A DNA stretch of 64,000 nt from Paracoccus sp. MA (GTDB lineage Bacteria; Pseudomonadota; Alphaproteobacteria; Rhodobacterales; Rhodobacteraceae), in assembly GCF_020990385.1 (NCBI RefSeq), contig NZ_CP087598.1, positions 1,470,001 to 1,534,000 of the forward strand. Direction: 5' to 3'. The notes beneath the pieces were generated by a model that was given only the letters and a program-made list of their open reading frames with translations, searched no databases and was not told where the DNA came from. The position numbers and the translations under genes are program-made. Every line of letters begins with the position of its first letter. Positions within the stretch are counted from its first letter, which is position 1. Below, one piece after another: positions 1 through 64,000 of the stretch.

Positions 1-715
1 AATTGATGCACTCATTGCCACCAAGGCTGCGACCGAGAAGGAAGTTATCAGTCGTCCGCTAAACCTTCCGGAAGGAAAGCCAGATCTGGCCAAGGCAAAA
101 CCTGAAGATGGCTGGCGCATCCTGACGGGGCAGGATTTGCTGGACTTCGGGTATCTTGCAGCCTTGCAAGACGGAAACCACGGGTCGCAATATCCGACCG
201 CTTCTGAGTTAGGCTCCGTCGGATATCCATATCTGTCGGCTACGGATATCACAGATGATGGTGAAATTGATCTGGAAAGCTGTCGTCGCATCCGGCCAGA
301 AAGAGCGACTGCTCTGCGTATCCCTCCAGCCCAGACCGGGGACATTGTGCTTTCCCACAATGCCACCGTTGGTCGAGTTACCCGTCTGCCCGAATGGCCC
401 ACACCTATCGTCGCCAGCACCTCGACCACATACTATCGGTGCAACTCTGAAAATCTTGATCCAGACTATCTGCGCTGGTTTCTGGAGAGTTCAGTTTTTA
501 AGTATCAATTGAGCACAATAATGCGCCAGAGCACACGAAACCAAGTTCCGATCACGACGCAGAAGCGATTGCTCTTCGCAATTCCAGGCCGCGAACTACA
601 AGCTGAGCTGTCGTCTTTGAGAGATAAGTTCGTCTTGCGCTTGAAAGCGCTACAAGCGCGAAAGGCCAGTGCACAGGCGTTACAGAAGAAGATTCTGGAG
701 GCAGCGCTTGTTTAA
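1..715 (+). CDS. hsdS: Type I restriction enzyme specificity subunit HsdS (5' partial)
   Basis: The frame is open from the left edge (first full codon at base 2) to a TAA at 713-715, so the gene begins outside the window and about 237 C-terminal codons are visible. HsdS reads the DNA target of a type I restriction-modification complex. The visible part looks like the second target-recognition domain (YLSATDIT, GDIVLSHNATVGR, NQVPITTQKRL) followed by a charged helical conserved region at the C-terminus, as in HsdS coiled coils. The stop overlaps the hsdR start by 8 bp, which indicates translational coupling. Base composition is clearly less GC-rich than the housekeeping genes further right, as is common for exchangeable specificity genes. 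hsdM would be expected to the left. Confidence 0.85.
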   Translation, partial: IDALIATKAATEKEVISRPLNLPEGKPDLAKAKPEDGWRILTGQDLLDFGYLAALQDGNHGSQYPTASELGSVGYPYLSATDITDDGEIDLESCRRIRPERATALRIPPAQTGDIVLSHNATVGRVTRLPEWPTPIVASTSTTYYRCNSENLDPDYLRWFLESSVFKYQLSTIMRQSTRNQVPITTQKRLLFAIPGRELQAELSSLRDKFVLRLKALQARKASAQALQKKILEAALV

Positions 716-3668
716 CGAGTCCAACACCGTCGAAGCCCATCTGCGCGACCTTCTCACGGGCGCGGCCTCGGCCCGCCCGGCGCAACTCTCCACCGGCCTC
801 GCGCGCGCAGGCGGCAGGATCGCGGGCCTTGGCTGGCACTACGTCGCCCCCGCCGACCTTCCCCGCCAGCCGAAAGAGGTTCTGGTCGAACCCCATCTGC
901 GCGACGCCCTGATCCGCCTGAACCCCGACATCGCCGCCAACCCCGGCCGGGCCGATGACGTGCTCTACCGTCTGCGCGCCATCGTCATGGGCGCGCGGTC
1001 GGACGGGCTGGTAAAGGCGAACGAGGAATTTGCCGCGTGGGCGCTGGGCGAACGCTCAATGCCCTTCGGCGCAAATGGCGAACATGTCACCATCCGCCTG
1101 ATCGACTTTGACGGGATCGAGAAGAACAGCTTTGTCGTCACCCAGCAGTTCACCGTCCGTGCCGGCAAGACCGAAAAGCGCGCCGATCTGGTGCTGCTGG
1201 TCAACGGCATTCCGCTGGTCCTGATCGAGGCCAAGACGCCGGTGCGGTCCAGCCAAAGCTGGCTCGACGCCGCCTTGCAGGTGCATGACGATTACGAGAA
1301 GAACGTGCCGGAGCTGTTCGTGCCCAACGTCTTTTCGGTGGCGACCGAGGGCAAGGAGTTCCGCTATGGCTCCGTCCGGATGCCGGTTGATATGTGGGGC
1401 CCCTGGCGCGACGGTGACGGCAAGCAATCGCTGGGCGAGGTGGAAAAGGCCGCAGCGTCGATGCTGCGCCCGGCGATGGTGCTCGACATGCTCGACAGCT
1501 TCACCGCGTTCGCCACGCAAAAGGGCAAGCACCGCATCAAGATCATCGCCCGCTATCAGCAGGTGGACGGCGTCAACAAGATCGTCGCGCGGGTCGTGGC
1601 GGGCCAGCCGCGCAAGGGGCTGATCTGGCATTTCCAGGGGTCGGGCAAATCGCTGCTGATGCTGTTCGCCGCGCGCAAGCTGCGGCTGCACCCGGCGCTG
1701 AAGAACCCCACGGTGTTGATCGTGGTGGACCGGATCGACCTCGACAGCCAGATCTCCGGCACCTTCTATGCCGCCGACATGGCCAACATGGTGCGCACGG
1801 AAAGCCGCAAGGAACTGGCCGATCTGCTGGGCAAGGATGCGCGCAAGGTGGTGATCACCACGATCCACAAGTTCGCCGAAGCCGATGGTGTACTGAACGA
1901 CCGCGACAACATCATCGTGCTGGTGGACGAGGCGCACCGCACACAGGAAGGCGATTTGGGCCGCAAGATGCGCGAAGCGCTGCCGAACGCGTTCCTGTTC
2001 GGCCTGACCGGCACCCCGATCAACCGCGCCGACAAGAACACCTTCTACGCCTTTGGCGCCGACACCGACGAAGGCGGCTACATGAGCCGCTATGGCCTGA
2101 ACGACTCGATCCGCGACGGGGCGACGAAGGAGCTGCATTTCGAGCCGCGGCTGGTGGACCTGCACATCGACCAGAAGGCCATCGAGGAGGCCTACGCTGA
2201 GCTGACGCAAGGTCTGACCGACGAGGACCGGGATCGGCTGGGCAAGGCGGCGGCCAAGATGTCGATCCTGGTCAAGGCGCCCGAACGCATCCGCGCGATC
2301 TGCGACGACATCGCCAAGCACTTCCAGGAGAAGGTCGCCCCGAACGGCTTTGGCGCGCAGGTCGTGACCTTCGACCGCGAAAGCTGTCTGCTCTACAAGC
2401 AGGAACTCGACCGCCACTTGCCGCCTGAGGTTTCGGACGTGGTGATCTCGGTCAACAGCGGCGAGCCGGAATATGCGGCCTTCAAGCGCGACCGCGATGC
2501 CGAGGAGAAGCTGCTCGACCGGTTCCGCGATCCGAAGGACCCGCTGAAGATCATCATCGTGACGTCAAAGCTGCTGACCGGCTTCGATGCGCCGATCCTG
2601 CAGACGATGTATCTGGACAAGCCGCTGCGCGACCACACGCTCTTGCAGGCGATCTGCCGGACCAACCGTCCCTATGGCGAGCAGAAGACGCATGGCCTGA
2701 TCGTCGACTACCTCGGCATCTTCGACGACGTGGCGCAGGCGCTGAAGTTCGACGAGGAAGGCGTGCAAAAGGCGGTGTCGAACATCGCCGAGCTGATCAA
2801 CGCACTGCCGACCGCGCTGCAGAAGTGCCTGGCCTATTTTGCGGGCGTGGACCGGAGCCTGACCGGCTACGAGGGCCTGATCGCCGCGCAGGAGTGCATC
2901 CCGAACAACGACCTGCGCGACGCCTTTGCGGCCGACTTCAGCGTGCTCGCGCGGATCTGGGAGGCCCTGTCGCCCGATCCGGTGCTGACGCAGTACGAGA
3001 CCGATTATCGCTGGCTGGCGCAGGTCTACGAGTCGCTGAAGCCCTCCAGCGGCACAGGGCGGCTGCTTTGGCATCGGCTGGGCGCCAAGACCATCGAGCT
3101 GATCCACGAGAACGTCCATGTGGATGCGGTGCGGGATGATCTCGATACGCTGGTTCTGGATGCCGAACTGCTCGAAGCGGTCCTCGGCAACCCTGACCCG
3201 GAAAAGAAGGCCAAGGAAATCTCGGTCAAGCTGGCGGGCCGCCTACGGAAGCATGCGGGGAATCCGAAGTTCAAGGCGCTGGGCGAGCGCCTGGAGGACC
3301 TGAAGAACCGGCATCAGCAGGGTCTCCTGCTGTCGATCGACTTCCTGAAGGAGCTTCTGGCGCTGGCGAAAGACGTGGTTAAGACCGAACGCGAGACGCC
3401 GGAAGAAGAGGACATCGACCGTGGCAAGGCGGCGTTGACCGAGTTGTTCGAGGAAGCCCGGAACGGCGACACGCCCGTGATGGTCAAGCGGGTAGTGGAC
3501 GATATCGATGAGATCGTGCGTGCGGTGAGGTTCGACGGCTGGCAAGCCACGCACGCGGGCGAACGCGAGGTAAAAAAGGCGCTTCGTCAGACGCTCTTTC
3601 GCTACAAGCTGCACCAGGATGCAGAGCTTTTCGAGAAGGCCTACGGGTATATTCGCGAATACTATTGA
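708..3668 (+). CDS. hsdR: Type I restriction endonuclease subunit R (HsdR)
   Basis: This is the motor and nuclease subunit (986 aa) of a type I restriction complex. An N-terminal PD-(D/E)xK nuclease segment ends in LVLIEAK near residue 173. Superfamily 2 helicase motifs follow: Walker A QGSGKS near 310-315, DEAH near 406-409 and LTGTP near 434. The C-terminal third is helical. I chose TTG at 708 because GGAGG (697-701) lies 6 nt upstream and the position overlaps the hsdS stop; an in-frame start at 669 lacks such a site. The gene is intact. A product HsdR2M2S would translocate and cut unmodified DNA. Family assignment is secure; the recognition site cannot be read from sequence. Confidence 0.93.
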   Translation: MFNESNTVEAHLRDLLTGAASARPAQLSTGLARAGGRIAGLGWHYVAPADLPRQPKEVLVEPHLRDALIRLNPDIAANPGRADDVLYRLRAIVMGARSDGLVKANEEFAAWALGERSMPFGANGEHVTIRLIDFDGIEKNSFVVTQQFTVRAGKTEKRADLVLLVNGIPLVLIEAKTPVRSSQSWLDAALQVHDDYEKNVPELFVPNVFSVATEGKEFRYGSVRMPVDMWGPWRDGDGKQSLGEVEKAAASMLRPAMVLDMLDSFTAFATQKGKHRIKIIARYQQVDGVNKIVARVVAGQPRKGLIWHFQGSGKSLLMLFAARKLRLHPALKNPTVLIVVDRIDLDSQISGTFYAADMANMVRTESRKELADLLGKDARKVVITTIHKFAEADGVLNDRDNIIVLVDEAHRTQEGDLGRKMREALPNAFLFGLTGTPINRADKNTFYAFGADTDEGGYMSRYGLNDSIRDGATKELHFEPRLVDLHIDQKAIEEAYAELTQGLTDEDRDRLGKAAAKMSILVKAPERIRAICDDIAKHFQEKVAPNGFGAQVVTFDRESCLLYKQELDRHLPPEVSDVVISVNSGEPEYAAFKRDRDAEEKLLDRFRDPKDPLKIIIVTSKLLTGFDAPILQTMYLDKPLRDHTLLQAICRTNRPYGEQKTHGLIVDYLGIFDDVAQALKFDEEGVQKAVSNIAELINALPTALQKCLAYFAGVDRSLTGYEGLIAAQECIPNNDLRDAFAADFSVLARIWEALSPDPVLTQYETDYRWLAQVYESLKPSSGTGRLLWHRLGAKTIELIHENVHVDAVRDDLDTLVLDAELLEAVLGNPDPEKKAKEISVKLAGRLRKHAGNPKFKALGERLEDLKNRHQQGLLLSIDFLKELLALAKDVVKTERETPEEEDIDRGKAALTELFEEARNGDTPVMVKRVVDDIDEIVRAVRFDGWQATHAGEREVKKALRQTLFRYKLHQDAELFEKAYGYIREYY

Positions 3669-3681
3669 GGGCCTAAAGTAG

Positions 3682-4713
3682 ATGACTGCTTCCAAACATG
3701 TTCTCGGTCGACTGACCCGTGTCGATCTACGGAATATCTGGACGAGCGAGTCCAGTGACTTCACCCCGTGGTTGGCGCGAGAAGAAAACCTGACGGTACT
3801 GGGCGAAGCGCTCGGCATCGACCTCGAACTGGAAGCACAGGAGAAGGCCGTTGGACCATTTCGGGCCGACATCCTGTGCAAGGACATCGGAACCGGTGCT
3901 TGGGTGCTCGTCGAGAACCAGCTTGAACGCACGGATCACAGTCACCTGGGGCAGCTCCTGACGTATGCCTCGGGGCTGGAAGCCGTGACGATTGTATGGA
4001 TTGCAGCCAGATTCACAGAAGAGCATCGTTCGACACTCGACTGGCTCAACAAGATCACAGACGAGAGCTTCCGGTTCTTCGGATTGGAGGTTGAGCTGTG
4101 GAGGATCGGGGACTCGCCCGCTGCACCCAAATTCAACATCGTTTCCAAGCCGAACGACTGGTCTCGCTCGGTAGCGCAGGCCGCGAGAGCCATCGATGAA
4201 GCGGAACTGTCTGACACGCGGGTGAAGCAGCGAGCCTATTGGGGCGCGTTTCATCAGGCGCTTGACCAAGCTGCAGGTCCTGTTTCCGGTGGCCGTAAAC
4301 CTCAGCCGCAGTCGTGGATGGGCTACTCTATTGGTCGGACCGGTTTCAACCTTGGAGCGGTAATGATCCGCCCGAAGCGACAGATCAGGACGGAACTATA
4401 CATCGCTGGCGACCAGGCGAAGGCCTTCTTTCACTTACTCCACGAACAACGGCAAGCCATCGAGCACGAGCTCGGCTATCCCCTCGAGTGGGAGGAACTC
4501 CCCACGCGGCGCGATTGCCGTATCTCGGTCTACATGACGAATGTCGATCCGGAAGACGAGCGAGACTGGCCCCGCCAGCATCAGTGGCTGACCTCTAAAA
4601 TCAACGATTTCCACAGGGTTTTCCTTGCTCGTGTGCGGGATCTGGACGCCGAAGACTGGAAGCAAGATGGCGTGGTGGACGTCTCGGCCGGACCATCTCA
4701 GGCTGACGGTTGA
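3682..4713 (+). CDS. DUF4268 protein with nuclease-like N-terminus, third gene of the R-M locus
   Basis: A 343-aa protein starting 13 nt after hsdR and probably cotranscribed with it. Residues 61-90 read FRADILC...VLVENQLERTDHSHLGQLL, with Asp63, Glu78 and Gln80 placed like a PD-(D/E)xK-type active site in which the usual Lys is Gln. The C-terminal half (about 200-335) resembles the DUF4268 family, proteins often found near restriction-modification and other defence genes. There are no membrane segments. Composition is less GC-rich than the core genome. A DNA-binding or nuclease role in defence is inferred from fold hints and neighbourhood; no activity is established. Confidence 0.7.
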   Translation: MTASKHVLGRLTRVDLRNIWTSESSDFTPWLAREENLTVLGEALGIDLELEAQEKAVGPFRADILCKDIGTGAWVLVENQLERTDHSHLGQLLTYASGLEAVTIVWIAARFTEEHRSTLDWLNKITDESFRFFGLEVELWRIGDSPAAPKFNIVSKPNDWSRSVAQAARAIDEAELSDTRVKQRAYWGAFHQALDQAAGPVSGGRKPQPQSWMGYSIGRTGFNLGAVMIRPKRQIRTELYIAGDQAKAFFHLLHEQRQAIEHELGYPLEWEELPTRRDCRISVYMTNVDPEDERDWPRQHQWLTSKINDFHRVFLARVRDLDAEDWKQDGVVDVSAGPSQADG

Positions 4714-4996
4714 GGAGTGCGAACAGCTGGCGGAGTTCGATTTGTGTTCCTTCTGGGGTGCGACCCTGAAATCCAAGTGTTCAGCACGCCACCCAAAAAG
4801 GTCTAATAATTACATTCGCTTAGAAAAAATTCACCAAATCGACGCAGGCAACAGGTCCGGAGAATATCGGCCCTGAGAGAGCGCTTTCTGACCTCTTGGT
4901 CCAGAGGCCAGTGCTCAGCCTCTCCCGCATAACCCTCGAAAACAACGAGAAATTCCGGCTGGAGCCGGATCGGGAGAACGCTTTCGCAAGGGCAAG
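4714..4996. other. AT-richer intergenic junction between the R-M locus and tRNA-Ser
   Basis: About 280 bp with no convincing coding frame. It is visibly richer in A and T than the flanking core genome, for example around 4796-4835. It lies exactly between the last restriction-locus gene and the 3' end of tRNA-Ser, which is where a genomic island edge would fall. I could not see a repeat of the tRNA 3' end elsewhere in the visible island portion. Confidence 0.5.
4954..4969 (-). terminator. Possible terminator of tRNA-Ser
   Basis: A 6-bp stem TCCGGC/GCCGGA with a 4-nt loop lies about 30 bp past the 3' end of tRNA-Ser on the minus strand. It is followed there by a T-rich run (AATTTCTCGTTGTTTT). 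This fits a short intrinsic terminator, although the T tract is interrupted. Confidence 0.4.
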
Positions 4997-5086
4997 TGGC
5001 GGACGGTGAGGGATTCGAACCCTCGAGACGGTTCCCCGCCTACACACTTTCCAGGCGTGCGCCTTCGACCACTCGGCCAACCGTCC
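4997..5086 (-). tRNA. tRNA-Ser (anticodon GGA)
   Basis: The minus strand from 5086 folds as a 90-nt class II tRNA. The acceptor stem GGACGGT pairs with ACCGTCC, with discriminator G and an encoded CCA (complement of 4997-4999). The anticodon arm reads CCTGGAAAG with anticodon GGA, followed by a long variable arm and the T arm GGTTCGAATCC. Its 3' end faces the restriction-modification locus, the usual orientation for an integration target. Confidence 0.96.
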
Positions 5087-5136
5087 GTGGCGGCTCGTCT
5101 AGCGCGACGGGCCGGGCTGCGCAAGTCGCAGTTCTC

Positions 5137-5721
5137 TCAAAGCTTCGAAATCCGCTTCTGAAGCTCGGCCAGCTGCCGGCGGATCTCGGCCATGTCCTCG
5201 CCGCCCGAGCCCTTCTTGCCGCCGGAAGACGCCTCGCCCTCCATCTCGTCCATGTCGGGGCCGCTGCTGCCCGCGCCCCAGCCCGCTGCCATCGCCTTCA
5301 GGAACAGCTGCTGCTGGCGCTGCAGCGCCTCGAACCCCGGCATCGAGGACATTGGGTTGGGAAAGGTCGAAAGATTCTCCATCATCTTGGACTGGCCCTC
5401 GCGCAGCATCTCGAAACTCGCGGCCAGGAATTGCGGCACCACCGATTGCGCCTGCGTGGTATAGCTGCGCACCAGGTCGATCAGCACGTCGATGGGCAGC
5501 ACATTCTCGCCCCGCCCCTCGTGCTCGGCGATGATCTGCAACAGATATTGCCGGGTCAGGTCGTCGCCGGTCTTGAGATCGACGATGCGCACCTGGCGCC
5601 CGGCACGGATGAAGCCCGCGATGTCCTCCAGCGTGACGTAATCGCTCGTCTCGGTGTTGTAGAGGCGGCGACTTGCATAGCGCTTGATCAGAAGCGGGGT
5701 CGTGTTCTCGGCCTCAGCCAT
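5137..5721 (-). CDS. phaR: Polyhydroxyalkanoate synthesis repressor PhaR
   Basis: A 194-aa regulator. The N-terminal PHB accumulation DNA-binding domain contains IKRYASRRLYNT and SDYVTLEDIA, followed by a second PHB/PHA accumulation region (LPIDVLIDLVRSYTTQAQ) and a charged coiled C-terminus. In Paracoccus denitrificans PhaR represses phaP and itself and is released when it binds PHA granules. The start at 5721 has GGAGGA 5 nt upstream; longer in-frame starts lack a site. It is the last gene of the minus-strand run phaC-phaP-phaR, separated from phaP by a terminator, so it probably has its own promoter in 5722-5825. Confidence 0.96.
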   Translation of the reverse strand: MAEAENTTPLLIKRYASRRLYNTETSDYVTLEDIAGFIRAGRQVRIVDLKTGDDLTRQYLLQIIAEHEGRGENVLPIDVLIDLVRSYTTQAQSVVPQFLAASFEMLREGQSKMMENLSTFPNPMSSMPGFEALQRQQQLFLKAMAAGWGAGSSGPDMDEMEGEASSGGKKGSGGEDMAEIRRQLAELQKRISKL

Positions 5722-5825
5722 GGCTCCTCCGGCAATGCATTTGCAGCATGATGGGAAATGACCCGGAGAAATGCAAAGAAAATCGCCATGCTGGGCAAAG
5801 CGGGACGCCCCGGCGGGCATGAGAA

Positions 5826-5849
5826 AAGGGGGCAGAAACCTGCCCCCTT
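5826..5849 (-). terminator. Rho-independent terminator after phaP
   Basis: A perfect 10-bp inverted repeat AAGGGGGCAG / CTGCCCCCTT with a 4-nt loop lies 23 bp past the phaP stop. On the minus strand it runs into TTTTCTC. It should separate the abundant phaP transcript from phaR. Confidence 0.8.
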
Positions 5850-5872
5850 GTCCCGAAACGTCCGAGGCCGGA

Positions 5873-6346
5873 TCAGGCCTTGGTCACCGTGCTGGCCGTG
5901 GTCGCGGCGGCAGCGGCTTTCTTGACCGCGGCCTGGGTCTCGCGCGTGGCCTTCTCGGCGGCCTTCTGGGCGTCCGAGGCCAGGTCCTTGCCGGCGGTCA
6001 GCATCAGATCGACGGTGTCCATCTGCACTTTCTTGGCGACTTCGGCGAAGGCGGCCATGTGCTCGGCGGCCATTTCGGCGGCGGCGGTGGCGAAGTCGCT
6101 CAGCGCCTTGGCGTATTCGGCCGGCTCTTCCTTGGACGAGGTCAGCTCACCCATGCGGGCGATGGTGTCCTTGGCCCACTGGGCCGAGATCTCGGTCGAA
6201 CGCTCGGCAGCGGCCAGGGCAACCTTGGCCATCTTTTCGCCCAGGGCGGTCTGCGACTTGAAGGCGTCCTGGAACGACGAGGTATCGACCGGGAATTTCG
6301 CCATCACTTCTTGCATGGTCTTGGTAAAGTCAGGGGTCTTGGCCAT
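5873..6346 (-). CDS. phaP: Phasin PhaP (PHA granule-associated protein)
   Basis: A 157-aa phasin that coats PHA granules and limits their size. The sequence is helical and Ala/Lys/Glu-rich with the phasin-family core (residues about 20-110, including ALAAAERSTEISAQWAKDT and AEYAKALSDFA) and a Lys/Ala-rich tail ending AAVKKAAAAAT. The start at 6346 has GGAGAGA on the minus strand upstream. It has a dedicated promoter overlapped by a PhaR-operator-like dyad and a strong terminator, consistent with high, PhaR-controlled expression. No membrane segment or signal peptide is present. Confidence 0.95.
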   Translation of the reverse strand: MAKTPDFTKTMQEVMAKFPVDTSSFQDAFKSQTALGEKMAKVALAAAERSTEISAQWAKDTIARMGELTSSKEEPAEYAKALSDFATAAAEMAAEHMAAFAEVAKKVQMDTVDLMLTAGKDLASDAQKAAEKATRETQAAVKKAAAAATTASTVTKA

Positions 6347-6402
6347 TTGCTCTCTCCTAGGTCGGCGCGAAGCTTCGGCACCGGTTGAACTCTTCTGTTC
6401 CC

Positions 6403-6455
6403 CATATACTTTCTGCACTGCAGCATTGCAAGATTTTCTTGCTGCAGTGCAGAAA
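6403..6455 (-). promoter_or_regulatory. phaP promoter with embedded PhaR operator
   Basis: On the minus strand TTGCAA (6426-6431) and TATATG (6403-6408) are spaced by exactly 17 bp, a good -35/-10 pair for phaP. A perfect 16-bp inverted repeat (6410-6425 and 6440-6455, core CTGCACTGCAGCA) brackets the -35. Its promoter-proximal arm fills the spacer between -35 and -10. TGC/GCA-rich sequence is the reported PhaR target type in P. denitrificans, so binding here would block RNA polymerase directly. The dyad is not followed by T residues on the minus strand, so it does not look like a phaC terminator. Confidence 0.8.
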
Positions 6456-6459
6456 AAAT

Positions 6460-8871
6460 TTACGCCCGCTCGTGGACGTAAAGCCCGGGCGCGGGGCCGA
6501 AGCCCTCGCCGGGGTCGCGCGCCTCGACCATCTCTCCTGCCCGCCGGGCCAGCCATTCGCCCCAGCGGCCCCACCAGCTGCCCTCATGGTGCTGCGCCCG
6601 GTCCAGCCAGTGCTGCTCGTCCCGATCGAAGCCGGCATCCGAGGTATAGTGACCGTATTTCTTCTTGCTGGGCGGATTGACGATGCCGGCGATATGGCCC
6701 GATTCGGACAGGATGAAGGTCTTGTCCTTCGAACCCATCTGCGCGATGCCGCGCCAGCTGTCCTTCCAGGGCGCGATATGGTCGGTCTCGCAGGCGATGG
6801 CGCAGAGCGGCACGGTGACATCGCCGACATGCAGGCGATGGCCCATCAGCTCGAACCCGTCGCGGACGAAGCGGTTCTGCTGGCACAGGCTGCGCAGATA
6901 CTCCACCGCCATGCGCCCGGGCAGGTTGGTGCCGTCGCCATTCCAGAACAGCAGGTCGAAGGCGGGCGGCATCTCGCCCAGCATGTAGCTGCGAATCGCC
7001 GGGCCCCAGACCAGATCGTTGGCGCGCAGGAAGCTGAAGGTGCGGGTCATCAGCTGTGCGCCCAGCACGCCGGTCCGCGCCGCCTCCTCCTCGATGCCCG
7101 AGACGAAATCCTCCTGCAGATAGGCGGTGAATTCCCCCTGGTCGGCGAAATCGGTCAGCGCGGTGAAGAAGGTGGCCGCGTTCACCCTGTCGTCGCCGCG
7201 CTGCTTCAGAAGCGACAGCGTCAGCGCCAGCGTGGTGCCGGCGATGCAATAGCCGACGACGTTCAGCTTCTTCTGGTCGGTCAGGTCCAGCACCCGGTCC
7301 ATGACCTCGAGATAGGCCGAGACGTAGTCGTCCATGCCGGTGTCGGCATAGCTGGGATCGGGGTTCTTCCAGGCCACCACGAACAGCGTATGCCCCTGAT
7401 CGACGATCCATTTGATCAGGCTGTTCTGCGGCTTGAGGTCGAGGATGTAGAACTTGTTGATCCAGGGCGGAAAGATCACCAGCGGGATTTCGTGCACCTG
7501 CGGGGTGGTGGGCTTGTACTGGATCAGTTCGTAAAGCCTGGTGCGCGCGACCACCGTCCCCTCGCTGGTGCCGATGTTCTCGCCCACGCGGAAGGCGTCG
7601 CGGTCGGCCAGCGAGACGATTAGCTCGCCGCTGTTCTGCTCGACGTCGCGCACCAGGTTCTCTAGCCCCTTGACCAGGCTCTCGCCCTCGGTCTCCAGCG
7701 CCTTTTCCAGCGCATCGGGATTGGTCGCCAGGAAATTGGTCGGCGCCATCATGTCGATCATCTGGCGGGTGAACCACTCGATGCGGCGCCGGTCGCTCAT
7801 CTCGGGCAGGTCGAGGGCGCTGGCCGCCTCCTGCAGCGCCTGGGCGTTGATGTGGTATTGCCGCTTGATGAAGTTGAAGAAGGGATGCGCCTCCCAGAGC
7901 GGGTTCGAGAAGCGCCGGTCCCGCGGTCCCTCGCTGGGCGGCGGGGTCAGCGTGCCGCGGGCCAGCGCGGCCTGGGCCTCGGCGAAATGGCGCAGGGTCT
8001 CGCCCCAATAGCTGACCTGCTGGCCGATCACCCGCTCGGGCTGCTCGGCCAGCAGCTTGATCCAGGCCGAGGTCGCGGTGGCGAAAAGGTCGGGGCCGGG
8101 CATCTCGACCCCGGGGCTGTGGGGGCGGCGCTGTGCCAGGGCGCTGATCAGGCGCTGCGTCAGCGATTCGATGCGCTCGATGTTCTGGGCCAGTTTCTCG
8201 GGCAGGCGGCTGCCGACGCCGAAGGCGGCCTCGGCAAAGGCGGCGGCGGAACCGGGTGCGGGCGACGCGTCGGCGGCGGGCTTTTCAGCCGCGGCGGGCG
8301 CCGGGGTCGTGGCGACGGGCGCGCCCATGGGCGGCAGGCCGCCCGGGCCGACGGCGCCCAGCGGACGCAGCGCCTCGTCCACGGCGCCCAGCGTCGCCGG
8401 CTCGGCCTTGGCCTTGGCCGCCGATTTGGCGGCCGGCTTGCGGCGCGTGCCGGTGCGGGGATCGCTGCGGCTGGCCGCCCGAGCCCGCGACACGGCATTG
8501 CGCGCCCCCGACTTGGTCGCGGCTTTCGCGCCGCCGGGCTTTGCGGCGGCAGGCTTCGCTGCGGCGGGTTTGGGAGCGGTGGCCTTCGGCGCGGCCGGCT
8601 TCACCGGCTGCTGCGGCTGCTCGGCGGCGGGCTTTGCGGTGGCAGGCTTCGCTGCAGCGGGTTTGGAAGCGGTGGCCTTCGGCGCGGCCGGCTGCTCGGC
8701 GACGGACGCGGATTTTGCCCGGCGGGTCCGTTTCGGCTTGTCCGATTCGGCCGGGGCGGCCTCGGCCTGCGCGGCTGCCCGGCCCTTCGCCCCCGCCTTG
8801 CGGCCCCTGCCCGGGCTGGCCGCAGTCTGGGCCCCGGTTTCGCTTTCCGGCTTTTCGTCTTTGCCCGCCAT
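6460..8871 (-). CDS. phaC: Class I PHA synthase PhaC with long basic N-terminal tail
   Basis: This enzyme polymerises (R)-3-hydroxyacyl-CoA into PHA. It has 803 aa against about 590-620 usual for class I enzymes. Residues from about 212 onward match PhaC_N plus the alpha/beta-hydrolase core. The catalytic residues are Cys542 in GYCIAG, Asp697 in ETDHIAPW and His726 in SESGHIAG. Residues 1-210 are a low-complexity Lys/Ala/Pro tail with KPAAAKPA repeats resembling histone H1 and the DNA-binding tails of PhaF/PhaM. The start at 8871 has GGGAGGA upstream, so the tail is probably translated. It is divergent from phaZ, with phaP downstream under its own promoter. Synthase identity is certain; the tail function is unknown. 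Confidence 0.96.
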   Translation of the reverse strand: MAGKDEKPESETGAQTAASPGRGRKAGAKGRAAAQAEAAPAESDKPKRTRRAKSASVAEQPAAPKATASKPAAAKPATAKPAAEQPQQPVKPAAPKATAPKPAAAKPAAAKPGGAKAATKSGARNAVSRARAASRSDPRTGTRRKPAAKSAAKAKAEPATLGAVDEALRPLGAVGPGGLPPMGAPVATTPAPAAAEKPAADASPAPGSAAAFAEAAFGVGSRLPEKLAQNIERIESLTQRLISALAQRRPHSPGVEMPGPDLFATATSAWIKLLAEQPERVIGQQVSYWGETLRHFAEAQAALARGTLTPPPSEGPRDRRFSNPLWEAHPFFNFIKRQYHINAQALQEAASALDLPEMSDRRRIEWFTRQMIDMMAPTNFLATNPDALEKALETEGESLVKGLENLVRDVEQNSGELIVSLADRDAFRVGENIGTSEGTVVARTRLYELIQYKPTTPQVHEIPLVIFPPWINKFYILDLKPQNSLIKWIVDQGHTLFVVAWKNPDPSYADTGMDDYVSAYLEVMDRVLDLTDQKKLNVVGYCIAGTTLALTLSLLKQRGDDRVNAATFFTALTDFADQGEFTAYLQEDFVSGIEEEAARTGVLGAQLMTRTFSFLRANDLVWGPAIRSYMLGEMPPAFDLLFWNGDGTNLPGRMAVEYLRSLCQQNRFVRDGFELMGHRLHVGDVTVPLCAIACETDHIAPWKDSWRGIAQMGSKDKTFILSESGHIAGIVNPPSKKKYGHYTSDAGFDRDEQHWLDRAQHHEGSWWGRWGEWLARRAGEMVEARDPGEGFGPAPGLYVHERA
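8536..8693 (-). repeat. In-frame 93-bp-offset duplication inside the phaC tail
   Basis: A 65-bp stretch at 8536-8600 recurs at 8629-8693 with three mismatches by eye. The offset is 93 bp (31 codons). Both copies encode an Ala-Pro-Lys-rich unit (residues about 60-82 and 91-112). The reading frame is kept, so the tail appears to have grown by tandem duplication of coding sequence. Confidence 0.85.
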
Positions 8872-8985
8872 AATTGACAATCCTCCCTGAACCGTAAAAT
8901 CATTATGCCCAGCACAATACGCAGGTAAAGCCGTGTCATTCCCCGGCAAGGCCGAATCCGGCGGGTTCACGGGAGAAGGTTGGGA

Positions 8986-10329
8986 ATGACGACGTATAAA
9001 GGTTTGAGAGGTATCATCTCCTACGACGCGATGGAGACGATCCGGAACACCAACGAATGGATGGGCGCCAGCGCGCGCGCCCTGGCCTCCTATCCGGCCT
9101 TCGCGCTGATGCCGAATCCGCTGTTCAAGCTCATGTCGGCCTGGGGCCGGGTGACCGAGCGCAGCTTCGCCCGCATGGTCATCAAGCCCGACTGGGAGAT
9201 CCCGCCCATCGTCTCCGAGGACGGCCAGGACCATGTCGTCTATGTCGAGCCGGTGATCGAGCGCCCATTCGGCGACCTGGTGCATTTCCGCGTCGCGCGG
9301 CGCACGCCGCTGGCCCGCAAGGTTCTTCTGGTCGCGCCGATGTCGGGTCACTATGCCACTCTCCTCCGCACCACGGTCACATCATTGCTTCCGGACTGCG
9401 AAGTCTATGTGACGGATTGGCACAATGCCCGCGACATTCCGGTCAGCTGCGGCAAGTTCGACATCGACGACTACACCCAGTATCTGGTCGATTTCATCCG
9501 CCATCTCGGCCCCGACACCAATGTGATCGCGGTCTGCCAGCCGGCGCCGCTGGCCCTGGCCGCGACCGCGCTCCTGGCCGAGGAGGACCCCAAGGCCCAG
9601 CCCCGCTCGCTGATCCTGATCGGCGGTCCCATCGATCCCGACGCGGCGGCGACCGAGGTGACCGATTTCGGCAACCGCATCACCATGGGCGAACTCGACT
9701 ACCTGATGATCCAGCAGGTCGGCTTCAAGTATCGCGGCGCCGGGCGCATGGTCTATCCCGGCCTCGCGCAGCTTTCCTCCTTCATCGCCATGAATGCCGA
9801 GACCCATGCCAAGGCATTCCTCGACAAGATCTTCGCCGAGGCCCGCGGCCAGGCCTCCGAGGGCGACAAGCACAACACCTTCTACGACGAATATCTCGCC
9901 GTGATGGACATGACCGCCGAATTCTACCTCTCCACCGTCGAGCGCATTTTCAAGGAGCGCGAAATCGCGCTGAACCGCTTCACCGTGAACGGCAAGCCGG
10001 TCGACCTGGGCAAGATCACCGATGTCGCGGTGATGACGGTCGAGGGCGCCAATGACGACATCTCGGCCCCGGGCCAATGCGTCGCGGCGCTGGCGCTCTG
10101 CACCGGGGTGCCGGAAAGCCGCAAGACCCAGCACCTGGAGCCCGGCGCCGGCCATTACGGCATCTTCGCCGGCAAGAGCTGGCGGCTGAACATCCGCCCG
10201 CTGGTGCTGGACTTCATCGACGAACAGGTCCAGCCCGCCGGCCAGCGCAAGCGCCGCCGCAGCGGCCCGGTCCCGGTCGATTGCGGCGTCAGCAACCTCA
10301 CCGAACACGATTCCAAGATCGCGGTCTGA
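8986..10329 (+). CDS. phaZ: Intracellular PHA depolymerase PhaZ
   Basis: A 447-aa intracellular depolymerase that mobilises stored PHA. It has a short-chain-length i-PhaZ fold with the catalytic Cys184 in VCQPAPLALAA, a cysteine in place of the usual lipase serine, at almost the same residue number as in Cupriavidus PhaZ1. LVAPMSGHYATLLR and DWHNARD are further family blocks. The start ATG 8986 follows GGAGAAGG by 6 nt. There is no signal peptide, as expected for the cytoplasmic granule enzyme. It is divergent from phaC across a 114-bp shared promoter region, so synthesis and breakdown genes are adjacent. Confidence 0.95.
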   Translation: MTTYKGLRGIISYDAMETIRNTNEWMGASARALASYPAFALMPNPLFKLMSAWGRVTERSFARMVIKPDWEIPPIVSEDGQDHVVYVEPVIERPFGDLVHFRVARRTPLARKVLLVAPMSGHYATLLRTTVTSLLPDCEVYVTDWHNARDIPVSCGKFDIDDYTQYLVDFIRHLGPDTNVIAVCQPAPLALAATALLAEEDPKAQPRSLILIGGPIDPDAAATEVTDFGNRITMGELDYLMIQQVGFKYRGAGRMVYPGLAQLSSFIAMNAETHAKAFLDKIFAEARGQASEGDKHNTFYDEYLAVMDMTAEFYLSTVERIFKEREIALNRFTVNGKPVDLGKITDVAVMTVEGANDDISAPGQCVAALALCTGVPESRKTQHLEPGAGHYGIFAGKSWRLNIRPLVLDFIDEQVQPAGQRKRRRSGPVPVDCGVSNLTEHDSKIAV

Positions 10330-10346
10330 CCTTTCGCGGGAAACCC

Positions 10347-10373
10347 GGCGCGGCCCGCTCTGCCGGCCGCGCC
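10347..10373. terminator. Hairpin between convergent phaZ and hydrolase genes
   Basis: A perfect 9-bp stem GGCGCGGCC/GGCCGCGCC with a 9-nt loop sits between the stops of two convergent genes. Only a short pyrimidine run (CCTCTC) follows on the plus strand. It could act in both directions. Confidence 0.5.
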
Positions 10374-10377
10374 CCTC

Positions 10378-11121
10378 TCATCCCCGCGCCAGGACCTCCT
10401 CGATCGCCGCGCCGATCTGCGCCAGGCAGTCTGGCGTCGAAAAACGGTGATCCGCCCCCTTCACCAGCGTCAGCCGCATGTCCTCGCCGCGCGCATGGTC
10501 CAGCAGGTCCAGCGCCCAGGCCATCGGCACATCGGCATCCGCGGTGCCCTGCAGGAAGCGCACCGGGAAGGGCAGCGGCAGGGGCTGGTCCAGCACCAGA
10601 TGGTCGCGCCCGTCCTCGATCAGCCGGCGGGTGATGACATAGGGCTCGCCATAGTCGCTGGGCTGCTCGACCCGGCCCCGCTCCTGCAGCGCCGCGCGCT
10701 CGGCGGGCGAAAACCCGGCCCAATAGCCGCGCTCGGTGAAATCCGGCGCCGCCGCCACCGTGACCAGCCCGGCCAGCCGTTCGGGCATGGTCCTTGCCAG
10801 CAGCAGGCTGATCCAGCCGCCCATCGAGGAACCGACCAGCACCTGCCGCCCCTCGGTCAGCCCGCGGATCGCGGCCATGGCATCGGCGAACCAGTCGCCG
10901 ATGCTGCCCTCCTCGAAGGCGCCCGATGATTCGCCATGCCCCGAATAGTCGAAGCGCAGGAAGGCCCGGCCCCGCGCCCGCGCCCAATCCTCCAGCCACA
11001 GCGCCTTGGTGCCCTGCATGTCCGAGCGGAACCCGCCCAGGAACACTACGCCCGGCCCCCGCCCCTCGACCCGTTCATAAGCGATGCGCCGCCCCTGCGG
11101 CCCTTCCAGAAACTGCGTCAT
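10378..11121 (-). CDS. Alpha/beta hydrolase (serine hydrolase, unknown substrate)
   Basis: A 247-aa cytoplasmic alpha/beta hydrolase. The nucleophile elbow is GSSMGG with Ser99, an acidic segment follows [11 protein letters not shown] and the histidine is in KGADHRFS near the end. The oxyanion strand FLGGFRSDM and the [11 protein letters not shown] loop resemble the ABHD10-like family. The start at 11121 is preceded by a modest GAGAA-type site. It is convergent with phaZ and divergent from thrS; the neighbours do not fix its substrate. Carboxylesterase or thioesterase activity is likely, but this is inference. Confidence 0.8.
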
Positions 11122-11133
11122 TTCTCTGTTTCC

Positions 11134-11185
11134 CAAATACCCTGCGGGGGAGTCGCGCCTCGCGCGACGGGGGCGCAAAGCCCCC
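11134..11185. repeat. Two-hairpin intergenic repeat, copy 1
   Basis: The sequence begins CAAATACCCTGCGGGGG. It continues with a 7-bp hairpin GTCGCGC/GCGCGAC (11152-11168) and immediately a GGGGGC/GCCCCC hairpin (11169-11185). Copy 2 at 13755-13819 keeps the same order and the second hairpin but has an unrelated first stem. It lies between the hydrolase start and thrS. Confidence 0.7.
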
Positions 11186-11288
11186 CGCGACCCTAGCCGC
11201 ATTGACAACGCCCGGCAATCGGGCCACACCCGCCCGACATACCCGCAACCGGGCGTTCCGTGGGCGCCAAACCGACGAGGAGGACTCC

Positions 11289-13235
11289 ATGTCCCAGATC
11301 TCCCTGACCTTTCCCGATGGCAATGCGCGCGACTATCCCGCCGGCGTGACGGCGGCCGAGGTCGCGGCCTCCATCGCCCCCAGCCTCGCCAAGAACGCCA
11401 TCTCGGCCAGCCTCGACGGCCGCCATATCGACCTGCAATGGCCGATCACGACCGGCGGCAAGATCGCCATCAACACCATGAAGGACAGCGAGCCGGCGCT
11501 GGAGCTGATCCGCCACGACCTCGCCCATATCATGGCCCGCGCCGTGCAGGAGCTCTGGCCGGACGTGAAGGTGACCATCGGCCCGGTGCGCGATTACGGC
11601 TGGTTCTACGACTTCGACCGCGCCGAGCCCTTCACCCCCGAGGACCTGGGCGCCATCGAGGCGCGGATGAAGCAGATCATCGCCGCCCGCGATCCGGTGC
11701 GCACCGAGGTCTGGGACCGCGCCCGGGCGCTGGCCTATTACGAGGACCGCGGCGAACCCTTCAAGGTCGAGCTGGTGAACCGCATCCCCGAGGGCGAGGA
11801 TCTGCGGATGTATTGGCACGGCGACTGGCAGGATCTGTGCCGCGGCCCGCATCTGCAGCATACCGGCCAGGTGCCGGCCGACGCCTTCAAGCTGACGCAT
11901 GTCGCCGGCGCCTATTGGCTGGGCGACGCCTCGCGGCCGATGCTGCAGCGCATCTACGGCGTGGCCTTCAAGAACCGCGACGACCTCAAGGCGCATCTGA
12001 CCATGCTGGAGGAGGCCGCGAAGCGCGACCACCGCAAGCTGGGCCGCGAAATGGAACTCTTCCATTTCCAGGAGGAAGCGCCGGGCATGGTGTTCTGGCA
12101 CCCCAACGGCTGGTCGATCTATCGCGAGCTGGAAGCCTATATGCGCCGCCGGCTGATCCGCGCCGATTACAAGGAGATCAAGACCCCGCAGGTCGTCGAC
12201 CGCATCCTGTGGGAGAAGTCGGGCCATTGGGAAGCCTATCGCGAGAATATGTTCATCGTCGAGGTGGACGAGGAAGGCGCCAAGGAAAAGCGCATCAACG
12301 CGCTCAAGCCGATGAACTGCCCCTGCCATGTGCAGGTCTACAACCAGGGCCTGAAATCCTATCGCGACCTGCCGCTGCGGCTGGCCGAATTCGGCTCCTG
12401 CCACCGCTACGAGCCCTCGGGCTCCATGCACGGGCTGATGCGGGTGCGCGGCTTCGTCCAGGACGATGCGCATATCTTCTGCACCGAGGACCAGATCGAG
12501 GCGGAATGCGCCGGCTTCATCGGGCTCCTGTCCTCGGTCTACAAGGATCTCGGCTTCGAGAAATTCGACATCAAGCTCTCGACCCGGCCGGATGTGCGCG
12601 TCGGTTCCGACGAGATCTGGGACAAGGCCGAGGCGGCGCTGAAAGGCGCCATCGAGCACCTGGGCCTGCCCTATGAGGTCAATCCCGGCGACGGCGCCTT
12701 CTACGGGCCGAAGCTCGACTTCAAGCTGACCGACGCCATCGGCCGCGAATGGCAATGCGGCACCTTCCAATGCGACTTCAACCTGCCCCAGCGGCTTGAG
12801 GCGGAATATGTCGGCGAGGACGGGCAGAAACACATGCCGGTCATGCTGCACCGCGCCGTGCTGGGCAGTTTCGAGCGATTCATCGGCATCCTGATCGAGA
12901 ACTATTCCGGCAAGCTGCCGCTCTGGCTGGCGCCGCGCCAGGTCGTGGTCGCCTCGATCGTCTCGGGCGCCGACGATTACGTGCATCAGGTGGTGGCCGC
13001 GCTGCGCAAGGTCGGGCTGCGGGCCGAGGCCGACACCCGCAACGAAAAGATCAACTACAAGGTCCGCGAGCATTCGGTCGGCAAGGTGCCGGTCATCATG
13101 GCCGTCGGCCTGAAGGAGGTCGAGGAGCGCAGCGTTTCCGTGCGCCGCCTCGACCGGCAGGGCAGCGAAAGCCTGGGGCTGGATCAGGCGATCCAGGCCC
13201 TCGCCGCCGAGGCCACGCCGCCCGATCTGCGCTGA
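11289..13235 (+). CDS. thrS: Threonyl-tRNA synthetase
   Basis: This enzyme charges tRNA-Thr (648 aa, normal length). Domain order is an N-terminal TGS domain (1-62), the editing domain with HxxxH zinc-binding residues His76/His80 (HDLAH) and DLCRGPH, then a class II catalytic core with the zinc site around PMNCPCHVQ and motif 3 near the [14 protein letters not shown] block. A C-terminal anticodon-binding domain begins near [12 protein letters not shown]. The start ATG 11289 follows GAGGAGG. The upstream 167 bp hold a TTGACA hexamer at 11202-11207 but no T-box-like leader was recognised. Confidence 0.98.
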
Positions 13236-13462
13236 CCGGCGCAGATCAGCAAGAATCTGCCCATGGCACCGCGCAAGCTGACCTCGCGTCAACTTGCGCG
13301 ACGCATTATTGCTTGCGTTTTTCCGCGAATCGTTCATCCTCTCGTCCGCGTGAGCACGACTTTCTACCGCCTCCCTTCACGGGGCAGCCGGACTTGACGG
13401 GAAAGGGCTGCACGGCCCGGGCGCAATCTCGCCCCGGGAGGACTTGAAGGAGAGACGGTATA

Positions 13463-13669
13463 ATGGCTACCGGCACCGTGAAATGGTTCAACGCCACCAA
13501 AGGCTATGGCTTCATCGCGCCCGATGACGGCGGCAAGGACGTGTTCGTCCACATCTCGGCGGTCGAGCGCGCCGGCCTGACCGGTCTGAACGACAACCAG
13601 AAGATCGCCTACGAACTGCAATCCGGCCGCGACGGCCGCAGCTCGGCCTCGGATCTGAAGCTGCTCTGA
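13463..13669 (+). CDS. Cold-shock domain protein (CspA family)
   Basis: A 68-aa single cold-shock domain, an RNA chaperone. The RNP1 motif KGYGFI and RNP2 motif DVFVHI are intact (residues 13-18 and 28-33). The start ATG has GAAGGAGA upstream. The 227 bp between thrS and this gene contain no other gene and probably include a long 5' leader, which in cold-shock genes often controls translation by temperature. A hairpin terminator follows. Confidence 0.95.
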
Positions 13670-13695
13670 TTCGACGGCACCCGGAATTTCGGAAC

Positions 13696-13725
13696 CGGCC
13701 GGCCCCGCAAGGCGCCGGCCGCTTT
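13696..13725 (+). terminator. Probable terminator after the cold-shock gene
   Basis: An 8-bp stem CGGCCGGC/GCCGGCCG (13696-13703 and 13714-13721) is followed by CTTTC. It lies 27 bp past the stop. The T run is short. Confidence 0.55.
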
Positions 13726-13754
13726 CATGCCCGGCCGCCGGCTTCTTTCTTGCA

Positions 13755-13819
13755 CAAATATCCCGGGGGACGCGAGGCAGGCCCCGAAAGGAGCCGGCCT
13801 CGCGGGGGGCAGAGCCCCC
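13755..13819. repeat. Two-hairpin intergenic repeat, copy 2
   Basis: It starts CAAATATCCCGGGGGA. It then forms an 8-bp hairpin CGCGAGGC/GCCTCGCG (13771-13778 and 13797-13804) and a GGGGGC-AGA-GCCCCC hairpin (13805-13819). Order and second hairpin match copy 1 at 11134-11185, while both sides of the first stem have changed together. Confidence 0.7.
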
Positions 13820-13877
13820 TTTCCAGCCGCGCCGCAAGCCTCTATCCCGAAGCCCTGGACCGGGCGGAGGTGACGGG

Positions 13878-15362
13878 ATGAATCTGGCCGAACATGTGCT
13901 GCAAGCCGGGCTGGCGGTGCCGGACAAGCTGGCCATGTCGGTCCTCGGCCTCAGCCGCGCCGACCGCTGGTCGCACGCCCGGCTGCGCCGGGCGGTGCTG
14001 GGCACCGCCACGGGCCTGCTGCAAGCCGGCCTTGCACCCGGCGACCGGCTGCTGATGCGGCTGGGCAACAATCCCGGCTTCCCGGTGACCTATCTCGGCG
14101 CCATCGCCGCCGGCATCGTGCCGGTCCCGACCTCGCCGATGCTGACTGCGCCCGAGATCGGCAGGATCGCCGCCGCCATCCGCCCGGCGATGATCGTCGC
14201 CGACCAGGGCATCGCGCTCCCGGACCACCCGGCCCCGGTTCTGCCCGCCGCCCGGCTCGCCGATTTCGCCGCCCTGCCGCCGGCCGGCTTCGCGCAACGC
14301 GATCCCGACGACCTGGCCTATATCGTCTTCACCTCGGGCACCTCCGGCCAGCCGCGCGCCGTCTGCCACGCGCATCGCGCCATCCTCGCCCGCCGGATGA
14401 TGTTCGACGGGTGGTATGGGCTGACGGCGCAGGACCGGCTCTTGCATGCCGGCGCCTTCAACTGGACCTTCACGCTCGGCACCGGGCTCATGGACCCCTG
14501 GACCGTCGGCGCCACGGCGCTGATCCCGGCCGAAGGCGTCGCGCCCGAGCAGATTCCGCTGATCGCCAGCCGCCACGGCGCCACCATCCTCGCCGCCGCG
14601 CCCGGCGTCTTCCGCCGCATGCTGCGCGCCGAGTGGAGGCCCTGGGCCGGGCTGCGCCACGGCCTCACCGCCGGCGAGCGGCTCGACCCCGGGTTGCGCC
14701 GCGACTGGCAGGCGCGCACCGGCACCGACCTGCACGAGGCCATGGGCATGTCGGAATGCTCGACCTTCCTGTCCGGCAGCCCGGCCCGGCCGGCGCCCGA
14801 GGGCACGGCCGGCTTCCCCCAGCCCGGCCGCCGCATCGCCATCCTCGACGATGGCGGCGCACCGGGCCCGGGCCCCGGCATCCTGGCCGTGCACCGCTCG
14901 GACCCCGGCCTGTTCCTCGGCTATCTCGACCAGCCCGAGGAGACCGCCGCCCGCTTCCGGGGCGACTGGTTCCTGACCGGCGACCTGGCCGAGGCCACGC
15001 CCGAGGGGGCGATCCGCACCCTGGGCCGCGCCGACGACATGATGAATGCCGGCGGCTTCCGCGTCGCACCGGGCGAGGTCGAGGATGCGCTTTCCGCCCT
15101 GCCCGATGCCGGCGACGTCGCCGCCGCCGAACTGCCTGTCGGCCCCGGCACGAGCATCATCGCCGCCTTCTGGACCGGCCCCGCCACGGCCGAGGCGATG
15201 CGGCGGCAGGCCGAGGCGGCGCTGGCGCGCTACAAGCAGCCGCGCGAATACATCCGCCTGCCGGCCCTGCCCCGGACGCCCACGGGCAAGATCAACCGCC
15301 GCGCCCTGCGCGACCTCCATTCGCGCGCACAGCACGACACCCATCGCAAGGACCGACCATGA
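13878..15362 (+). CDS. AMP-dependent acyl-CoA synthetase/ligase
   Basis: A 494-aa ANL-superfamily enzyme that activates a carboxylic acid as acyl-AMP and transfers it to CoA. Motifs in order: ATP-binding loop FTSGTSGQPRA (151-161), GMSECS, TGDLA, GRADDMMNAGGFRV and the adenylation lysine Lys471 in TPTGKINRR. It is somewhat shorter than typical 530-aa family members. The stop overlaps the next start as ATGA, so it is coupled to a DsbA-like oxidoreductase. The acid is not evident; benzoate- and medium-chain-type ligases are the nearest guess from overall appearance. Confidence 0.85.
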   Translation: MNLAEHVLQAGLAVPDKLAMSVLGLSRADRWSHARLRRAVLGTATGLLQAGLAPGDRLLMRLGNNPGFPVTYLGAIAAGIVPVPTSPMLTAPEIGRIAAAIRPAMIVADQGIALPDHPAPVLPAARLADFAALPPAGFAQRDPDDLAYIVFTSGTSGQPRAVCHAHRAILARRMMFDGWYGLTAQDRLLHAGAFNWTFTLGTGLMDPWTVGATALIPAEGVAPEQIPLIASRHGATILAAAPGVFRRMLRAEWRPWAGLRHGLTAGERLDPGLRRDWQARTGTDLHEAMGMSECSTFLSGSPARPAPEGTAGFPQPGRRIAILDDGGAPGPGPGILAVHRSDPGLFLGYLDQPEETAARFRGDWFLTGDLAEATPEGAIRTLGRADDMMNAGGFRVAPGEVEDALSALPDAGDVAAAELPVGPGTSIIAAFWTGPATAEAMRRQAEAALARYKQPREYIRLPALPRTPTGKINRRALRDLHSRAQHDTHRKDRP

Positions 15363-16015
15363 CCGACCCCCTTCCCGGCCAAGTGCGCCTCGACATCTTC
15401 GCCGACCCGGTCTGCCCCTGGTGCCTGATCGGCAAGGCCGAGCTGGACCGGGCGCTGGAAAGCCGCCCCGGCCACCCTTTCGCCATCACCTGGCAGCCCT
15501 TTCGCCTCGACCCGCAGATGCCGCAGGCCGGAATGGATTACGTCGCCTACATGAAGATGAAATTTACTGACGAGAAGGGCATCATCGCCGCCATGAAGCC
15601 GGTGATGGAGGCCAGCGAGCGGCTGGGCCTGTGGATCAACCCCTCGCTGATCGAGCGGGTGCCGAACACGCTCGACGCCCATCGCCTGCTCTACTGGGCC
15701 GGGCTGGAGGGTGTGCAGAGCCCGGTCATGTCCGGCCTGATGCGGGCGCATTGGCGCGAGGGCCGGAACATCTCGAACCCGGACGTTCTGGTCGAGATCG
15801 GCGAGAAGGCCGGGATGGACGGTCGGATGATCCGCCGCCTGCTCGCCACGGCCGAGGATCGCGACCAGATCGCCAGCCGCGAACTGCATGCCCGGCAACG
15901 CGGCATCAACTCGGTGCCGACCTTCATCGTCGCCGACACCCATGTCGTCACCGGCGCGCAGCCGGCCAGCCTGTGGCAGAACGTCATCGACGAGTTGGCC
16001 GGCGGGCAGCAATAG
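15359..16015 (+). CDS. DsbA-family (FrnE-like) thioredoxin-fold oxidoreductase
   Basis: A 218-aa cytoplasmic protein with no signal peptide. The active site is Cys19-Pro-Trp-Cys22 near the N-terminus, and the cis-proline region reads INSVPTFIV. The large helical insertion is typical of the FrnE/2-hydroxychromene-2-carboxylate isomerase-like DSBA group. It is translationally coupled to the upstream ligase by ATGA. Disulfide exchange or a glutathione-linked isomerase activity is plausible; which one cannot be told. Confidence 0.85.
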   Translation: MTDPLPGQVRLDIFADPVCPWCLIGKAELDRALESRPGHPFAITWQPFRLDPQMPQAGMDYVAYMKMKFTDEKGIIAAMKPVMEASERLGLWINPSLIERVPNTLDAHRLLYWAGLEGVQSPVMSGLMRAHWREGRNISNPDVLVEIGEKAGMDGRMIRRLLATAEDRDQIASRELHARQRGINSVPTFIVADTHVVTGAQPASLWQNVIDELAGGQQ

Positions 16016-16182
16016 CCTGCCCCCACAGGTTGCGCGGGCCGTGCGCGCGCCCGCAAGATCTGGAAATCGGCGCCGGTTTCGCCTATATTCATACCTCTCA
16101 TGTTTTTCCGACTCCAACCGGGCGGGCGCGGCTGTATAAGACCCGCTCGCCCCGATTCCGACCCTAGCCAAGGACGCCCGCC

Positions 16183-18447
16183 ATGAGCCGATTCTCCGCC
16201 CCTATCGCCGAGCAGATCTGGGACATGAAGTATCGGCTCAAGGACGCCGAGGGCCAGCCGATCGACCTGTCGGTCGAGGACAGCTGGCGCCGCGTCGCCC
16301 GCGACCTCGCCCGCGTCGAGAAGGAGCCGGCGCTGTGGGAGGACCGCTTCTATGCCGCGCTGGAGGATTTCAAGTTCCTGCCCGCCGGCCGCATCCTGGC
16401 CGGCGCCGGCACCGGGCGCGAGGTGACGCTGTTCAACTGCTTCGTCATGGGCACCATTCCCGACAGCATGGCCGGCATCTTCGACATGCTCAAGGAGGCC
16501 GCGCTGACCATGCAGCAGGGCGGCGGCATCGGCTATGACTTCAGCACCATCCGCCCGCGCGGCGCCGAGGTGAAGGGCGTGGCCGCCGACGCCTCGGGGC
16601 CGCTGTCCTTCATGGATGTCTGGGACGCCATGTGCCGCACCATCATGTCGGCGGGCTCGCGCCGCGGCGCGATGATGGCCACCATGCGCTGCGACCATCC
16701 CGACATCGAGGCCTTCATCGAGGCCAAGCAGGACAGCGCCCGGCTGCGCATGTTCAACCTGTCGGTGCTGGTGACGGATGCCTTCATGCAGGCGGTCAAG
16801 GCGGATGCCTCCTGGGACCTGCAATTCGACGGCAAGGTCTATCACACCGTGCGGGCGCGCGACCTGTGGAACCGCATCATGCGCGCGACCTATGACTATG
16901 CCGAGCCGGGCGTGATCTTCATCGACCGCATCAACCAGCAGAACAACCTGAACTATGCCGAGACTATCGCGGCGACGAACCCCTGCGGCGAACAGCCCCT
17001 GCCGCCCTATGGCGCCTGCCTCCTAGGCTCGGTCAACCTGGCCCGGCTGGTCGAGGCGCCCTTTACCGTCGATGCGCGCCTGAACCCCGAGGCGCTGGAC
17101 GAGCTGGTCCGCACCGCGGTGCGGATGATGGACAACGTGGTCGATGCCTCGAAATTCCCGCTGCCGCAGCAGGCGGCCGAGGCGCAGGCCAAGCGCCGCA
17201 TCGGCCTGGGCGTCACCGGGCTTGCCGATGCGCTGCTGATGCTGGGCCTGCGCTATGGCGCGGCGGATGCGGTCGAGCAGACGCGGGCCTGGATGAAGGC
17301 CATCGCGCGTTCCGCCTATCTCGCCTCGGTCGATCTGGCCCGCGAAAAGGGCGCCTTCCCGCTGTTCGACGCGAAGAAATACCTGGCTTCGGGCTTCATG
17401 CAGCGCATGGATGCGGATCTGCGCGAGGCGGTGGCGCAGCACGGCATCCGCAACGCGCTGCTGACCAGCATCGCGCCGACCGGGACGATCAGCCTCTATG
17501 CCGGCAATGTCAGTTCCGGCATCGAGCCGGTCTTCGCCTATGCCTATACCCGCAAGGTGCTGCAAAAGGACGGCTCGCGCACCGAGGAGGAGGTCGTGGA
17601 CTACGCCGTGCAGATGTGGCGCGACCTGAAGGGCGACGCGCCCCTGCCGGATTACTTCGTCAACGCCCAGACCCTGGCGCCGCTGGACCATGTCGCCATG
17701 CAGGCGGCGGCGCAGGACTGGGTGGACAGCTCGATCTCCAAGACCATCAATTGCCCCGAGGATATTTCCTTCGAGGATTTCAAGGACGTCTACCTGGCCG
17801 CCTGGGACAAGGGTTGCAAGGGCTGCACGACCTATCGCCCGAACGACGTCACCGGCTCGGTCCTGTCGGTCAGCGAAAAGACCGAGGAGGCGCCGCAGGC
17901 CGACAAGGGCGCCGACGTGGTCTATCTGACCGAGCCGCTGGACCGCCCGGCGGCGCTGGAGGGCGCGACCTACAAGCTGAAATTCCCCGGCAGCGAGCAT
18001 GCGATCTACATCACCATCAACGACATCGTGCAGGGCGGCCACCGCCGGCCGTTCGAGGTGTTCATCAACTCGAAGAACATGGAGCATTTCGCCTGGACCG
18101 TGGCGCTGACGCGGATGATCTCGGCGGTGTTCCGGCGCGGCGGCGACGTGAGCTTCGTGGTCGAGGAGTTGAAGGCGGTCTTCGACCCGCGCGGCGGTGC
18201 CTGGATCGAGGGGCGCTACGTGCCCTCGATCCTCGCCGCCATCGGCGGGGTGATCGAGCGGCACATGATCGCCACCGGCTTCCTGGCCGGCGAGGGCATG
18301 GGGCTGAAATCCGACCCCCAGGCCGAGGTCATGGCGGTGGGCGAACGCCCGCGCGGCCCGGCCTGCCCGGCCTGCGGCCAATACGGCATGCGCATGATCG
18401 AGGGCTGCATGACCTGTCCGTCCTGCGGCCATTCGAAATGCGGGTGA
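16183..18447 (+). CDS. nrdJ: Adenosylcobalamin-dependent (class II) ribonucleotide reductase
   Basis: It makes deoxyribonucleotides with or without oxygen (754 aa). Family signs are the N-terminal redox cysteine Cys86 in FNCFVM, NPCGEQPLPPYG with the thiyl-radical-type cysteine at residue 268, TSIAPTGTIS, and a C-terminal Cys-rich tail (CPACGQYG and CPSCGHSKCG) that feeds electrons to the site. No separate small subunit is adjacent, as expected for class II. The upstream 167 bp end in AGGACGCCCGCC before the ATG; I saw no cobalamin riboswitch there. Confidence 0.96.
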   Translation: MSRFSAPIAEQIWDMKYRLKDAEGQPIDLSVEDSWRRVARDLARVEKEPALWEDRFYAALEDFKFLPAGRILAGAGTGREVTLFNCFVMGTIPDSMAGIFDMLKEAALTMQQGGGIGYDFSTIRPRGAEVKGVAADASGPLSFMDVWDAMCRTIMSAGSRRGAMMATMRCDHPDIEAFIEAKQDSARLRMFNLSVLVTDAFMQAVKADASWDLQFDGKVYHTVRARDLWNRIMRATYDYAEPGVIFIDRINQQNNLNYAETIAATNPCGEQPLPPYGACLLGSVNLARLVEAPFTVDARLNPEALDELVRTAVRMMDNVVDASKFPLPQQAAEAQAKRRIGLGVTGLADALLMLGLRYGAADAVEQTRAWMKAIARSAYLASVDLAREKGAFPLFDAKKYLASGFMQRMDADLREAVAQHGIRNALLTSIAPTGTISLYAGNVSSGIEPVFAYAYTRKVLQKDGSRTEEEVVDYAVQMWRDLKGDAPLPDYFVNAQTLAPLDHVAMQAAAQDWVDSSISKTINCPEDISFEDFKDVYLAAWDKGCKGCTTYRPNDVTGSVLSVSEKTEEAPQADKGADVVYLTEPLDRPAALEGATYKLKFPGSEHAIYITINDIVQGGHRRPFEVFINSKNMEHFAWTVALTRMISAVFRRGGDVSFVVEELKAVFDPRGGAWIEGRYVPSILAAIGGVIERHMIATGFLAGEGMGLKSDPQAEVMAVGERPRGPACPACGQYGMRMIEGCMTCPSCGHSKCG

Positions 18448-18681
18448 GAGGGCGGCCGGCTGTTGTGCCGGCCAGCCATGACCCAGGCATTCCCGCCCTC
18501 GTTCCCGCCCGGACGGGGCCGTAACTGACGACCGCCTGAGCCCTGCGGCGGCCCCCGCCGCCGGAGAGGGTGGCGGCAGGGTGCGCCATGCGCGGCTGGC
18601 CGATCAGCCCCCCGGGCGGTTTTGGGCGATGCAGCGCACGGAAAACCACTTCTGCAGGGCGGCAAGGCGCGACGCCCAAGA

Positions 18682-18717
18682 AACGGCACGCGCCCGGCGG
18701 CGCGGGCCAGTGCCGTT
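18682..18717 (-). terminator. Terminator of miaB
   Basis: An 8-bp repeat AACGGCAC/GTGCCGTT (18682-18689 and 18710-18717) with a GC-rich interior begins at the miaB stop. On the minus strand it ends in TTTCTTGG. The nrdJ-miaB gap (18448-18716) otherwise contains only a GGCCGGC/GCCGGCC hairpin just after nrdJ. Confidence 0.6.
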
Positions 18718-20054
18718 CAGGCGGCCAGCACGCCCGCCAGCGAATTCGGCGCGCTGTGGGTGATGCGCACCCGCACCAGGTCGCCGACCCTGGCCTGGGG
18801 CGCCTCGACGAAGACCGCGTGCAGATAGTCCGACTTGCCGACCATCTGCCCCGGGTTGCGGCCGGGCTTCTCGAACAGCACGCCCAGTTCGCGGCCGACC
18901 ATGCCTTCCTGCGCGGCCTTCTGCTGGCTGGTCAGCAGCGCCTGCAGCTCCTGCAGGCGGGCATCGGCCACGGCGCCCTCGACCTCCGGCCGCTCATAGG
19001 CCGGGGTGCCGGGACGCGGCGAATACTTGAAGCTGAAGGCGGTGCCGAAATTCACCGCCCGCACCAGCGCCAGCGTGTCCTGATGGTCCTGGTCCGTCTC
19101 GCCGGGGAAGCCGACGATGAAGTCGCTGGTCAGCATGATGTCGGGACGCGCCTCGCGGATGCGCTCGATCAGCCGCAGATACTGGTCCACCGTATGCTTG
19201 CGGTTCATCGCCTTGAGGATGCGGTTCGAGCCCGACTGCACCGGCAGGTGCAGATAGGGCATCAGCTTCGGCTCGTCGCGATGCGCGGCGATCAGGTCCT
19301 CGGCCATGTCGTTGGGGTGGCTGGTGGTATAGCGGATGCGGTCCAGCCCGTCGATTTCCGCAATCGCCCGGATCAGCCGGCCGAAGCCCCATTCGGCCCC
19401 TTCGGGCCCCTCGCCGTGCCAGCCGTTGACGTTCTGGCCCAGAAGCGTGATCTCGCGCACGCCGCGGGCGACAAGGTCGCGCGCCTCGGCCAGGATGCGC
19501 GAGACGGGGCGCGAGACCTCGGCCCCGCGCGTATAGGGCACGACGCAGAAGGCGCAGAACTTGTCGCAGCCCTCCTGCACGGTCAGGAAAGCGGCAGGGG
19601 CGCGGCGGGTGGCGGCGGGCTTCGGCAGGTGCTCGAACTTGTCCTCGGCCGGGAATTCGGTATCGACGCCGCCTCCGGCGCGCGCCATGGCCGGCAGGCG
19701 ATGATAGGCCTGCGGTCCCACCACCAGATCGACGATCGGCATGCGGCGCTGGATCTCCTGCCCCTCGGCCTGGGCGACGCAGCCGGCCACGCCGATCTTC
19801 AGGTCCGGCTTTTCCGCCTTGAGCGGCTTCAGCCGGCCGAGGTCGGAATAAAGCTTCTCGGCCGCCTTTTCGCGGATGTGGCAGGTGTTCAGCAGCACCA
19901 TGTCCGCCTCGGCCTGGTTCTCGGTCAGGACATAGCCCTCGGCGCCCATGGCCTCGGCCATGCGCTGGCTGTCATAGACGTTCATCTGGCAGCCATAGGT
20001 CTTGATGAAGAGTTTCTTCACCGCCGGGGCGGATTTCGGGGCTTGGTCGCTCAT
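18717..20054 (-). CDS. miaB: tRNA-2-methylthio-N6-dimethylallyladenosine synthase MiaB
   Basis: A radical SAM methylthiotransferase that modifies A37 of tRNAs reading U-initial codons (445 aa). The N-terminal UPF0004 domain carries cluster cysteines in YGCQMN, NTCHIR and AGCVAQ; the radical SAM site is CDKFCAFC; a TRAM domain ends the protein ([14 protein letters not shown] onward). I chose ATG 20054 with AAGGA upstream over longer in-frame starts because the sequence begins properly at [14 protein letters not shown] shortly after. It is divergent from the TfoX-like gene. Confidence 0.96.
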
Positions 20055-20121
20055 GCCGTGCTGTCCTTGGGGTTCGCGCGCTGATACAGGAAATCGGCTG
20101 CCTTGGAAAGGCTGGGCGAAG

Positions 20122-20448
20122 ATGAGCGACCTGACCACGATCCCGAATATCGGCCCCGCGACCGCCCGCGCCCTGGTCGCGGCCGGCATTCCCGATGCGG
20201 CCGCCCTGCGCCGCTGCGGCGCGCACGAGGCCTATCGCGCGCTGCTGGCCGCCGGCGAGCGGCCGCATTTCATCGGCTATTACGTGCTGCACATGGGCTT
20301 GCAGGGCCGGCCCTGGAACGATTGCCGGGGCGAGGAGAAAGCCGCGCTGCGCCGCCGCTTCGACGCGCTGGTGGCCGAGACGCGCGCCGCGCCGCTTTCC
20401 GCCATCGAGGCGGCGCTGGACCGGATCGGCCTGCCCCGCCCGCGCTAG
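20122..20448 (+). CDS. TfoX/Sxy C-terminal-domain (helix-hairpin-helix) protein
   Basis: A 108-aa protein with the helix-hairpin-helix fold of the TfoX C-terminal domain: [17 protein letters not shown] near the N-terminus and [18 protein letters not shown] in the middle. The N-terminal TfoX domain is absent, as in many stand-alone alphaproteobacterial versions. The family name comes from competence regulation in gamma-proteobacteria; no such role is shown for this form. It starts 67 bp from divergent miaB. Confidence 0.75.
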
Positions 20449-20590
20449 GCGGTGTTTTCGCCGCGCCGTCGGGCAATTCGCCGGGTGCGCCGCGCCGCGG
20501 CCGTCACTTGGCCCGAACCGCGACGGCGCCCCATTGAACCGCCCCCGGCGCCCGGCTAGCCTGCCCGCAAAGCAGATGGAGGCTGACGAC

Positions 20591-21952
20591 ATGAACCAAC
20601 CGCAAAGCTGGGAAGCCCGGGCCGAGACCTATTCGCTCTATGGTTTCACCGACATGCCCTCGGTCCATCAGCGGGGCACCGTCGTCGTGACCCATGGCGA
20701 GGGTCCCTATATCGTCGATGTGCATGGCCGCCGCTATCTGGACGCGAATTCCGGCCTGTGGAACATGGTCGCCGGCTTCGACCACAAGGGCCTGATCGAG
20801 GCCGCCAAGGCGCAATACGACCGCTTTCCCGGCTATCACGCCTTTTTCGGCCGCATGTCCGACCAGACGGTGATGCTGTCGGAAAAGCTGGTCGAGGTCT
20901 CGCCCTTCGACAGCGGCCGGGTCTTCTATACCAATTCCGGCTCCGAGGCGAACGACACCATGGTCAAGATGCTGTGGTTCCTGCACGCCGCCGAAGGCAA
21001 GCCGCAGAAGCGCAAGATCCTGACGCGCTGGAACGCCTATCACGGCGTGACCGCGGTTTCGGCCTCGATGACCGGCAAGCCCTACAATTCGGTCTTCGGC
21101 CTGCCGCTGCCCGGCTTCATCCATCTGACCTGCCCGCATTACTGGCGCTATGGCGAGGAAGGCGAGACCGAGGCGCAGTTCGTCGCCCGCCTGGCCCGCG
21201 AGTTGGAGGATACCATCACCCGCGAGGGCGCCGACACCATCGCCGGCTTCTTCGCCGAGCCGGTGATGGGCGCGGGGGGCGTGATCCCGCCGGCCCAGGG
21301 CTATTTCCAGGCCATCCTGCCGATCCTGAAAAAGCACGACATCCCGATGATCTCGGACGAGGTGATCTGCGGCTTCGGGCGCACCGGCAGCACCTGGGGC
21401 TGCCTGACCTACGACTTCATGCCCGATGCCATCATCTCGTCCAAGAACCTGACGGCGGGCTTTTTCCCCATGGGCGCGGTGATCCTTGGCCCCGACCTCG
21501 CGAAACGGGTCGAGGCCGCCGTCGAGGCGATCGAGGAGTTTCCGCACGGCTTCACCGCCTCGGGCCATCCGGTCGGCTGCGCCATCGCGCTGAAGGCCAT
21601 CGACGTGGTGATGAACGAGGGGCTGGCCGAGAATGTCCGCCGCCTCGCCCCCCGCTTCGAAGAGGGGCTGAAGCGCATCGCCGACCGGCCGAACATCGGC
21701 GAATATCGCGGCATCGGCTTCATGTGGGCGCTGGAGGCGGTCAAGGACAAGCCGAGCAAGACCCCCTTCGACGGCAAGCTTTCGGTCAGCGAGCGCATCG
21801 CCAATACCTGCACCGATCTGGGGCTGATCTGCCGGCCGCTCGGCCAGTCCATCGTGCTGTGCCCGCCCTTCATCCTGACCGAGGCGCAGATGGACGAGAT
21901 GTTCGAGAAGCTGGAAAAGGCGCTCGACAAGGTTTTCGCCGAGGTCGCCTGA
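20591..21952 (+). CDS. Class III omega-transaminase (omega-amino acid/amine:pyruvate type)
   Basis: A PLP-dependent aminotransferase of 453 aa. The PLP lysine is Lys285 in SSKNLTAG; other family blocks are TNSGSEANDT, YHGVTAVS and ISDEVICGFGRTG. From memory the protein is nearly identical to the (S)-selective omega-transaminase of Paracoccus denitrificans with known structures and the same Lys285, which supports the genus call. Pyruvate is the likely acceptor; the physiological amine (taurine, beta-alanine or others) is not shown by the neighbours. The start ATG follows GGAGGCTGAC. Confidence 0.93.
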   Translation: MNQPQSWEARAETYSLYGFTDMPSVHQRGTVVVTHGEGPYIVDVHGRRYLDANSGLWNMVAGFDHKGLIEAAKAQYDRFPGYHAFFGRMSDQTVMLSEKLVEVSPFDSGRVFYTNSGSEANDTMVKMLWFLHAAEGKPQKRKILTRWNAYHGVTAVSASMTGKPYNSVFGLPLPGFIHLTCPHYWRYGEEGETEAQFVARLARELEDTITREGADTIAGFFAEPVMGAGGVIPPAQGYFQAILPILKKHDIPMISDEVICGFGRTGSTWGCLTYDFMPDAIISSKNLTAGFFPMGAVILGPDLAKRVEAAVEAIEEFPHGFTASGHPVGCAIALKAIDVVMNEGLAENVRRLAPRFEEGLKRIADRPNIGEYRGIGFMWALEAVKDKPSKTPFDGKLSVSERIANTCTDLGLICRPLGQSIVLCPPFILTEAQMDEMFEKLEKALDKVFAEVA

Positions 21953-21967
21953 CGCGGCGGGCGGCCC

Positions 21968-22237
21968 CTACCAGGGGTCGCCCCCGCCCAGCACGGCGCG
22001 CGCCATCTGCACCCGCTGCGGCGCGATCTGCGCGACCTGTGCGAAGTCCAGCACGCGCTGGTCCTGCTCCAGCAGGAAATCCAGCACGAAGACCGCGAAT
22101 TCAGGCCGCGCCGCCATGGCGCGCAGGCCCGCCACGTCGCTGCCCGATTGCGCCAGCAGCGCCCCCGCCAGATCGGCGTCCCCGGCGATATGGGCGAAGC
22201 CCGCCTCCGCGATGTCGCGCGCCTCGTTCGGTGTCAT
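21968..22237 (-). CDS. DUF3572 family protein
   Basis: An 89-aa acidic helical protein that matches the DUF3572 pattern known from alphaproteobacteria (AGFAHIAGDADLAGALLAQSG, then FLLEQDQRVLDFA and a terminal ARAVLGGGDPW). There are no membrane or metal motifs. It lies 15 bp from the transaminase stop, convergent with it, and divergent from the PleD-like gene. Function unknown. Confidence 0.75.
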   Translation of the reverse strand: MTPNEARDIAEAGFAHIAGDADLAGALLAQSGSDVAGLRAMAARPEFAVFVLDFLLEQDQRVLDFAQVAQIAPQRVQMARAVLGGGDPW

Positions 22238-22344
22238 GCGTCTCTCGCCTTCTTCGAGGCCGCGGCGAAATCGTCGCGGCCGGAAAGGATTTGTTAACTA
22301 TTGTCGCGCAAGATGCGGGCCAGGGCAGCGGGTGTAAAGCGGGC

Positions 22345-23754
22345 ATGACCATGGCGGGACGTATTCTTGTCGTTGACGGCGTGCCGACGAATCGCATCAC
22401 CATGAAGGTGCGGCTGGTCTCGGCCTGCTACGAGGTTTCGACCGCCGCCTCGGGGGCCGAGGCGCTGCGCATGGCGCGGCTGATTCACCCGCAGATCGTG
22501 CTGATCGGCGCCAGCCTGCCCGATATGGCCGGACCGGCGCTTTGCGCGGCACTGCGCGCCCTGCCCTGCGGCGCCGAACTGCCGGTGCTGCTCCAGGCCA
22601 GCGGCCCGGATCGCGTGGCGGCGCTGCGCGCCGGCGCCGCGGCGCTGGTCGAGCCGGGCGACGAACTGACGCTGCTGGCCCGGATCCGCGGGCTGATCCG
22701 GCACGAGGCGGACGCGTTGCCAGACCCCCTTCCCGGCCTGGCCGAGGCGGCGGCGGGCTTTGCCCATGACGCCAATGACGCCCATGACGCCCGGCCGCGC
22801 GCGGTCTTCGTCGCCGACCAGCCGGCCACCGCCCTGGGCTGGCGCCACGCCCTGCAGGGCCGGGTCGATTTCGCGATCTCGGTCAGCGATCCCGAGCGCG
22901 CCCTGGCCGAGGCGGCGTCGGGCCGGGTGGCCGACCTTTACCTGATCGCGGCGGATATCCAGCAGCCGGGCGACGGGCTGCGCTTGCTGTCCGAGCTGCG
23001 CTCGCGCCCGCATTCGCGCGAGGCGGGCTTCGTCGTCGCACTGCGCGCCGGGCGGGCCGAGATGATGCCGGTGGCGCTGGACCTCGGCGCCGGGGACGTG
23101 CTGGCCTGGGATCTCGCCGGTCCCGACGCCGCGCCCGAATCGGCCATGCGCCTGCAAGCCCAGCTTGCCCGCAAGCACGAGGCCGACCGCCGCCGGCATG
23201 AAACCCGGCGCAACATGCGCTGGGCGATGACCGACCCGCTGACCGGGCTGCACAATCGCCGCTATGCCCTGCCCCGCCTGGCCGAACTCGCGGCCGAGGC
23301 GCAGGAGGGCCGGGGCGATCTGGCGGTCATGCTGCTGGACCTGGACCGTTTCAAGCAGGTGAACGACGTCCACGGCCATCCCGCCGGCGACGCGGTGCTG
23401 GCCGAGGTCGCCGCCCGCCTCGCCGCCGCCCTGCCCGAGGGCGCGCTGCTGGCCCGGATCGGCGGCGAGGAATTCCTGGCCGTGCTGCCCGATTGCCCGG
23501 CCCGCAGCGCCCGCCGGATCGCCGAGGCGCTGCGCCATGCGGTGATGGCCGCGCCGGTCGCCCTGCCACATGGCTGCGCGCTGCCCGAGCTGGACGTCAC
23601 CATCTCGGTGGGCGTGGCGGTCGGCCATCCCGGTCCGCATGCGCCGGCACTGGACCCCGAGGCGCTGCTGGCCAGCGCCGACCGGGCGCTGCTCAACGCG
23701 AAATCCTCGGGGCGCAACCGGATCGTCATGGCCTCGCAGATGATCGCGGCGTGA
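22345..23754 (+). CDS. PleD-like diguanylate cyclase with degenerate receiver
   Basis: A 469-aa REC-REC-GGDEF protein that should make cyclic di-GMP. The first receiver begins RILVVDGVPTNR; at the phosphoacceptor position the strand reads IVLIGASLP, so Gly55 stands where Asp is expected. A second receiver-like domain covers about 145-290. The cyclase active site GGEEF is at 373-377, and DPLTGLHNRR and DLDRFKQVND are intact. The product-inhibition I-site RxxD should be at 364-367 but reads PEGA. A downstream ATG at 22351 is an equally possible start. It may be a constitutively competent or otherwise-gated cyclase; this is inference from missing residues. Confidence 0.88.
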   Translation: MTMAGRILVVDGVPTNRITMKVRLVSACYEVSTAASGAEALRMARLIHPQIVLIGASLPDMAGPALCAALRALPCGAELPVLLQASGPDRVAALRAGAAALVEPGDELTLLARIRGLIRHEADALPDPLPGLAEAAAGFAHDANDAHDARPRAVFVADQPATALGWRHALQGRVDFAISVSDPERALAEAASGRVADLYLIAADIQQPGDGLRLLSELRSRPHSREAGFVVALRAGRAEMMPVALDLGAGDVLAWDLAGPDAAPESAMRLQAQLARKHEADRRRHETRRNMRWAMTDPLTGLHNRRYALPRLAELAAEAQEGRGDLAVMLLDLDRFKQVNDVHGHPAGDAVLAEVAARLAAALPEGALLARIGGEEFLAVLPDCPARSARRIAEALRHAVMAAPVALPHGCALPELDVTISVGVAVGHPGPHAPALDPEALLASADRALLNAKSSGRNRIVMASQMIAA

Positions 23755-23856
23755 GGCCGCTGCGTCGCTTTGCCGCTGCCGCCGCGGTCGGCCGCGGCGC
23801 TTTTCTTTGCGGGCCTCTTGTCCTACATAGGGGCGGAACAGGAAAGGAACGCGCCG

Positions 23857-24276
23857 ATGCCTCATGCCTATTCCGATGCCACCCTGCCCGAACGTCCCGT
23901 CAAGCCGGCCATGCTGCGCGGCGCCCTGGGCCGCTGTCCCGCCTGCGGCGAGGGGCGGCTGTTCCGGGGCTACCTGTCGGTCCGCCCGGCCTGCCCGCAT
24001 TGCGGCGAGGAACTGCACCACCAGCGCGCCGATGACGGGCCGGCCTATCTGACCATCCTGCTGGTCTCGCATCTGGGCGCGCCGCTGCTGCTGGCGGTCT
24101 ACATGATGTATCGGCCCTCGGCCATGGCGATGCTGATCGGCTTCAGCCTGGGCGCGGTCGTGCTGTCGCTCTTGCTGCTGCCGCTGATCAAGGGCGGGAT
24201 GATCGGCTTCCAATGGGCGCGCCGCATGCATGGCTTCGGCGCCGGGCCCGCGGGAATCGAGGCCGCCGCGTCGTGA
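23857..24276 (+). CDS. DUF983 membrane protein
   Basis: A 139-aa protein. A zinc-ribbon-like N-terminus (CPACGEGRLF ... CPHCGEEL, two CxxC pairs) is followed by two hydrophobic helices near 67-87 and 92-113. This is the DUF983 architecture. The start ATG follows GGAAAGGAA. Its TGA overlaps the GTG start of the Nudix gene, so the two are coupled. Function is unknown; a membrane-anchored metal-binding role is only suggested by the cysteines. Confidence 0.85.
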   Translation: MPHAYSDATLPERPVKPAMLRGALGRCPACGEGRLFRGYLSVRPACPHCGEELHHQRADDGPAYLTILLVSHLGAPLLLAVYMMYRPSAMAMLIGFSLGAVVLSLLLLPLIKGGMIGFQWARRMHGFGAGPAGIEAAAS

Positions 24277-24998
24277 GCGCCGAGGCCGGAACCGCCCCCG
24301 CAAGCCGCAGCGCCGCCGAGCCGCCGATCCGCGACGCCGCCACCATCATCGTGCTGGACCGCAAGGCCCGCGGCGGGCCGTCGGTGCTGATGGGGCAAAG
24401 GGGCGCCTCGGCCGTGTTCATGCCCTCGAAATACGTCTTTCCCGGCGGGGCGGTGGATGCCGCCGATGCGCAGGTTCGGCTGGCCGGCGACCTGCCGCCC
24501 CGGACCTCGGCCCTGCTGGCGGCCGAGCCGCGCCCCGGCTCGGCCGCCACGCCGCTGGCGCTGGCCGCCGCCGCCCTGCGCGAACTGGCCGAGGAAACCG
24601 GCCTGCTGACCGGCCGGCCCGGACCCGCCCCCAGCGGCTGGGACCATTACGCCGGCGCCGGGCTGGCGCCCGATCCTTCGGCGCTGATCTACCTGTTCCG
24701 TGCCATCACCCCGCCCGGCCGGCCGCGCCGCTTCGACGCCCGCTTCCTGCTGCTGGATGCCGAGCGCCTGCATGGCGACCGCAACGATTTCAGCGCCGCC
24801 TGCGACGAGCTTTCGCATCTGCATTGGGTGCCGCTGCCCGAGGCGCGGGCGCTGGACCTGCCCTTCATCACCGAGGTGGTGCTGGCCGAAGTCGCCGGCC
24901 TGCTGGCCGCGGCCGGGGACAGCCCGCTTGTCCCGCCGCCGACGGTGCCCTTCTTCGACAACCGCGACTCGGCGCCGCGCTTCCTGCGCATCGGCTGA
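24273..24998 (+). CDS. Nudix hydrolase
   Basis: A 241-aa Nudix-fold hydrolase with the catalytic box ending in RELAEETGLL and FPGGAVD upstream. It belongs to the larger Nudix group with an insertion between the Gly and Glu parts, resembling NUDT19-like acyl-CoA/CoA diphosphatases, but the substrate cannot be fixed. The GTG start overlaps the DUF983 stop (GTGA). The C-terminus ends RFLRIG. Confidence 0.85.
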   Translation: MSAEAGTAPASRSAAEPPIRDAATIIVLDRKARGGPSVLMGQRGASAVFMPSKYVFPGGAVDAADAQVRLAGDLPPRTSALLAAEPRPGSAATPLALAAAALRELAEETGLLTGRPGPAPSGWDHYAGAGLAPDPSALIYLFRAITPPGRPRRFDARFLLLDAERLHGDRNDFSAACDELSHLHWVPLPEARALDLPFITEVVLAEVAGLLAAAGDSPLVPPPTVPFFDNRDSAPRFLRIG

Positions 24999-25020
24999 GC
25001 CCGGCCGCAGCGCGCCCGGC

Positions 25021-25791
25021 TCAGCGTCCGATGAAGCGCGGCGCGCGCTTTTCCAGAAAGGCCGCGACGCCCTCGGCGAAATCCCGGCTGCGCGCCATCT
25101 CGCCCTGCAGCCGCGCCTCCAGTTGCAGTTGCGCCGCCATGTCGTTGCCGCTTGATGCCCGCAGCGCCTGGCGGATCGCCAGGAAGGCCGCGGTCGGCCC
25201 CTCGGCCAGGGTTTGCGCCCGCTCTGCCACCACGGTCGCGAATTCCGCGTCCGGCACCGCCTCCCAGATCAGCCCCCATTCCGCCGCCCGGGCCGCCGGG
25301 ATGCGGTCGGCGAACAGCATCATTCCCATGGCGCGCGGCACGCCGACCGAGCACGGCACGATGAAGGTGCCGCCGGCATCGGGGATCAGTCCAATGCGGC
25401 TGAAAGCCTGCACGAAACTGGCGCTTTCGCTGGCGATGACCACATCGGCGGCCAGGGCCAGATTGGCCCCCGCCCCGGCCGCGATGCCGTTCACCGCCGC
25501 GATCACCGGCACCGGCGCGTCCGAGATGGCGGCCAGCATCGGCTCGTATTCCTCGCGCAGGATGATTTCCACGTCGAAGCCGGCCGTGGCGTCGGTCAGG
25601 TCCTGGCCCGAGCAGAAGCCGCGCCCGGTCCCGGTCAGCACCACGCAACGCGTGCCCTGCGGCAGGTTCGTCATCGCCGCCACGATCTCGGCCCGCATGG
25701 TGCGGTTCAGCGCGTTGACGGTGTCGGGCCGGTTCAGCGCCAGCCGCGCAATGCCGTCCCGATGCGTGAATTCGATGGTCTGAAAGCTCAT
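25021..25791 (-). CDS. Enoyl-CoA hydratase/isomerase, PaaG-like
   Basis: A 256-aa crotonase-fold enzyme. The oxyanion-hole segments GFCSGQDLTD and VNGIAAGAGANLALAADVV are conserved, with the acidic region FSRIGLIPDAGGTF. The GFCSGQDL pattern resembles PaaG, the ring 1,2-epoxyphenylacetyl-CoA isomerase, but no other phenylacetate genes are nearby, so a general enoyl-CoA hydratase is equally possible. The start ATG at 25791 has GGGGGA upstream. It is convergent with the Nudix gene. Confidence 0.88.
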   Translation of the reverse strand: MSFQTIEFTHRDGIARLALNRPDTVNALNRTMRAEIVAAMTNLPQGTRCVVLTGTGRGFCSGQDLTDATAGFDVEIILREEYEPMLAAISDAPVPVIAAVNGIAAGAGANLALAADVVIASESASFVQAFSRIGLIPDAGGTFIVPCSVGVPRAMGMMLFADRIPAARAAEWGLIWEAVPDAEFATVVAERAQTLAEGPTAAFLAIRQALRASSGNDMAAQLQLEARLQGEMARSRDFAEGVAAFLEKRAPRFIGR

Positions 25792-25855
25792 CCGGTCCCC
25801 CTGCTTTCGGCTATCCTGCCCAAGCACCGGCCAGGGGAAAAGGCCCGACCCTGCG

Positions 25856-26308
25856 TCAGTCGCGCATGATCCGGTCCAGCCGGGCCTTTTCCTCGTCCGA
25901 GAGCCGGGCCGGACCTTCCTCGGGCAGGTTGCGCGAGCGCACGAAGCGCCAGCCCAGCAGCAGCGCCAGGACCGCCATGACCGGCCCGGCCAGATAAAGC
26001 AGCCAGTTCACCCCGCGCGCCGGCGGCTCGAACAGCACGTATTCGCCGAAACGGTCGGTGACGGCCTGCACCGCCTCGGCATCGCTGTCGCCCGCGACCA
26101 GCCGCTCGCGCAGGTAAAGCCGCAGGTCGCGGCTGATCGGCGCATTGGATTCGTCGATGGTCTCGCCCTGACAGACCGGGCAGCGCAGGATCTTCGAGAT
26201 CTCGCGCGCCCGCGACTCCAGCGCCGGGTCGGACAGCACCTCGTCGGGCTGGACCGCCAGGGCCGGCAGCGCCAAAAGCAGCGACAGGGTCAGGATCAGC
26301 ACGCGCAT
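25856..26308 (-). CDS. ccmH: Cytochrome c maturation thiol protein CcmH (CycL)
   Basis: A 150-aa periplasmic, membrane-anchored thiol oxidoreductase that helps reduce apocytochrome c before haem ligation. A signal peptide (1-18, LLLALPALA) precedes the redox motif LRCPVCQ with Cys43/Cys46; one transmembrane helix lies near 98-121. It starts 3 bp after the ccmF stop, so the two are cotranscribed and presumably form the ligation module. ccmG and ccmI are not in this window. Confidence 0.95.
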   Translation of the reverse strand: MRVLILTLSLLLALPALAVQPDEVLSDPALESRAREISKILRCPVCQGETIDESNAPISRDLRLYLRERLVAGDSDAEAVQAVTDRFGEYVLFEPPARGVNWLLYLAGPVMAVLALLLGWRFVRSRNLPEEGPARLSDEEKARLDRIMRD

Positions 26309-26311
26309 CGC

Positions 26312-28273
26312 CTACTCCGCCGGCTGGGCCGCGGCCCGGCTCTGCCGTGCGCCGGCGGCGACGCGATAGCGCCGGTCGGACAGGCTGATGCAGCCGCCAA
26401 GCGCCATCAGCGCCGAGCCCAGCCAGATCCAGCTGGCGAAGGGCTTGATATAGCTGCGCACCGCCCAGCCGCCGGCCTGCTGCTCGTCGCCGATCACCAG
26501 ATAGAGGTCGCGGAACAGCCCGTTCTGGATCGCCGCCTCGGTCGTCGGCATGGCCTGCACCGGATAGACCCGCTTTTCGGGATGCAGCAGGGCGACCTGC
26601 CGGCCGTCGCGGCCGACCCTCATCGTGGCCACGATGGAATCGTAGTTCGGGCCGGGGCGCTCCTCGACCGCCTCCAGGGTGATGTCATAGCCGGCGACGG
26701 TAAAGGTCTGGCCGACCTGGGCGACGCGGATGTCCTCGACCTGCCAGGCCATCAGCAGGCTGATGCCGATGAAGGTGACGCCCAGCCCGGCATGGGCCAC
26801 CGCCTTGCCCCAATCGGCGCGCGGCAGGCGGCGCAGGCGCGCAAGGCCGGAATTGCCGGTGCGCAGCCACAGGTCGGCCACCGCGCCGCCGACCAGCCAG
26901 GCACCCAGCCCGGCGCCGATCACCGCCAGCGCCGAATGCCCGGTCGAGACGGCAAAGACCAGCGCCATGACGGCGGCGGCAAAGACCAGCGCGCCGCGCA
27001 GCGGATAAAGCACGCGCTTCAGCCGGCCGCGCTTCCAGGGCAGGATGGCGCCCAGCGGCAGGATGATCGCCAGCGCCACCATGAAGGGGGTGAAGGCCTT
27101 CTCGAAGAAGGGCGCGCCGACCGAGAGCTTCTTGTCCCAGGCCATCTCGGCCACCAGCGGCCAGACCGTGCCGATGAAGACCACGAAGGCCGAAACCGCC
27201 AGCAGGATGTTGTTCAGCACCAGCGCCCCCTCGCGCGAGACCGGGGCGAAGGCGCCCCGCGCCTGCATCGAGGCCGCGCGCACGGAAAAGAGCAGCAGCG
27301 CCCCCCCGACGAAGAAGGCCAGAATCGCCAGGATGAACACGCCGCGCTCGGGGTCGCTGGCGAAGCTGTGCACCGAGGTGATGATGCCCGAACGCACGAT
27401 GAAGGTGCCGATCAGCGAGAAGCCGAAGGCCATGATGGCCAGCAGGATGGTCCAGCTTTTCAGCACCTCGCGCTTTTCCACGACGATGGCGGAATGCAGC
27501 AGCGCGGCGGCGATCAGCCAGGGCATGAAACTGGCGTTCTCCACCGGGTCCCAGAACCAGAACCCGCCCCAGCCCAGCTCGTAATAGGCCCACCAGGACC
27601 CCAGCGCGATGCCGATGGTCAGGAAGACCCAGGCCGCCAGCGTCCAGGGCCTGACCCAGCGCGCCCAGGCGGCATCGACCCGCCCCTCGATCAGCGCCGC
27701 CACGGCGAAGCTGAAGGCCATGCTGAGCCCGACATAGCCGAGATAAAGGAACGGCGGATGAAAGGCGAGGCCGGGGTCCTGCAGCAGCGGGTTCAGGTCG
27801 CGCCCGTTGAAGGGCGGGCTCGCCATGCGGGCGAACGGGTTCGAGGTGAACAGGATGAAGGCCAGAAAGGCCGCGCCGATCGCCGCCTGCACCGACAGCA
27901 CCCGCGCCCGCAGCTTGGGCGGCAGGTTGGCGTCGAAGCTGGCCGCCGCCGCGCCGAACAGCGACAGGATCAGCACCCAGAGCAGCATCGAGCCCTCGTG
28001 ATTGCCCCAGACGCCGCTGATCTTGTAGAGCATGGGCTTGGCGGTATGCGAATTCTCGTAGACCAGCGCGACCGAGAAGTCCGAGGTCACGAAGGCCATG
28101 GTCAGCGCCGCGAAGGAAATGCCGATCAGCCCGAATTGCGCCAGCGCGGCGGGGCGGGCGCTGTCGATCCAGCCGCCCCAGCCTCTGGCGGCGCCGATCA
28201 TCGGCACGATCATCTGGAAAAGCGCCACGGCAAAGGCAAGGATCAGGGCGAAATGGCCGATTTCGGCGATCAT
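26312..28273 (-). CDS. ccmF: Haem lyase CcmF
   Basis: A polytopic membrane protein (653 aa) of the cytochrome c haem ligase. The haem-handling WWD domain reads WGGFWFWDPVENASFMPWL, and the family signatures GVWGNHEGSMLLW and FHPPFLYLGYVG are intact. About 15 membrane segments can be seen. ATG 28273 has GGAGGAA upstream. Its usual partner ccmE is not directly upstream but lies beyond a holin/endolysin pair on the same strand. Confidence 0.97.
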   Translation of the reverse strand: MIAEIGHFALILAFAVALFQMIVPMIGAARGWGGWIDSARPAALAQFGLIGISFAALTMAFVTSDFSVALVYENSHTAKPMLYKISGVWGNHEGSMLLWVLILSLFGAAAASFDANLPPKLRARVLSVQAAIGAAFLAFILFTSNPFARMASPPFNGRDLNPLLQDPGLAFHPPFLYLGYVGLSMAFSFAVAALIEGRVDAAWARWVRPWTLAAWVFLTIGIALGSWWAYYELGWGGFWFWDPVENASFMPWLIAAALLHSAIVVEKREVLKSWTILLAIMAFGFSLIGTFIVRSGIITSVHSFASDPERGVFILAILAFFVGGALLLFSVRAASMQARGAFAPVSREGALVLNNILLAVSAFVVFIGTVWPLVAEMAWDKKLSVGAPFFEKAFTPFMVALAIILPLGAILPWKRGRLKRVLYPLRGALVFAAAVMALVFAVSTGHSALAVIGAGLGAWLVGGAVADLWLRTGNSGLARLRRLPRADWGKAVAHAGLGVTFIGISLLMAWQVEDIRVAQVGQTFTVAGYDITLEAVEERPGPNYDSIVATMRVGRDGRQVALLHPEKRVYPVQAMPTTEAAIQNGLFRDLYLVIGDEQQAGGWAVRSYIKPFASWIWLGSALMALGGCISLSDRRYRVAAGARQSRAAAQPAE

Positions 28274-28361
28274 GGGCTTCCTCCGGGTGGCTGCCCCGCA
28301 GAATAGCCGTGGCGCGGGCGGCAAGCCAGCCCCCCGCGCCTGCCAGATTGTCACAGCATCG

Positions 28362-28877
28362 CTATTTCGCGGCTTCCGCCTCGGCCCAGTCGCGCAGGGC
28401 CGGATTGTCGCCGAAGGACCCGCCGGCCTCCGGCGTCGGCAGCGTCAGCGGCGTGGCCGGGGGCGCGTTGCGGATGACGGGCCGGCTGCGAAAGTAATGC
28501 GCCTCGCGCGCGCCGAAATAGAAGCTGATGACGGCGCCCAGCAGCCACCAGAGCGGCTCGGGCACAAGGTTCAGGTTCTGCATCCGCAGCCCGAAGCCCT
28601 CGAGCTCGACCATGGCATAGCCGAAGAGCGCCAGCGTCCCCAGCGTCATCATGGGACGCGGCAGCCGGTTCAGCCCGTTCATCATGCCATCGAACCAGCC
28701 CCGCGGCGCGGCGGCGAATTCCGCGCCGTGCTGGGTGATGGCGCGGGCATAGGCTTGCTCGTCCAGCTCCATGCGGCGGGTGGCGTTCTCGCGGAACACC
28801 TCGGCCATGCCGGTGGCGGCATTGGCGACGGTGGCGGCGGCGGCGCCCGCCCCCAGGAAACGGTCCATCAGCCCCAT
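28362..28877 (-). CDS. Holin-like protein of the gene-transfer-agent release type
   Basis: A 171-aa protein matching the GTA holin (3TM) family: an amphipathic N-terminus, then LNRLPRPMMTLGTLALFGYAMVEL (one hydrophobic segment about 73-92, split here for description) and LWWLLGAVISFYFGAREAHYF near 109-129. In Rhodobacter capsulatus such a holin, paired with an endolysin, releases gene transfer agent particles by lysing a subset of cells. It overlaps the upstream endolysin gene by 10 bp. An 84-bp gap separates it from ccmF. No phage structural genes are nearby. Role by family and context, not proven here. Confidence 0.85.
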   Translation of the reverse strand: MGLMDRFLGAGAAAATVANAATGMAEVFRENATRRMELDEQAYARAITQHGAEFAAAPRGWFDGMMNGLNRLPRPMMTLGTLALFGYAMVELEGFGLRMQNLNLVPEPLWWLLGAVISFYFGAREAHYFRSRPVIRNAPPATPLTLPTPEAGGSFGDNPALRDWAEAEAAK

Positions 28878-29479
28878 GCCGCCACCCTTGCGCGATGCTC
28901 GGCCAGCGACAGGTGATAGCGGGGCGAGATGAACTCCTCGGCCCGCAGGATCCAGCCGCCCTTGCCCCCCGATTGCGTGCGGGCGTATTTGCGGCTGGCC
29001 GGGCGCGCATCGCCCAGCGAATAGTAGTAGTTGCGCCGCGCGATGCCGTAGGCATCGGCGAAATGGCCGGGCGCCGCCGCCTCGGCCTGCCGGGCGGCCA
29101 GGATGGTGCGCGGCCCGACCAGGCCGTCGTCGGTCGCGGCAAAGCCCATGCGCGTCACCAGCCGTTGCAGGATCTTCACCGCATTGGTGCCGGCATTGAC
29201 ATACATGTCGAAGACCGAGGCCTGCACCGAGGCCGGCAGTTCCGCCAGATGCGGCCGGCGGAAGTAATGCTCGACGAAGATGCGCTCGGCATCGGCGCGG
29301 GTCAGCGCCTTGACGTCGCGGATGTCGACGCGCCCGTCGCCGGTCCTGTCGATGCCCAGCCGCTGCAGCGTCGCCAGCGTCACCCCGAAATTCGTCGCCC
29401 CGCCCGGATCGTCGGGATCGTTGACGTAGCCCCCCTCACGCGCGACGATCTCGGCCGCGATCTGTTCCACTGTCTTCAT
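28868..29479 (-). CDS. GH108-family peptidoglycan hydrolase (endolysin)
   Basis: A 203-aa lysozyme-like protein of glycoside hydrolase family 108. The catalytic-region motif REGGYVNDPDDPGGATNFG places the likely acid Glu15 near the N-terminus, and a C-terminal peptidoglycan-binding-3-like part follows (FEPTID... equivalent GLVGPRTILAARQ). A short DRTGDGRVDIRD loop (44-55) resembles a calcium-binding loop. No signal peptide is visible, so export would need the adjacent holin. I chose ATG 29479; an upstream TTG would add ten residues. A perfect CtrA box lies 47 bp upstream. Together with the holin it resembles the gene-transfer-agent lysis cassette. Confidence 0.87.
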   Translation of the reverse strand: MKTVEQIAAEIVAREGGYVNDPDDPGGATNFGVTLATLQRLGIDRTGDGRVDIRDVKALTRADAERIFVEHYFRRPHLAELPASVQASVFDMYVNAGTNAVKILQRLVTRMGFAATDDGLVGPRTILAARQAEAAAPGHFADAYGIARRNYYYSLGDARPASRKYARTQSGGKGGWILRAEEFISPRYHLSLAEHRARVAAWG

Positions 29480-29523
29480 GCCAGCCCCCACTTGCTGAAA
29501 TGGGGCCAAGGCTGGGGGAGTGC

Positions 29524-29542
29524 GGTTAACGCCCTGTTAACC
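29524..29542. promoter_or_regulatory. CtrA box upstream of the endolysin/holin genes
   Basis: The perfect palindrome GGTTAAC-GCCCT-GTTAACC contains TTAA-N7-TTAA (29526-29540), the exact full CtrA consensus of alphaproteobacteria. It is in the 77-bp gap between ccmE and the endolysin, 47 bp from the endolysin start. This suggests that lysis genes have their own CtrA-controlled promoter inside the ccm region. Confidence 0.75.
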
Positions 29543-29556
29543 GGGCGCGCGTTGCG

Positions 29557-30000
29557 TCAGGAGTTCGGGTCCTCGTAGACGCCCTGCTCCTTGAGCGAGT
29601 CGATGACCTCGCGCGGCATGTAGTTCTCGTCATGCTTGGCCAGGATCTCGGTGGCGACGAAGGTGTCGCCCTCCATCCGGCCGGTGCCGATCATGCCCTG
29701 GCCTTCGGCGAACAGGTCGGGCAGCACGCCGGTAAAGCGCACCGGGATCGAGGCGCCGCCGTCGGTGACGCGGAAGCTCACCGTCTCGCTGGCGCCGCGG
29801 ATCAGGCTGCCGTCCTCGACCAGACCGCCCAGACGAAAGACCTCGCCGGCCTCGGGGGGGCTTTCGGCCATCTGGCTGGGCGAACGATACAGGTTGATGC
29901 CGTCGCGAAAACCGTAGCCGATCAGCCCGACCGCCAGCACCAGCGCCAGGGCGGCGGCGACAATGATCTGGATGCGGCGCTTTTTCTTCAGTGATTTCAT
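29557..30000 (-). CDS. ccmE: Cytochrome c maturation haem chaperone CcmE
   Basis: A 147-aa haem chaperone. It has an N-terminal membrane anchor (11-29) and a periplasmic OB-fold domain with FRLGGLVEDGS and the haem-binding histidine in AKHDENYMP. Haem is attached here before transfer to CcmF. The gene begins 18 bp after murI and is separated from ccmF by the holin/endolysin pair. Confidence 0.96.
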   Translation of the reverse strand: MKSLKKKRRIQIIVAAALALVLAVGLIGYGFRDGINLYRSPSQMAESPPEAGEVFRLGGLVEDGSLIRGASETVSFRVTDGGASIPVRFTGVLPDLFAEGQGMIGTGRMEGDTFVATEILAKHDENYMPREVIDSLKEQGVYEDPNS

Positions 30001-30018
30001 CGTTCAAGCTTTCCAGTT

Positions 30019-30831
30019 TCAGGCACTTTCGAACCTGATCGGATGGCGGAGGAATTGCGTGGCCTTGCCCGAGACGCGCTCGGCATCGCCGGTGGTCAGG
30101 AAGCGCGAGACAGTGCCGCTGCCCAGCATCTCCGGATGGCGCTTCAGGTAGTCCTCAAGGCTTTCGGCGACAAGATCGGGCTGGGAATAGACCTTGACCT
30201 GCGGCCCCAGCGCCTTCTGGAAGGCGGCCTGCACCAGCGGGTAATGCGTGCAGCCCAGGATCGCCGCCTCGGGATGCGGCATGCGGCGCAGCAGCGCCTC
30301 GACATGGCTGGTCACCAGCGCCTCTGCCAGGATCTCGTCGCCCATCTCGATCGCGTCGACCACGCCGCCGCAGGGCTGGGCCTCGACATCGACGCCGATG
30401 GCGCGGAAGGCCAGTTCGCGCTGGAAGGCCCGGCTGGCGACGGTGGCGGGGGTGGCGAACAGCGCCACATGCTTGACCGCCACCTCGCGCGGCGGCGAGT
30501 TGTCGCCCCAGCGCCGCTCGGTCAGCGCCTCGATCATCGGCACGAAGACCCCCAGCACGCGCTTGCCCTCGGGCAGCCAGGTCTCCTGCATGCGCCGCAG
30601 CGCCGCGGCCGAGGCGGTGTTGCAGGCCAGGATCACCAGGTCGCAGCCTTCGTCCCAAAGCCGCTCGACCCCGGCGCAGGTCAGGTCGAAGATATCCTCG
30701 GCGTCGCGCACCCCATAGGGCGTGTGCTTGTTGTCGCCCAGATAGGCCAAGGGCAGGTCCGGCATGCGGGCGGCAATCGCGGCCAGAACCGTCAGCCCGC
30801 CCAGACCCGAATCGAAAACCCCTACCGCCAT
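30019..30831 (-). CDS. murI: Glutamate racemase
   Basis: It makes D-glutamate for peptidoglycan (270 aa). The catalytic cysteines are Cys70 in LACNTAS and Cys194 in LGCTHYP; Asp7-Ser8 in FDSGLGG start the substrate site. ATG 30831 follows AGGAGG and was chosen over a longer frame. It is first in a minus-strand run murI-ccmE. Confidence 0.95.
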
Positions 30832-31046
30832 GACTAGCCTCCTGCTCGCGACGCGCCTTTTTAGGACGCAAGGCGAGGGAACGCCATGATTTATGTCATG
30901 CGGCCAGGGCCCGCGGCGGCCCATCCCGATGCCGCCGGCGTTCAAAAGCCCGTGACGGCGCCCGGCGGAGAATCGGACCCCGCGGGCGGTATTCTGCACG
31001 CTTGTCCGGCCCTTTCCGGGCGGATGGCGGTTCGGCGGGCAGTGTG

Positions 31047-31063
31047 CGTCAGCAACACTGACG
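31047..31063. promoter_or_regulatory. Dyad in the murI/lysR intergenic region
   Basis: A perfect 6-bp inverted repeat CGTCAG-CAACA-CTGACG lies 100 bp upstream of the LysR-type gene. It could be an operator for that regulator, as LysR genes often autoregulate. The rest of the 331-bp gap 30832-31162 shows no gene; it presumably holds divergent promoters for murI and the regulator. Confidence 0.4.
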
Positions 31064-31162
31064 GATAAAGGGTTTTCCGGGCGTTTTGCAGGCTTGTTCC
31101 GCTAACCTTCTGTGGTAAGGGTTGCACGGATTGCATGGCTGATGCCGCAAGAAAGCACTGTT

Positions 31163-32083
31163 ATGGATTGGGATAAGTTAAGAATATTTCACGCCGTCGC
31201 CGACGCGGGCAGCCTGACCCACGCGGGCGATGTTCTGCACCTGTCCCAATCCGCCGTCAGCCGCCAGATCCGCGCGCTGGAGGATTCGCTGGGCACCACG
31301 CTTTTCCACCGCCATGCCCGGGGACTGATCCTGACCGAACAGGGCGAACTGCTGTTCGAGGCGACCTCGTCCATGGTCCGCAAGCTCGACACCACCGCCG
31401 CCCGCATCCGCGACAGCGAGGAGAACGTCTTCGGCGAGCTCAAGGTCACCACGACCACCGGCTTCGGCACCATGTGGCTGGTGCCGCGCCTGGCCAAGCT
31501 CTATGACCGCTATCCGGACCTCAAGATCGACCTGATGCTGGAAGAGCGCGTCCTCGACCTGCCCATGCGCGAGGCCGATGTCGCCATCCGCATGAAAGAG
31601 CCGAACCAGCAGGACCTGATCCGTCGCCGCCTGCTCAATATCCGCATGCGGCTTTACGCCACACCTGAATATCTGGAAAAGGCCGGCGTGCCCCACACGC
31701 TCGAGGATCTGGCGCCGCACCGGCTGATCTGCCAGAGCCCGCAGACGCCGCAGGTCAGCTCGGGCGCCGTGCTGTCGCAGATGTTGCTGGCGCGGACCAT
31801 GAAATCGACGCTGATGGTGAACAACTATTTCGGCGTGCTGCAGGCGGTGCTGAACCATGTCGGCATCGGCGTGCTTCCGGATTACCTCAGCGCCGATTTT
31901 CCCAATCTTACCCGTGTCTTGCCGGATATCGAATCCGGCGAGGTGCCGGTCTTTCTGGCTTTCCCGGAAGAACTGCGCGCCTCGCGCCGGGTCGCGGCCT
32001 TCCGCGATTTCGTGCTGGAGGAAATCCAGTCGCTGCGCAGGCAGCAGACCGAGGAACAGGCCGGCGACCGCCCCCTCGGATGA
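31163..32083 (+). CDS. LysR-type regulator of the LsrB/VtlR group
   Basis: A 306-aa LysR-family regulator. The winged helix-turn-helix is residues 1-60 ([20 protein letters not shown], then [10 protein letters not shown]), followed by a periplasmic-binding-like effector domain. The opening [10 protein letters not shown] and [18 protein letters not shown] match, from memory, LsrB of Sinorhizobium/Agrobacterium and VtlR of Brucella, regulators of redox/cell-envelope genes and of AbcR-type small RNAs. ATG 31163 is preferred to an upstream GTG because the family starts at MDWDKL. A candidate small RNA lies immediately downstream. Confidence 0.87.
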
Positions 32084-32202
32084 GCGGCAAGCGGGCAGTT
32101 GCCCGGCCGTTCTGCCCGAGGCATTCGCAGAATGCATATCGGCCATGTGCCGCAATGCGGAAATCATCCTTGAACCGTTCGCCGACTGCACATATTTCCG
32201 AT

Positions 32203-32288
32203 CTCGAAGGGGATGATTTGAAGCAATTCTCATCACCTTCAACCTCCCTGTTGGACTTGAGCCGGGCTTCATGCCCGGCTTTTTTTTT
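32203..32288 (+). ncRNA. Candidate small RNA with anti-Shine-Dalgarno loop, downstream of lysR
   Basis: A hairpin TTCAAC/GTTGGA (32238-32255) shows the loop CTCCCT inside ACCTCCCT, able to pair with ribosome-binding sites. It is followed directly by a strong terminator (32260-32288). Upstream CTTGAA (32169-32174) and CATATT (32191-32196), spaced by 16 bp, resemble an RpoH-type promoter, which would start an RNA of about 85 nt. The rest of 32084-32424 has no coding frame of note. The 5' end is a guess; loop plus terminator architecture is what is seen. Confidence 0.5.
32260..32288 (+). terminator. Strong Rho-independent terminator
   Basis: A perfect 8-bp stem AGCCGGGC/GCCCGGCT with loop TTCAT is followed by eight further T residues. 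It is the clearest intrinsic terminator in the window, and stands 177 bp past the regulator stop, further than a simple gene terminator would. Confidence 0.92.
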
Positions 32289-32424
32289 GCCCGCCGGCCG
32301 CGCCTTCGCCGCGGCGCGGCAGAACCGTTTCGGATCGCCGCCGCGCCGGGCCGCGCGCGGCCCCTTTCCTAAAGCCCCGCCTGCGCTTAAAAGGCCCGGG
32401 AAACCGGGGAAAAGGGCGCCAGAC

Positions 32425-34596
<2,172 letters not shown>

Positions 34597-34620
34597 TCCT
34601 GTCCTGGGTCTTCCTTTGCG

Positions 34621-34653
34621 CCCGGCTGTCGCCTTCGCGATGGCCGGGTTTTT
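34621..34653 (+). terminator. Terminator of purL
   Basis: A 12-bp stem CCCGGCTGTCGC/GCGATGGCCGGG, with two G-U pairs and loop CTT-C, begins 25 bp past the purL stop. Five T residues follow. Confidence 0.8.
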
Positions 34654-34744
34654 CACGCGCCCAAGGCAAACCCCACGGATGACGCCGCGTCACAGGTGAT
34701 CCCGCATTCCCCTTTGCCGCGGCCGCCCCCAGATAGGCTGCACA

Positions 34745-34840
34745 GGCCGGTCCCCGGATCAGTCACCCAGAGGCTGCGGAATTTTTCCTCCCGAGATCCG
34801 CAGCGAACGCAAGCCCCGCTCCTGCCATGAGCGGGGCTTC
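34745..34840 (+). ncRNA. Candidate small RNA with CCUCCC loop between purL and tRNA-Arg
   Basis: An 8-bp perfect hairpin GCTGCGGA/TCCGCAGC (34773-34780 and 34797-34804) presents a 16-nt loop containing TTTTTCCTCCCG. Six nt later comes a perfect 11-bp hairpin AAGCCCCGCTC/GAGCGGGGCTT (34811-34839) ending in TTCATT, a terminator-like element. This loop-plus-terminator plan resembles anti-Shine-Dalgarno small RNAs of Rhodobacter and rhizobia. The purL terminator upstream separates it from purL. The 5' end and promoter are uncertain. Confidence 0.5.
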
Positions 34841-34895
34841 ATTCCATCGCGGCGCCGGATCAGGAAGCGCGGCGGCAGGGCGGATGAAGGGAAAA

Positions 34896-34972
34896 TGGCG
34901 GTCCCAACACGATTCGAACGTGTGGCCTCTACCTTCGGAGGGTAGCGCTCTATCCAGCTGAGCTATGGGACC
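34896..34972 (-). tRNA. tRNA-Arg (anticodon CCG)
   Basis: The minus strand folds as a 77-nt tRNA. The acceptor GGTCCCA pairs with TGGGACC, with discriminator G and encoded CCA. The anticodon stem CTACC/GGTAG encloses the loop CTCCGAA, giving anticodon CCG. The T arm contains GTTCGAATC. Confidence 0.96.
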
Positions 34973-35019
34973 GCGAGCCCCCGTTGATTACCCGCAAACG
35001 CGCGGCTCTGCAATGGGGT

Positions 35020-36231
35020 TCAGGCGAAAAGCTCGCGGCAGAAGGTCAATCCGTCGATCAGCGCATCGACCTCGGCGCGGGTGTTATACATGGCGAAGCT
35101 GGCGCGCGCCGTGGCCGTGACGCCGAAATAATCCAAGAGCGGCATGGCGCAATGCGTCCCCGCCCGCACGGCGATGCCGCGCTTGTCGAGGATGGTCGAG
35201 ATGTCATGCGCATGCGCGCCCTGCATGGTCATCGAGAAGATCGCGCCCTTCTCGGCCGCGTCGCCCTGCACCGACAGCCAGTTCAGGCTGCGCAGCCGGT
35301 CGCGGGCATAGTCGCGCAGGTCGCGTTCATGCGCGGCGATGTTCTCCATGCCAAGCGCCATCAGGTATTCCAGCGCCGCGCCCAGCCCGATCTGGTTGGC
35401 GATGCCGGGCGTGCCGGCCTCGAAGCGCAGCGGCGGGTCGGCATAATCGACGCTGTCGCGGGTGACGGTGCGGATCATGTCGCCGCCGCCCATGAAGGGC
35501 CGCATCTCGGCCTGCCGTTCGGCCCGTATCCAGATCGCGCCCGACCCCGAGGGACCATAGAGCTTGTGCCCGGTGATGCAGTAGAAATCGACGCCGAGCG
35601 CGGACAGGTCCACCGGCATGTGCACGGCGGCCTGGCTGCCGTCGGCCAGAACCGGCACCGAGGTGCCGCGCGCGATGGCGCCGATATCGACCACGGTGCC
35701 GGTCACGTTCGACATATGGGTGACGGCGATCAGCCTTGTCCGCGGCCCCACCGCCGCCAGCACCTTCTCGGGCGGCAGGCTACCGTCGGGCTCGGGCTCG
35801 ACCCATTTCAGCTGGACGCCCTGGCGCTCACGCAGGAAATGCCAGGGCACGATATTGGCGTGATGCTCCAGCACCGACAGCACGATCTCGTCGCCCGCCT
35901 GCAGGCGCGGCGCGGCCCAGCCATAGGAGACGAGGTTGATGCCCTCGGTCGCGCCGGAGGTGAAGATCACCTCGTCCTCGCGCGGGGCGTTCAGGAAGCG
36001 GGCGATGATGGCGCGCACCCGCTCATAGTTCTCGGTCGCGAGATTGGACAGGAAATGCAGCCCGCGATGGACATTGGCATATTCCGCCTCATAGGCACGG
36101 GTGATGGCATCGATCACCGCGCGCGGCTTCTGCGCCGAAGCGCCATTGTCCAGATAGACCAGAGGCCGGCCGTTCACCTGCCGCGACAGGATCGGGAAAT
36201 CGGCGCGGACCTTTTCGACGTCGAAGCTCAT
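35020..36231 (-). CDS. sufS: Cysteine desulfurase SufS
   Basis: A PLP enzyme of 403 aa that supplies sulfur from cysteine to the SUF iron-sulfur machinery. The PLP lysine is Lys223 in ITGHKLYGPSG; the persulfide cysteine is Cys361 in RAGTHCAMPLL; DNGASAQKP is the SufS-type start region. The start overlaps the upstream Yip1-like stop as ATGA. It is the last gene of the suf operon; SufE/SufU and A-type carriers are not present in the window. Confidence 0.96.
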   Translation of the reverse strand: MSFDVEKVRADFPILSRQVNGRPLVYLDNGASAQKPRAVIDAITRAYEAEYANVHRGLHFLSNLATENYERVRAIIARFLNAPREDEVIFTSGATEGINLVSYGWAAPRLQAGDEIVLSVLEHHANIVPWHFLRERQGVQLKWVEPEPDGSLPPEKVLAAVGPRTRLIAVTHMSNVTGTVVDIGAIARGTSVPVLADGSQAAVHMPVDLSALGVDFYCITGHKLYGPSGSGAIWIRAERQAEMRPFMGGGDMIRTVTRDSVDYADPPLRFEAGTPGIANQIGLGAALEYLMALGMENIAAHERDLRDYARDRLRSLNWLSVQGDAAEKGAIFSMTMQGAHAHDISTILDKRGIAVRAGTHCAMPLLDYFGVTATARASFAMYNTRAEVDALIDGLTFCRELFA

Positions 36232-36815
36232 GGTGTCACCTCGGGGACGATGCCGAATGCCGCCGCGATCAGCGACAGCACGAAGCCAAGCAGGAAGACG
36301 CTGCCGATCAGGCCCACCACCACCTTGCCGGTGCTGGTGAAGCCGTGCAACGCCTTGGTCATGGTCACGGCAAGATAAAGGAAAAGGCCAAAGGCCAGCA
36401 TGGAAAGCAGCGTGGCCGTGGCAGGAAACAGCGCCATCATCACCACCTGCACAGCCTGCAGCCCGACCAGCATCAGCTCGACCCAGCCGACGATCAGCAG
36501 GGCGTCGGGAAAGGTGCCATGGCCGCCGAACAGCCGCCCGATCTGCGCCACGAACAGGGCCGACAGCACCATGGCGCCCAGCTGGATGCCGGCCAGCGTC
36601 ATCGGCTCGGAAAGCATGCGCGAGACGGGGTTGTCCACCTCGACCGGGAACAGCAGCAGCGACAGCGCAGCAAGCAGCGTGGAGAGCGTCACCGCCAGCA
36701 GCAGCACCATCCAGCGCGCCACCATCGGCAAGTCCAGCTCGCGCAGCACGCGGACGGCTGCCTCCGGGTCCCGCAGGGTCAGGACCGTCAGGTCGCCAAG
36801 ATCGCCCAGTTTCAT
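36228..36815 (-). CDS. Yip1-domain membrane protein within the suf operon (second)
   Basis: A 195-aa protein with a soluble N-terminus and about five hydrophobic segments, typical of the YIP1 family. It overlaps sufS by 4 bp and the preceding membrane-protein gene by 4 bp, so it is certainly in the suf operon. Its function in iron-sulfur assembly is unknown; membrane recruitment is only a guess. Confidence 0.78.
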   Translation of the reverse strand: MKLGDLGDLTVLTLRDPEAAVRVLRELDLPMVARWMVLLLAVTLSTLLAALSLLLFPVEVDNPVSRMLSEPMTLAGIQLGAMVLSALFVAQIGRLFGGHGTFPDALLIVGWVELMLVGLQAVQVVMMALFPATATLLSMLAFGLFLYLAVTMTKALHGFTSTGKVVVGLIGSVFLLGFVLSLIAAAFGIVPEVTP

Positions 36816-37300
36816 CTGTTCCCCGCCAATGCGCGCAGTCCCGCGCCCCATATCACGAGAAAGCCCAGACCCGCCACCGCCCGCGTCAGGCCAAGCGCCG
36901 GACCGGGGCCCACCAGGCCGGCGGTCAGCCCCGCCAGCAGCATCGCCGGCGCCACCGCCAGCAGCGCCCAGAACAGCGCCAGGCGCGAATCCTGCGGCGC
37001 CACCGGCCAGGGCGTCAGCCGCGACAGGCCCGAGACCAGCGCCGCCACCCCATAGGCCAGCAGCGGCATCATGAACATCACCGCCAGCAGCGCCCCGCCC
37101 ATGCGCGCGCCCAGGGGCACCTCGGGCATGAGCTGCGCATCCCGGGCATGGCCCGGGGCCTGCGCGACCAGAAACACCAGCATCGCCGCCATCAGCACGA
37201 CGATCAGCGCCCGGTCGGGCATGCCGCGCAGGGATCTGACCACCCTGCCCGGCGCCCACCAGCTTTCCAGAATGCGCGGGACGATGCCGGCCCGGCTCAT
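36812..37300 (-). CDS. Yip1-like membrane protein within the suf operon (first)
   Basis: A 162-aa integral membrane protein with about four helices (ALIVVLMAAMLVFLVA; then MGGALLAVMFMMPLLAYGV and two more near the C-terminus). It resembles the short YIP1-family proteins of Rhodobacterales. The start overlaps the sufD stop by 4 bp and GGGCGGGGC precedes it. Two adjacent Yip1-like genes between sufD and sufS may have arisen by duplication, though the sequences now differ strongly. Confidence 0.72.
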   Translation of the reverse strand: MSRAGIVPRILESWWAPGRVVRSLRGMPDRALIVVLMAAMLVFLVAQAPGHARDAQLMPEVPLGARMGGALLAVMFMMPLLAYGVAALVSGLSRLTPWPVAPQDSRLALFWALLAVAPAMLLAGLTAGLVGPGPALGLTRAVAGLGFLVIWGAGLRALAGNR

Positions 37301-38658
37301 GCCCCGCCCGAACCGGCCTTGCCCGGATTGCCCGCGCGCGCCGTCAGCCAGTCTTCCAGCCGGCCAAGGATGTCGTCGCGCAGCCGCTGGTCCTCGATCT
37401 CGTCCAGCGCATCGGCCAGGAAGGACAGCACCAAGAGCACGATGGCGCGTTCCTTCGGCACCCCGCGCGAGCGCAGGTAGAACAGCGCCGTCTCGTCCAG
37501 CGCCCCGGTGGTCGAGCCATGCGAGCATTTCACGTCGTCGGCATAGATTTCCAGCTCGGGCTTGGCGAGGAACTGGCTGCCCTCGTCCAGCAGCAGCCCC
37601 TGGCTGATCTGGTAGCCGTCGGTCTTCTGCGCGCCGGGCTTGACCAGGATCTTGCCCTGGAACACGCCCTCGGCGCCGTTCTTCAGCACCTTCTTGAACA
37701 CCTGCCGGCTTTCGCAACGCTCGGCGGCATGGGTGATGAAGACGGTGTCGTCGTGGTGGAAACGGCCGATATCGCCGTCGCCCAGCACCGCCGCGGCGAT
37801 ATGCGCCACCGCATCGTCGCCGGCAATGTCGATCACCGCCTCGTTGCGCATCATCAGCCCGTTGACCGTCAAGGTGAAGGACTTGAACAGCGCCTCGGCG
37901 GCGACGCGGGCGAAGATATGGCCCAGCCCCAGCTTGGGATCGTTGGCGCGCTTGGCGCTGATGTGGTGGAAGCGCGCGCCCTGGCCCAGATCGGCCTCGA
38001 ACACCACGTTCGAGCGCGCGCCGATCGAGCCGGTTTCCAGCAGCGTCAGCTCGGCCCCCTCTTCAAGCTTGACGACGTGATGCAGATGGACGTCCGCATC
38101 GGCGGCCGAGCGGCGATAGGTGATGTGCACCGGCCGGTCCAGCTTGCCGGTAACGCGGATCAGCACGCCCTCGGCGGCGGCCAGCGTATTCAGCGTCGCG
38201 AAGGGACGCTTGACCGGCACCTGCCCGGCGGCTTCCAGCCGGCCATAGAACCCGGCGGCCCAGTGATCCGCCCGCGCCTCGGCGGCAGCGAGGCTTTCGA
38301 TCTCGACCCCTTCGGCTTCCAGCGCATCCGAGGCGACGGCATCGAAGCGCCCGTCCACGAAGACGATGTTCAGCCGGTCAATGCCGGTGAACAGGGTGCT
38401 GGTATCGGCTGCCAGATCGACCGGCTGCGGCCGGGCGGCGTTGAAAGCTGCCGGATCGGTATAGCGCCAGTATTCGTCGCGCGCGCCGGGCAGGCCCATG
38501 GCCTGCAGCCGCTGCGCCGCATCCTCGCGCGCCGGACGGGTAAAGCCGCCGCGCGGCAGGTCCAGCGCGTCCAGGCGCGCCGCCAGGGCGGTGTCGCCGG
38601 GACGGGCCTTGCCCTCGACCGCGGGAACCTGCGCGGCAAGAACAGCCGTGTCCGCCAT
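37297..38658 (-). CDS. sufD: Fe-S cluster assembly protein SufD
   Basis: A scaffold component of the SufBCD complex (453 aa). The beta-helix core contains the family segments HHVVKLEEGAELTLLETG, DDVKCSHGSTTGALD and FYLRSRGV. It pairs with SufB and SufC. ATG 38658 shares one base with the sufC stop (TAATG). Length is normal. Confidence 0.96.
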   Translation of the reverse strand: MADTAVLAAQVPAVEGKARPGDTALAARLDALDLPRGGFTRPAREDAAQRLQAMGLPGARDEYWRYTDPAAFNAARPQPVDLAADTSTLFTGIDRLNIVFVDGRFDAVASDALEAEGVEIESLAAAEARADHWAAGFYGRLEAAGQVPVKRPFATLNTLAAAEGVLIRVTGKLDRPVHITYRRSAADADVHLHHVVKLEEGAELTLLETGSIGARSNVVFEADLGQGARFHHISAKRANDPKLGLGHIFARVAAEALFKSFTLTVNGLMMRNEAVIDIAGDDAVAHIAAAVLGDGDIGRFHHDDTVFITHAAERCESRQVFKKVLKNGAEGVFQGKILVKPGAQKTDGYQISQGLLLDEGSQFLAKPELEIYADDVKCSHGSTTGALDETALFYLRSRGVPKERAIVLLVLSFLADALDEIEDQRLRDDILGRLEDWLTARAGNPGKAGSGGA

Positions 38659-39413
38659 TACCCGACCTCCGCCAGAAGATCGCCGTAGCCGTGCTGCTCG
38701 ACCTGCAGCGCCAGTTCGGGCCCGCCGGTGCGCACGATGCGGCCGTCGGCCATGATATGCACCACGTCCGGCCGGATATGGTCCAGCAGCCGCTGGTAAT
38801 GCGTGATCACCAGGAAGGCCCGGTCGGGCGAGCGCAGCGCGTTCACCCCCTCGGCCACCAGCCGCATCGCATCGACATCGAGGCCGGAATCGGTCTCGTC
38901 CAGGATGCACATGCGCGGCTCCAGCATGGCCATTTGCAGGATCTCGTTGCGTTTCTTCTCGCCGCCCGAGAAGCCGACATTGACCGGGCGCTTCAGCATC
39001 TCGGCGTCGATCTTCAGCGTGCGGGCCTTTTCGCGGATCAGCTTCAGGAACTCGGCCGAGGACAGCTCTTCCTCGCCGCGCGCCTTGCGCTGCGCGTTCA
39101 CGGCGGTGCGCAGGAAGGTCATGTTGCCGACGCCGGGGATCTCGACCGGATACTGGAAGGCCAGGAACAGGCCGGCGGCGGCGCGCTCCTCGGGCTCCAT
39201 CTCCAGCAGGCTCTCGCCCTCCAGGCTCGCCTCGCCCTCGGTCACCTCATAGCCGTCGCGGCCCGAAAGCACATAGGACAGGGTCGACTTGCCCGAGCCG
39301 TTCGGCCCCATGATGGCATGGACCTCGCCAGCCGGGACGGTCAGATCGACGCCTTTGAGGATCTGCTTATCCTCGTCCTCAAGCTTGACGTACAGATTCT
39401 TGATTTCCAGCAT
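38658..39413 (-). CDS. sufC: Fe-S cluster assembly ATPase SufC
   Basis: An ABC-type ATPase of 251 aa. Walker A GPNGSGKST is near 36-44, the signature FSGGEKKRNEI and Walker B CILDETDSGLD are intact. It energises the SufBCD scaffold. The gene follows ybjQ closely and is coupled to sufD by TAATG. Confidence 0.98.
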   Translation of the reverse strand: MLEIKNLYVKLEDEDKQILKGVDLTVPAGEVHAIMGPNGSGKSTLSYVLSGRDGYEVTEGEASLEGESLLEMEPEERAAAGLFLAFQYPVEIPGVGNMTFLRTAVNAQRKARGEEELSSAEFLKLIREKARTLKIDAEMLKRPVNVGFSGGEKKRNEILQMAMLEPRMCILDETDSGLDVDAMRLVAEGVNALRSPDRAFLVITHYQRLLDHIRPDVVHIMADGRIVRTGGPELALQVEQHGYGDLLAEVG

Positions 39414-39423
39414 GGTTCGGTTC

Positions 39424-39735
39424 CTATTCGACGGTCACGGCGGTGCCGGAGGCCGACACCATCAGCATGTTGTTGATGACTTCATAGTCCAGGTCGACGC
39501 CGACCACCGCATTGCCGCCCAGGGCGGTCGCGCGGTCCTGCATCTCGGACAAGGCGGTTTCGCGGGCCGAGGCCAGCGCGGATTCATAGGCGCCCGACCG
39601 GCCGCCCACGATGTCGCGGATCCCGGCGAAGATGTCGCGGAAGATGTTGGCGCCGATAATGGTCTCGCCCGTCACCACGCCGTGATAGGCGCTGATGCGG
39701 CGGCCCTCGATGCCGGGGGTGGTGGTGACGATCAT
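39424..39735 (-). CDS. YbjQ family (UPF0145) protein
   Basis: A 103-aa pentameric-type YbjQ protein: [19 protein letters not shown] at the start, then [13 protein letters not shown] and a short C-terminus. The start ATG 39735 overlaps the sufB stop by 4 bp and has GGAGGGG inside sufB. It is embedded between sufB and sufC. The family may bind metals, but its task here is unknown. Confidence 0.88.
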
Positions 39736-41258
39736 CCGACCGACCCCTCCAGCGAAATGGCGACCAGCGACTGCGCCTCCATGGCGAATTCCATCGGCAG
39801 CGCCTGCAGGACCTCGCGGCAGAAGCCGTTCACCACCAGGGCGACCGCCTCTTCCTCGTCCATGCCGCGCTGGCGGCAATAGAAGAGCTGGTCGTCATCG
39901 ACCTTCGAGGTCGTCGCCTCGTGCTCGACGCGCGAGGAGGTGTTCTTGACCTCGATATAGGGCACGGTATGGGCGCCGCATTTGTCGCCGATCAGCAGGC
40001 TGTCGCATTGCGTGTAGTTGCGGCTGTTCTTGGCGCGCGGATGCATCGACACCAGGCCGCGATAGGTGTTCTGCGCCTGCCCGGCGGAAATCCCTTTTGA
40101 AACAATGCGCGAGCGGGTGTTCTTGCCAAGATGGATCATCTTGGTCCCGGTATCCGCCTGCTGGTGGTTGTTGGCGATGGCGATGGAATAGAACTCGCCC
40201 TGGCTCTCGTCGCCGCGCAGGATGCAGGACGGGTATTTCCAGGTGATCGCCGAACCGGTTTCGACCTGGGTCCACATCACCTTGGCCCGCGCCTCGCGGC
40301 AATCGGCGCGCTTGGTGACGAAGTTGTAGATGCCGCCCTTGCCTTCCTCGTCGCCGGGGAACCAGTTCTGCACGGTCGAATACTTGACCTCGGCATCCTC
40401 CAGCACGACGATCTCGACCACCGCCGCGTGCAGCTGCGCCACGTCGCGCTTGGGCGCAGTGCAGCCTTCCAGATAGCTGACGTAAGAGCCCTTGTCGGCG
40501 ATGATCAGCGTGCGCTCGAACTGGCCGGTATTCTCGGCATTGATGCGGAAATAGGTGGACAGCTCCATCGGGCAGCGCACCCCCGGCGGCACATAGACGA
40601 AGCTGCCGTCCGAGAAGACCGCCGAGTTCAGCGTGGCGAAGAAATTGTCCGATTGCGGCACGACCGAGCCCAGGTATTTCTTCACCAGTTCGGGATGCTC
40701 GCGGATGGCTTCGCTGATCGAGCAGAAGATCACCCCGGCCTTGGCCAGCTCGTCCTTGAAGGTGGTGCCGACGCTGACGCTGTCGAAGACCGCGTCCACC
40801 GCGACCTTGCGCCCTTCGGCAGGCGCGCCCTCGGCGCCCTCGATCCCGGCCAGGATCATCTGCTCCTTCAGCGGGATGCCCAGCTTTTCATAGGTGGCCA
40901 GCAGCTTGGGATCGACCTCGTCCAGCGACTTCGGCTTGACCTCCATGCTTTTCGGGCGGGCGTAGTAATACTGCTCCTGATAGGCGATCTCGGGATAATG
41001 CAGCATCGCCCATTTCGGCTCGGTCATGGTCTGCCAGCGGCGGAAGGCCTGCAGCCGCCACTCGGTCATCCATTCCGGCTCCTCGTTCTTCTTCGAGATC
41101 AGCCGGACGATGTCCTCGTTGATGCCCTTGGGGGCATATTCCATCTCGATCTCGGTGTCCCAGCCGTATTTGTAGGACCCCATGCTTTGAACGGTCTCGA
41201 CGGTCTCGCGGTCTACACCCTCGCGGACTTCGATGGCCTCGCCGGTCTCAACAGACAT
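39732..41258 (-). CDS. sufB: Fe-S cluster assembly scaffold SufB
   Basis: The central scaffold subunit where iron-sulfur clusters form (508 aa). Recognised by [29 protein letters not shown] with a conserved Cys, [16 protein letters not shown] and [16 protein letters not shown]. The gene starts one base after the cysteine desulfurase stop, with GGAAGGG upstream. Complete. Confidence 0.98.
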
Positions 41259-41259
41259 C

Positions 41260-42327
41260 TCACACCCTTCCCGCGGTCGCCCGCTGATCATTCCTTTGCC
41301 GCCAGCGCGCATAAGCCGCCAGCCAGGCATCCGCAAAACGCACGACGTCCCGAGGGTCCGTCGTCGGACCGATCGAGACGCGGATCGCATCGCCCGCCCA
41401 TTCCGGCGCGATTCCCATGGCCGTCAGGACGGAGCTTGGCCGGACCTTGCCCGAGGAACAGGCCGAGCCTGCCGATACGGCAAATCCGGCGAGGTCCATC
41501 TGCATCACCTGCGTCTCTCCGCGCCATCCCGGCGTCAGGATCGACAATGTATTCGGCAGGCGGCGGGATTCGCGCCCCGGGAATGTAACCATTTCTGCCC
41601 CGGATTCCAGAGTAGCCATCAGGGAATCGCGGATTTCCGACACTTTTTCCCCGATTCCTTGATCCAGATCATTCTGCGCCGCTTTCGCCGCCGCCGCAAA
41701 GCCCATGATGCCGATCAGGTTCTCGGTCCCGGCGCGGCGGCCCTGTTCCTGCCCGCCGCCCCGGATGCGGGCCTCGATCTCGGTGCCGCGCCGGACCACC
41801 AGCGCGCCGATGCCGCGCGGACCGCCAAGCTTGTGGGCGCTGACGAAACCGGCCTCGATCCCCAGCCAGTTGAAGGCGAAGGGAATCTTTCCGAAGGCCT
41901 GGGTCAGGTCGCTGGCCGCCAGCCCCTGGGGCAGGTCCTGGATGACGCCGGTCTCGGAATTGGCCAGTTGCAGCGCCGCACGGGCCGGATCGGGGACGAT
42001 CACGCGCCCCGAGGGCTCCGTCTGCAGCGAATTGTCGCACCAGGCCAGCACGGCGGCATGTTCCACCGCCGAACAGGCCAGCCCGCGGTCCTGCAGCACC
42101 AGCGCCGCCGCCTCGGTGGCGCCCGAGTTGAAGATCACATCCCCCCCCTCGGCGCCCAGGGCCGAGGCGATCTCCTCGCGCGCCCGTTCCAGCGCCGATT
42201 TCGCCGCCCGCCCCTCGGCATGGACCGAGGACGGGTTGCCGACGATCTCGCTGGCCGCCAGCATGGCCTCGCGCGCCTCGGGGCGCAGCGGCGCGGTGGC
42301 GTTCCAGTCCAGATAGACCCGGTTCAT
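41260..42327 (-). CDS. NifS/IscS-type cysteine desulfurase
   Basis: A second, class I-type desulfurase in the same operon (355 aa). PLP lysine Lys166 is in [10 protein letters not shown] and the persulfide Cys290 is in the flexible [10 protein letters not shown] loop. It is shorter than E. coli IscS (about 404 aa). The start overlaps the coaBC stop as ATGA and the stop is one base before sufB. It could feed SUF or other thiolation pathways such as tRNA; the split with SufS is unknown. Confidence 0.93.
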
Positions 42328-43595
42328 GCATGCCCCTCCGCCATGCCGTCCCCGGCGTTCAGCGCGTCGGCGATGCGCGCGGCCAGCCGGTGCGCCACCT
42401 CGTCCTTGGAGAGCCGCGGCCAGCTTTCCGCCCCGGTCTCGGAGATCAGCGTCACCGCGTTCTCGGTCCCGCCCATGATCCCGGTCGCCGGGCTCACGTC
42501 ATTGGCAACGATCCAGTCGCAACCCTTGCGCTTGCGCTTGCGGGCGGCGTTGTCCAGCACGTCGTCGGTCTCGGCGGCAAAGCCCACCACCAGCGACGGA
42601 CGGTCGCGGCCCAGCTGGCTGATCCAGGCCAGGATGTCGGGATTCTCGGCGAATTGCAGCTCGGGCAGCCTGCCGGAGCCGTCCTTCTTGATCTTGCCCG
42701 GCCGGGCATTGGCGACATGCCAGTCGGCCACGGCAGCGGCCATCACCGCGGCATCGGCGGGCAAGGCGGCCTCGACCGCCTCGCGCATCTCGCGCGCCGT
42801 CTCGACGACGATCACCGCGACGCCCTCGGGCGGGGGCACCTCGGCCGGGCCGGTAATGAAACTGACCCGCGCGCCCAGGTCGCGCAGCGCCGCGGCAATC
42901 GCCGCGCCCTGCGCCCCGCTGGAGCGGTTGGCGATATAGCGCACGGGGTCGATCGGCTCATGCGTCGGGCCCGAGGTCACGATGACATGCCGCCCGCCCA
43001 GCACCCGCGCGGGCAGCGAGACCACCGCCTCGGGCGGCAGGCGCAGCGGCTTCTCGCGCCCCAGCGCCGCACGGATCGCCTGCAGGATCGCCTCGGGCTC
43101 GGCCATGCGCCCGGGACCGTATTCGCCGCAGGCCATGTCGCCCTCGTCCGGGCCGACAAACCGGACGCCGTCATTCTCCAGCAGGTCCAGGTTGCGCTGC
43201 GTCGCGGGGTGCTGCCACATGCGCACGTTCATCGCCGGCGCCGCCAGCACCGGCTTGTCGGTGGCCAAGAGCAGGGTCGAGGCCAGGTCGTCCGCCATCC
43301 CCGCCGCCATCCGCGCCAGCAGGTCGGCGGTCGCCGGCGCCACCACCACCAGATCGGCGGCGCGCGACAGCTGGATATGGCCCATCTCGGATTCGCGGGT
43401 CAGGTCGAACAGCTCGGTATGGCAGGGCGCCTCGGCCAGCGCCGACAGGGTCAGCGGCGTCACGAACTGCCCCCCCGCCCGCGTCAGCACCGGCACGACC
43501 GAGCCCCCCTCGCGCCGGATCATGCGGATCAGCTCGGGGATCTTGAAGGCGGCGATGCCCCCGCCGACGATCAGCAATATGCGGCTGCCTTGCAT
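42324..43595 (-). CDS. coaBC: Bifunctional phosphopantothenoylcysteine decarboxylase/synthase CoaBC
   Basis: It makes 4'-phosphopantetheine for coenzyme A (423 aa). The N-terminal flavoprotein domain has GGGIAAFK, the histidine-containing GHIQLSRAADLV and the active-site PAMNVRMWQHP with EGDMACGEYGPGRM. The C-terminal synthase starts near VIVTSGPTHEPIDPVRYI. ATG 43595 follows AGAGGAAG. It is translationally coupled to the desulfurase, so CoA and iron-sulfur assembly share an operon; both use cysteine, but that link is inference. Confidence 0.96.
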   Translation of the reverse strand: MQGSRILLIVGGGIAAFKIPELIRMIRREGGSVVPVLTRAGGQFVTPLTLSALAEAPCHTELFDLTRESEMGHIQLSRAADLVVVAPATADLLARMAAGMADDLASTLLLATDKPVLAAPAMNVRMWQHPATQRNLDLLENDGVRFVGPDEGDMACGEYGPGRMAEPEAILQAIRAALGREKPLRLPPEAVVSLPARVLGGRHVIVTSGPTHEPIDPVRYIANRSSGAQGAAIAAALRDLGARVSFITGPAEVPPPEGVAVIVVETAREMREAVEAALPADAAVMAAAVADWHVANARPGKIKKDGSGRLPELQFAENPDILAWISQLGRDRPSLVVGFAAETDDVLDNAARKRKRKGCDWIVANDVSPATGIMGGTENAVTLISETGAESWPRLSKDEVAHRLAARIADALNAGDGMAEGHA

Positions 43596-43669
43596 GGTCG
43601 CTTCCTCTGCCGTGACGTTCGCCCTGCACATAGGCCGAAGCGGGCCGCGGAACAAGCAAGCCGCGCCCG

Positions 43670-43699
43670 TTAACCAATCTTTAAGCTCCGGCGGGTTAA
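43670..43699. promoter_or_regulatory. CtrA box upstream of comM
   Basis: TTAA-CCAATCT-TTAA (43670-43684) is an exact TTAA-N7-TTAA CtrA site. A further TTAA half-site inside GGTTAACC lies 11 bp on (43696-43699). The full site ends 44 bp before the comM start codon and about 75 bp from the divergent coaBC start. Confidence 0.72.
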
Positions 43700-43728
43700 C
43701 CAGAGCCCCTGTGACATGGGGAGAGGTG

Positions 43729-45243
43729 ATGGCGGCGATTGCCTATACCGTGGCCTTCGACGGGGTCGAGGCGCGGCTGGTCGAGGTGCAATGCTCGGTT
43801 TCGCCGGGCCTGCCGGGATTTGGCATCGTCGGCCTGCCCGACAAATCGGTCAGCGAGGCGCGCGAGCGGGTCAAGGCCGCCTTCGGGGCGCTCTCCATCG
43901 CCATGCCCTCGCGGCGGGTGACGGTGAACATGTCGCCCGCCGACCTGCCCAAGGAGGGCTCGCATTTCGACCTGCCCATCGCGCTGGCCGTGCTGGCCGC
44001 GCTGGAGATCGTCCCGGCCGAGGCGCTGGAGCGCGTGGTGGCGCTGGGGGAACTGGCGCTGGACGGCCGGCTCTCGCCGGTGGCGGGCGCCCTGCCCGCC
44101 GCCATGGCCGCGGCCGAGGAAGGCCGGGCGCTGCTGGTGCCGCGCGCCTGCGGGGCCGAGGCGGCCTGGGTCGGCGCGGTGCCGGTCTTTGCGCCGCGCA
44201 CCCTGCGCGAGGCGGTCGATCACCTGACCGACCGCGCGCCCCTGCCCCGCGCCGCGCCGGGCGAGCTGGCCGAAACCGTGCACGAGGCCGACCTCTCCGA
44301 GGTCAAGGGCCAGGAGCGCGCGCGCCGCGCGCTGGAGATCGCCGCCGCCGGCCGCCATCACCTGCTGATGGTCGGCCCGCCCGGAGCCAGCAAGTCCATG
44401 CTGGCGACCCGCCTGCCCGGCATCCTGCCGCCGCTGACCCCGCCCGAGGCGCTGGAGACCTCGATCATCCATTCCGTCGCCGGGCTCCTGGCCGAGGGCG
44501 GGATCTCGCGCATGGCGCCCTTCCGCCAGCCGCATCACACCGCCTCGATGGCGGCGATGGTGGGCGGCGGCCGCAATGCCCGGCCCGGCCAGGCCAGCCT
44601 GGCGCATAATGGCGTGCTGTTTCTCGACGAGTTGCCGGAATTCGAGCGCCGGGTCATCGACGCCCTGCGCGAGCCGATCGAGACCGGCGAGATCCACGTC
44701 TCGCGCGCCAATGCCCATATCCGCTATCCGGCGCGCTTCCTGCTGGTCGCCGCCGCCAATCCCTGCCGCTGCGGCGAGATCGCCGACGCCGCGCGCGCCT
44801 GTTCCAAGGCGCCGCGCTGCGGATCGGACTATCTGGGCCGGGTCTCGGGGCCGATGATGGACCGCTTCGACCTGCGCATCGAGGTGCCGCAGGTCGCCAT
44901 CGAGGACCTGGGCCTGCCGGCGACCGGCGAGAGCTCGGCCAGCGTCGCCGAGCGGGTCGCCGCCGCCCGGATGCTCCAGACCGAACGTTTCGCCGGCCAT
45001 CCGTCGGCGCGGGTGAACGCCGACGCCTCGGGCCGTCTGCTCGAGGAGATCGCGCCGCTCGACAGCGAATGCCGGTCGCTGCTGGCCCTGGCGGCCGAGC
45101 GGCTGGGCCTGACGCCGCGCGGCTACCACCGCATCCTGCGCAGCGCGAGGACCATTGCCGACCTGGACCGTTCCCCGGCGATCCGCCAGCCGCACCTGGC
45201 CGAGGCGCTGACCTACCGCCTGCCCTTCGGCCGGCCGGATTGA
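43729..45243 (+). CDS. comM: YifB/ComM-type Mg-chelatase-like AAA+ ATPase
   Basis: A 504-aa protein: an N-terminal Lon-like domain (YTVAFDGVEARLVEVQ ... GFGIVGLPDKSVSEARERV), an AAA+ Mg-chelatase-like core and a C-terminal helical domain. The P-loop reads GPPGASKS (216-223), with Ser in place of the usual Gly before the Lys. Walker B is VLFLDELPEF, and a four-cysteine zinc-like insert (NPCRCGEIADAARAC, then CG) follows. ComM is a branch-migration helicase for integrating imported DNA and is needed for gene-transfer-agent uptake in Rhodobacter. GGAGAGG precedes ATG 43729. Confidence 0.93.
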   Translation: MAAIAYTVAFDGVEARLVEVQCSVSPGLPGFGIVGLPDKSVSEARERVKAAFGALSIAMPSRRVTVNMSPADLPKEGSHFDLPIALAVLAALEIVPAEALERVVALGELALDGRLSPVAGALPAAMAAAEEGRALLVPRACGAEAAWVGAVPVFAPRTLREAVDHLTDRAPLPRAAPGELAETVHEADLSEVKGQERARRALEIAAAGRHHLLMVGPPGASKSMLATRLPGILPPLTPPEALETSIIHSVAGLLAEGGISRMAPFRQPHHTASMAAMVGGGRNARPGQASLAHNGVLFLDELPEFERRVIDALREPIETGEIHVSRANAHIRYPARFLLVAAANPCRCGEIADAARACSKAPRCGSDYLGRVSGPMMDRFDLRIEVPQVAIEDLGLPATGESSASVAERVAAARMLQTERFAGHPSARVNADASGRLLEEIAPLDSECRSLLALAAERLGLTPRGYHRILRSARTIADLDRSPAIRQPHLAEALTYRLPFGRPD

Positions 45244-45828
45244 GGGCGTGCCCGCCGGTTCTTCGGGGGCCAGTCGGAGGCCACACGTCTTGTGACTGAG
45301 TTCAGGCGACCGGTCTGCCTGGGCGATATGACCACCATATCCTCGACCTCCAGATTTTCACGCGCCTGCAGAGGTGTGAGGGCCCGGATTCTTTCGCAGG
45401 ATGCATTATGCGGAGCCGAGATCTGCGCCAGGCGAACAAGCGCCTTCGGCCGGCGCCTGCCTCGATCACGCCCCTTGCTCCCGTGGCGCGAGGGGATCCA
45501 CCTCGCCAAGGCGAAACTCTCGACCGCCGGTCGAGGTGATGAAGCCGTTCATAAAATACCGGAAGCACCGCGATACGCACCGAATGTCGCTACCGGTGGA
45601 AAAGCGGCCGCTATTTCCCGATGGCCTGACAGCACGGCACTGATCCGCATCCGCATATTGTCAACCGGTGCTGCTGTCTCGCCATCCTGCAGCCGGGAAA
45701 TATCAGCGCCCCCGGAAGGTGCCGGGAATGCTGCGAAAAGGCCCGGCCACGGAACATTCGCAATCGAGGCCTCACCTGCCCGATAGTCTCATCCGCAGCA
45801 CGCCGTGCCCCCTGGATGAACCCGGAGG
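45244..45828. other. 585-bp gap without a recognisable gene
   Basis: This is the longest non-coding stretch of the window. Short open frames exist on both strands, but none shows a family pattern, good start context or the local codon bias. Composition is slightly less GC-rich than neighbouring genes. Small inverted repeats occur, for example around 45520-45536, but no transposase, tRNA, SRP RNA, tmRNA or RNase P pattern was recognised. It may be a decayed gene or hold an unrecognised RNA. Confidence 0.5.
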
Positions 45829-46779
45829 TCAGCCTCGCTCCGCCAGCCGGCGCTCGACCGCCTCCCAGATCAGCGCCGCGGCGTTGACGCCATCGAACCG
45901 CTCGAGTTCCTGGATGCCGGTGGGCGAGGTCACGTTGATCTCGGTCAGCCAACCGTCGATCACGTCGATTCCGGTAAAGATCAGCCCCTTCTCGCGCAGG
46001 ACCGGGCCGATCCGGGCGCAGATCTCGTATTCCCGCTCGGTCAGGCCGATCTTCTCGGGACGGCCGCCGACATGCATGTTGGAGCGCGCCTCGCCCGCGG
46101 CCGGGACGCGGTTGATTGCGCCGACCGGCTCGCCATCGACCAGGATGATGCGCTTGTCGCCCCTGACCACCGCGGGCAGGTATTTCTGCGCGATGATCGG
46201 CTCGCGGCTGTTGGCCAGGAAGGTTTCGACCAGCGAGGACAGGTTCGGATCGTCGGGCCGCATGTGGAAGATGCCGACCCCGCCATTGCCGTAGAGCGGC
46301 TTGAGGATGAAATCGCCATGCCGCTCGCGAAAGGCACGGATCTGCGCCAGGTCGCGGGTGATCAGCGTCGGTGGCGTCAGTTCGGGAAAATCCAGCACCA
46401 GCAGCTTCTCGGGACTGTTGCGCACCCAGAACGGATCGTTGACCACATAGGTCGAGGGATGCAATCGATCCAGCAGGTGGGTGGTGGTGATGTAGCCCAT
46501 GTCGAAGGGCGGGTCCTGCCGCAGCCAGACCACGTCGAATTCCGACAGGTCGACATCGACCCAGTCGCCGAAGGTCACGTGATTGCCCGGCTCTCGCCGC
46601 AGCGTGACGGGGCGGCCTCGGGCCAGGATCCTGCCCTCGCTATAGCTCAGCCGGTCGGCGGTGTACTGGAACAGCCGGTGCCCCCTCGCCTCGGCCTCGA
46701 GCCCCAGCCGGAAGGTGCTGTCACCGTCGATCGAGACCTGCTCGATCGGGTCCATCTGCAGGGCCACGTAAAGACTCAT
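45829..46779 (-). CDS. gshB: Glutathione synthetase
   Basis: An ATP-grasp ligase that joins gamma-glutamylcysteine and glycine (316 aa, normal). Family segments are [23 protein letters not shown], the ATP-binding [16 protein letters not shown] and the C-terminal [24 protein letters not shown] (quoted in parts). ATG 46779 was chosen; the frame is open further upstream. It sits in the common alphaproteobacterial order rsmI-yraN-gshB. Confidence 0.96.
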
Positions 46780-46847
46780 GCCATCATCCCCAGCCTGTTT
46801 CGAGCGATCTTGTCGCGCGCGCGGGCCGGGTTTGCAAGCCGCAGCGG

Positions 46848-47261
46848 TCAGTTCATGCCAAAGGCATTCTCGATGATCTCGACCCGGCCGAGCTGGTCGA
46901 CCAGCGCGGCATCGAAACGCATCGCGGTCAGCAGGCCCGCAGGCAGGCGCCCGCAATATTCCAGCGCAGCCTGGCAGATCCGGGCGATCTGCCGGCCGCT
47001 GATCCGCTCGGCCGCGCGGTCGTGACAATGCGACCTCTTGACCTCGACAAAGGCATATTCCTCATCCTTGCGCAGGATCAGGTCGATTTCGCCGCCCCGG
47101 CCGCGCCAACGCTCGGCCAGCACCTCATAGCCGCGCCGGCGATATTCCCGCGCCACCGATTCCTCGGCGAAACGGCCTGCGGCACAGGCGACGGCACCCC
47201 GCCGCGCCCTGACGCCGATGGCCGGAACAGGCGTCCCCTCGGAGATTCTTTCGAACTTCAT
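46848..47261 (-). CDS. YraN family endonuclease-like protein
   Basis: A 137-aa PD-(D/E)xK-fold protein: [27 protein letters not shown] and FVEVKRS give the Glu-Asp-Glu-x-Lys pattern. Its start overlaps the rsmI stop by 4 bp. The family is conserved beside rsmI in many bacteria; its biological role is not settled. Confidence 0.9.
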
Positions 47262-48166
47262 TCCCGTTCCCTCTTCATCTCCACCGCCAGCGCATAGACC
47301 TCGCGCCGGGGCAGACCGAACCGCGCAGCAACCTCTGCCGCCGCCTCTTTCACGGACAGCGTGCCCAGCAGCCCGTCCAGAGCCACGCGCAAGCTGCCCT
47401 CATCCGCGACGACGGGTTCGGGACGCCCGAACAGCACCACGACCTCGCCGCGCAACCCTTCCGCAGGGATTTTTTCGACCAGCTCCGCCGCGCTGCCACG
47501 CATCACCTCTTCGAACTTCTTGGTCAGTTCCCTGCAGATCACCGTAGACCGATTCGCCTCAGTTTCGCACAAGTTCTCCAACAGTTGCTTAACGCGCCTC
47601 GGGCTTTCGAAGGCGATCACCGTCGCGTCGACCTTTTGCCAGCTCTCGATCCATTTCCGGCGCGCGCCGCCGGCGGCCGGGGGAAAGCCGACGAACAGGA
47701 AGCGGTCGCTGGGCAGGCCCGAGACCGACAGCGCCGCCAGCGCCGCCGATGGCCCGGGCAGCGCGCGAACCGCAAACCCGGCCTCGGCGGCGTCCCGCGC
47801 CAGGCGGTAGCCCGGATCGGCGACCAGCGGCGTGCCGGCATCCGAGGCATAGGCCACGCTCTTCCCCTCGCCCAGCGCCGCGAGGATCGCCGGGCGTGCC
47901 CGGTCGGCATTGTGGTCGTGATAGGCGACGAGCCGCCGGCCGCGCAGCGCGATGCCGTGAATATCCAGCAGATGCCGCAGGTTGCGGGTATCCTCGGCCG
48001 CCAGCACATCGGCCGTGTTCAGCACGTCGAGCGCCCGCAGGGTGATGTCGCGCGCCGCCCCGATCGGGGTCGCGACCAGGTAGAGGCCCGGCTCGGGCGC
48101 GGCGGCCGAAACGGTCAGGGAAAGCGGCCGCGCGCCCGTCCCGGTTGTGCTGGCGCTGTCCTCCAT
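47258..48166 (-). CDS. rsmI: 16S rRNA (cytidine(1402)-2'-O)-methyltransferase RsmI
   Basis: A SAM-dependent tetrapyrrole-methylase-fold enzyme (302 aa) that methylates the ribose of C1402 in 16S rRNA. Motifs are LYLVATPIG near residue 30, AEDTRN, SDAGTPLVADPGYRL, LPGPSAALAALSVSGLP and FESPRRV. ATG 48166 has AAAGGGA upstream. It is divergent from the LpoA-like lipoprotein gene, a conserved arrangement. Confidence 0.96.
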   Translation of the reverse strand: MEDSASTTGTGARPLSLTVSAAAPEPGLYLVATPIGAARDITLRALDVLNTADVLAAEDTRNLRHLLDIHGIALRGRRLVAYHDHNADRARPAILAALGEGKSVAYASDAGTPLVADPGYRLARDAAEAGFAVRALPGPSAALAALSVSGLPSDRFLFVGFPPAAGGARRKWIESWQKVDATVIAFESPRRVKQLLENLCETEANRSTVICRELTKKFEEVMRGSAAELVEKIPAEGLRGEVVVLFGRPEPVVADEGSLRVALDGLLGTLSVKEAAAEVAARFGLPRREVYALAVEMKRERE

Positions 48167-48268
48167 CGCGGGTCCCTTTCTCTCTGCCGGGCAAGTTGCC
48201 ATGTCCGGAATATGCCAATAACCTGCCCCCATCAAACCCCCAGCCTCGATCCAACAGGGAATCACGCC

Positions 48269-49471
48269 ATGACCGTCCTGAAAACGATCCGCGGCGCCTT
48301 CGACCTGCGCCGTCCGCTGGCGCGCGTCGGAGCTGTCCTTGCCGCCGTGACGCTTGCCGCCTGCCAGCCCATCGAGATGGGGGCCTCGGGCCCGCAGACC
48401 GGCCAGAGCATCGACCCGTCGCAGCCGGTGCCGGTGGCGCTGCTGGTGCCGGGGGGCACGGGCAGCGCGGATCTGGACTGGCTGGCGCGCTCCCTGACCA
48501 ATTCGGCCAAGATGGCGGCCGCGGATGCGCGCGGCGCGACCATCGACCTGCGGATCTACAATGCCGGCTCGGAGCCCGGCACGGCCGTCGCCATGGCCAA
48601 CCAGGCGGTGGCCGAGGGTGCCAAGATCATCCTGGGCCCGCTTTTCGCCGACAGCGCCAATGCGGTCGGCAATGCCATGGCGCCGCAGGGCGTCAACGTG
48701 CTGTCCTTCTCGAACAACACCGACATCGCCGGCGGCAATGTCTTCGTGCTGGGCAACACCTTCGACAACGTCGCCGACCGGCTGGTCAAATACGGCGTCA
48801 GGAACGGCAAGCGCCGCATCCTGATGGTGGCCGAGGACGACACTGCCGGCCAGGTCGGCGCCCACGCGATCCAGCGCGCCATCCAGCGCAACGGCGCCAC
48901 CCTGGTCGGCACCGCCGTGCATCCGCTATCCAAGCAGGGCATCGACGGCATCGTGCCGAATGTCGCCCAGGCGGCGCTGTCGGGCAATGTCGACGCGGTC
49001 TTCCTGACCGCGAACCAGGGCGCGGTGCTGCCCTATCTGACCGACAGGCTGGCCGATGCCGGCGTCACCTCGGCCTCGGTGCAGATGATGGGGCTGACGC
49101 GCTGGGACCAGCCCTCGGCCCGGCTGCAGCTGCGCGGCGTGCAGGGCGGCTGGTTCGCCATTCCCGACACCACGCTCAAGGCGCAGTTCGACCAGCGTTA
49201 CCGCGCCGCCCATGGCGAGACCCCGCACGAGCTGGGCTCGCTGGCCTATGACGGGGTCGCGGCCATCGCGGCGCTGGTGCGGGCGGGCAAGCGCAATGCG
49301 CTGACCACCTCGGGCCTGACGCAGAGCGCGGGCTTCGCCGGGGTCTCGGGCGCCTTCCGTCTCAAGCGGGACGGCACCAACGAACGCGCCCTGGCGGTGG
49401 CCACGGTGCGGGGCAACCAGGTGGTGGTGCTGGATCCGGCGCCGCGCAGCTTCGGCGGCTTCGGGTTCTGA
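48269..49471 (+). CDS. LpoA-like penicillin-binding protein activator (lipoprotein)
   Basis: A 400-aa lipoprotein. The signal peptide ends in the lipobox LAAC with Cys32. The mature part is a type I periplasmic-binding fold (VPVALLVPGG, IILGPLFADSANAVG, VNVLSFSNNTDIAGG), the family named after E. coli LpoA but also similar to branched-chain amino acid-binding proteins. There are no transporter genes nearby, and divergence from rsmI-yraN matches the classic LpoA neighbourhood, so PBP activation is preferred. RBS AGGGA precedes ATG 48269. Confidence 0.85.
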   Translation: MTVLKTIRGAFDLRRPLARVGAVLAAVTLAACQPIEMGASGPQTGQSIDPSQPVPVALLVPGGTGSADLDWLARSLTNSAKMAAADARGATIDLRIYNAGSEPGTAVAMANQAVAEGAKIILGPLFADSANAVGNAMAPQGVNVLSFSNNTDIAGGNVFVLGNTFDNVADRLVKYGVRNGKRRILMVAEDDTAGQVGAHAIQRAIQRNGATLVGTAVHPLSKQGIDGIVPNVAQAALSGNVDAVFLTANQGAVLPYLTDRLADAGVTSASVQMMGLTRWDQPSARLQLRGVQGGWFAIPDTTLKAQFDQRYRAAHGETPHELGSLAYDGVAAIAALVRAGKRNALTTSGLTQSAGFAGVSGAFRLKRDGTNERALAVATVRGNQVVVLDPAPRSFGGFGF

Positions 49472-49473
49472 TC

Positions 49474-52284
49474 TTGAGCGCCAGGGACACCGACACCTTG
49501 CCGCAAAGCGCCCCGGCCCTGCCCGGGGCGCATTCGCTGTTCGCCCCCGAAAGCTTCCTGCCCGCGCTGACCGGCGCGCTGGCGGATATCGCCGAGCCGC
49601 GCGAGATCCGCGCCCGCACCGTCGCCATCCTGTCCCAGGCGCGCGCGGCCGCCATGGAGGATATCGCGGCCGGCTTCATGTCCCACCCCCGCGCCGCGCG
49701 CGAGACGGTGCGCGCCATCGCCAGCCTGACCGACGCCGTCGTGCTGGCGATCCATCACGTCGCGACCACCATCCTGCACCCGCTGCTCAACCCCACCGAT
49801 GCCGAGCGGCTGGCGGTGCTGGCCATCGGCGGCTATGGCCGGGCCGAGATGGCGCCGCAATCCGACGTGGACCTGCTGTTCCTGACGCCGTGGAAGGTCA
49901 GCGGCTGGGCGGAAAGCGTCGTCGAATCCATGCTCTACATGCTGTGGGACCTGAAGCTGAAGATCGGCCAGTCCACGCGCTCGGTCGATGACTGCCTGCG
50001 GCTGGGCGCCGGCGACATCACCATCCGCACCAGCCTGCTGGAGCATCGGCTGATCTGCGGGCACGCCACCGCCGCCGAAACCCTGCGCGACCGGCTCTGG
50101 TCCGAGCTGTTCGACAAGACCGTCCCCCAGTTCATCGAGGCGAAGCTGGCCGAACGCGCCGAGCGCCACCGCCGCCAGGGTGGGCAGCGCTATGTGCTGG
50201 AGCCCAACGTCAAGGAGGGCAAGGGCGGCCTGCGCGACCTGCAGACCCTCTACTGGATCGCCAAATACATCCATCGCGTCGACCGCGCCGTGGAACTGGT
50301 CGACCTGGGCTTCTTCACCCGCGACGAGCACCTGACCTTCTGGCAGGCCGAGGATTTCCTTTGGGCCGTGCGCTGCCACCTGCACCTGATCGCCGGCCGG
50401 CCGCAGGACCAGCTGACCTTCGACATGCAGGTCGAGGTGGCCAAGCGCATGGGCTATCGCGACCTCGGCGGCCGCCGCGCGGTCGAGATCTTCATGCAGG
50501 ACTATTTCCTGCACGCCACCAAGGTCGGCGAGCTGACCCGGGTGTTCCTCGTCGCGCTGGAGGCAAGGCACCTTTACAAGGCGCCGATCATGAACCGGCT
50601 GTTCCAGCGCCGCCGCCGCGTCCGGGCCGGCTTTCGCGTGGATCGCGGGCGGCTGACCTATGCCGACGAGAAGCAGTTCCTGTCCGATCCGCTGAACATC
50701 CTGCGGCTCTTCGAGGAGGCGCTGCGGACCGGCATCCTGATCCATCCCGACGCCATGCGCGCCGTCGCGGCCAATCTGGAGATGATCGACGACCGCATGC
50801 GCTCGGACCCCGAGGCGGTGCGCATCTTCCTCGACCTGCTGCTGAAGCACGGCAACCCGGAACGCTCGCTGCGCCGGATGAACGAATTGGGCGTGCTGGC
50901 CGCCTTCATCCCGGAATTCGCTCCGGTGGTGGCGATGATGCAGTTCAACGTCTATCACCATTACACGGTGGACGAGCACCTGATCCAATGCGTCGCCGCC
51001 CTGGCCGCCATCGAGCGCGGCGAGGATGCCGAGGACCTGCCGGTGGTCAGCAAGATCATGCGGGGCAAGGTGAACCGGCGGGTGATCTACCTTGCCGTGC
51101 TGCTGCACGACATCGGCAAGGGCCGGGCCGAGGACCATTCGATCCTGGGCGCCCGGCTGGCGCGGCGCATCTGCACCCGCTTCGGCCTGCCGGCGGACGA
51201 GATCGAGACCATCGAATGGCTGATCCGCAACCACCTGCTGATGTCGGACGTGGCGCAGAAACGCGACATCGCCGATCCGCGCACGCTGCGCGACTTTGCG
51301 AAGGCGGTGAAGACCACCCGGCGGCTGGACATGCTGCTGGTGCTGACCGTCTGCGACATCCGCGGCGTCGGCCCCGGCACCTGGAACAACTGGAAGGCGA
51401 TGCTGCTGCGCAAGCTGCACCAGGAAACCAAGGCGGCGCTGGAAAACGGCCTTGAGGAGCTGAACCGCGACAAGCGCACCGGCGAGGCCAAGCGCTCGCT
51501 GCGCCACCTGCTGACCGCCAAGGGCTGGGAGCCGAAGGCGATCAAGGCCGAGCTGGGCCGGCATTACGACAATTACTGGCCGGGCCTGCCGACCGAGACG
51601 CAATATGTCTTTGCCGAGATGCTGAAGGACCTGGGCGATGACGAGATCCGCACCGACCTGCATCCCGACACCGACCGCGACGCCACCCGCGCCGCCTTCG
51701 TGCTGGCCGACCATCCCGGCATCTTCTCGCGCATGGCCGGGGCGCTGGCGCTGGTCGGGGCGAACATCGTCGATGCCCGCACCTATACCACCAAGGACGG
51801 TTTCGCGACGGCGGTGTTCTGGCTGCAGGATGCCGACGGCCATCCCTATGCCGCCGACCGGCTGCCGCGCCTGCACACCATGATCCAGCGCACGCTGAAG
51901 GGCGAGATCGTCGCGCGCGAGGCGCTGGCCGGCCGCGACAAGCCCCGCAAGCGCGACAGCGCCTTCCGCTTCCCGACGCATATCACCTTCGACAACGAGG
52001 GCAGCGACGTCTACACCGTCATCGAGGTCGATACCCGCGACCGTCCCGGCCTGCTCTACGACCTGACGCGCACCCTGGCCGACAACCATATCCAGATCGC
52101 CAGCGCGGTGATCGCCACCTTCGGCGCGCAGGTGGTGGACACCTTCTATGTCAAGGACATGTTCGGGCTGAAGCTGCACCAGGCCGGCCGCCGCGAGTCG
52201 CTGGAGAAGAAGCTGCGCCAGGCGATCAAGGACGGGGCCGAGCGCGCCGAACGCGCCGGGCGGCCGCTGGGCGGGACGTTCTGA
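49474..52284 (+). CDS. glnD: [Protein-PII] uridylyltransferase/uridylyl-removing enzyme GlnD
   Basis: The nitrogen-status sensor that adds or removes UMP on PII (936 aa). The nucleotidyltransferase motif GGYGRAEMAPQSDVDLLFL starts at residue 119. The HD domain has LLHDIGKG with His545-Asp546. Two ACT domains follow, beginning near 740 (FVLADHPGIFSRMAGAL) and 848 (TVIEVDTRDRPGLLYDL), which bind glutamine. The TTG start lies 2 bp after the lipoprotein stop and gives the usual length; a later start cannot be excluded. Confidence 0.95.
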   Translation: MSARDTDTLPQSAPALPGAHSLFAPESFLPALTGALADIAEPREIRARTVAILSQARAAAMEDIAAGFMSHPRAARETVRAIASLTDAVVLAIHHVATTILHPLLNPTDAERLAVLAIGGYGRAEMAPQSDVDLLFLTPWKVSGWAESVVESMLYMLWDLKLKIGQSTRSVDDCLRLGAGDITIRTSLLEHRLICGHATAAETLRDRLWSELFDKTVPQFIEAKLAERAERHRRQGGQRYVLEPNVKEGKGGLRDLQTLYWIAKYIHRVDRAVELVDLGFFTRDEHLTFWQAEDFLWAVRCHLHLIAGRPQDQLTFDMQVEVAKRMGYRDLGGRRAVEIFMQDYFLHATKVGELTRVFLVALEARHLYKAPIMNRLFQRRRRVRAGFRVDRGRLTYADEKQFLSDPLNILRLFEEALRTGILIHPDAMRAVAANLEMIDDRMRSDPEAVRIFLDLLLKHGNPERSLRRMNELGVLAAFIPEFAPVVAMMQFNVYHHYTVDEHLIQCVAALAAIERGEDAEDLPVVSKIMRGKVNRRVIYLAVLLHDIGKGRAEDHSILGARLARRICTRFGLPADEIETIEWLIRNHLLMSDVAQKRDIADPRTLRDFAKAVKTTRRLDMLLVLTVCDIRGVGPGTWNNWKAMLLRKLHQETKAALENGLEELNRDKRTGEAKRSLRHLLTAKGWEPKAIKAELGRHYDNYWPGLPTETQYVFAEMLKDLGDDEIRTDLHPDTDRDATRAAFVLADHPGIFSRMAGALALVGANIVDARTYTTKDGFATAVFWLQDADGHPYAADRLPRLHTMIQRTLKGEIVAREALAGRDKPRKRDSAFRFPTHITFDNEGSDVYTVIEVDTRDRPGLLYDLTRTLADNHIQIASAVIATFGAQVVDTFYVKDMFGLKLHQAGRRESLEKKLRQAIKDGAERAERAGRPLGGTF

Positions 52285-52294
52285 GGGACCAAAG

Positions 52295-53839
52295 ATGCAA
52301 CCGATCAGACTAATCCGGGGCTTCCTCTCGGTGGGGGCGTGGACTCTGGCCAGCCGCGTCGTAGGCTTCGTCCGCGACGTGATGATCGCCGCCTATCTGG
52401 GCACCGGCCCGGTGGCGCAGGCCTATATCGTCGCCTTCACCCTGCCCAACATGTTCCGCCGCTTCTTCGCCGAGGGCGCCTTCAACACCGCCTTCGTGCC
52501 GATGTTCGCCAAGCGGCTGGAAAGCGGCGAGAACCCGCGCGGCTTTGCCGAGGAGGCCTTTTCGGGGCTGTTCTCGGTGGTGCTGGTCGTGTCGCTGATC
52601 GCGCATCTGGCCATGCCCTGGCTGGTGCTGATGCAGGCCGCGGGCTTCCAGGGCGACGAGCGTTTCGAGCTGGCGGTGATCTATGGCCGCATCTGCTTTC
52701 CCTATATCCTGTTCATCTCGCTGACCGCGCTGCTTTCGGGGCTGCTGAACGCCGGCGGGCGCTTCATGGCCGCGGCCGCCGCGCCGGTGCTGATGAACTT
52801 CGTCCTGATCGCCGCCATGCTGCTGGCCGACTGGCGGGGCTGGGACATGGGGCTGGCCATGGCCTGGTCCACCCCGGTCTCGGGCATCGCGCAGCTCTTC
52901 ACCGTCTGGTGGGCGGCAAAGCGCATGGGCTTTCCGCTGCGCCTGCGCCGGCCGCGGCTGACGCCGGACATGCGGCGCCTGCTGGCCGTGGCCGCGCCCG
53001 CGGTGCTGGCGGGCGGCGTGGTGCAGGTCAACCTGCTGGTCGGGCGGCAGGTCGGCTCGTTCTTCGACGGCGCCATCGCCTGGCTGACCAATGCCGATCG
53101 GCTGTATCAGCTGCCGCTGGGGGTGGTGGGCATCGCCATCGGCATCGTGCTTTTGCCCGACATCTCGCGCCGGCTGAAATCCGGCGATACCGGCGGCGGC
53201 AGGCACGCCTATAACCGCGCCGCCGAATTCGCGCTGTTCCTGACCGTGCCGGCCGCGGTGGCGCTGGTGGTGATGGCCTATCCGCTGATCTCGGTGCTGT
53301 TCCGGCGCGGCGCCTTCCTGACTGCCGATGTCGGGCCGACCGCGCTGGCGCTGGCAATCTACGGGCTCGGCCTGCCGGCCTTCGTCCTGCAAAAGGTGCT
53401 GCAGCCGCTGTATTTCGCCCGCGAGGACACCCGCACCCCGTTCCGCTTCGCGGTCTGGTCCATGGTGGTCAATGCGGTGGTGGCGCTGGGGCTGGCGCCC
53501 TTCATCGGCTTTTCCGCCGCCGCATGGGGCACCACCGTCGCCGGCTGGACCATGGCGGCGCAGCTCTGGCGCGGCACGAAAGCCTTCGGCGAGGCGGCCG
53601 CGCTCGACGACCGCTTCCGCCACCGCCTGCCCCGCATCTGCGCGGCATCCGCGGTCATGGGCGCGGTGATCTGGGGCCTGATGCTGGCCCTGGGCGACAC
53701 GCTGGAGCAGCCCGGGACGCGCTATCTGGCGCTGGCCGCGCTGGTCCTGGGCGGCATGGCGGCCTATGGCGCGGCGGCGCTGGTGCTGGGCGCGTTCCGG
53801 CCCTCGGACCTGCGCGCGGGCTTGCGGCGTCAGCGCTGA
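52295..53839 (+). CDS. murJ: Lipid II flippase MurJ
   Basis: A MOP-superfamily flippase of 514 aa with about 14 membrane helices. It moves lipid II across the membrane for peptidoglycan synthesis. Recognised by [37 protein letters not shown] and [17 protein letters not shown]. It begins 10 bp after glnD, a common alphaproteobacterial pair. Its last codons overlap the convergent rhomboid-like gene within a palindrome. Confidence 0.96.
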
Positions 53840-54543
53840 CGGATCTGGCGCATCACGCGCCCGATCCCGCCCGGCACCAGCACGAAGGACAGAAGGAAGC
53901 CGCAGCAGAAGCCGGCGATCTCGGCGATCCAGGTCAGGCTGCCGTCCTGGAACAGGATGCCGAAGACCAGCTGGAAGGCCAGCAGCATGCCGATCAGGGT
54001 GAAGGCGCGCAGGCGGTTCGCGTTCTCCTGCCCCAGCCGCGTCCAGAGCAGGAAGGTGAAGGCACCGACGAAGCCGTAGACCGCCGGATAGCCGCCGATC
54101 AGCGCCTGGAAGCGGAACTGCGGCAGAAGCCCCGCCGCCAGCGTATAGACCAGCGCGCCCCCGATGGCCGAGCCGAAGAACAGCGCCGCGACCGCCCAAG
54201 GCCGGAACTGGTTCGCGATCAGGTTCCCCAGCGCCAGCGTGAAGACGATGACGAACAGCGCATGGGTCAGCGACAGATGCACGAAGGAATAGGTCAGGAT
54301 GCGCCAGCTCTGGTCCAGCAGGAACACCTTCATCTGCCACAGCCGCAGCACGAATTCGGGGATATAGGCGGTGCGCTCGACCGCGATCTGGCGCATGGCG
54401 AGGCCGGCGCCCTGCCCGCCGCCGCCGATGAAGCCCATCTGCGCCAGGCCGAACACCGCCTCGCAGGCGATCATCGGCAGGGCGATCATCCAGACCACGG
54501 CGGGCACGGGGTTCAGCGGCGATTCATCGTAACCGGGTCGCAT
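53830..54543 (-). CDS. Rhomboid-like membrane protein lacking catalytic residues
   Basis: A 237-aa rhomboid-fold protein with about six helices. The rhomboid region [18 protein letters not shown] keeps both structural histidines (His89, His94). The serine motif, normally GxSGAxYG, reads GGYPAVYG, so Tyr152-Pro153 replaces Ser-Gly. The catalytic histidine segment reads WIAEIAGF, with Glu208 where His is expected. It is therefore probably a pseudoprotease that binds rather than cleaves membrane clients. ATG 54543 has AAGGAG upstream. It overlaps the murJ end by 10 bp, convergent. Confidence 0.85.
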
Positions 54544-54651
54544 CGAGGCTCCTTTCCAGTGGGCTGTTGCGCAAGCCCTCCTTGCGGGCGGTTGCGCCCG
54601 ACCGGGGCAAGAGGTAAGCCAGCCACCGGGATTTTCCAAGCAGGTAGTGCC

Positions 54652-55671
54652 ATGACCACGAGCTTCGCCAAGCGCATCTTTTCCGGCATCCAGCCCTCGG
54701 GCGGGCTGACGCTGGGCAACTATCTGGGCGCGCTGAAACGCTTTGCGGACTATCAGGGCAAGGGGGCCGAGACGATCTATTGCGTCGTGGACCTGCACGC
54801 GATCACCGTCTGGCAGGAGCCCGAGAAGCTCAGGCACAACACCCGCGAGGTCGCGGCGGCCTTCATGGCCTCGGGCGTGGACCCCGAGGTCTCGATCCTG
54901 TTCAACCAGAGCCAGGTTTCGCAGCATGCGGAGCTCGCCTGGCTGTTCAACACCGTGGCGCGGGTGGGCTGGATGTATCGCATGACCCAGTTCAAGGACA
55001 AGGCCGGCAAGAACAGCGAGAATTCCAGCCTCGGCCTTCTGGCCTATCCGTCGCTGATGGCCGCCGACATCCTGGCCTATCACGCCACCGCCGTGCCGGT
55101 GGGCGAGGACCAGAAGCAGCATCTGGAGCTGACCCGAGACATCGCCGCCAAGTTCAACCACGATTACGGCGTGGACTTCTTCCCGATCACCGAGCCGATG
55201 ATCGAGGGCACGGCCACCCGCGTCATGTCCCTGCGCGACGGGTCCAGGAAGATGTCGAAATCCGACCCCTCGGATGCCAGCCGCATCAACCTGACCGACG
55301 ATGCCGACGCCATCGCGCAAAAGATCCGCAAGGCGCGCACCGATGCCGATCCGCTGCCCGGCACGATGGAGGGGCTGAAGGACCGGCCCGAGGCGAAGAA
55401 CCTGGTCAACATCTATGCCGCGCTGACCGGCGAGAGCGGCGATCAGGTGCTGGCCCGCTTCGAGGGCCAGGGCTTCGGCGCCTTCAAGCCCGCGCTGGCC
55501 GAGGTGGCGGTCGAGGCCCTGGCGCCGATCACCCGGCGGATGACCGAGTTCATGGCCGACCCGGCCGAGATCGACCGCATCCTCGGCCGCGGCGCCGACC
55601 AGGCGCAGGCCATCGCCCAACCGATCGTCGAGCGCACCAAGGACATCATGGGCATGATCCGCTCGCGCTGA
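54652..55671 (+). CDS. trpS: Tryptophanyl-tRNA synthetase
   Basis: This charges tRNA-Trp (339 aa). The class I signatures are [17 protein letters not shown] at the start (HIGH-equivalent) and KMSKS at 200-204. ATG 54652 follows AGGTAG. The 108-bp gap to the divergent rhomboid-like gene has two short GC hairpins (around 54558-54599) but no recognisable leader peptide. Confidence 0.97.
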
Positions 55672-55749
55672 GCGGGCCGCAAATGTCCCAATGACTTCCC
55701 GGCAGGATGGGCTATGATTCCCCGATCCTGCCGCAGAACGGGAAAGACC

Positions 55750-56709
<960 letters not shown>

Positions 56710-57792
56710 TCAGAACAGCGACAGCTGGTCCCCCGTCCGGGGCGGCGGGCCGAAGCGGCTACAATCCAGCACCTCGGCCTCGCGCACCAGCCCCAGCCGC
56801 TTGCGGGCCAGCCGGAAGCGCTGGTGCAGCAGCTCGGCCTCGGGGCCCTCGCCGCGCATGCGCTTGCCGAAGCGCGGGTCGTTGTCGCGCCCGCCGCGCA
56901 TCGCCTGCACCCGCGCCATGACATGCCTCGCCTTGCCGGGATGGTGCCGCTCCAGCCAGTCGCGGAACAGCGGCGCCACCTCCAGCGGCAGGCGGATCGG
57001 GATCATGCTGGCGGCGCTGGCCCCGGCATCGCGGGCGGCCTGCATGATGCGCTCCATCTCGTGCTCGGTCAGCACCGGGATCACCGGCGCCACCATGACC
57101 CGCACCGGCACGCCGGCCTCGGCCAGGGCCCGGATCATCCGCAGCCGGGTCGAGGGCGCGGGCGCCCGCGGCTCCATCTGCCGCGCCAGTTCGGCATCCA
57201 GCGTGGTGATCGAGACGCCGGCCATCACCTGCCCCTTGGCCGCCATCGCCCCCAGCAGGTCGACATCGCGCATCACGGTGGCGCCGCGCGTCACCAGGCT
57301 CAGCGGATGGTTCCAGTCATGCAGCACCTGCAGGCAGCCGCGCATGATGCCCAGCTTGGCCTCGACGGGCTGGTAGGGGTCGGTATTGGTGCCGAAGGCG
57401 ATGGGCGCCACCGCATAGCCGCGCCGGCCGATCTCGGCTTCCAGCAATTCGGGAGCGTTAGGCTTGGCGGTGATGCGCGTCTCGAAATCCAGCCCCGGCG
57501 ACAGGCCCAGATAGGCGTGGCTCGGCCGGGCGAAGCAATAGATGCAGCCGTGCTCGCAGCCGCGATAGGGGTTGATCGAGCGGTCGAAGGAGATATCGGG
57601 CGAGGTGTTGCGGGTGATGATCGAGCGCGCCCGCTCCTGCGTGACCTCGGTGCGCAGCAGGCTCTGCTCTTCGGGGATGTCCCAGCCGTCTTCCTCGCGC
57701 TCGGCCCGATAGGGCTCGAAGCGCGCGGCGGGGCGCGAGTCGGCGCCGCGGGCGCGCAGGATCTCGTCGGGGTTCCGGGGTGGCAGGCTCAT
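56710..57792 (-). CDS. PA0069-family radical SAM protein
   Basis: A 360-aa radical SAM protein with the cluster motif CEHGCIYC (Cys79, Cys83, Cys86). The sequences SINPYRGCEHGCIYCFARPS and FGTNTDPYQPVE are typical of the spore photoproduct lyase-like/PA0069 group of unknown function. The start ATG lies at 57792. The stop is directly beside the stop of the convergent methyltransferase. Confidence 0.9.
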   Translation of the reverse strand: MSLPPRNPDEILRARGADSRPAARFEPYRAEREEDGWDIPEEQSLLRTEVTQERARSIITRNTSPDISFDRSINPYRGCEHGCIYCFARPSHAYLGLSPGLDFETRITAKPNAPELLEAEIGRRGYAVAPIAFGTNTDPYQPVEAKLGIMRGCLQVLHDWNHPLSLVTRGATVMRDVDLLGAMAAKGQVMAGVSITTLDAELARQMEPRAPAPSTRLRMIRALAEAGVPVRVMVAPVIPVLTEHEMERIMQAARDAGASAASMIPIRLPLEVAPLFRDWLERHHPGKARHVMARVQAMRGGRDNDPRFGKRMRGEGPEAELLHQRFRLARKRLGLVREAEVLDCSRFGPPPRTGDQLSLF

Positions 57793-57945
57793 GCCGCCAG
57801 ACTAGAACATTTAGCGAACATTTTCCAGATCGCGCAGGCGATGCTCCGCCCCGGCCCGATTCATCGGCAACAGCATGCGCAAAACCGCGGCGGGGCCTTT
57901 TCCAGCCGCGCCGCCGAGACCATATTGAAGGCAACGGAGGATGAC

Positions 57946-58110
57946 ATGCCGCTGCCGCATTTCCTGATCCTGATTCTCGCCGTGATCCTGGCCGCAGGGC
58001 TGACGATCTGGGCGGCAAGCGCCGTTGGCATCCCGCTGTTCGCGCTGGGTCTTCTGGCGCTTCTGGCCGCCGCGATCGCGCATCTGACGACGCGCGATCA
58101 CCGAAGCTAG
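57946..58110 (+). CDS. Small two-helix membrane protein
   Basis: A 54-aa protein almost entirely made of two hydrophobic helices (LILILAVILAAGLTIWAASA; then FALGLLALLAAAIAHL) with a basic end TTRDHRS. GGAGG 5 nt before ATG 57946 is a very good ribosome-binding site. No family recognised. It is divergent from the radical SAM gene and convergent with the next small gene. Confidence 0.75.
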   Translation: MPLPHFLILILAVILAAGLTIWAASAVGIPLFALGLLALLAAAIAHLTTRDHRS

Positions 58111-58160
58111 ATTCTCCCGCATCCGGCCCGCAAGGTGCGGGCGGCCTGGCGGAAACGGAC

Positions 58161-58180
58161 GGGCGGCATCATCGCCGCCC
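58161..58180. terminator. Hairpin between convergent small genes
   Basis: A 7-bp stem GGGCGGC/GCCGCCC with loop ATCATC lies between the stops of two convergent small genes (58110 and 58194). There is no T run. It may serve both directions. Confidence 0.45.
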
Positions 58181-58193
58181 GGCCCGGACTGTC

Positions 58194-58430
58194 TCAGGCG
58201 GCTGCGTCGCCCGGTTTCTCGGCACTGTCCTTGACCGCCGACATGGCCGCTTCCTCCGTCCATGCCCGTCCGCCGGCAGCCGGATCGTGCAACAGGCTCC
58301 AGGCCCAGGCGGCGACGCCGGGCACTTGCGGATCGTGGCGGATACGCCCGACCGGCACCTCATTGCGGCAGATCGTCCAGTCGCCAGAGACAGGCTTTCC
58401 CTCAACCACGGTCTGAATACGCGTCCACAT
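58194..58430 (-). CDS. Small hypothetical protein
   Basis: A 78-aa soluble protein beginning MWTRIQTVVEGKPVSGDW, with LHDPAAGGRAWTEEAAM in the second half. AAGGA 7 nt before ATG 58430 supports this start; an open frame continues upstream but without a site. No known domain recognised. The 274 bp upstream (58431-58704) contain no further gene that I can support. Confidence 0.65.
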   Translation of the reverse strand: MWTRIQTVVEGKPVSGDWTICRNEVPVGRIRHDPQVPGVAAWAWSLLHDPAAGGRAWTEEAAMSAVKDSAEKPGDAAA

Positions 58431-58704
58431 ACGAGATCCTTTCTTGTCTTTCGTGATCGCCCTGCAGGGCCGCCTGTCAGCGGCGGCCATGCGCGCGGAC
58501 GATAGTCGCTGCGCCGGGCGAAGGGCGGCCCGCCGCATACAGGTCTGGATGTCATCACGCAAACCTGACGGCTTCTTTACCCGGCATTGCCGGCGACTGC
58601 AACGATCCGCTGTCATTGTCGTGGCGCGGGCCGGCAATCGCGGGCCCCCCGCCCAGGCTCTGGCGCGAAAAACGCTTGAAAAAGCAGCGTCATGCGCGAC
58701 CGCG

Positions 58705-59301
58705 CTAATCCGCGATCAGCTCGGTATCCCAATACAGGAAATCCATCCAGCTTTCGTGCAGATGGTTCGGCGGGAAGCGCCGGCCGATGGCGTGCATCTC
58801 TTCGGGCGTGGGCCGGCGCGGCGGGCGGCGCAGCCTCAGGCCCGAATGCTTCAGCGATTTGTTCGCCTTTTTCAGGTTGCAGGGCGAGCAGGCGGCGACG
58901 ACATTTTCCCAGCTGGTGCCGCCCCCGCGCGAGCGCGGCACGACATGGTCGAAGGTCAGCTCGCCCTTGGCGCCGCAATACTGGCAGCAGAATTCGTCCC
59001 GCAGAAAAAGATTGAAGCGCGTGAAGGCCACGCGCTTCTGGGGTTTGACGTAATCCTTCAGCACCACGACCGAGGGAATGCGTATGGCGTGGCGCTGGCT
59101 TCGCACCACCTCGTCATATTCGGCGATGATCTGGACCCGGTCCAGGAACACCGCCTTGATCGCCTCTTGCCAGGGCCACAATGACAGCGGGTAGTAGCTG
59201 AGCGGCCTGAAATCGGCGTTGAGCACCAGCGCGGGGTGGTGGCGCAAGCAGGACGGCTCGCGCACGAATTGCGTTCGGAATTCGCCATGGTCGTCCAGCA
59301 T
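58705..59301 (-). CDS. HNH endonuclease family protein
   Basis: A 198-aa protein with a complete HNH nuclease motif and zinc-finger cysteines: CQYCG, FDHVVPRSRGG, SWENVVAACSPCNLKK. The N-terminal part (LVLNADFRPLSYYPLSLWPW) is typical of a stand-alone HNH family widespread in alphaproteobacteria. It is probably a housekeeping or repair-type nuclease, not a homing element; there is no intron or intein context. Confidence 0.9.
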   Translation of the reverse strand: MLDDHGEFRTQFVREPSCLRHHPALVLNADFRPLSYYPLSLWPWQEAIKAVFLDRVQIIAEYDEVVRSQRHAIRIPSVVVLKDYVKPQKRVAFTRFNLFLRDEFCCQYCGAKGELTFDHVVPRSRGGGTSWENVVAACSPCNLKKANKSLKHSGLRLRRPPRRPTPEEMHAIGRRFPPNHLHESWMDFLYWDTELIAD

Positions 59302-59435
59302 CGGCCCTCGCTTCGCCTTGTCCGGGACGGGTCAGAACATGGCACCGACTATATATCGCGGCTCCGGGCTGACAAGTCCCTGAATATATGCCTGGCGCTC
59401 AAATAACCGGGCGGCGTGACAAGGGCGTGACATGC

Positions 59436-59756
59436 TCAATGCGGCGAGGCGATTTTCATCAGCACCAGCCCGGCGACGATCAGCACCGCCGCGACAAGGC
59501 GCAGGGCGTCGGCCGATTCGCCCAGCAGCGCCATCCCCAGCACGAAGGTGCCGACCGCGCCGATGCCCGTCCAGATGACATAGGCGGTGCCCAGCGGAAG
59601 CACCTTCATCGACAGCGACAGGAACCAGACGCTGGCCACCATGGCGACCAAGGTGATGGCGGTCGGCCAGGGCCGGGTGAACCCCTCGGACAGTTTCATG
59701 GCGAAGGCCCAGACCACCTCGAGCAACCCCGCCACACCCAGATAGATCCATGCCAT
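59436..59756 (-). CDS. SMR-family exporter, SugE/Gdx type
   Basis: A 106-aa four-helix small multidrug-resistance protein. The coupling residue Glu13 is in GLLEVVWAFAMKLSEGF, the pattern of the SugE/Gdx group that exports guanidinium ions. KVLPLGTAYVIWTGIGAVG is the second signature. ATG 59756 was used. I saw no guanidine riboswitch upstream. It is a single SMR gene, so it would work as a homodimer. Confidence 0.9.
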   Translation of the reverse strand: MAWIYLGVAGLLEVVWAFAMKLSEGFTRPWPTAITLVAMVASVWFLSLSMKVLPLGTAYVIWTGIGAVGTFVLGMALLGESADALRLVAAVLIVAGLVLMKIASPH

Positions 59757-59852
59757 GCCGCGCCTCCTGTCCTGCAGGCAAGCTGTCGCGCGGGGCGGGG
59801 GCAAGGTCAAGCCGGGCTGGCCTGCCCGGCCGATTGCTGGCAGGATGGCGGC

Positions 59853-60272
59853 ATGACCAAGCCGCCCAAACTGATCGGCACGCTGGAATCGGCGCTTTAC
59901 GCCGAGGATCTGGACGAGGCCGCCCGCTTCTGGACCGAAACCATCGGCCTGCCCGAAATCGCCCGCGTCCCCGACCGGCACGTCTTCTTCCGCTGCGGCG
60001 CGCAGGTGCTGCTGGTATTTCGCGCCAGTGCGACCCGGATTCCGCCCAAGCCCGACGCCCGCCTGCCCGTGCCGCCGCATGGCGCCGAGGGGCCGGGGCA
60101 TTTCTGCATGGCCGCAGAGCCCGGCCTGTTCGACGCCTGGCGCGCGCATCTGGAAGCATCGGGGGTCGAGATCGAGGCGGATTTCATCTGGCCGCAAGGC
60201 GGCCGCTCGCTCTATTTCCGCGATCCCGCCGGAAATTCAATCGAGATAGCCGATCCCGCGATCTGGGACTGA
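59853..60272 (+). CDS. VOC-family (glyoxalase/bleomycin-resistance fold) protein
   Basis: A 139-aa protein of the vicinal oxygen chelate fold. It opens LESALYAEDLDEAARFW and ends SLYFRDPAGNSIEIADP, the classical paired beta-alpha-beta units with the late metal Glu. ATG 59853 follows CAGGATG. The substrate is unknown; an isomerase, dioxygenase or resistance role cannot be distinguished. Confidence 0.87.
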   Translation: MTKPPKLIGTLESALYAEDLDEAARFWTETIGLPEIARVPDRHVFFRCGAQVLLVFRASATRIPPKPDARLPVPPHGAEGPGHFCMAAEPGLFDAWRAHLEASGVEIEADFIWPQGGRSLYFRDPAGNSIEIADPAIWD

Positions 60273-60287
60273 TCGCGGGCCGGGCGG

Positions 60288-60392
60288 TCAGCGCCGGGCG
60301 CGCACCGCGGCATGCTGCGGCTGACGGGCGAGACGCAGGGCCAGCATGCCGGTCGGAATCAGGGCGATCGCAGTCATCCAGATCAGGGTCAT
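60288..60392 (-). CDS. Candidate 34-aa small membrane protein
   Basis: A short frame MTLIWMTAIALIPTGMLAL followed by RLARQPQHAAVRARR: one hydrophobic helix with a strongly basic end. The start ATG 60392 is preceded on the minus strand by GGAGAGG with 5 nt spacing, an excellent site. It is convergent with the glyoxalase-like gene and 81 bp from the esterase stop. It is too short for composition tests; conservation is needed to prove it is translated. Confidence 0.5.
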   Translation of the reverse strand: MTLIWMTAIALIPTGMLALRLARQPQHAAVRARR

Positions 60393-60473
60393 GGGGCCTC
60401 TCCTCGTCTCTGTGTCTCTTTAAAAAACGTAGGGGCTGCCGCGGGTTTCGCAAGAGGCCAATCGATCAAACCC

Positions 60474-61133
60474 TCACGGTTTGGCGGCAAACCGCTCTTT
60501 CAGGAAGGCCAACGCCACGGACAGCCCGTCGGGAGAGATGCCGTGTCCGGTATTCTTCATCACATGGCCGTAGACGGTGAAGCCGGCCTTCTGCAGCGCC
60601 TCGCCGGCGATTCCCATGCTTTCGAAGGGCACCGTCGGATCCTGATCGCCATGCACCAGCAGGATCGGCGGCCGGACCCGTGCCTTGTCCACGTTCTCGG
60701 GGTCCAGCAACCGGCCCGAGAAGCCCACGACGCCGGCGATCTCGGCGTCGCGCTGCGGGGCCACGGCCAGCGCCATCATCGTGCCCTGCGAGAAGCCGAC
60801 CAGCGCCAGCCTGTCCGGCGTCAGCCCCTCATCCGCCAGAACCTTGTCGAGGAAGGCATTGATGTCCTTGAAGGATTGCTCGGCCGAGCTGCGGGCCTGC
60901 TCTTCGCTGGAGCCGTCCATCCACGGGATCGGAAACCATTGATAGCCCATCGGGTTGTTCAGGCAGGGCTCGGGCGCGTCCGGGGAATAGAAGGCGGTGC
61001 CCGGCAGATGCGGCGCCAGCGGATCGGCCAGGCCCAGCAGGTCGGCCCCGTCGGCGCCGTAGCCATGCAGAAAGACCACCACCGAATCGGGTTTCTGCGG
61101 GCCTTTGCGTTCGGATTTCAGTTCGCGCAGCAT
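60474..61133 (-). CDS. Carboxylesterase/phospholipase-family hydrolase
   Basis: A 219-aa alpha/beta hydrolase of the carboxylesterase/thioesterase 1 family. The triad is Ser115 in GFSQG, Asp165 in HGDQDPTVP and His197 in NTGHGIS. The oxyanion loop FLHGYGADGAD is intact. It lies 9 bp downstream of alkA on the same strand, so they may share a transcript. Natural ester substrates are unknown. Confidence 0.92.
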   Translation of the reverse strand: MLRELKSERKGPQKPDSVVVFLHGYGADGADLLGLADPLAPHLPGTAFYSPDAPEPCLNNPMGYQWFPIPWMDGSSEEQARSSAEQSFKDINAFLDKVLADEGLTPDRLALVGFSQGTMMALAVAPQRDAEIAGVVGFSGRLLDPENVDKARVRPPILLVHGDQDPTVPFESMGIAGEALQKAGFTVYGHVMKNTGHGISPDGLSVALAFLKERFAAKP

Positions 61134-61142
61134 CTCGTCCCC

Positions 61143-61769
61143 CTAACGGACGCCCTCGCGCCCCTTTGCGGCCCGGTAATAGGCCCAGAGCGCCCGGGCC
61201 GCAACCGCGCGCCAGGGCCGCCAGGGCTCGGCCAGCGCCGTCAGCGCCGCCGGGCCGGGCCGCTCGGGCAGGCCGTAGAGCAGCCGCGCCGCCTCGGCCA
61301 GCGCCAGGTCGCCAGCGGCAAAGGCATCGGCGCGGCCGAGCGCAAATTTCAGATAGATCTCGGCGGTCCAGCGGCCGATTCCCGGCAGGGCGGTCAGCCG
61401 GGCGATCACCTCCTCGTCGAGCAGGGCCCGCAAGCCCGGCCAGTCGACCCCGGCCGCGACGATGCCGCGCAGATAGCGGATCTTCGGCCGCGACAGTCCG
61501 GCGGCGCGCAGCGTCTCGTCCTCTGCCGCGGCGATCCCGGCCTCGTCGGCCAGCCCCGCCTCGGCCATGCGCGCGCCGATGGCCGCCGCCGCCCGGGTCG
61601 AGATCTGCTGCGAGACCAGCGCGTCGCGGATCGCCGGAAAACCCTCGGGCCAGCGCCGCATCGGCAGGGGCAGCAGCGCCGGCAGTTCCCGCGCCCAGAC
61701 CGGGCAGACCCGGACCAGATGCGCCGCGCCTTCCTCCAGATCGGCGGGGGCCCGGATCTCGCGCATCAT
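61143..61769 (-). CDS. DNA-3-methyladenine glycosylase II (AlkA-like)
   Basis: A base-excision repair glycosylase of 208 aa. The helix-hairpin-helix LTALPGIGRWTAEIYL is followed by the catalytic Asp154 in AFAAGDLAL; ALVSQQISTRAAAAI is the family start block. It lacks the N-terminal domain of E. coli AlkA, as in many bacterial short forms. The start overlaps the GntR gene stop by 4 bp, so regulator and repair gene are coupled. Confidence 0.92.
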   Translation of the reverse strand: MMREIRAPADLEEGAAHLVRVCPVWARELPALLPLPMRRWPEGFPAIRDALVSQQISTRAAAAIGARMAEAGLADEAGIAAAEDETLRAAGLSRPKIRYLRGIVAAGVDWPGLRALLDEEVIARLTALPGIGRWTAEIYLKFALGRADAFAAGDLALAEAARLLYGLPERPGPAALTALAEPWRPWRAVAARALWAYYRAAKGREGVR

Positions 61770-62398
61770 TCCTCCTCGTCGGCCAGCCGCGCCTCTTCCT
61801 TCAGCCGGGTCTCGAAGGCCATCGAGATATGGTGCCGCAGCGCCTGTTCCGCCGCCGCCCCGTCATGGGCGGCGATGGCGTCGACGATGGCCTGATGCTC
61901 GTCCAGCGTCACCACGTCGCGGCCCTGCGCGGCCAGGCTGGTGCGCGCCATCAAGGCCATGCTGCGATGCACCAGGTCCAGCTGCTGCACCAGATAGCGG
62001 TTGTGCGAGGCCAGGTGAATCTGGTGGTGAAAGCGGCGGTTCGCCCGCGCCAGGGCCTGCGGGTCGCCCAGGATGGCGCGGTCGTCCTCGACCATGCCGG
62101 CCAGCACGCGCACCTCCTCGGGCGTGGCGTGGCGGGCGGCCAGCCGGGCGGCCAGCGCCTCGAGCTCGGCGCGCACGGTGTAAAGCTCGGCCAGCTGGTT
62201 GTGGTCCAGCGTGGCGACGATCAGGCTGCGCCCGTCGCGCTTGAGCATGGACTGGGTTTCCAGCCGCTGCAAAGCCTCGCGGACCGGGGTGCGCGAGACG
62301 CCGAAACGCTCGGCCAGCTCGGATTCGACCAGCCGGTCGCCGGGGCGATAGATGCCGTTGTCGATGGCGGAAAGGATCAGGGAATAGGCGTCTTTCAT
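61766..62398 (-). CDS. GntR-family regulator (FadR subfamily, FCD domain)
   Basis: A 210-aa regulator with a winged helix-turn-helix (about 5-65, including SELAERFGVSRTPVREALQRL) and a C-terminal FCD effector domain with the metal/ligand-type histidines in FHHQIHLASHNRYL and HQAIVDAI. ATG 62398 is used although its ribosome site is poor; an upstream TTG would add 12 residues. Targets are unknown; it is divergent from the HAD gene and overlaps alkA. Confidence 0.88.
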   Translation of the reverse strand: MKDAYSLILSAIDNGIYRPGDRLVESELAERFGVSRTPVREALQRLETQSMLKRDGRSLIVATLDHNQLAELYTVRAELEALAARLAARHATPEEVRVLAGMVEDDRAILGDPQALARANRRFHHQIHLASHNRYLVQQLDLVHRSMALMARTSLAAQGRDVVTLDEHQAIVDAIAAHDGAAAEQALRHHISMAFETRLKEEARLADEEE

Positions 62399-62463
62399 GG
62401 CGGGCACGATCCCCGCTTGGAACGGCGATTGCAAGCGCCATGCCGCGGGTTTAGGCAGGCGCC

Positions 62464-63150
62464 ATGGATTTTCGTCATGTCTCCACCTGGATCTTCGATC
62501 TGGACAACACGCTTTATGCGCCCGAGGTCAGGCTTTTCGCCCAGATCGAGCGGCGCATGACCGCCTATGTCATGCGCGAATTGCGCGTGACCGAGGCGGA
62601 GGCCAGCCGGCTGCGCCGCCATTACTGGCGGACGCACGGCACGACGCTGGCCGGGCTGATGGCCGAGCATGGCATCGACCCGCTGTCCTATCTGCGCGAC
62701 GTCCATGACATCGACTTCACGGTCCTGACCCCGGACCCGGAACTGGCGGCGCTGATCGCCGCCCTGCCCGGCCGCAAGATCGTGCATACCAATGCCGACA
62801 GCGCCTATGCGACGCGGGTGCTGGAACATCGCGGGCTGATGGTCTTCGACGCGATCCATGGTGTCGAGGAAGCGGGCTTCCACCCCAAGCCGGATGCGCG
62901 CTCTTATGCCGCAGTCCTGGCCGCCGAGGGGTTCGAACCTGCCGGCGCCGCCATGTTCGAGGACGACCCCAGGAACCTCGCCATCCCGCATGAGCTTGGA
63001 ATGCGGACGATTCTGGTCGGTCCGGGCCGACACGGCCCGGACGAGCTTGCCGGGGACCATGACCACGGGCCGCATGTGCATTACCGCACCGGCGACCTGG
63101 CCGCCTTCCTGCGCGGGCTTGCCGGAACCGACGGGCCGGTTAAGACTTGA
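62464..63150 (+). CDS. HAD-family pyrimidine 5'-nucleotidase-like phosphatase
   Basis: A 228-aa HAD hydrolase. Motif I is FDLDNTLY with Asp12 and Asp14, motif II HTNADS, and motif IV MFEDDPRNL. The DLDNTLY start and short helical cap place it in the SDT1/pyrimidine 5'-nucleotidase group. It is divergent from the GntR regulator and followed by a small membrane protein gene. Confidence 0.9.
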   Translation: MDFRHVSTWIFDLDNTLYAPEVRLFAQIERRMTAYVMRELRVTEAEASRLRRHYWRTHGTTLAGLMAEHGIDPLSYLRDVHDIDFTVLTPDPELAALIAALPGRKIVHTNADSAYATRVLEHRGLMVFDAIHGVEEAGFHPKPDARSYAAVLAAEGFEPAGAAMFEDDPRNLAIPHELGMRTILVGPGRHGPDELAGDHDHGPHVHYRTGDLAAFLRGLAGTDGPVKT

Positions 63151-63191
63151 GCTTCCGCCCGACAGGAAAACCGCAAGCCGAGGAACGCGCC

Positions 63192-63401
63192 ATGTCCCAA
63201 CCGCTCACCCCCGCCGAAGCCGCCGCCCAGGACCGGGCCGAGGCGCGCACCGCGAGAAGCCTTTTCACCTTCGCGCTGCTGGCCGTGGTGCTCTCGGTGG
63301 TGGTCCTGGTGCTCTGGGGCCTGCCGGGGCTCAGCCTGATCGCGCTGGCCGCGACGGCGCTGGTCTTCGCCATGCTCGCCGCCTATGCGGCCGGGTTCTA
63401 G
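63192..63401 (+). CDS. Small two-helix membrane protein
   Basis: A 69-aa protein: a soluble charged start SQPLTPAEAAAQDRAEA and two hydrophobic helices (SLFTFALLAVVLSVVVLVLW; then IALAATALVFAMLAAYA). ATG 63192 has GAGG 8 nt upstream; a TTG at 63147 overlapping the HAD stop is the alternative. Unknown function. It precedes the ubiH-like gene by 13 bp, so they are probably cotranscribed. Confidence 0.75.
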   Translation: MSQPLTPAEAAAQDRAEARTARSLFTFALLAVVLSVVVLVLWGLPGLSLIALAATALVFAMLAAYAAGF

Positions 63402-63414
63402 GCCGGGCCCGACC

Positions 63415-64000
63415 ATGCAGATCGACGATACCGAGGTCCTCGTCTCCGGCGGCGGCATCGCCGGGCTGATCGCGGCCGCCGCCTTCGGCAGCGCCGGGCA
63501 TCGGGTGGTCTGCGTCGACCCCGCCCCGCCGGTGACCGACGAGGCGGCCGAGGGCTCGGACCTGCGCAGCACCGCCTTCCTGCGCCCCTCGATCGCTGTG
63601 CTGCAGGCGGCCGGGCTGTGGGACCGCCTTTCCCCGCATGCCACGGCGCTGCAGGTGATGCGGATCATCGACGCCGGCGGGAAGCTGCCGCAGGCGCGGC
63701 TGACCCGTGATTTCGACGCCGCCGAGATCTCGGACCAGCCCTTCGGCTGGAACCTGCCCAACTGGCTTTTGAAGCGCGAGATCTCGGCCCGCCTCGCCGG
63801 GCTGCAGAATGTCCGCTTCCTGCCCGGCACCGGCACGGCGGGGCTGCTGGCCCGCGACAGCGAGGCACTGGCGACGCTGACCGATGGCCGCCGCATCCGC
63901 GCGAAGCTGGTGATCGGCGCCGACGGCCGCAACTCGCCGGTGCGCGAATCGCTTGGCATCGGCACCCGCACGCTGCGCTACGGCCAGAAGGCGCTGGCCT
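63415..64000 (+). CDS. UbiH/UbiF-family FAD-dependent monooxygenase (3' partial)
   Basis: The frame runs from ATG 63415 to the right edge without a stop (195 codons visible). The N-terminal FAD Rossmann motif reads VLVSGGGIAGLIAAAAFGSA, and the second FAD motif is VIGADGRNSPVRE. This is the UbiH/COQ6 group that hydroxylates ubiquinone precursors. Which ring position it acts on cannot be told from the fragment. Confidence 0.88.
   Translation, partial: MQIDDTEVLVSGGGIAGLIAAAAFGSAGHRVVCVDPAPPVTDEAAEGSDLRSTAFLRPSIAVLQAAGLWDRLSPHATALQVMRIIDAGGKLPQARLTRDFDAAEISDQPFGWNLPNWLLKREISARLAGLQNVRFLPGTGTAGLLARDSEALATLTDGRRIRAKLVIGADGRNSPVRESLGIGTRTLRYGQKALA

Follow-up and report, generated by a model that had tools for sequence, protein, structure and literature searches.

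A gene-transfer-agent-type lysis cassette in the ccm operon of Paracoccus sp. MA, with a putative two-input late promoter and a candidate read-through lock

In Rhodobacter capsulatus, the endolysin and holin genes of the gene transfer agent (GTA) RcGTA, rcc00555 and rcc00556, are located outside the main GTA cluster (PMC6363796, PMC9638019). GafA binds the R. capsulatus lysis promoter, and endolysin expression requires CtrA as well as GafA (PMC6363796). GafA also binds a 50-bp core GTA promoter probe that holds the -10 element and the start, whose promoter gave no detected CtrA binding (PMC6363796). Putative CtrA half-sites have been placed at three late GTA loci and putative GafA sites at two (PMC9638019); part of the promoter code described below may already be drawn in Figure S7 of that paper. 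For tspA, the tailspike gene, GafA is reported to shift DNA from 50-100 bp upstream (2026 preprint PMC13420450), and in 2024 GafA sites were stated as not mapped at nucleotide resolution (PMC11150451). In Dinoroseobacter shibae, Dshi_1756/1757 are named as the endolysin/holin pair for GTA release (PMC6473078), and the CtrA motif is TTAAC-N5-GTTAAC (PMC7232146).

The window, which is the whole 64,000-nucleotide stretch analysed, corresponds to C2:1470001-1534000 of the Paracoccus sp. MA genome (4.47 Mb, three contigs). It contains a comparable endolysin/holin pair. This pair is probably the lysis cassette of the host's Rhodobacter-type GTA, expressed from a two-regulator late promoter and locked against read-through within the ccm operon.

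The lysis cassette and the GTA genes of the genome

On the minus strand of the window, the gene order is ccmE, endolysin, holin, ccmF. The endolysin (28868..29479, minus strand; ATG at 29479; 203 aa) matches Glyco_hydro_108 (E 1.9e-27), PG_binding_3 (6e-16) and PHROG 315 (endolysin), and is 53-74% identical to 15 relatives within the family. The holin (28362..28877, minus strand; 171 aa) matches PF11351, GTA_holin_3TM (5e-26), which is described in Pfam as 'Holin of 3TMs, for gene-transfer release'. The two frames share 10 bp (28868-28877). Upstream is ccmE (29557..30000, minus strand; PF03100), the presumed source of read-through RNA, and downstream is ccmF (26312..28273, minus strand; PF16327 and PF01578). 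The Pfam matches and coordinates bear out the original prediction of an overlapping GH108 endolysin and holin between ccmE and ccmF, and an endolysin side by side with a PF11351 holin is the composition of a Rhodobacter-type GTA lysis cassette. The predicted '3TM holin' stands as a member of the GTA_holin_3TM family; '3TM' is the name of that family, and hydropathy gives two clear membrane segments. A second PF11351 match in the genome is below the cut-off. Endolysin residues 44-55 read D-x-T-G-D-G-x-V-x-x-x-D, in which the first and last Asp do not vary across an alignment of 16 sequences, and we take this stretch to resemble an EF-hand calcium loop. The gene at 30019-30831, further upstream, is matched by glutamate racemase models below their cut-offs.

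PF11351 is present in 126 of 150 genomes of the family, nearly all of them one per genus. Across the 130 loci read, ccmE is upstream or ccmF downstream of the endolysin/holin pair in 119 (both are within the stretch in 81), the pair alone is visible in 11, and no other gene order occurs. Two of the 130 loci (L143 and L146) have no endolysin match and were left out, which leaves 128 fetched loci and the window, 129 in all. The arrangement is family-wide and therefore ancestral, so that the cassette would have occupied this place among the ccm genes from the family's ancestor onwards. The pair had been predicted to be inserted in the ccm operon; comparison of the locus across relatives contradicts a recent insertion.

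The genome contains three matches to GTA_TIM (PF13547). A GTA head-tail cluster is found at C2:1016500-1036400 (L023), in which TerL, portal, prohead protease, tail completion, tail tube and DUF2460 are recognised. Among the nine proteins scanned there, one head-tail connector match is just below the cut-off and two proteins have no family; a cysE-like frame, judged by eye, comes next. Two prophage-like regions (L021, C2:1833500-1853400, and L022, C1:115500-135400) carry, as judged by eye, GTA-related tails and transposase-like genes. The L022 copy has a stop inside the GTA_TIM match. The gafA candidate is the sole DUF6456 protein of the genome (L158, 394 aa), and gafA is listed as a DUF6456 protein in PMC9765227.

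Across the 150 genomes, the cassette tends to be lost together with gafA and TerL: it is missing from 11 of the 13 genomes without gafA (p 1e-8) and from 10 of the 16 without TerL (p 8e-6, with TerL presence counted to include partial matches at E 1e-20). gafA is retained in 13 of the 24 genomes without a holin match, and two of these 13 (G120 and G140) have an endolysin near a contig end. PF11351, the head-tail cluster, the gafA candidate and the co-loss together support the assignment of the pair, in the original prediction, as a GTA release module.

Promoter elements and the genes that share them

Upstream of the endolysin is a full CtrA-type box, TTAACAGGGCGTTAA, of the form TTAA-N7-TTAA (29526..29540, minus strand). 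Its proximal half (29526-29529) is the family-wide TTAAC half-site. The box fits the D. shibae CtrA motif exactly. An FNR-type reading is ruled out by the spacing, which is N5 followed by GTTAAC and not TTAAC-N4-GTCAA. There are two TTAA-N7-TTAA sites in the window and none in 100 shuffles. Genome-wide (4.47 Mb), the pattern occurs in 16 places and the reversed-pattern control in 11; this count does not discriminate and was set aside as evidence. Of the best 80 named loci of a longer list, 25 are labelled Paracoccus, and 23 of these have the full box no more than 90 bp from the start of the endolysin; 1 of the 55 other loci has it. Among the 129 family loci, it is present in the window, in one congener and in one other locus. 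The box alone is weak evidence genome-wide, and a chance box is unlikely because it is conserved in Paracoccus. The perfect box that had been predicted is thus real and conserved in the genus, at a distance compatible with a CtrA-regulated promoter. From these comparisons, the full box appears to be a Paracoccus trait and the TTAAC half-site general in the family. A ctrA gene was not found in the approximately 0.5 of 4.47 Mb searched (the window, 20 stretches around GTA and gafA, and other loci of the same genome).

A second TTAA-N7-TTAA is located at 43670-43684, just upstream of a YifB-family gene that we take to be comM (ComM-type). In D. shibae, CtrA sites are predicted at Com genes, and a role of these genes in the uptake of GTA DNA is discussed (PMC6473078). 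Because this box is upstream of a ComM-type gene, both boxes of the window may serve GTA, one in donor lysis and one in recipient DNA uptake.

The lysis promoter of the family can be read as CGNRCG-N16-TTAAC-N10-CANNNT. At 90 of 129 loci, a TTAAC precedes the endolysin ATG by 43-73 bp; equally sized intervals next to this one contain it at 0-5 of 128 loci, and shuffles give at most 6. In the logo of the 90 loci, anchored on TTAAC, there is a C, G, C and G at -22, -21, -18 and -17 (89-93%) and a purine at -19 (91%), followed downstream by C at +5 (71%), A at +16 (77%) and T at +20 (82%). The CG element of the window, CGCGCG (29546..29551, minus strand), starts 22 bp upstream of TTAAC and is a candidate GafA site. 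The -10-like element is CAGCCT (29509..29514, minus strand), with the A and T conserved in the 90 loci; in computed folds, it belongs to the segment pairing with the ribosome site. A matrix built from the 90 promoters recovers 119 of the 129 loci, including 30 of 39 that were not used for building. In approximately 0.52 Mb of the genome (20 stretches around GTA and gafA, the window and L021-L023), the lysis promoter is the only site that scores at least 15. Outside this sequence, the promoter of a tailspike-like gene scores 22. Sigma-70 and terminator scans gave no match.

The lysis-derived matrix misses the core GTA promoters (any match of at least 8 in 4 of 30 TerL loci); these have another layout, TTGACT-N3-CGNACGST-N6-TATAAT (29 of 30 aligned, 4 mis-anchored). 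In the core promoters, CGNRCGST is located between the -35 and -10; an element in common with the core GTA promoter is expected of a GafA-regulated promoter. The CG element recurs in the core GTA promoters and is therefore a candidate GafA site, which is offered here at base level. The lysis promoter looks two-input, with the CG element and a CtrA half-site. This agrees with the R. capsulatus data, in which GafA and CtrA are both needed (PMC6363796). The original prediction had the cassette wired to CtrA rather than to ccm. The conserved box and the separation from ccm by a candidate RNA lock favour this view, and the two-input promoter makes CtrA alone an incomplete description. In the gafA candidate of the same genome, the CG element was not found in the standard arrangement. 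Across the family, 18 of 31 gafA promoters fit CGNNCG-N16-[CT]TA[AT]N, in a set chosen by this pattern. Many of the family gafA promoters (L189-L218) have a TTAACGAACNGGTAAC-like, CtrA-site-like stretch past the presumed start, which is absent from the Paracoccus sp. MA candidate (L158).

The composite pattern CGNRCG-N16-TTAAC is found in 119 of 121 Paracoccus genomes, with the reversed control more frequent. The genome of Paracoccus sp. MA has 3 places and 17 for the control, and most Paracoccus genomes are below control. The pattern is no commoner than its control, and its frequency was therefore rejected as evidence in favour of which genes it matches. The three places are the lysis promoter, a glucokinase-like frame, near which the site may be due to chance, and L157, where TTAAC is followed at 77 bp by the gene of a 764-aa tailspike-like protein with a beta-helix. 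A sequence search of this protein against solved structures gave no match. In the 150 pattern matches listed, a second TTAA is present at the exact CtrA spacing in 40 (30 genomes) and at any of twelve other offsets in 2.

The 30 family pattern loci read include 15 lysis, 5 BrnA-like, 2 tail-fibre-like or esterase and 1 GTA portal loci, besides 7 without an assignment. A further 40 loci, picked without lysis genes from the matches listed, include 8 BrnA-like, 4 AHL synthase, 2 tailspike-like, 2 spike base, 1 GDSL and 2 MuF toxin loci, with 21 left without an assignment; representatives were scanned and the rest were labelled by eye. Among 30 Paracoccus pattern loci read, also from the matches listed, the pattern precedes lysis, spike-like, BrnA-like or MuF genes in 17, and 13 have no assignment. 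The full box is present in 11 of these 30, always before lysis (6), spike-like (4) or BrnA-like (1) genes. The labels of the L021 and L022 genes, L164, L176, L187, L309 and most spike-like and BrnA-like proteins were read by eye from translations.

When genes are chosen independently of the pattern, the promoter is over threshold at 21 of 30 spike-base genes (control windows, 27 of 600) and at 28 of 30 BrnA-like genes (controls, 47 of 600; ccmE, 3 of 105; ccmF, 4 of 94). Ten of the twelve members of the BrnA-like query alignment are among the first 13 loci, and the other 17 loci give 15 positives; of these, L448 is also an earlier pattern match and the site of L447 is just inside the assumed start. 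The genome of Paracoccus sp. MA has no spike-base match at E 1e-3 and no BrnA-like match at E 1e-8.

The BrnA-like ribbon-helix-helix protein (alignment A2; L429-L458) is the commonest non-lysis target among the family loci read. A literature search found no paper with both gene transfer agent and BrnA. Four AHL synthase genes (L265, L270, L279 and L280) start 45-56 bp below a composite promoter, with Autoind_synth matched in the two scanned, and feedback from GTA production to quorum sensing via AHL synthases is possible. MuF-type genes in L275 (383-1438, minus strand) and L274 (584-1900, plus strand) are 48-52 bp below a late-type GTA promoter, and L309 (around 1583-2689, plus strand) resembles them by eye. 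L275 and L274 agree in their conserved N-terminal part, carry a Phage_Mu_F domain and differ in their C-terminal parts, with PF18431 (RNase A) in L275 and a weak CDI-type match, below the cut-off, in L274. In the C-terminal parts of the 120 listed of 422 relatives, PF18431, PF18451, PF14436 or PF12106 are found. The proteins of L275, L274 and L309 resemble MuF polymorphic toxins and appear to be linked to GTA production. Within the GTA cluster of six other genomes, a composite promoter is located at or just past the end of TerL, before portal (G134:C1:1054270, G019:C21:189464, G002:C10:153889, G062:C27:109765, G089:C7:182985 and G090:C15:61296).

Folding of the endolysin leader and interpretation of the locus

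In phage T4, the ribosome site of the lysozyme gene e is hidden in long transcripts and free in RNA from the late promoter. Computed folding of the Paracoccus leader likewise pairs the ribosome site in long RNA. In the computed fold of RNA from upstream, a hairpin of CCCCAUUU and AAGUGGGG (29486..29505, minus strand) hides the Shine-Dalgarno GGGGG (29485-29489). The 12 nt from the -10 element to the presumed start, which is placed from the -10-like motif only, pair with the endolysin ribosome site in the computed folds.

The folding comparisons used loci with a start codon at the expected place, a score above the matrix threshold and a sufficiently long leader, without L148-L153 (a low-scoring copy and five second copies); the 165-locus set is also without repeated sequences. 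At these 165 loci, the endolysin Shine-Dalgarno window is unpaired on average at 25% in the native RNA, at 36% after shuffling of the 5' part and at 48% in RNA from the presumed start. At 126 of 165 loci, the ribosome site is better hidden with the native arm than with shuffled ones (p 3e-16). The same shuffle test is not significant at the starts of ccmF (42 of 93), ccmE (32 of 92) and the holin (27 of 64).

In a sample of 98 loci, nearly all from different genera, the 12-nt segment pairs with 4.9 of the 10 bases of the Shine-Dalgarno window. Shuffling this segment weakens pairing at 78 of the 98 loci (p 9e-11), and shuffling 40 nt upstream does so at 52 (p 0.40). Arm and ribosome site covary: with segments exchanged between loci the window is 0.342 unpaired, against 0.241 for the native segment, which is better at 76 of 98 (p 2e-10). 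At 34 of the 98 loci, the native arm beats at least 90% of exchanged arms, where about 10 are expected. All the pairing p values treat loci as independent, although the 98-locus sample has nearly one locus for each genus and the controls are drawn from the same loci. At six lysis loci without a ccmE match, the pairing effect is not significant. Paracoccus gives a weaker signal (17 of 26 below shuffled, 0.30 vs 0.35) than the other loci do (109 of 139, 0.24 vs 0.36).

The opening depends on where the RNA is assumed to start. Mean opening holds for starts at +5 to +10 (0.45-0.50 vs 0.23) and is smaller at +3 or +0. In the window, the Shine-Dalgarno is 0.14 unpaired in read-through RNA and 0.62-0.70 if the start is 6-7 nt after the -10; the lock is still closed with a start at +4 or less and opens only from 5-6 nt after the -10. 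Compared with swapped arms (0.15 vs 0.30, quantile 0.275), the arm of the window is not exceptional.

The folding suggests that the endolysin leader is a candidate read-through lock on RNA from ccm. The -10 box cannot be in the RNA of its own promoter, so that, with the start as presumed, the pairing would act only on RNA from upstream. Only ccm-derived RNA would carry the arm, and read-through would therefore be poorly translated. No such lock was found for a GTA endolysin in the literature searched, where the available text of PMC3423380 concerns other matters; this result does not in itself prove novelty.

In the favoured reading of the locus as the host's GTA lysis cassette, a promoter of its own would turn the cassette on at a late stage of GTA production. 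We infer that GafA at CGNRCG (about -49 to -44) and phosphorylated CtrA at the TTAAC half-site (the full box in Paracoccus) would both contribute. Because the cassette sits in a housekeeping operon, ccmE read-through RNA would reach it. In this RNA, the -10-to-start segment would pair with the endolysin Shine-Dalgarno and hinder translation. RNA from the late promoter would be without the arm and translated, and the holin-endolysin pair would therefore lyse only GTA-producing cells. The lock turns the silencing of a lethal cassette inside a constantly used operon into a directly testable question. A broader reading is offered tentatively. In it, a family-wide late GTA promoter code would jointly fire the genes for lysis, head spike and tailspike and those for an AHL synthase, a BrnA-like regulator and MuF toxins, and the -10 region would double as an anti-Shine-Dalgarno arm; lysis genes could live in a housekeeping operon because the -10 region also silences read-through RNA. 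If this were true, GTA-producing cells may release toxins and a signal besides DNA. Such a promoter code predicts new late GTA genes, including toxins and signal synthases.

Among the rival explanations, it is possible, and rather unlikely, that the locus is a GTA lysis cassette in which CGNRCG binds some other factor instead of GafA, or generally accompanies CtrA sites. The promoter targets include AHL synthases and BrnA-like proteins, which to our knowledge are not known as GTA genes, and base-level mapping of GafA sites is stated to be lacking (PMC11150451). However, CGNRCGST between the -35 and -10 of core GTA promoters is placed like the Caulobacter GafZ element, R. capsulatus GafA binds nearby, and the GafA shift upstream of tspA (PMC13420450) fits the place of the element at the beta-helix spike-like gene. 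A companion of CtrA sites is also not congruent with the R. capsulatus core GTA promoter, where CtrA binding was not detected (PMC6363796). The hairpin may also be something other than a read-through lock: with a real start further upstream, it would regulate translation of the GTA transcript or be a by-product of the promoter. This is doubtful. The start is placed from a motif and the arm holds a C-rich stretch after the -10, but swapped arms keep the promoter-specific composition and yet pair worse (76 of 98), and the -10 A and T are at a fixed distance from TTAAC. Leaders with the same promoter, moreover, have no significant effect at BrnA-like (14 of 23 lower, p 0.09) or spike-base genes (11 of 17 lower, p 0.16), with fewer loci and less power.

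It is improbable that the pair acts independently of GTA, in an explosive lysis that yields membrane vesicles and releases AHL. Paracoccus denitrificans releases C16-HSL in vesicles, raised by lysis (PMC10037094), and the promoter type is common to some AHL synthase genes, but that study links the lysis to prophage genes. The co-loss of the cassette with gafA and TerL and the promoter shared with spike-base and tailspike-like genes also argue against it. A prophage remnant is very improbable and is already contradicted, because the arrangement is conserved. Phages do carry GH108-type endolysins (534 records, every one below 60% identity), but a search of 50,697 phage records with the holin gives nothing at E 1e-5, the position is fixed family-wide, the frames are intact, and the two prophage-like GTA_TIM regions of the genome are located elsewhere.

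Comparison with known systems

Unlike the leader of T4 gene e, the Paracoccus leader belongs to a bacterial housekeeping operon, and the -10 box itself is in the arm. The pair rcc00555/rcc00556 resembles the Paracoccus pair in having a putative CtrA half-site and a lysis promoter bound by GafA (PMC6363796, PMC9638019). It differs in that the box of Paracoccus is a full palindromic CtrA-type box, with R. capsulatus compared by description, and the available text of these two papers describes no read-through lock for rcc00555/rcc00556. Dshi_1756/1757 of D. shibae were also compared by description. The Caulobacter GafZ element, ZBE, is likewise located between the -35 and -10 of the core GTA promoter (PMC11150451). 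ZBE is the near-palindrome GCGCCCG-CTGGCGC (PMC11150451), whereas the element in Rhodobacteraceae core promoters is CGNRCGST.
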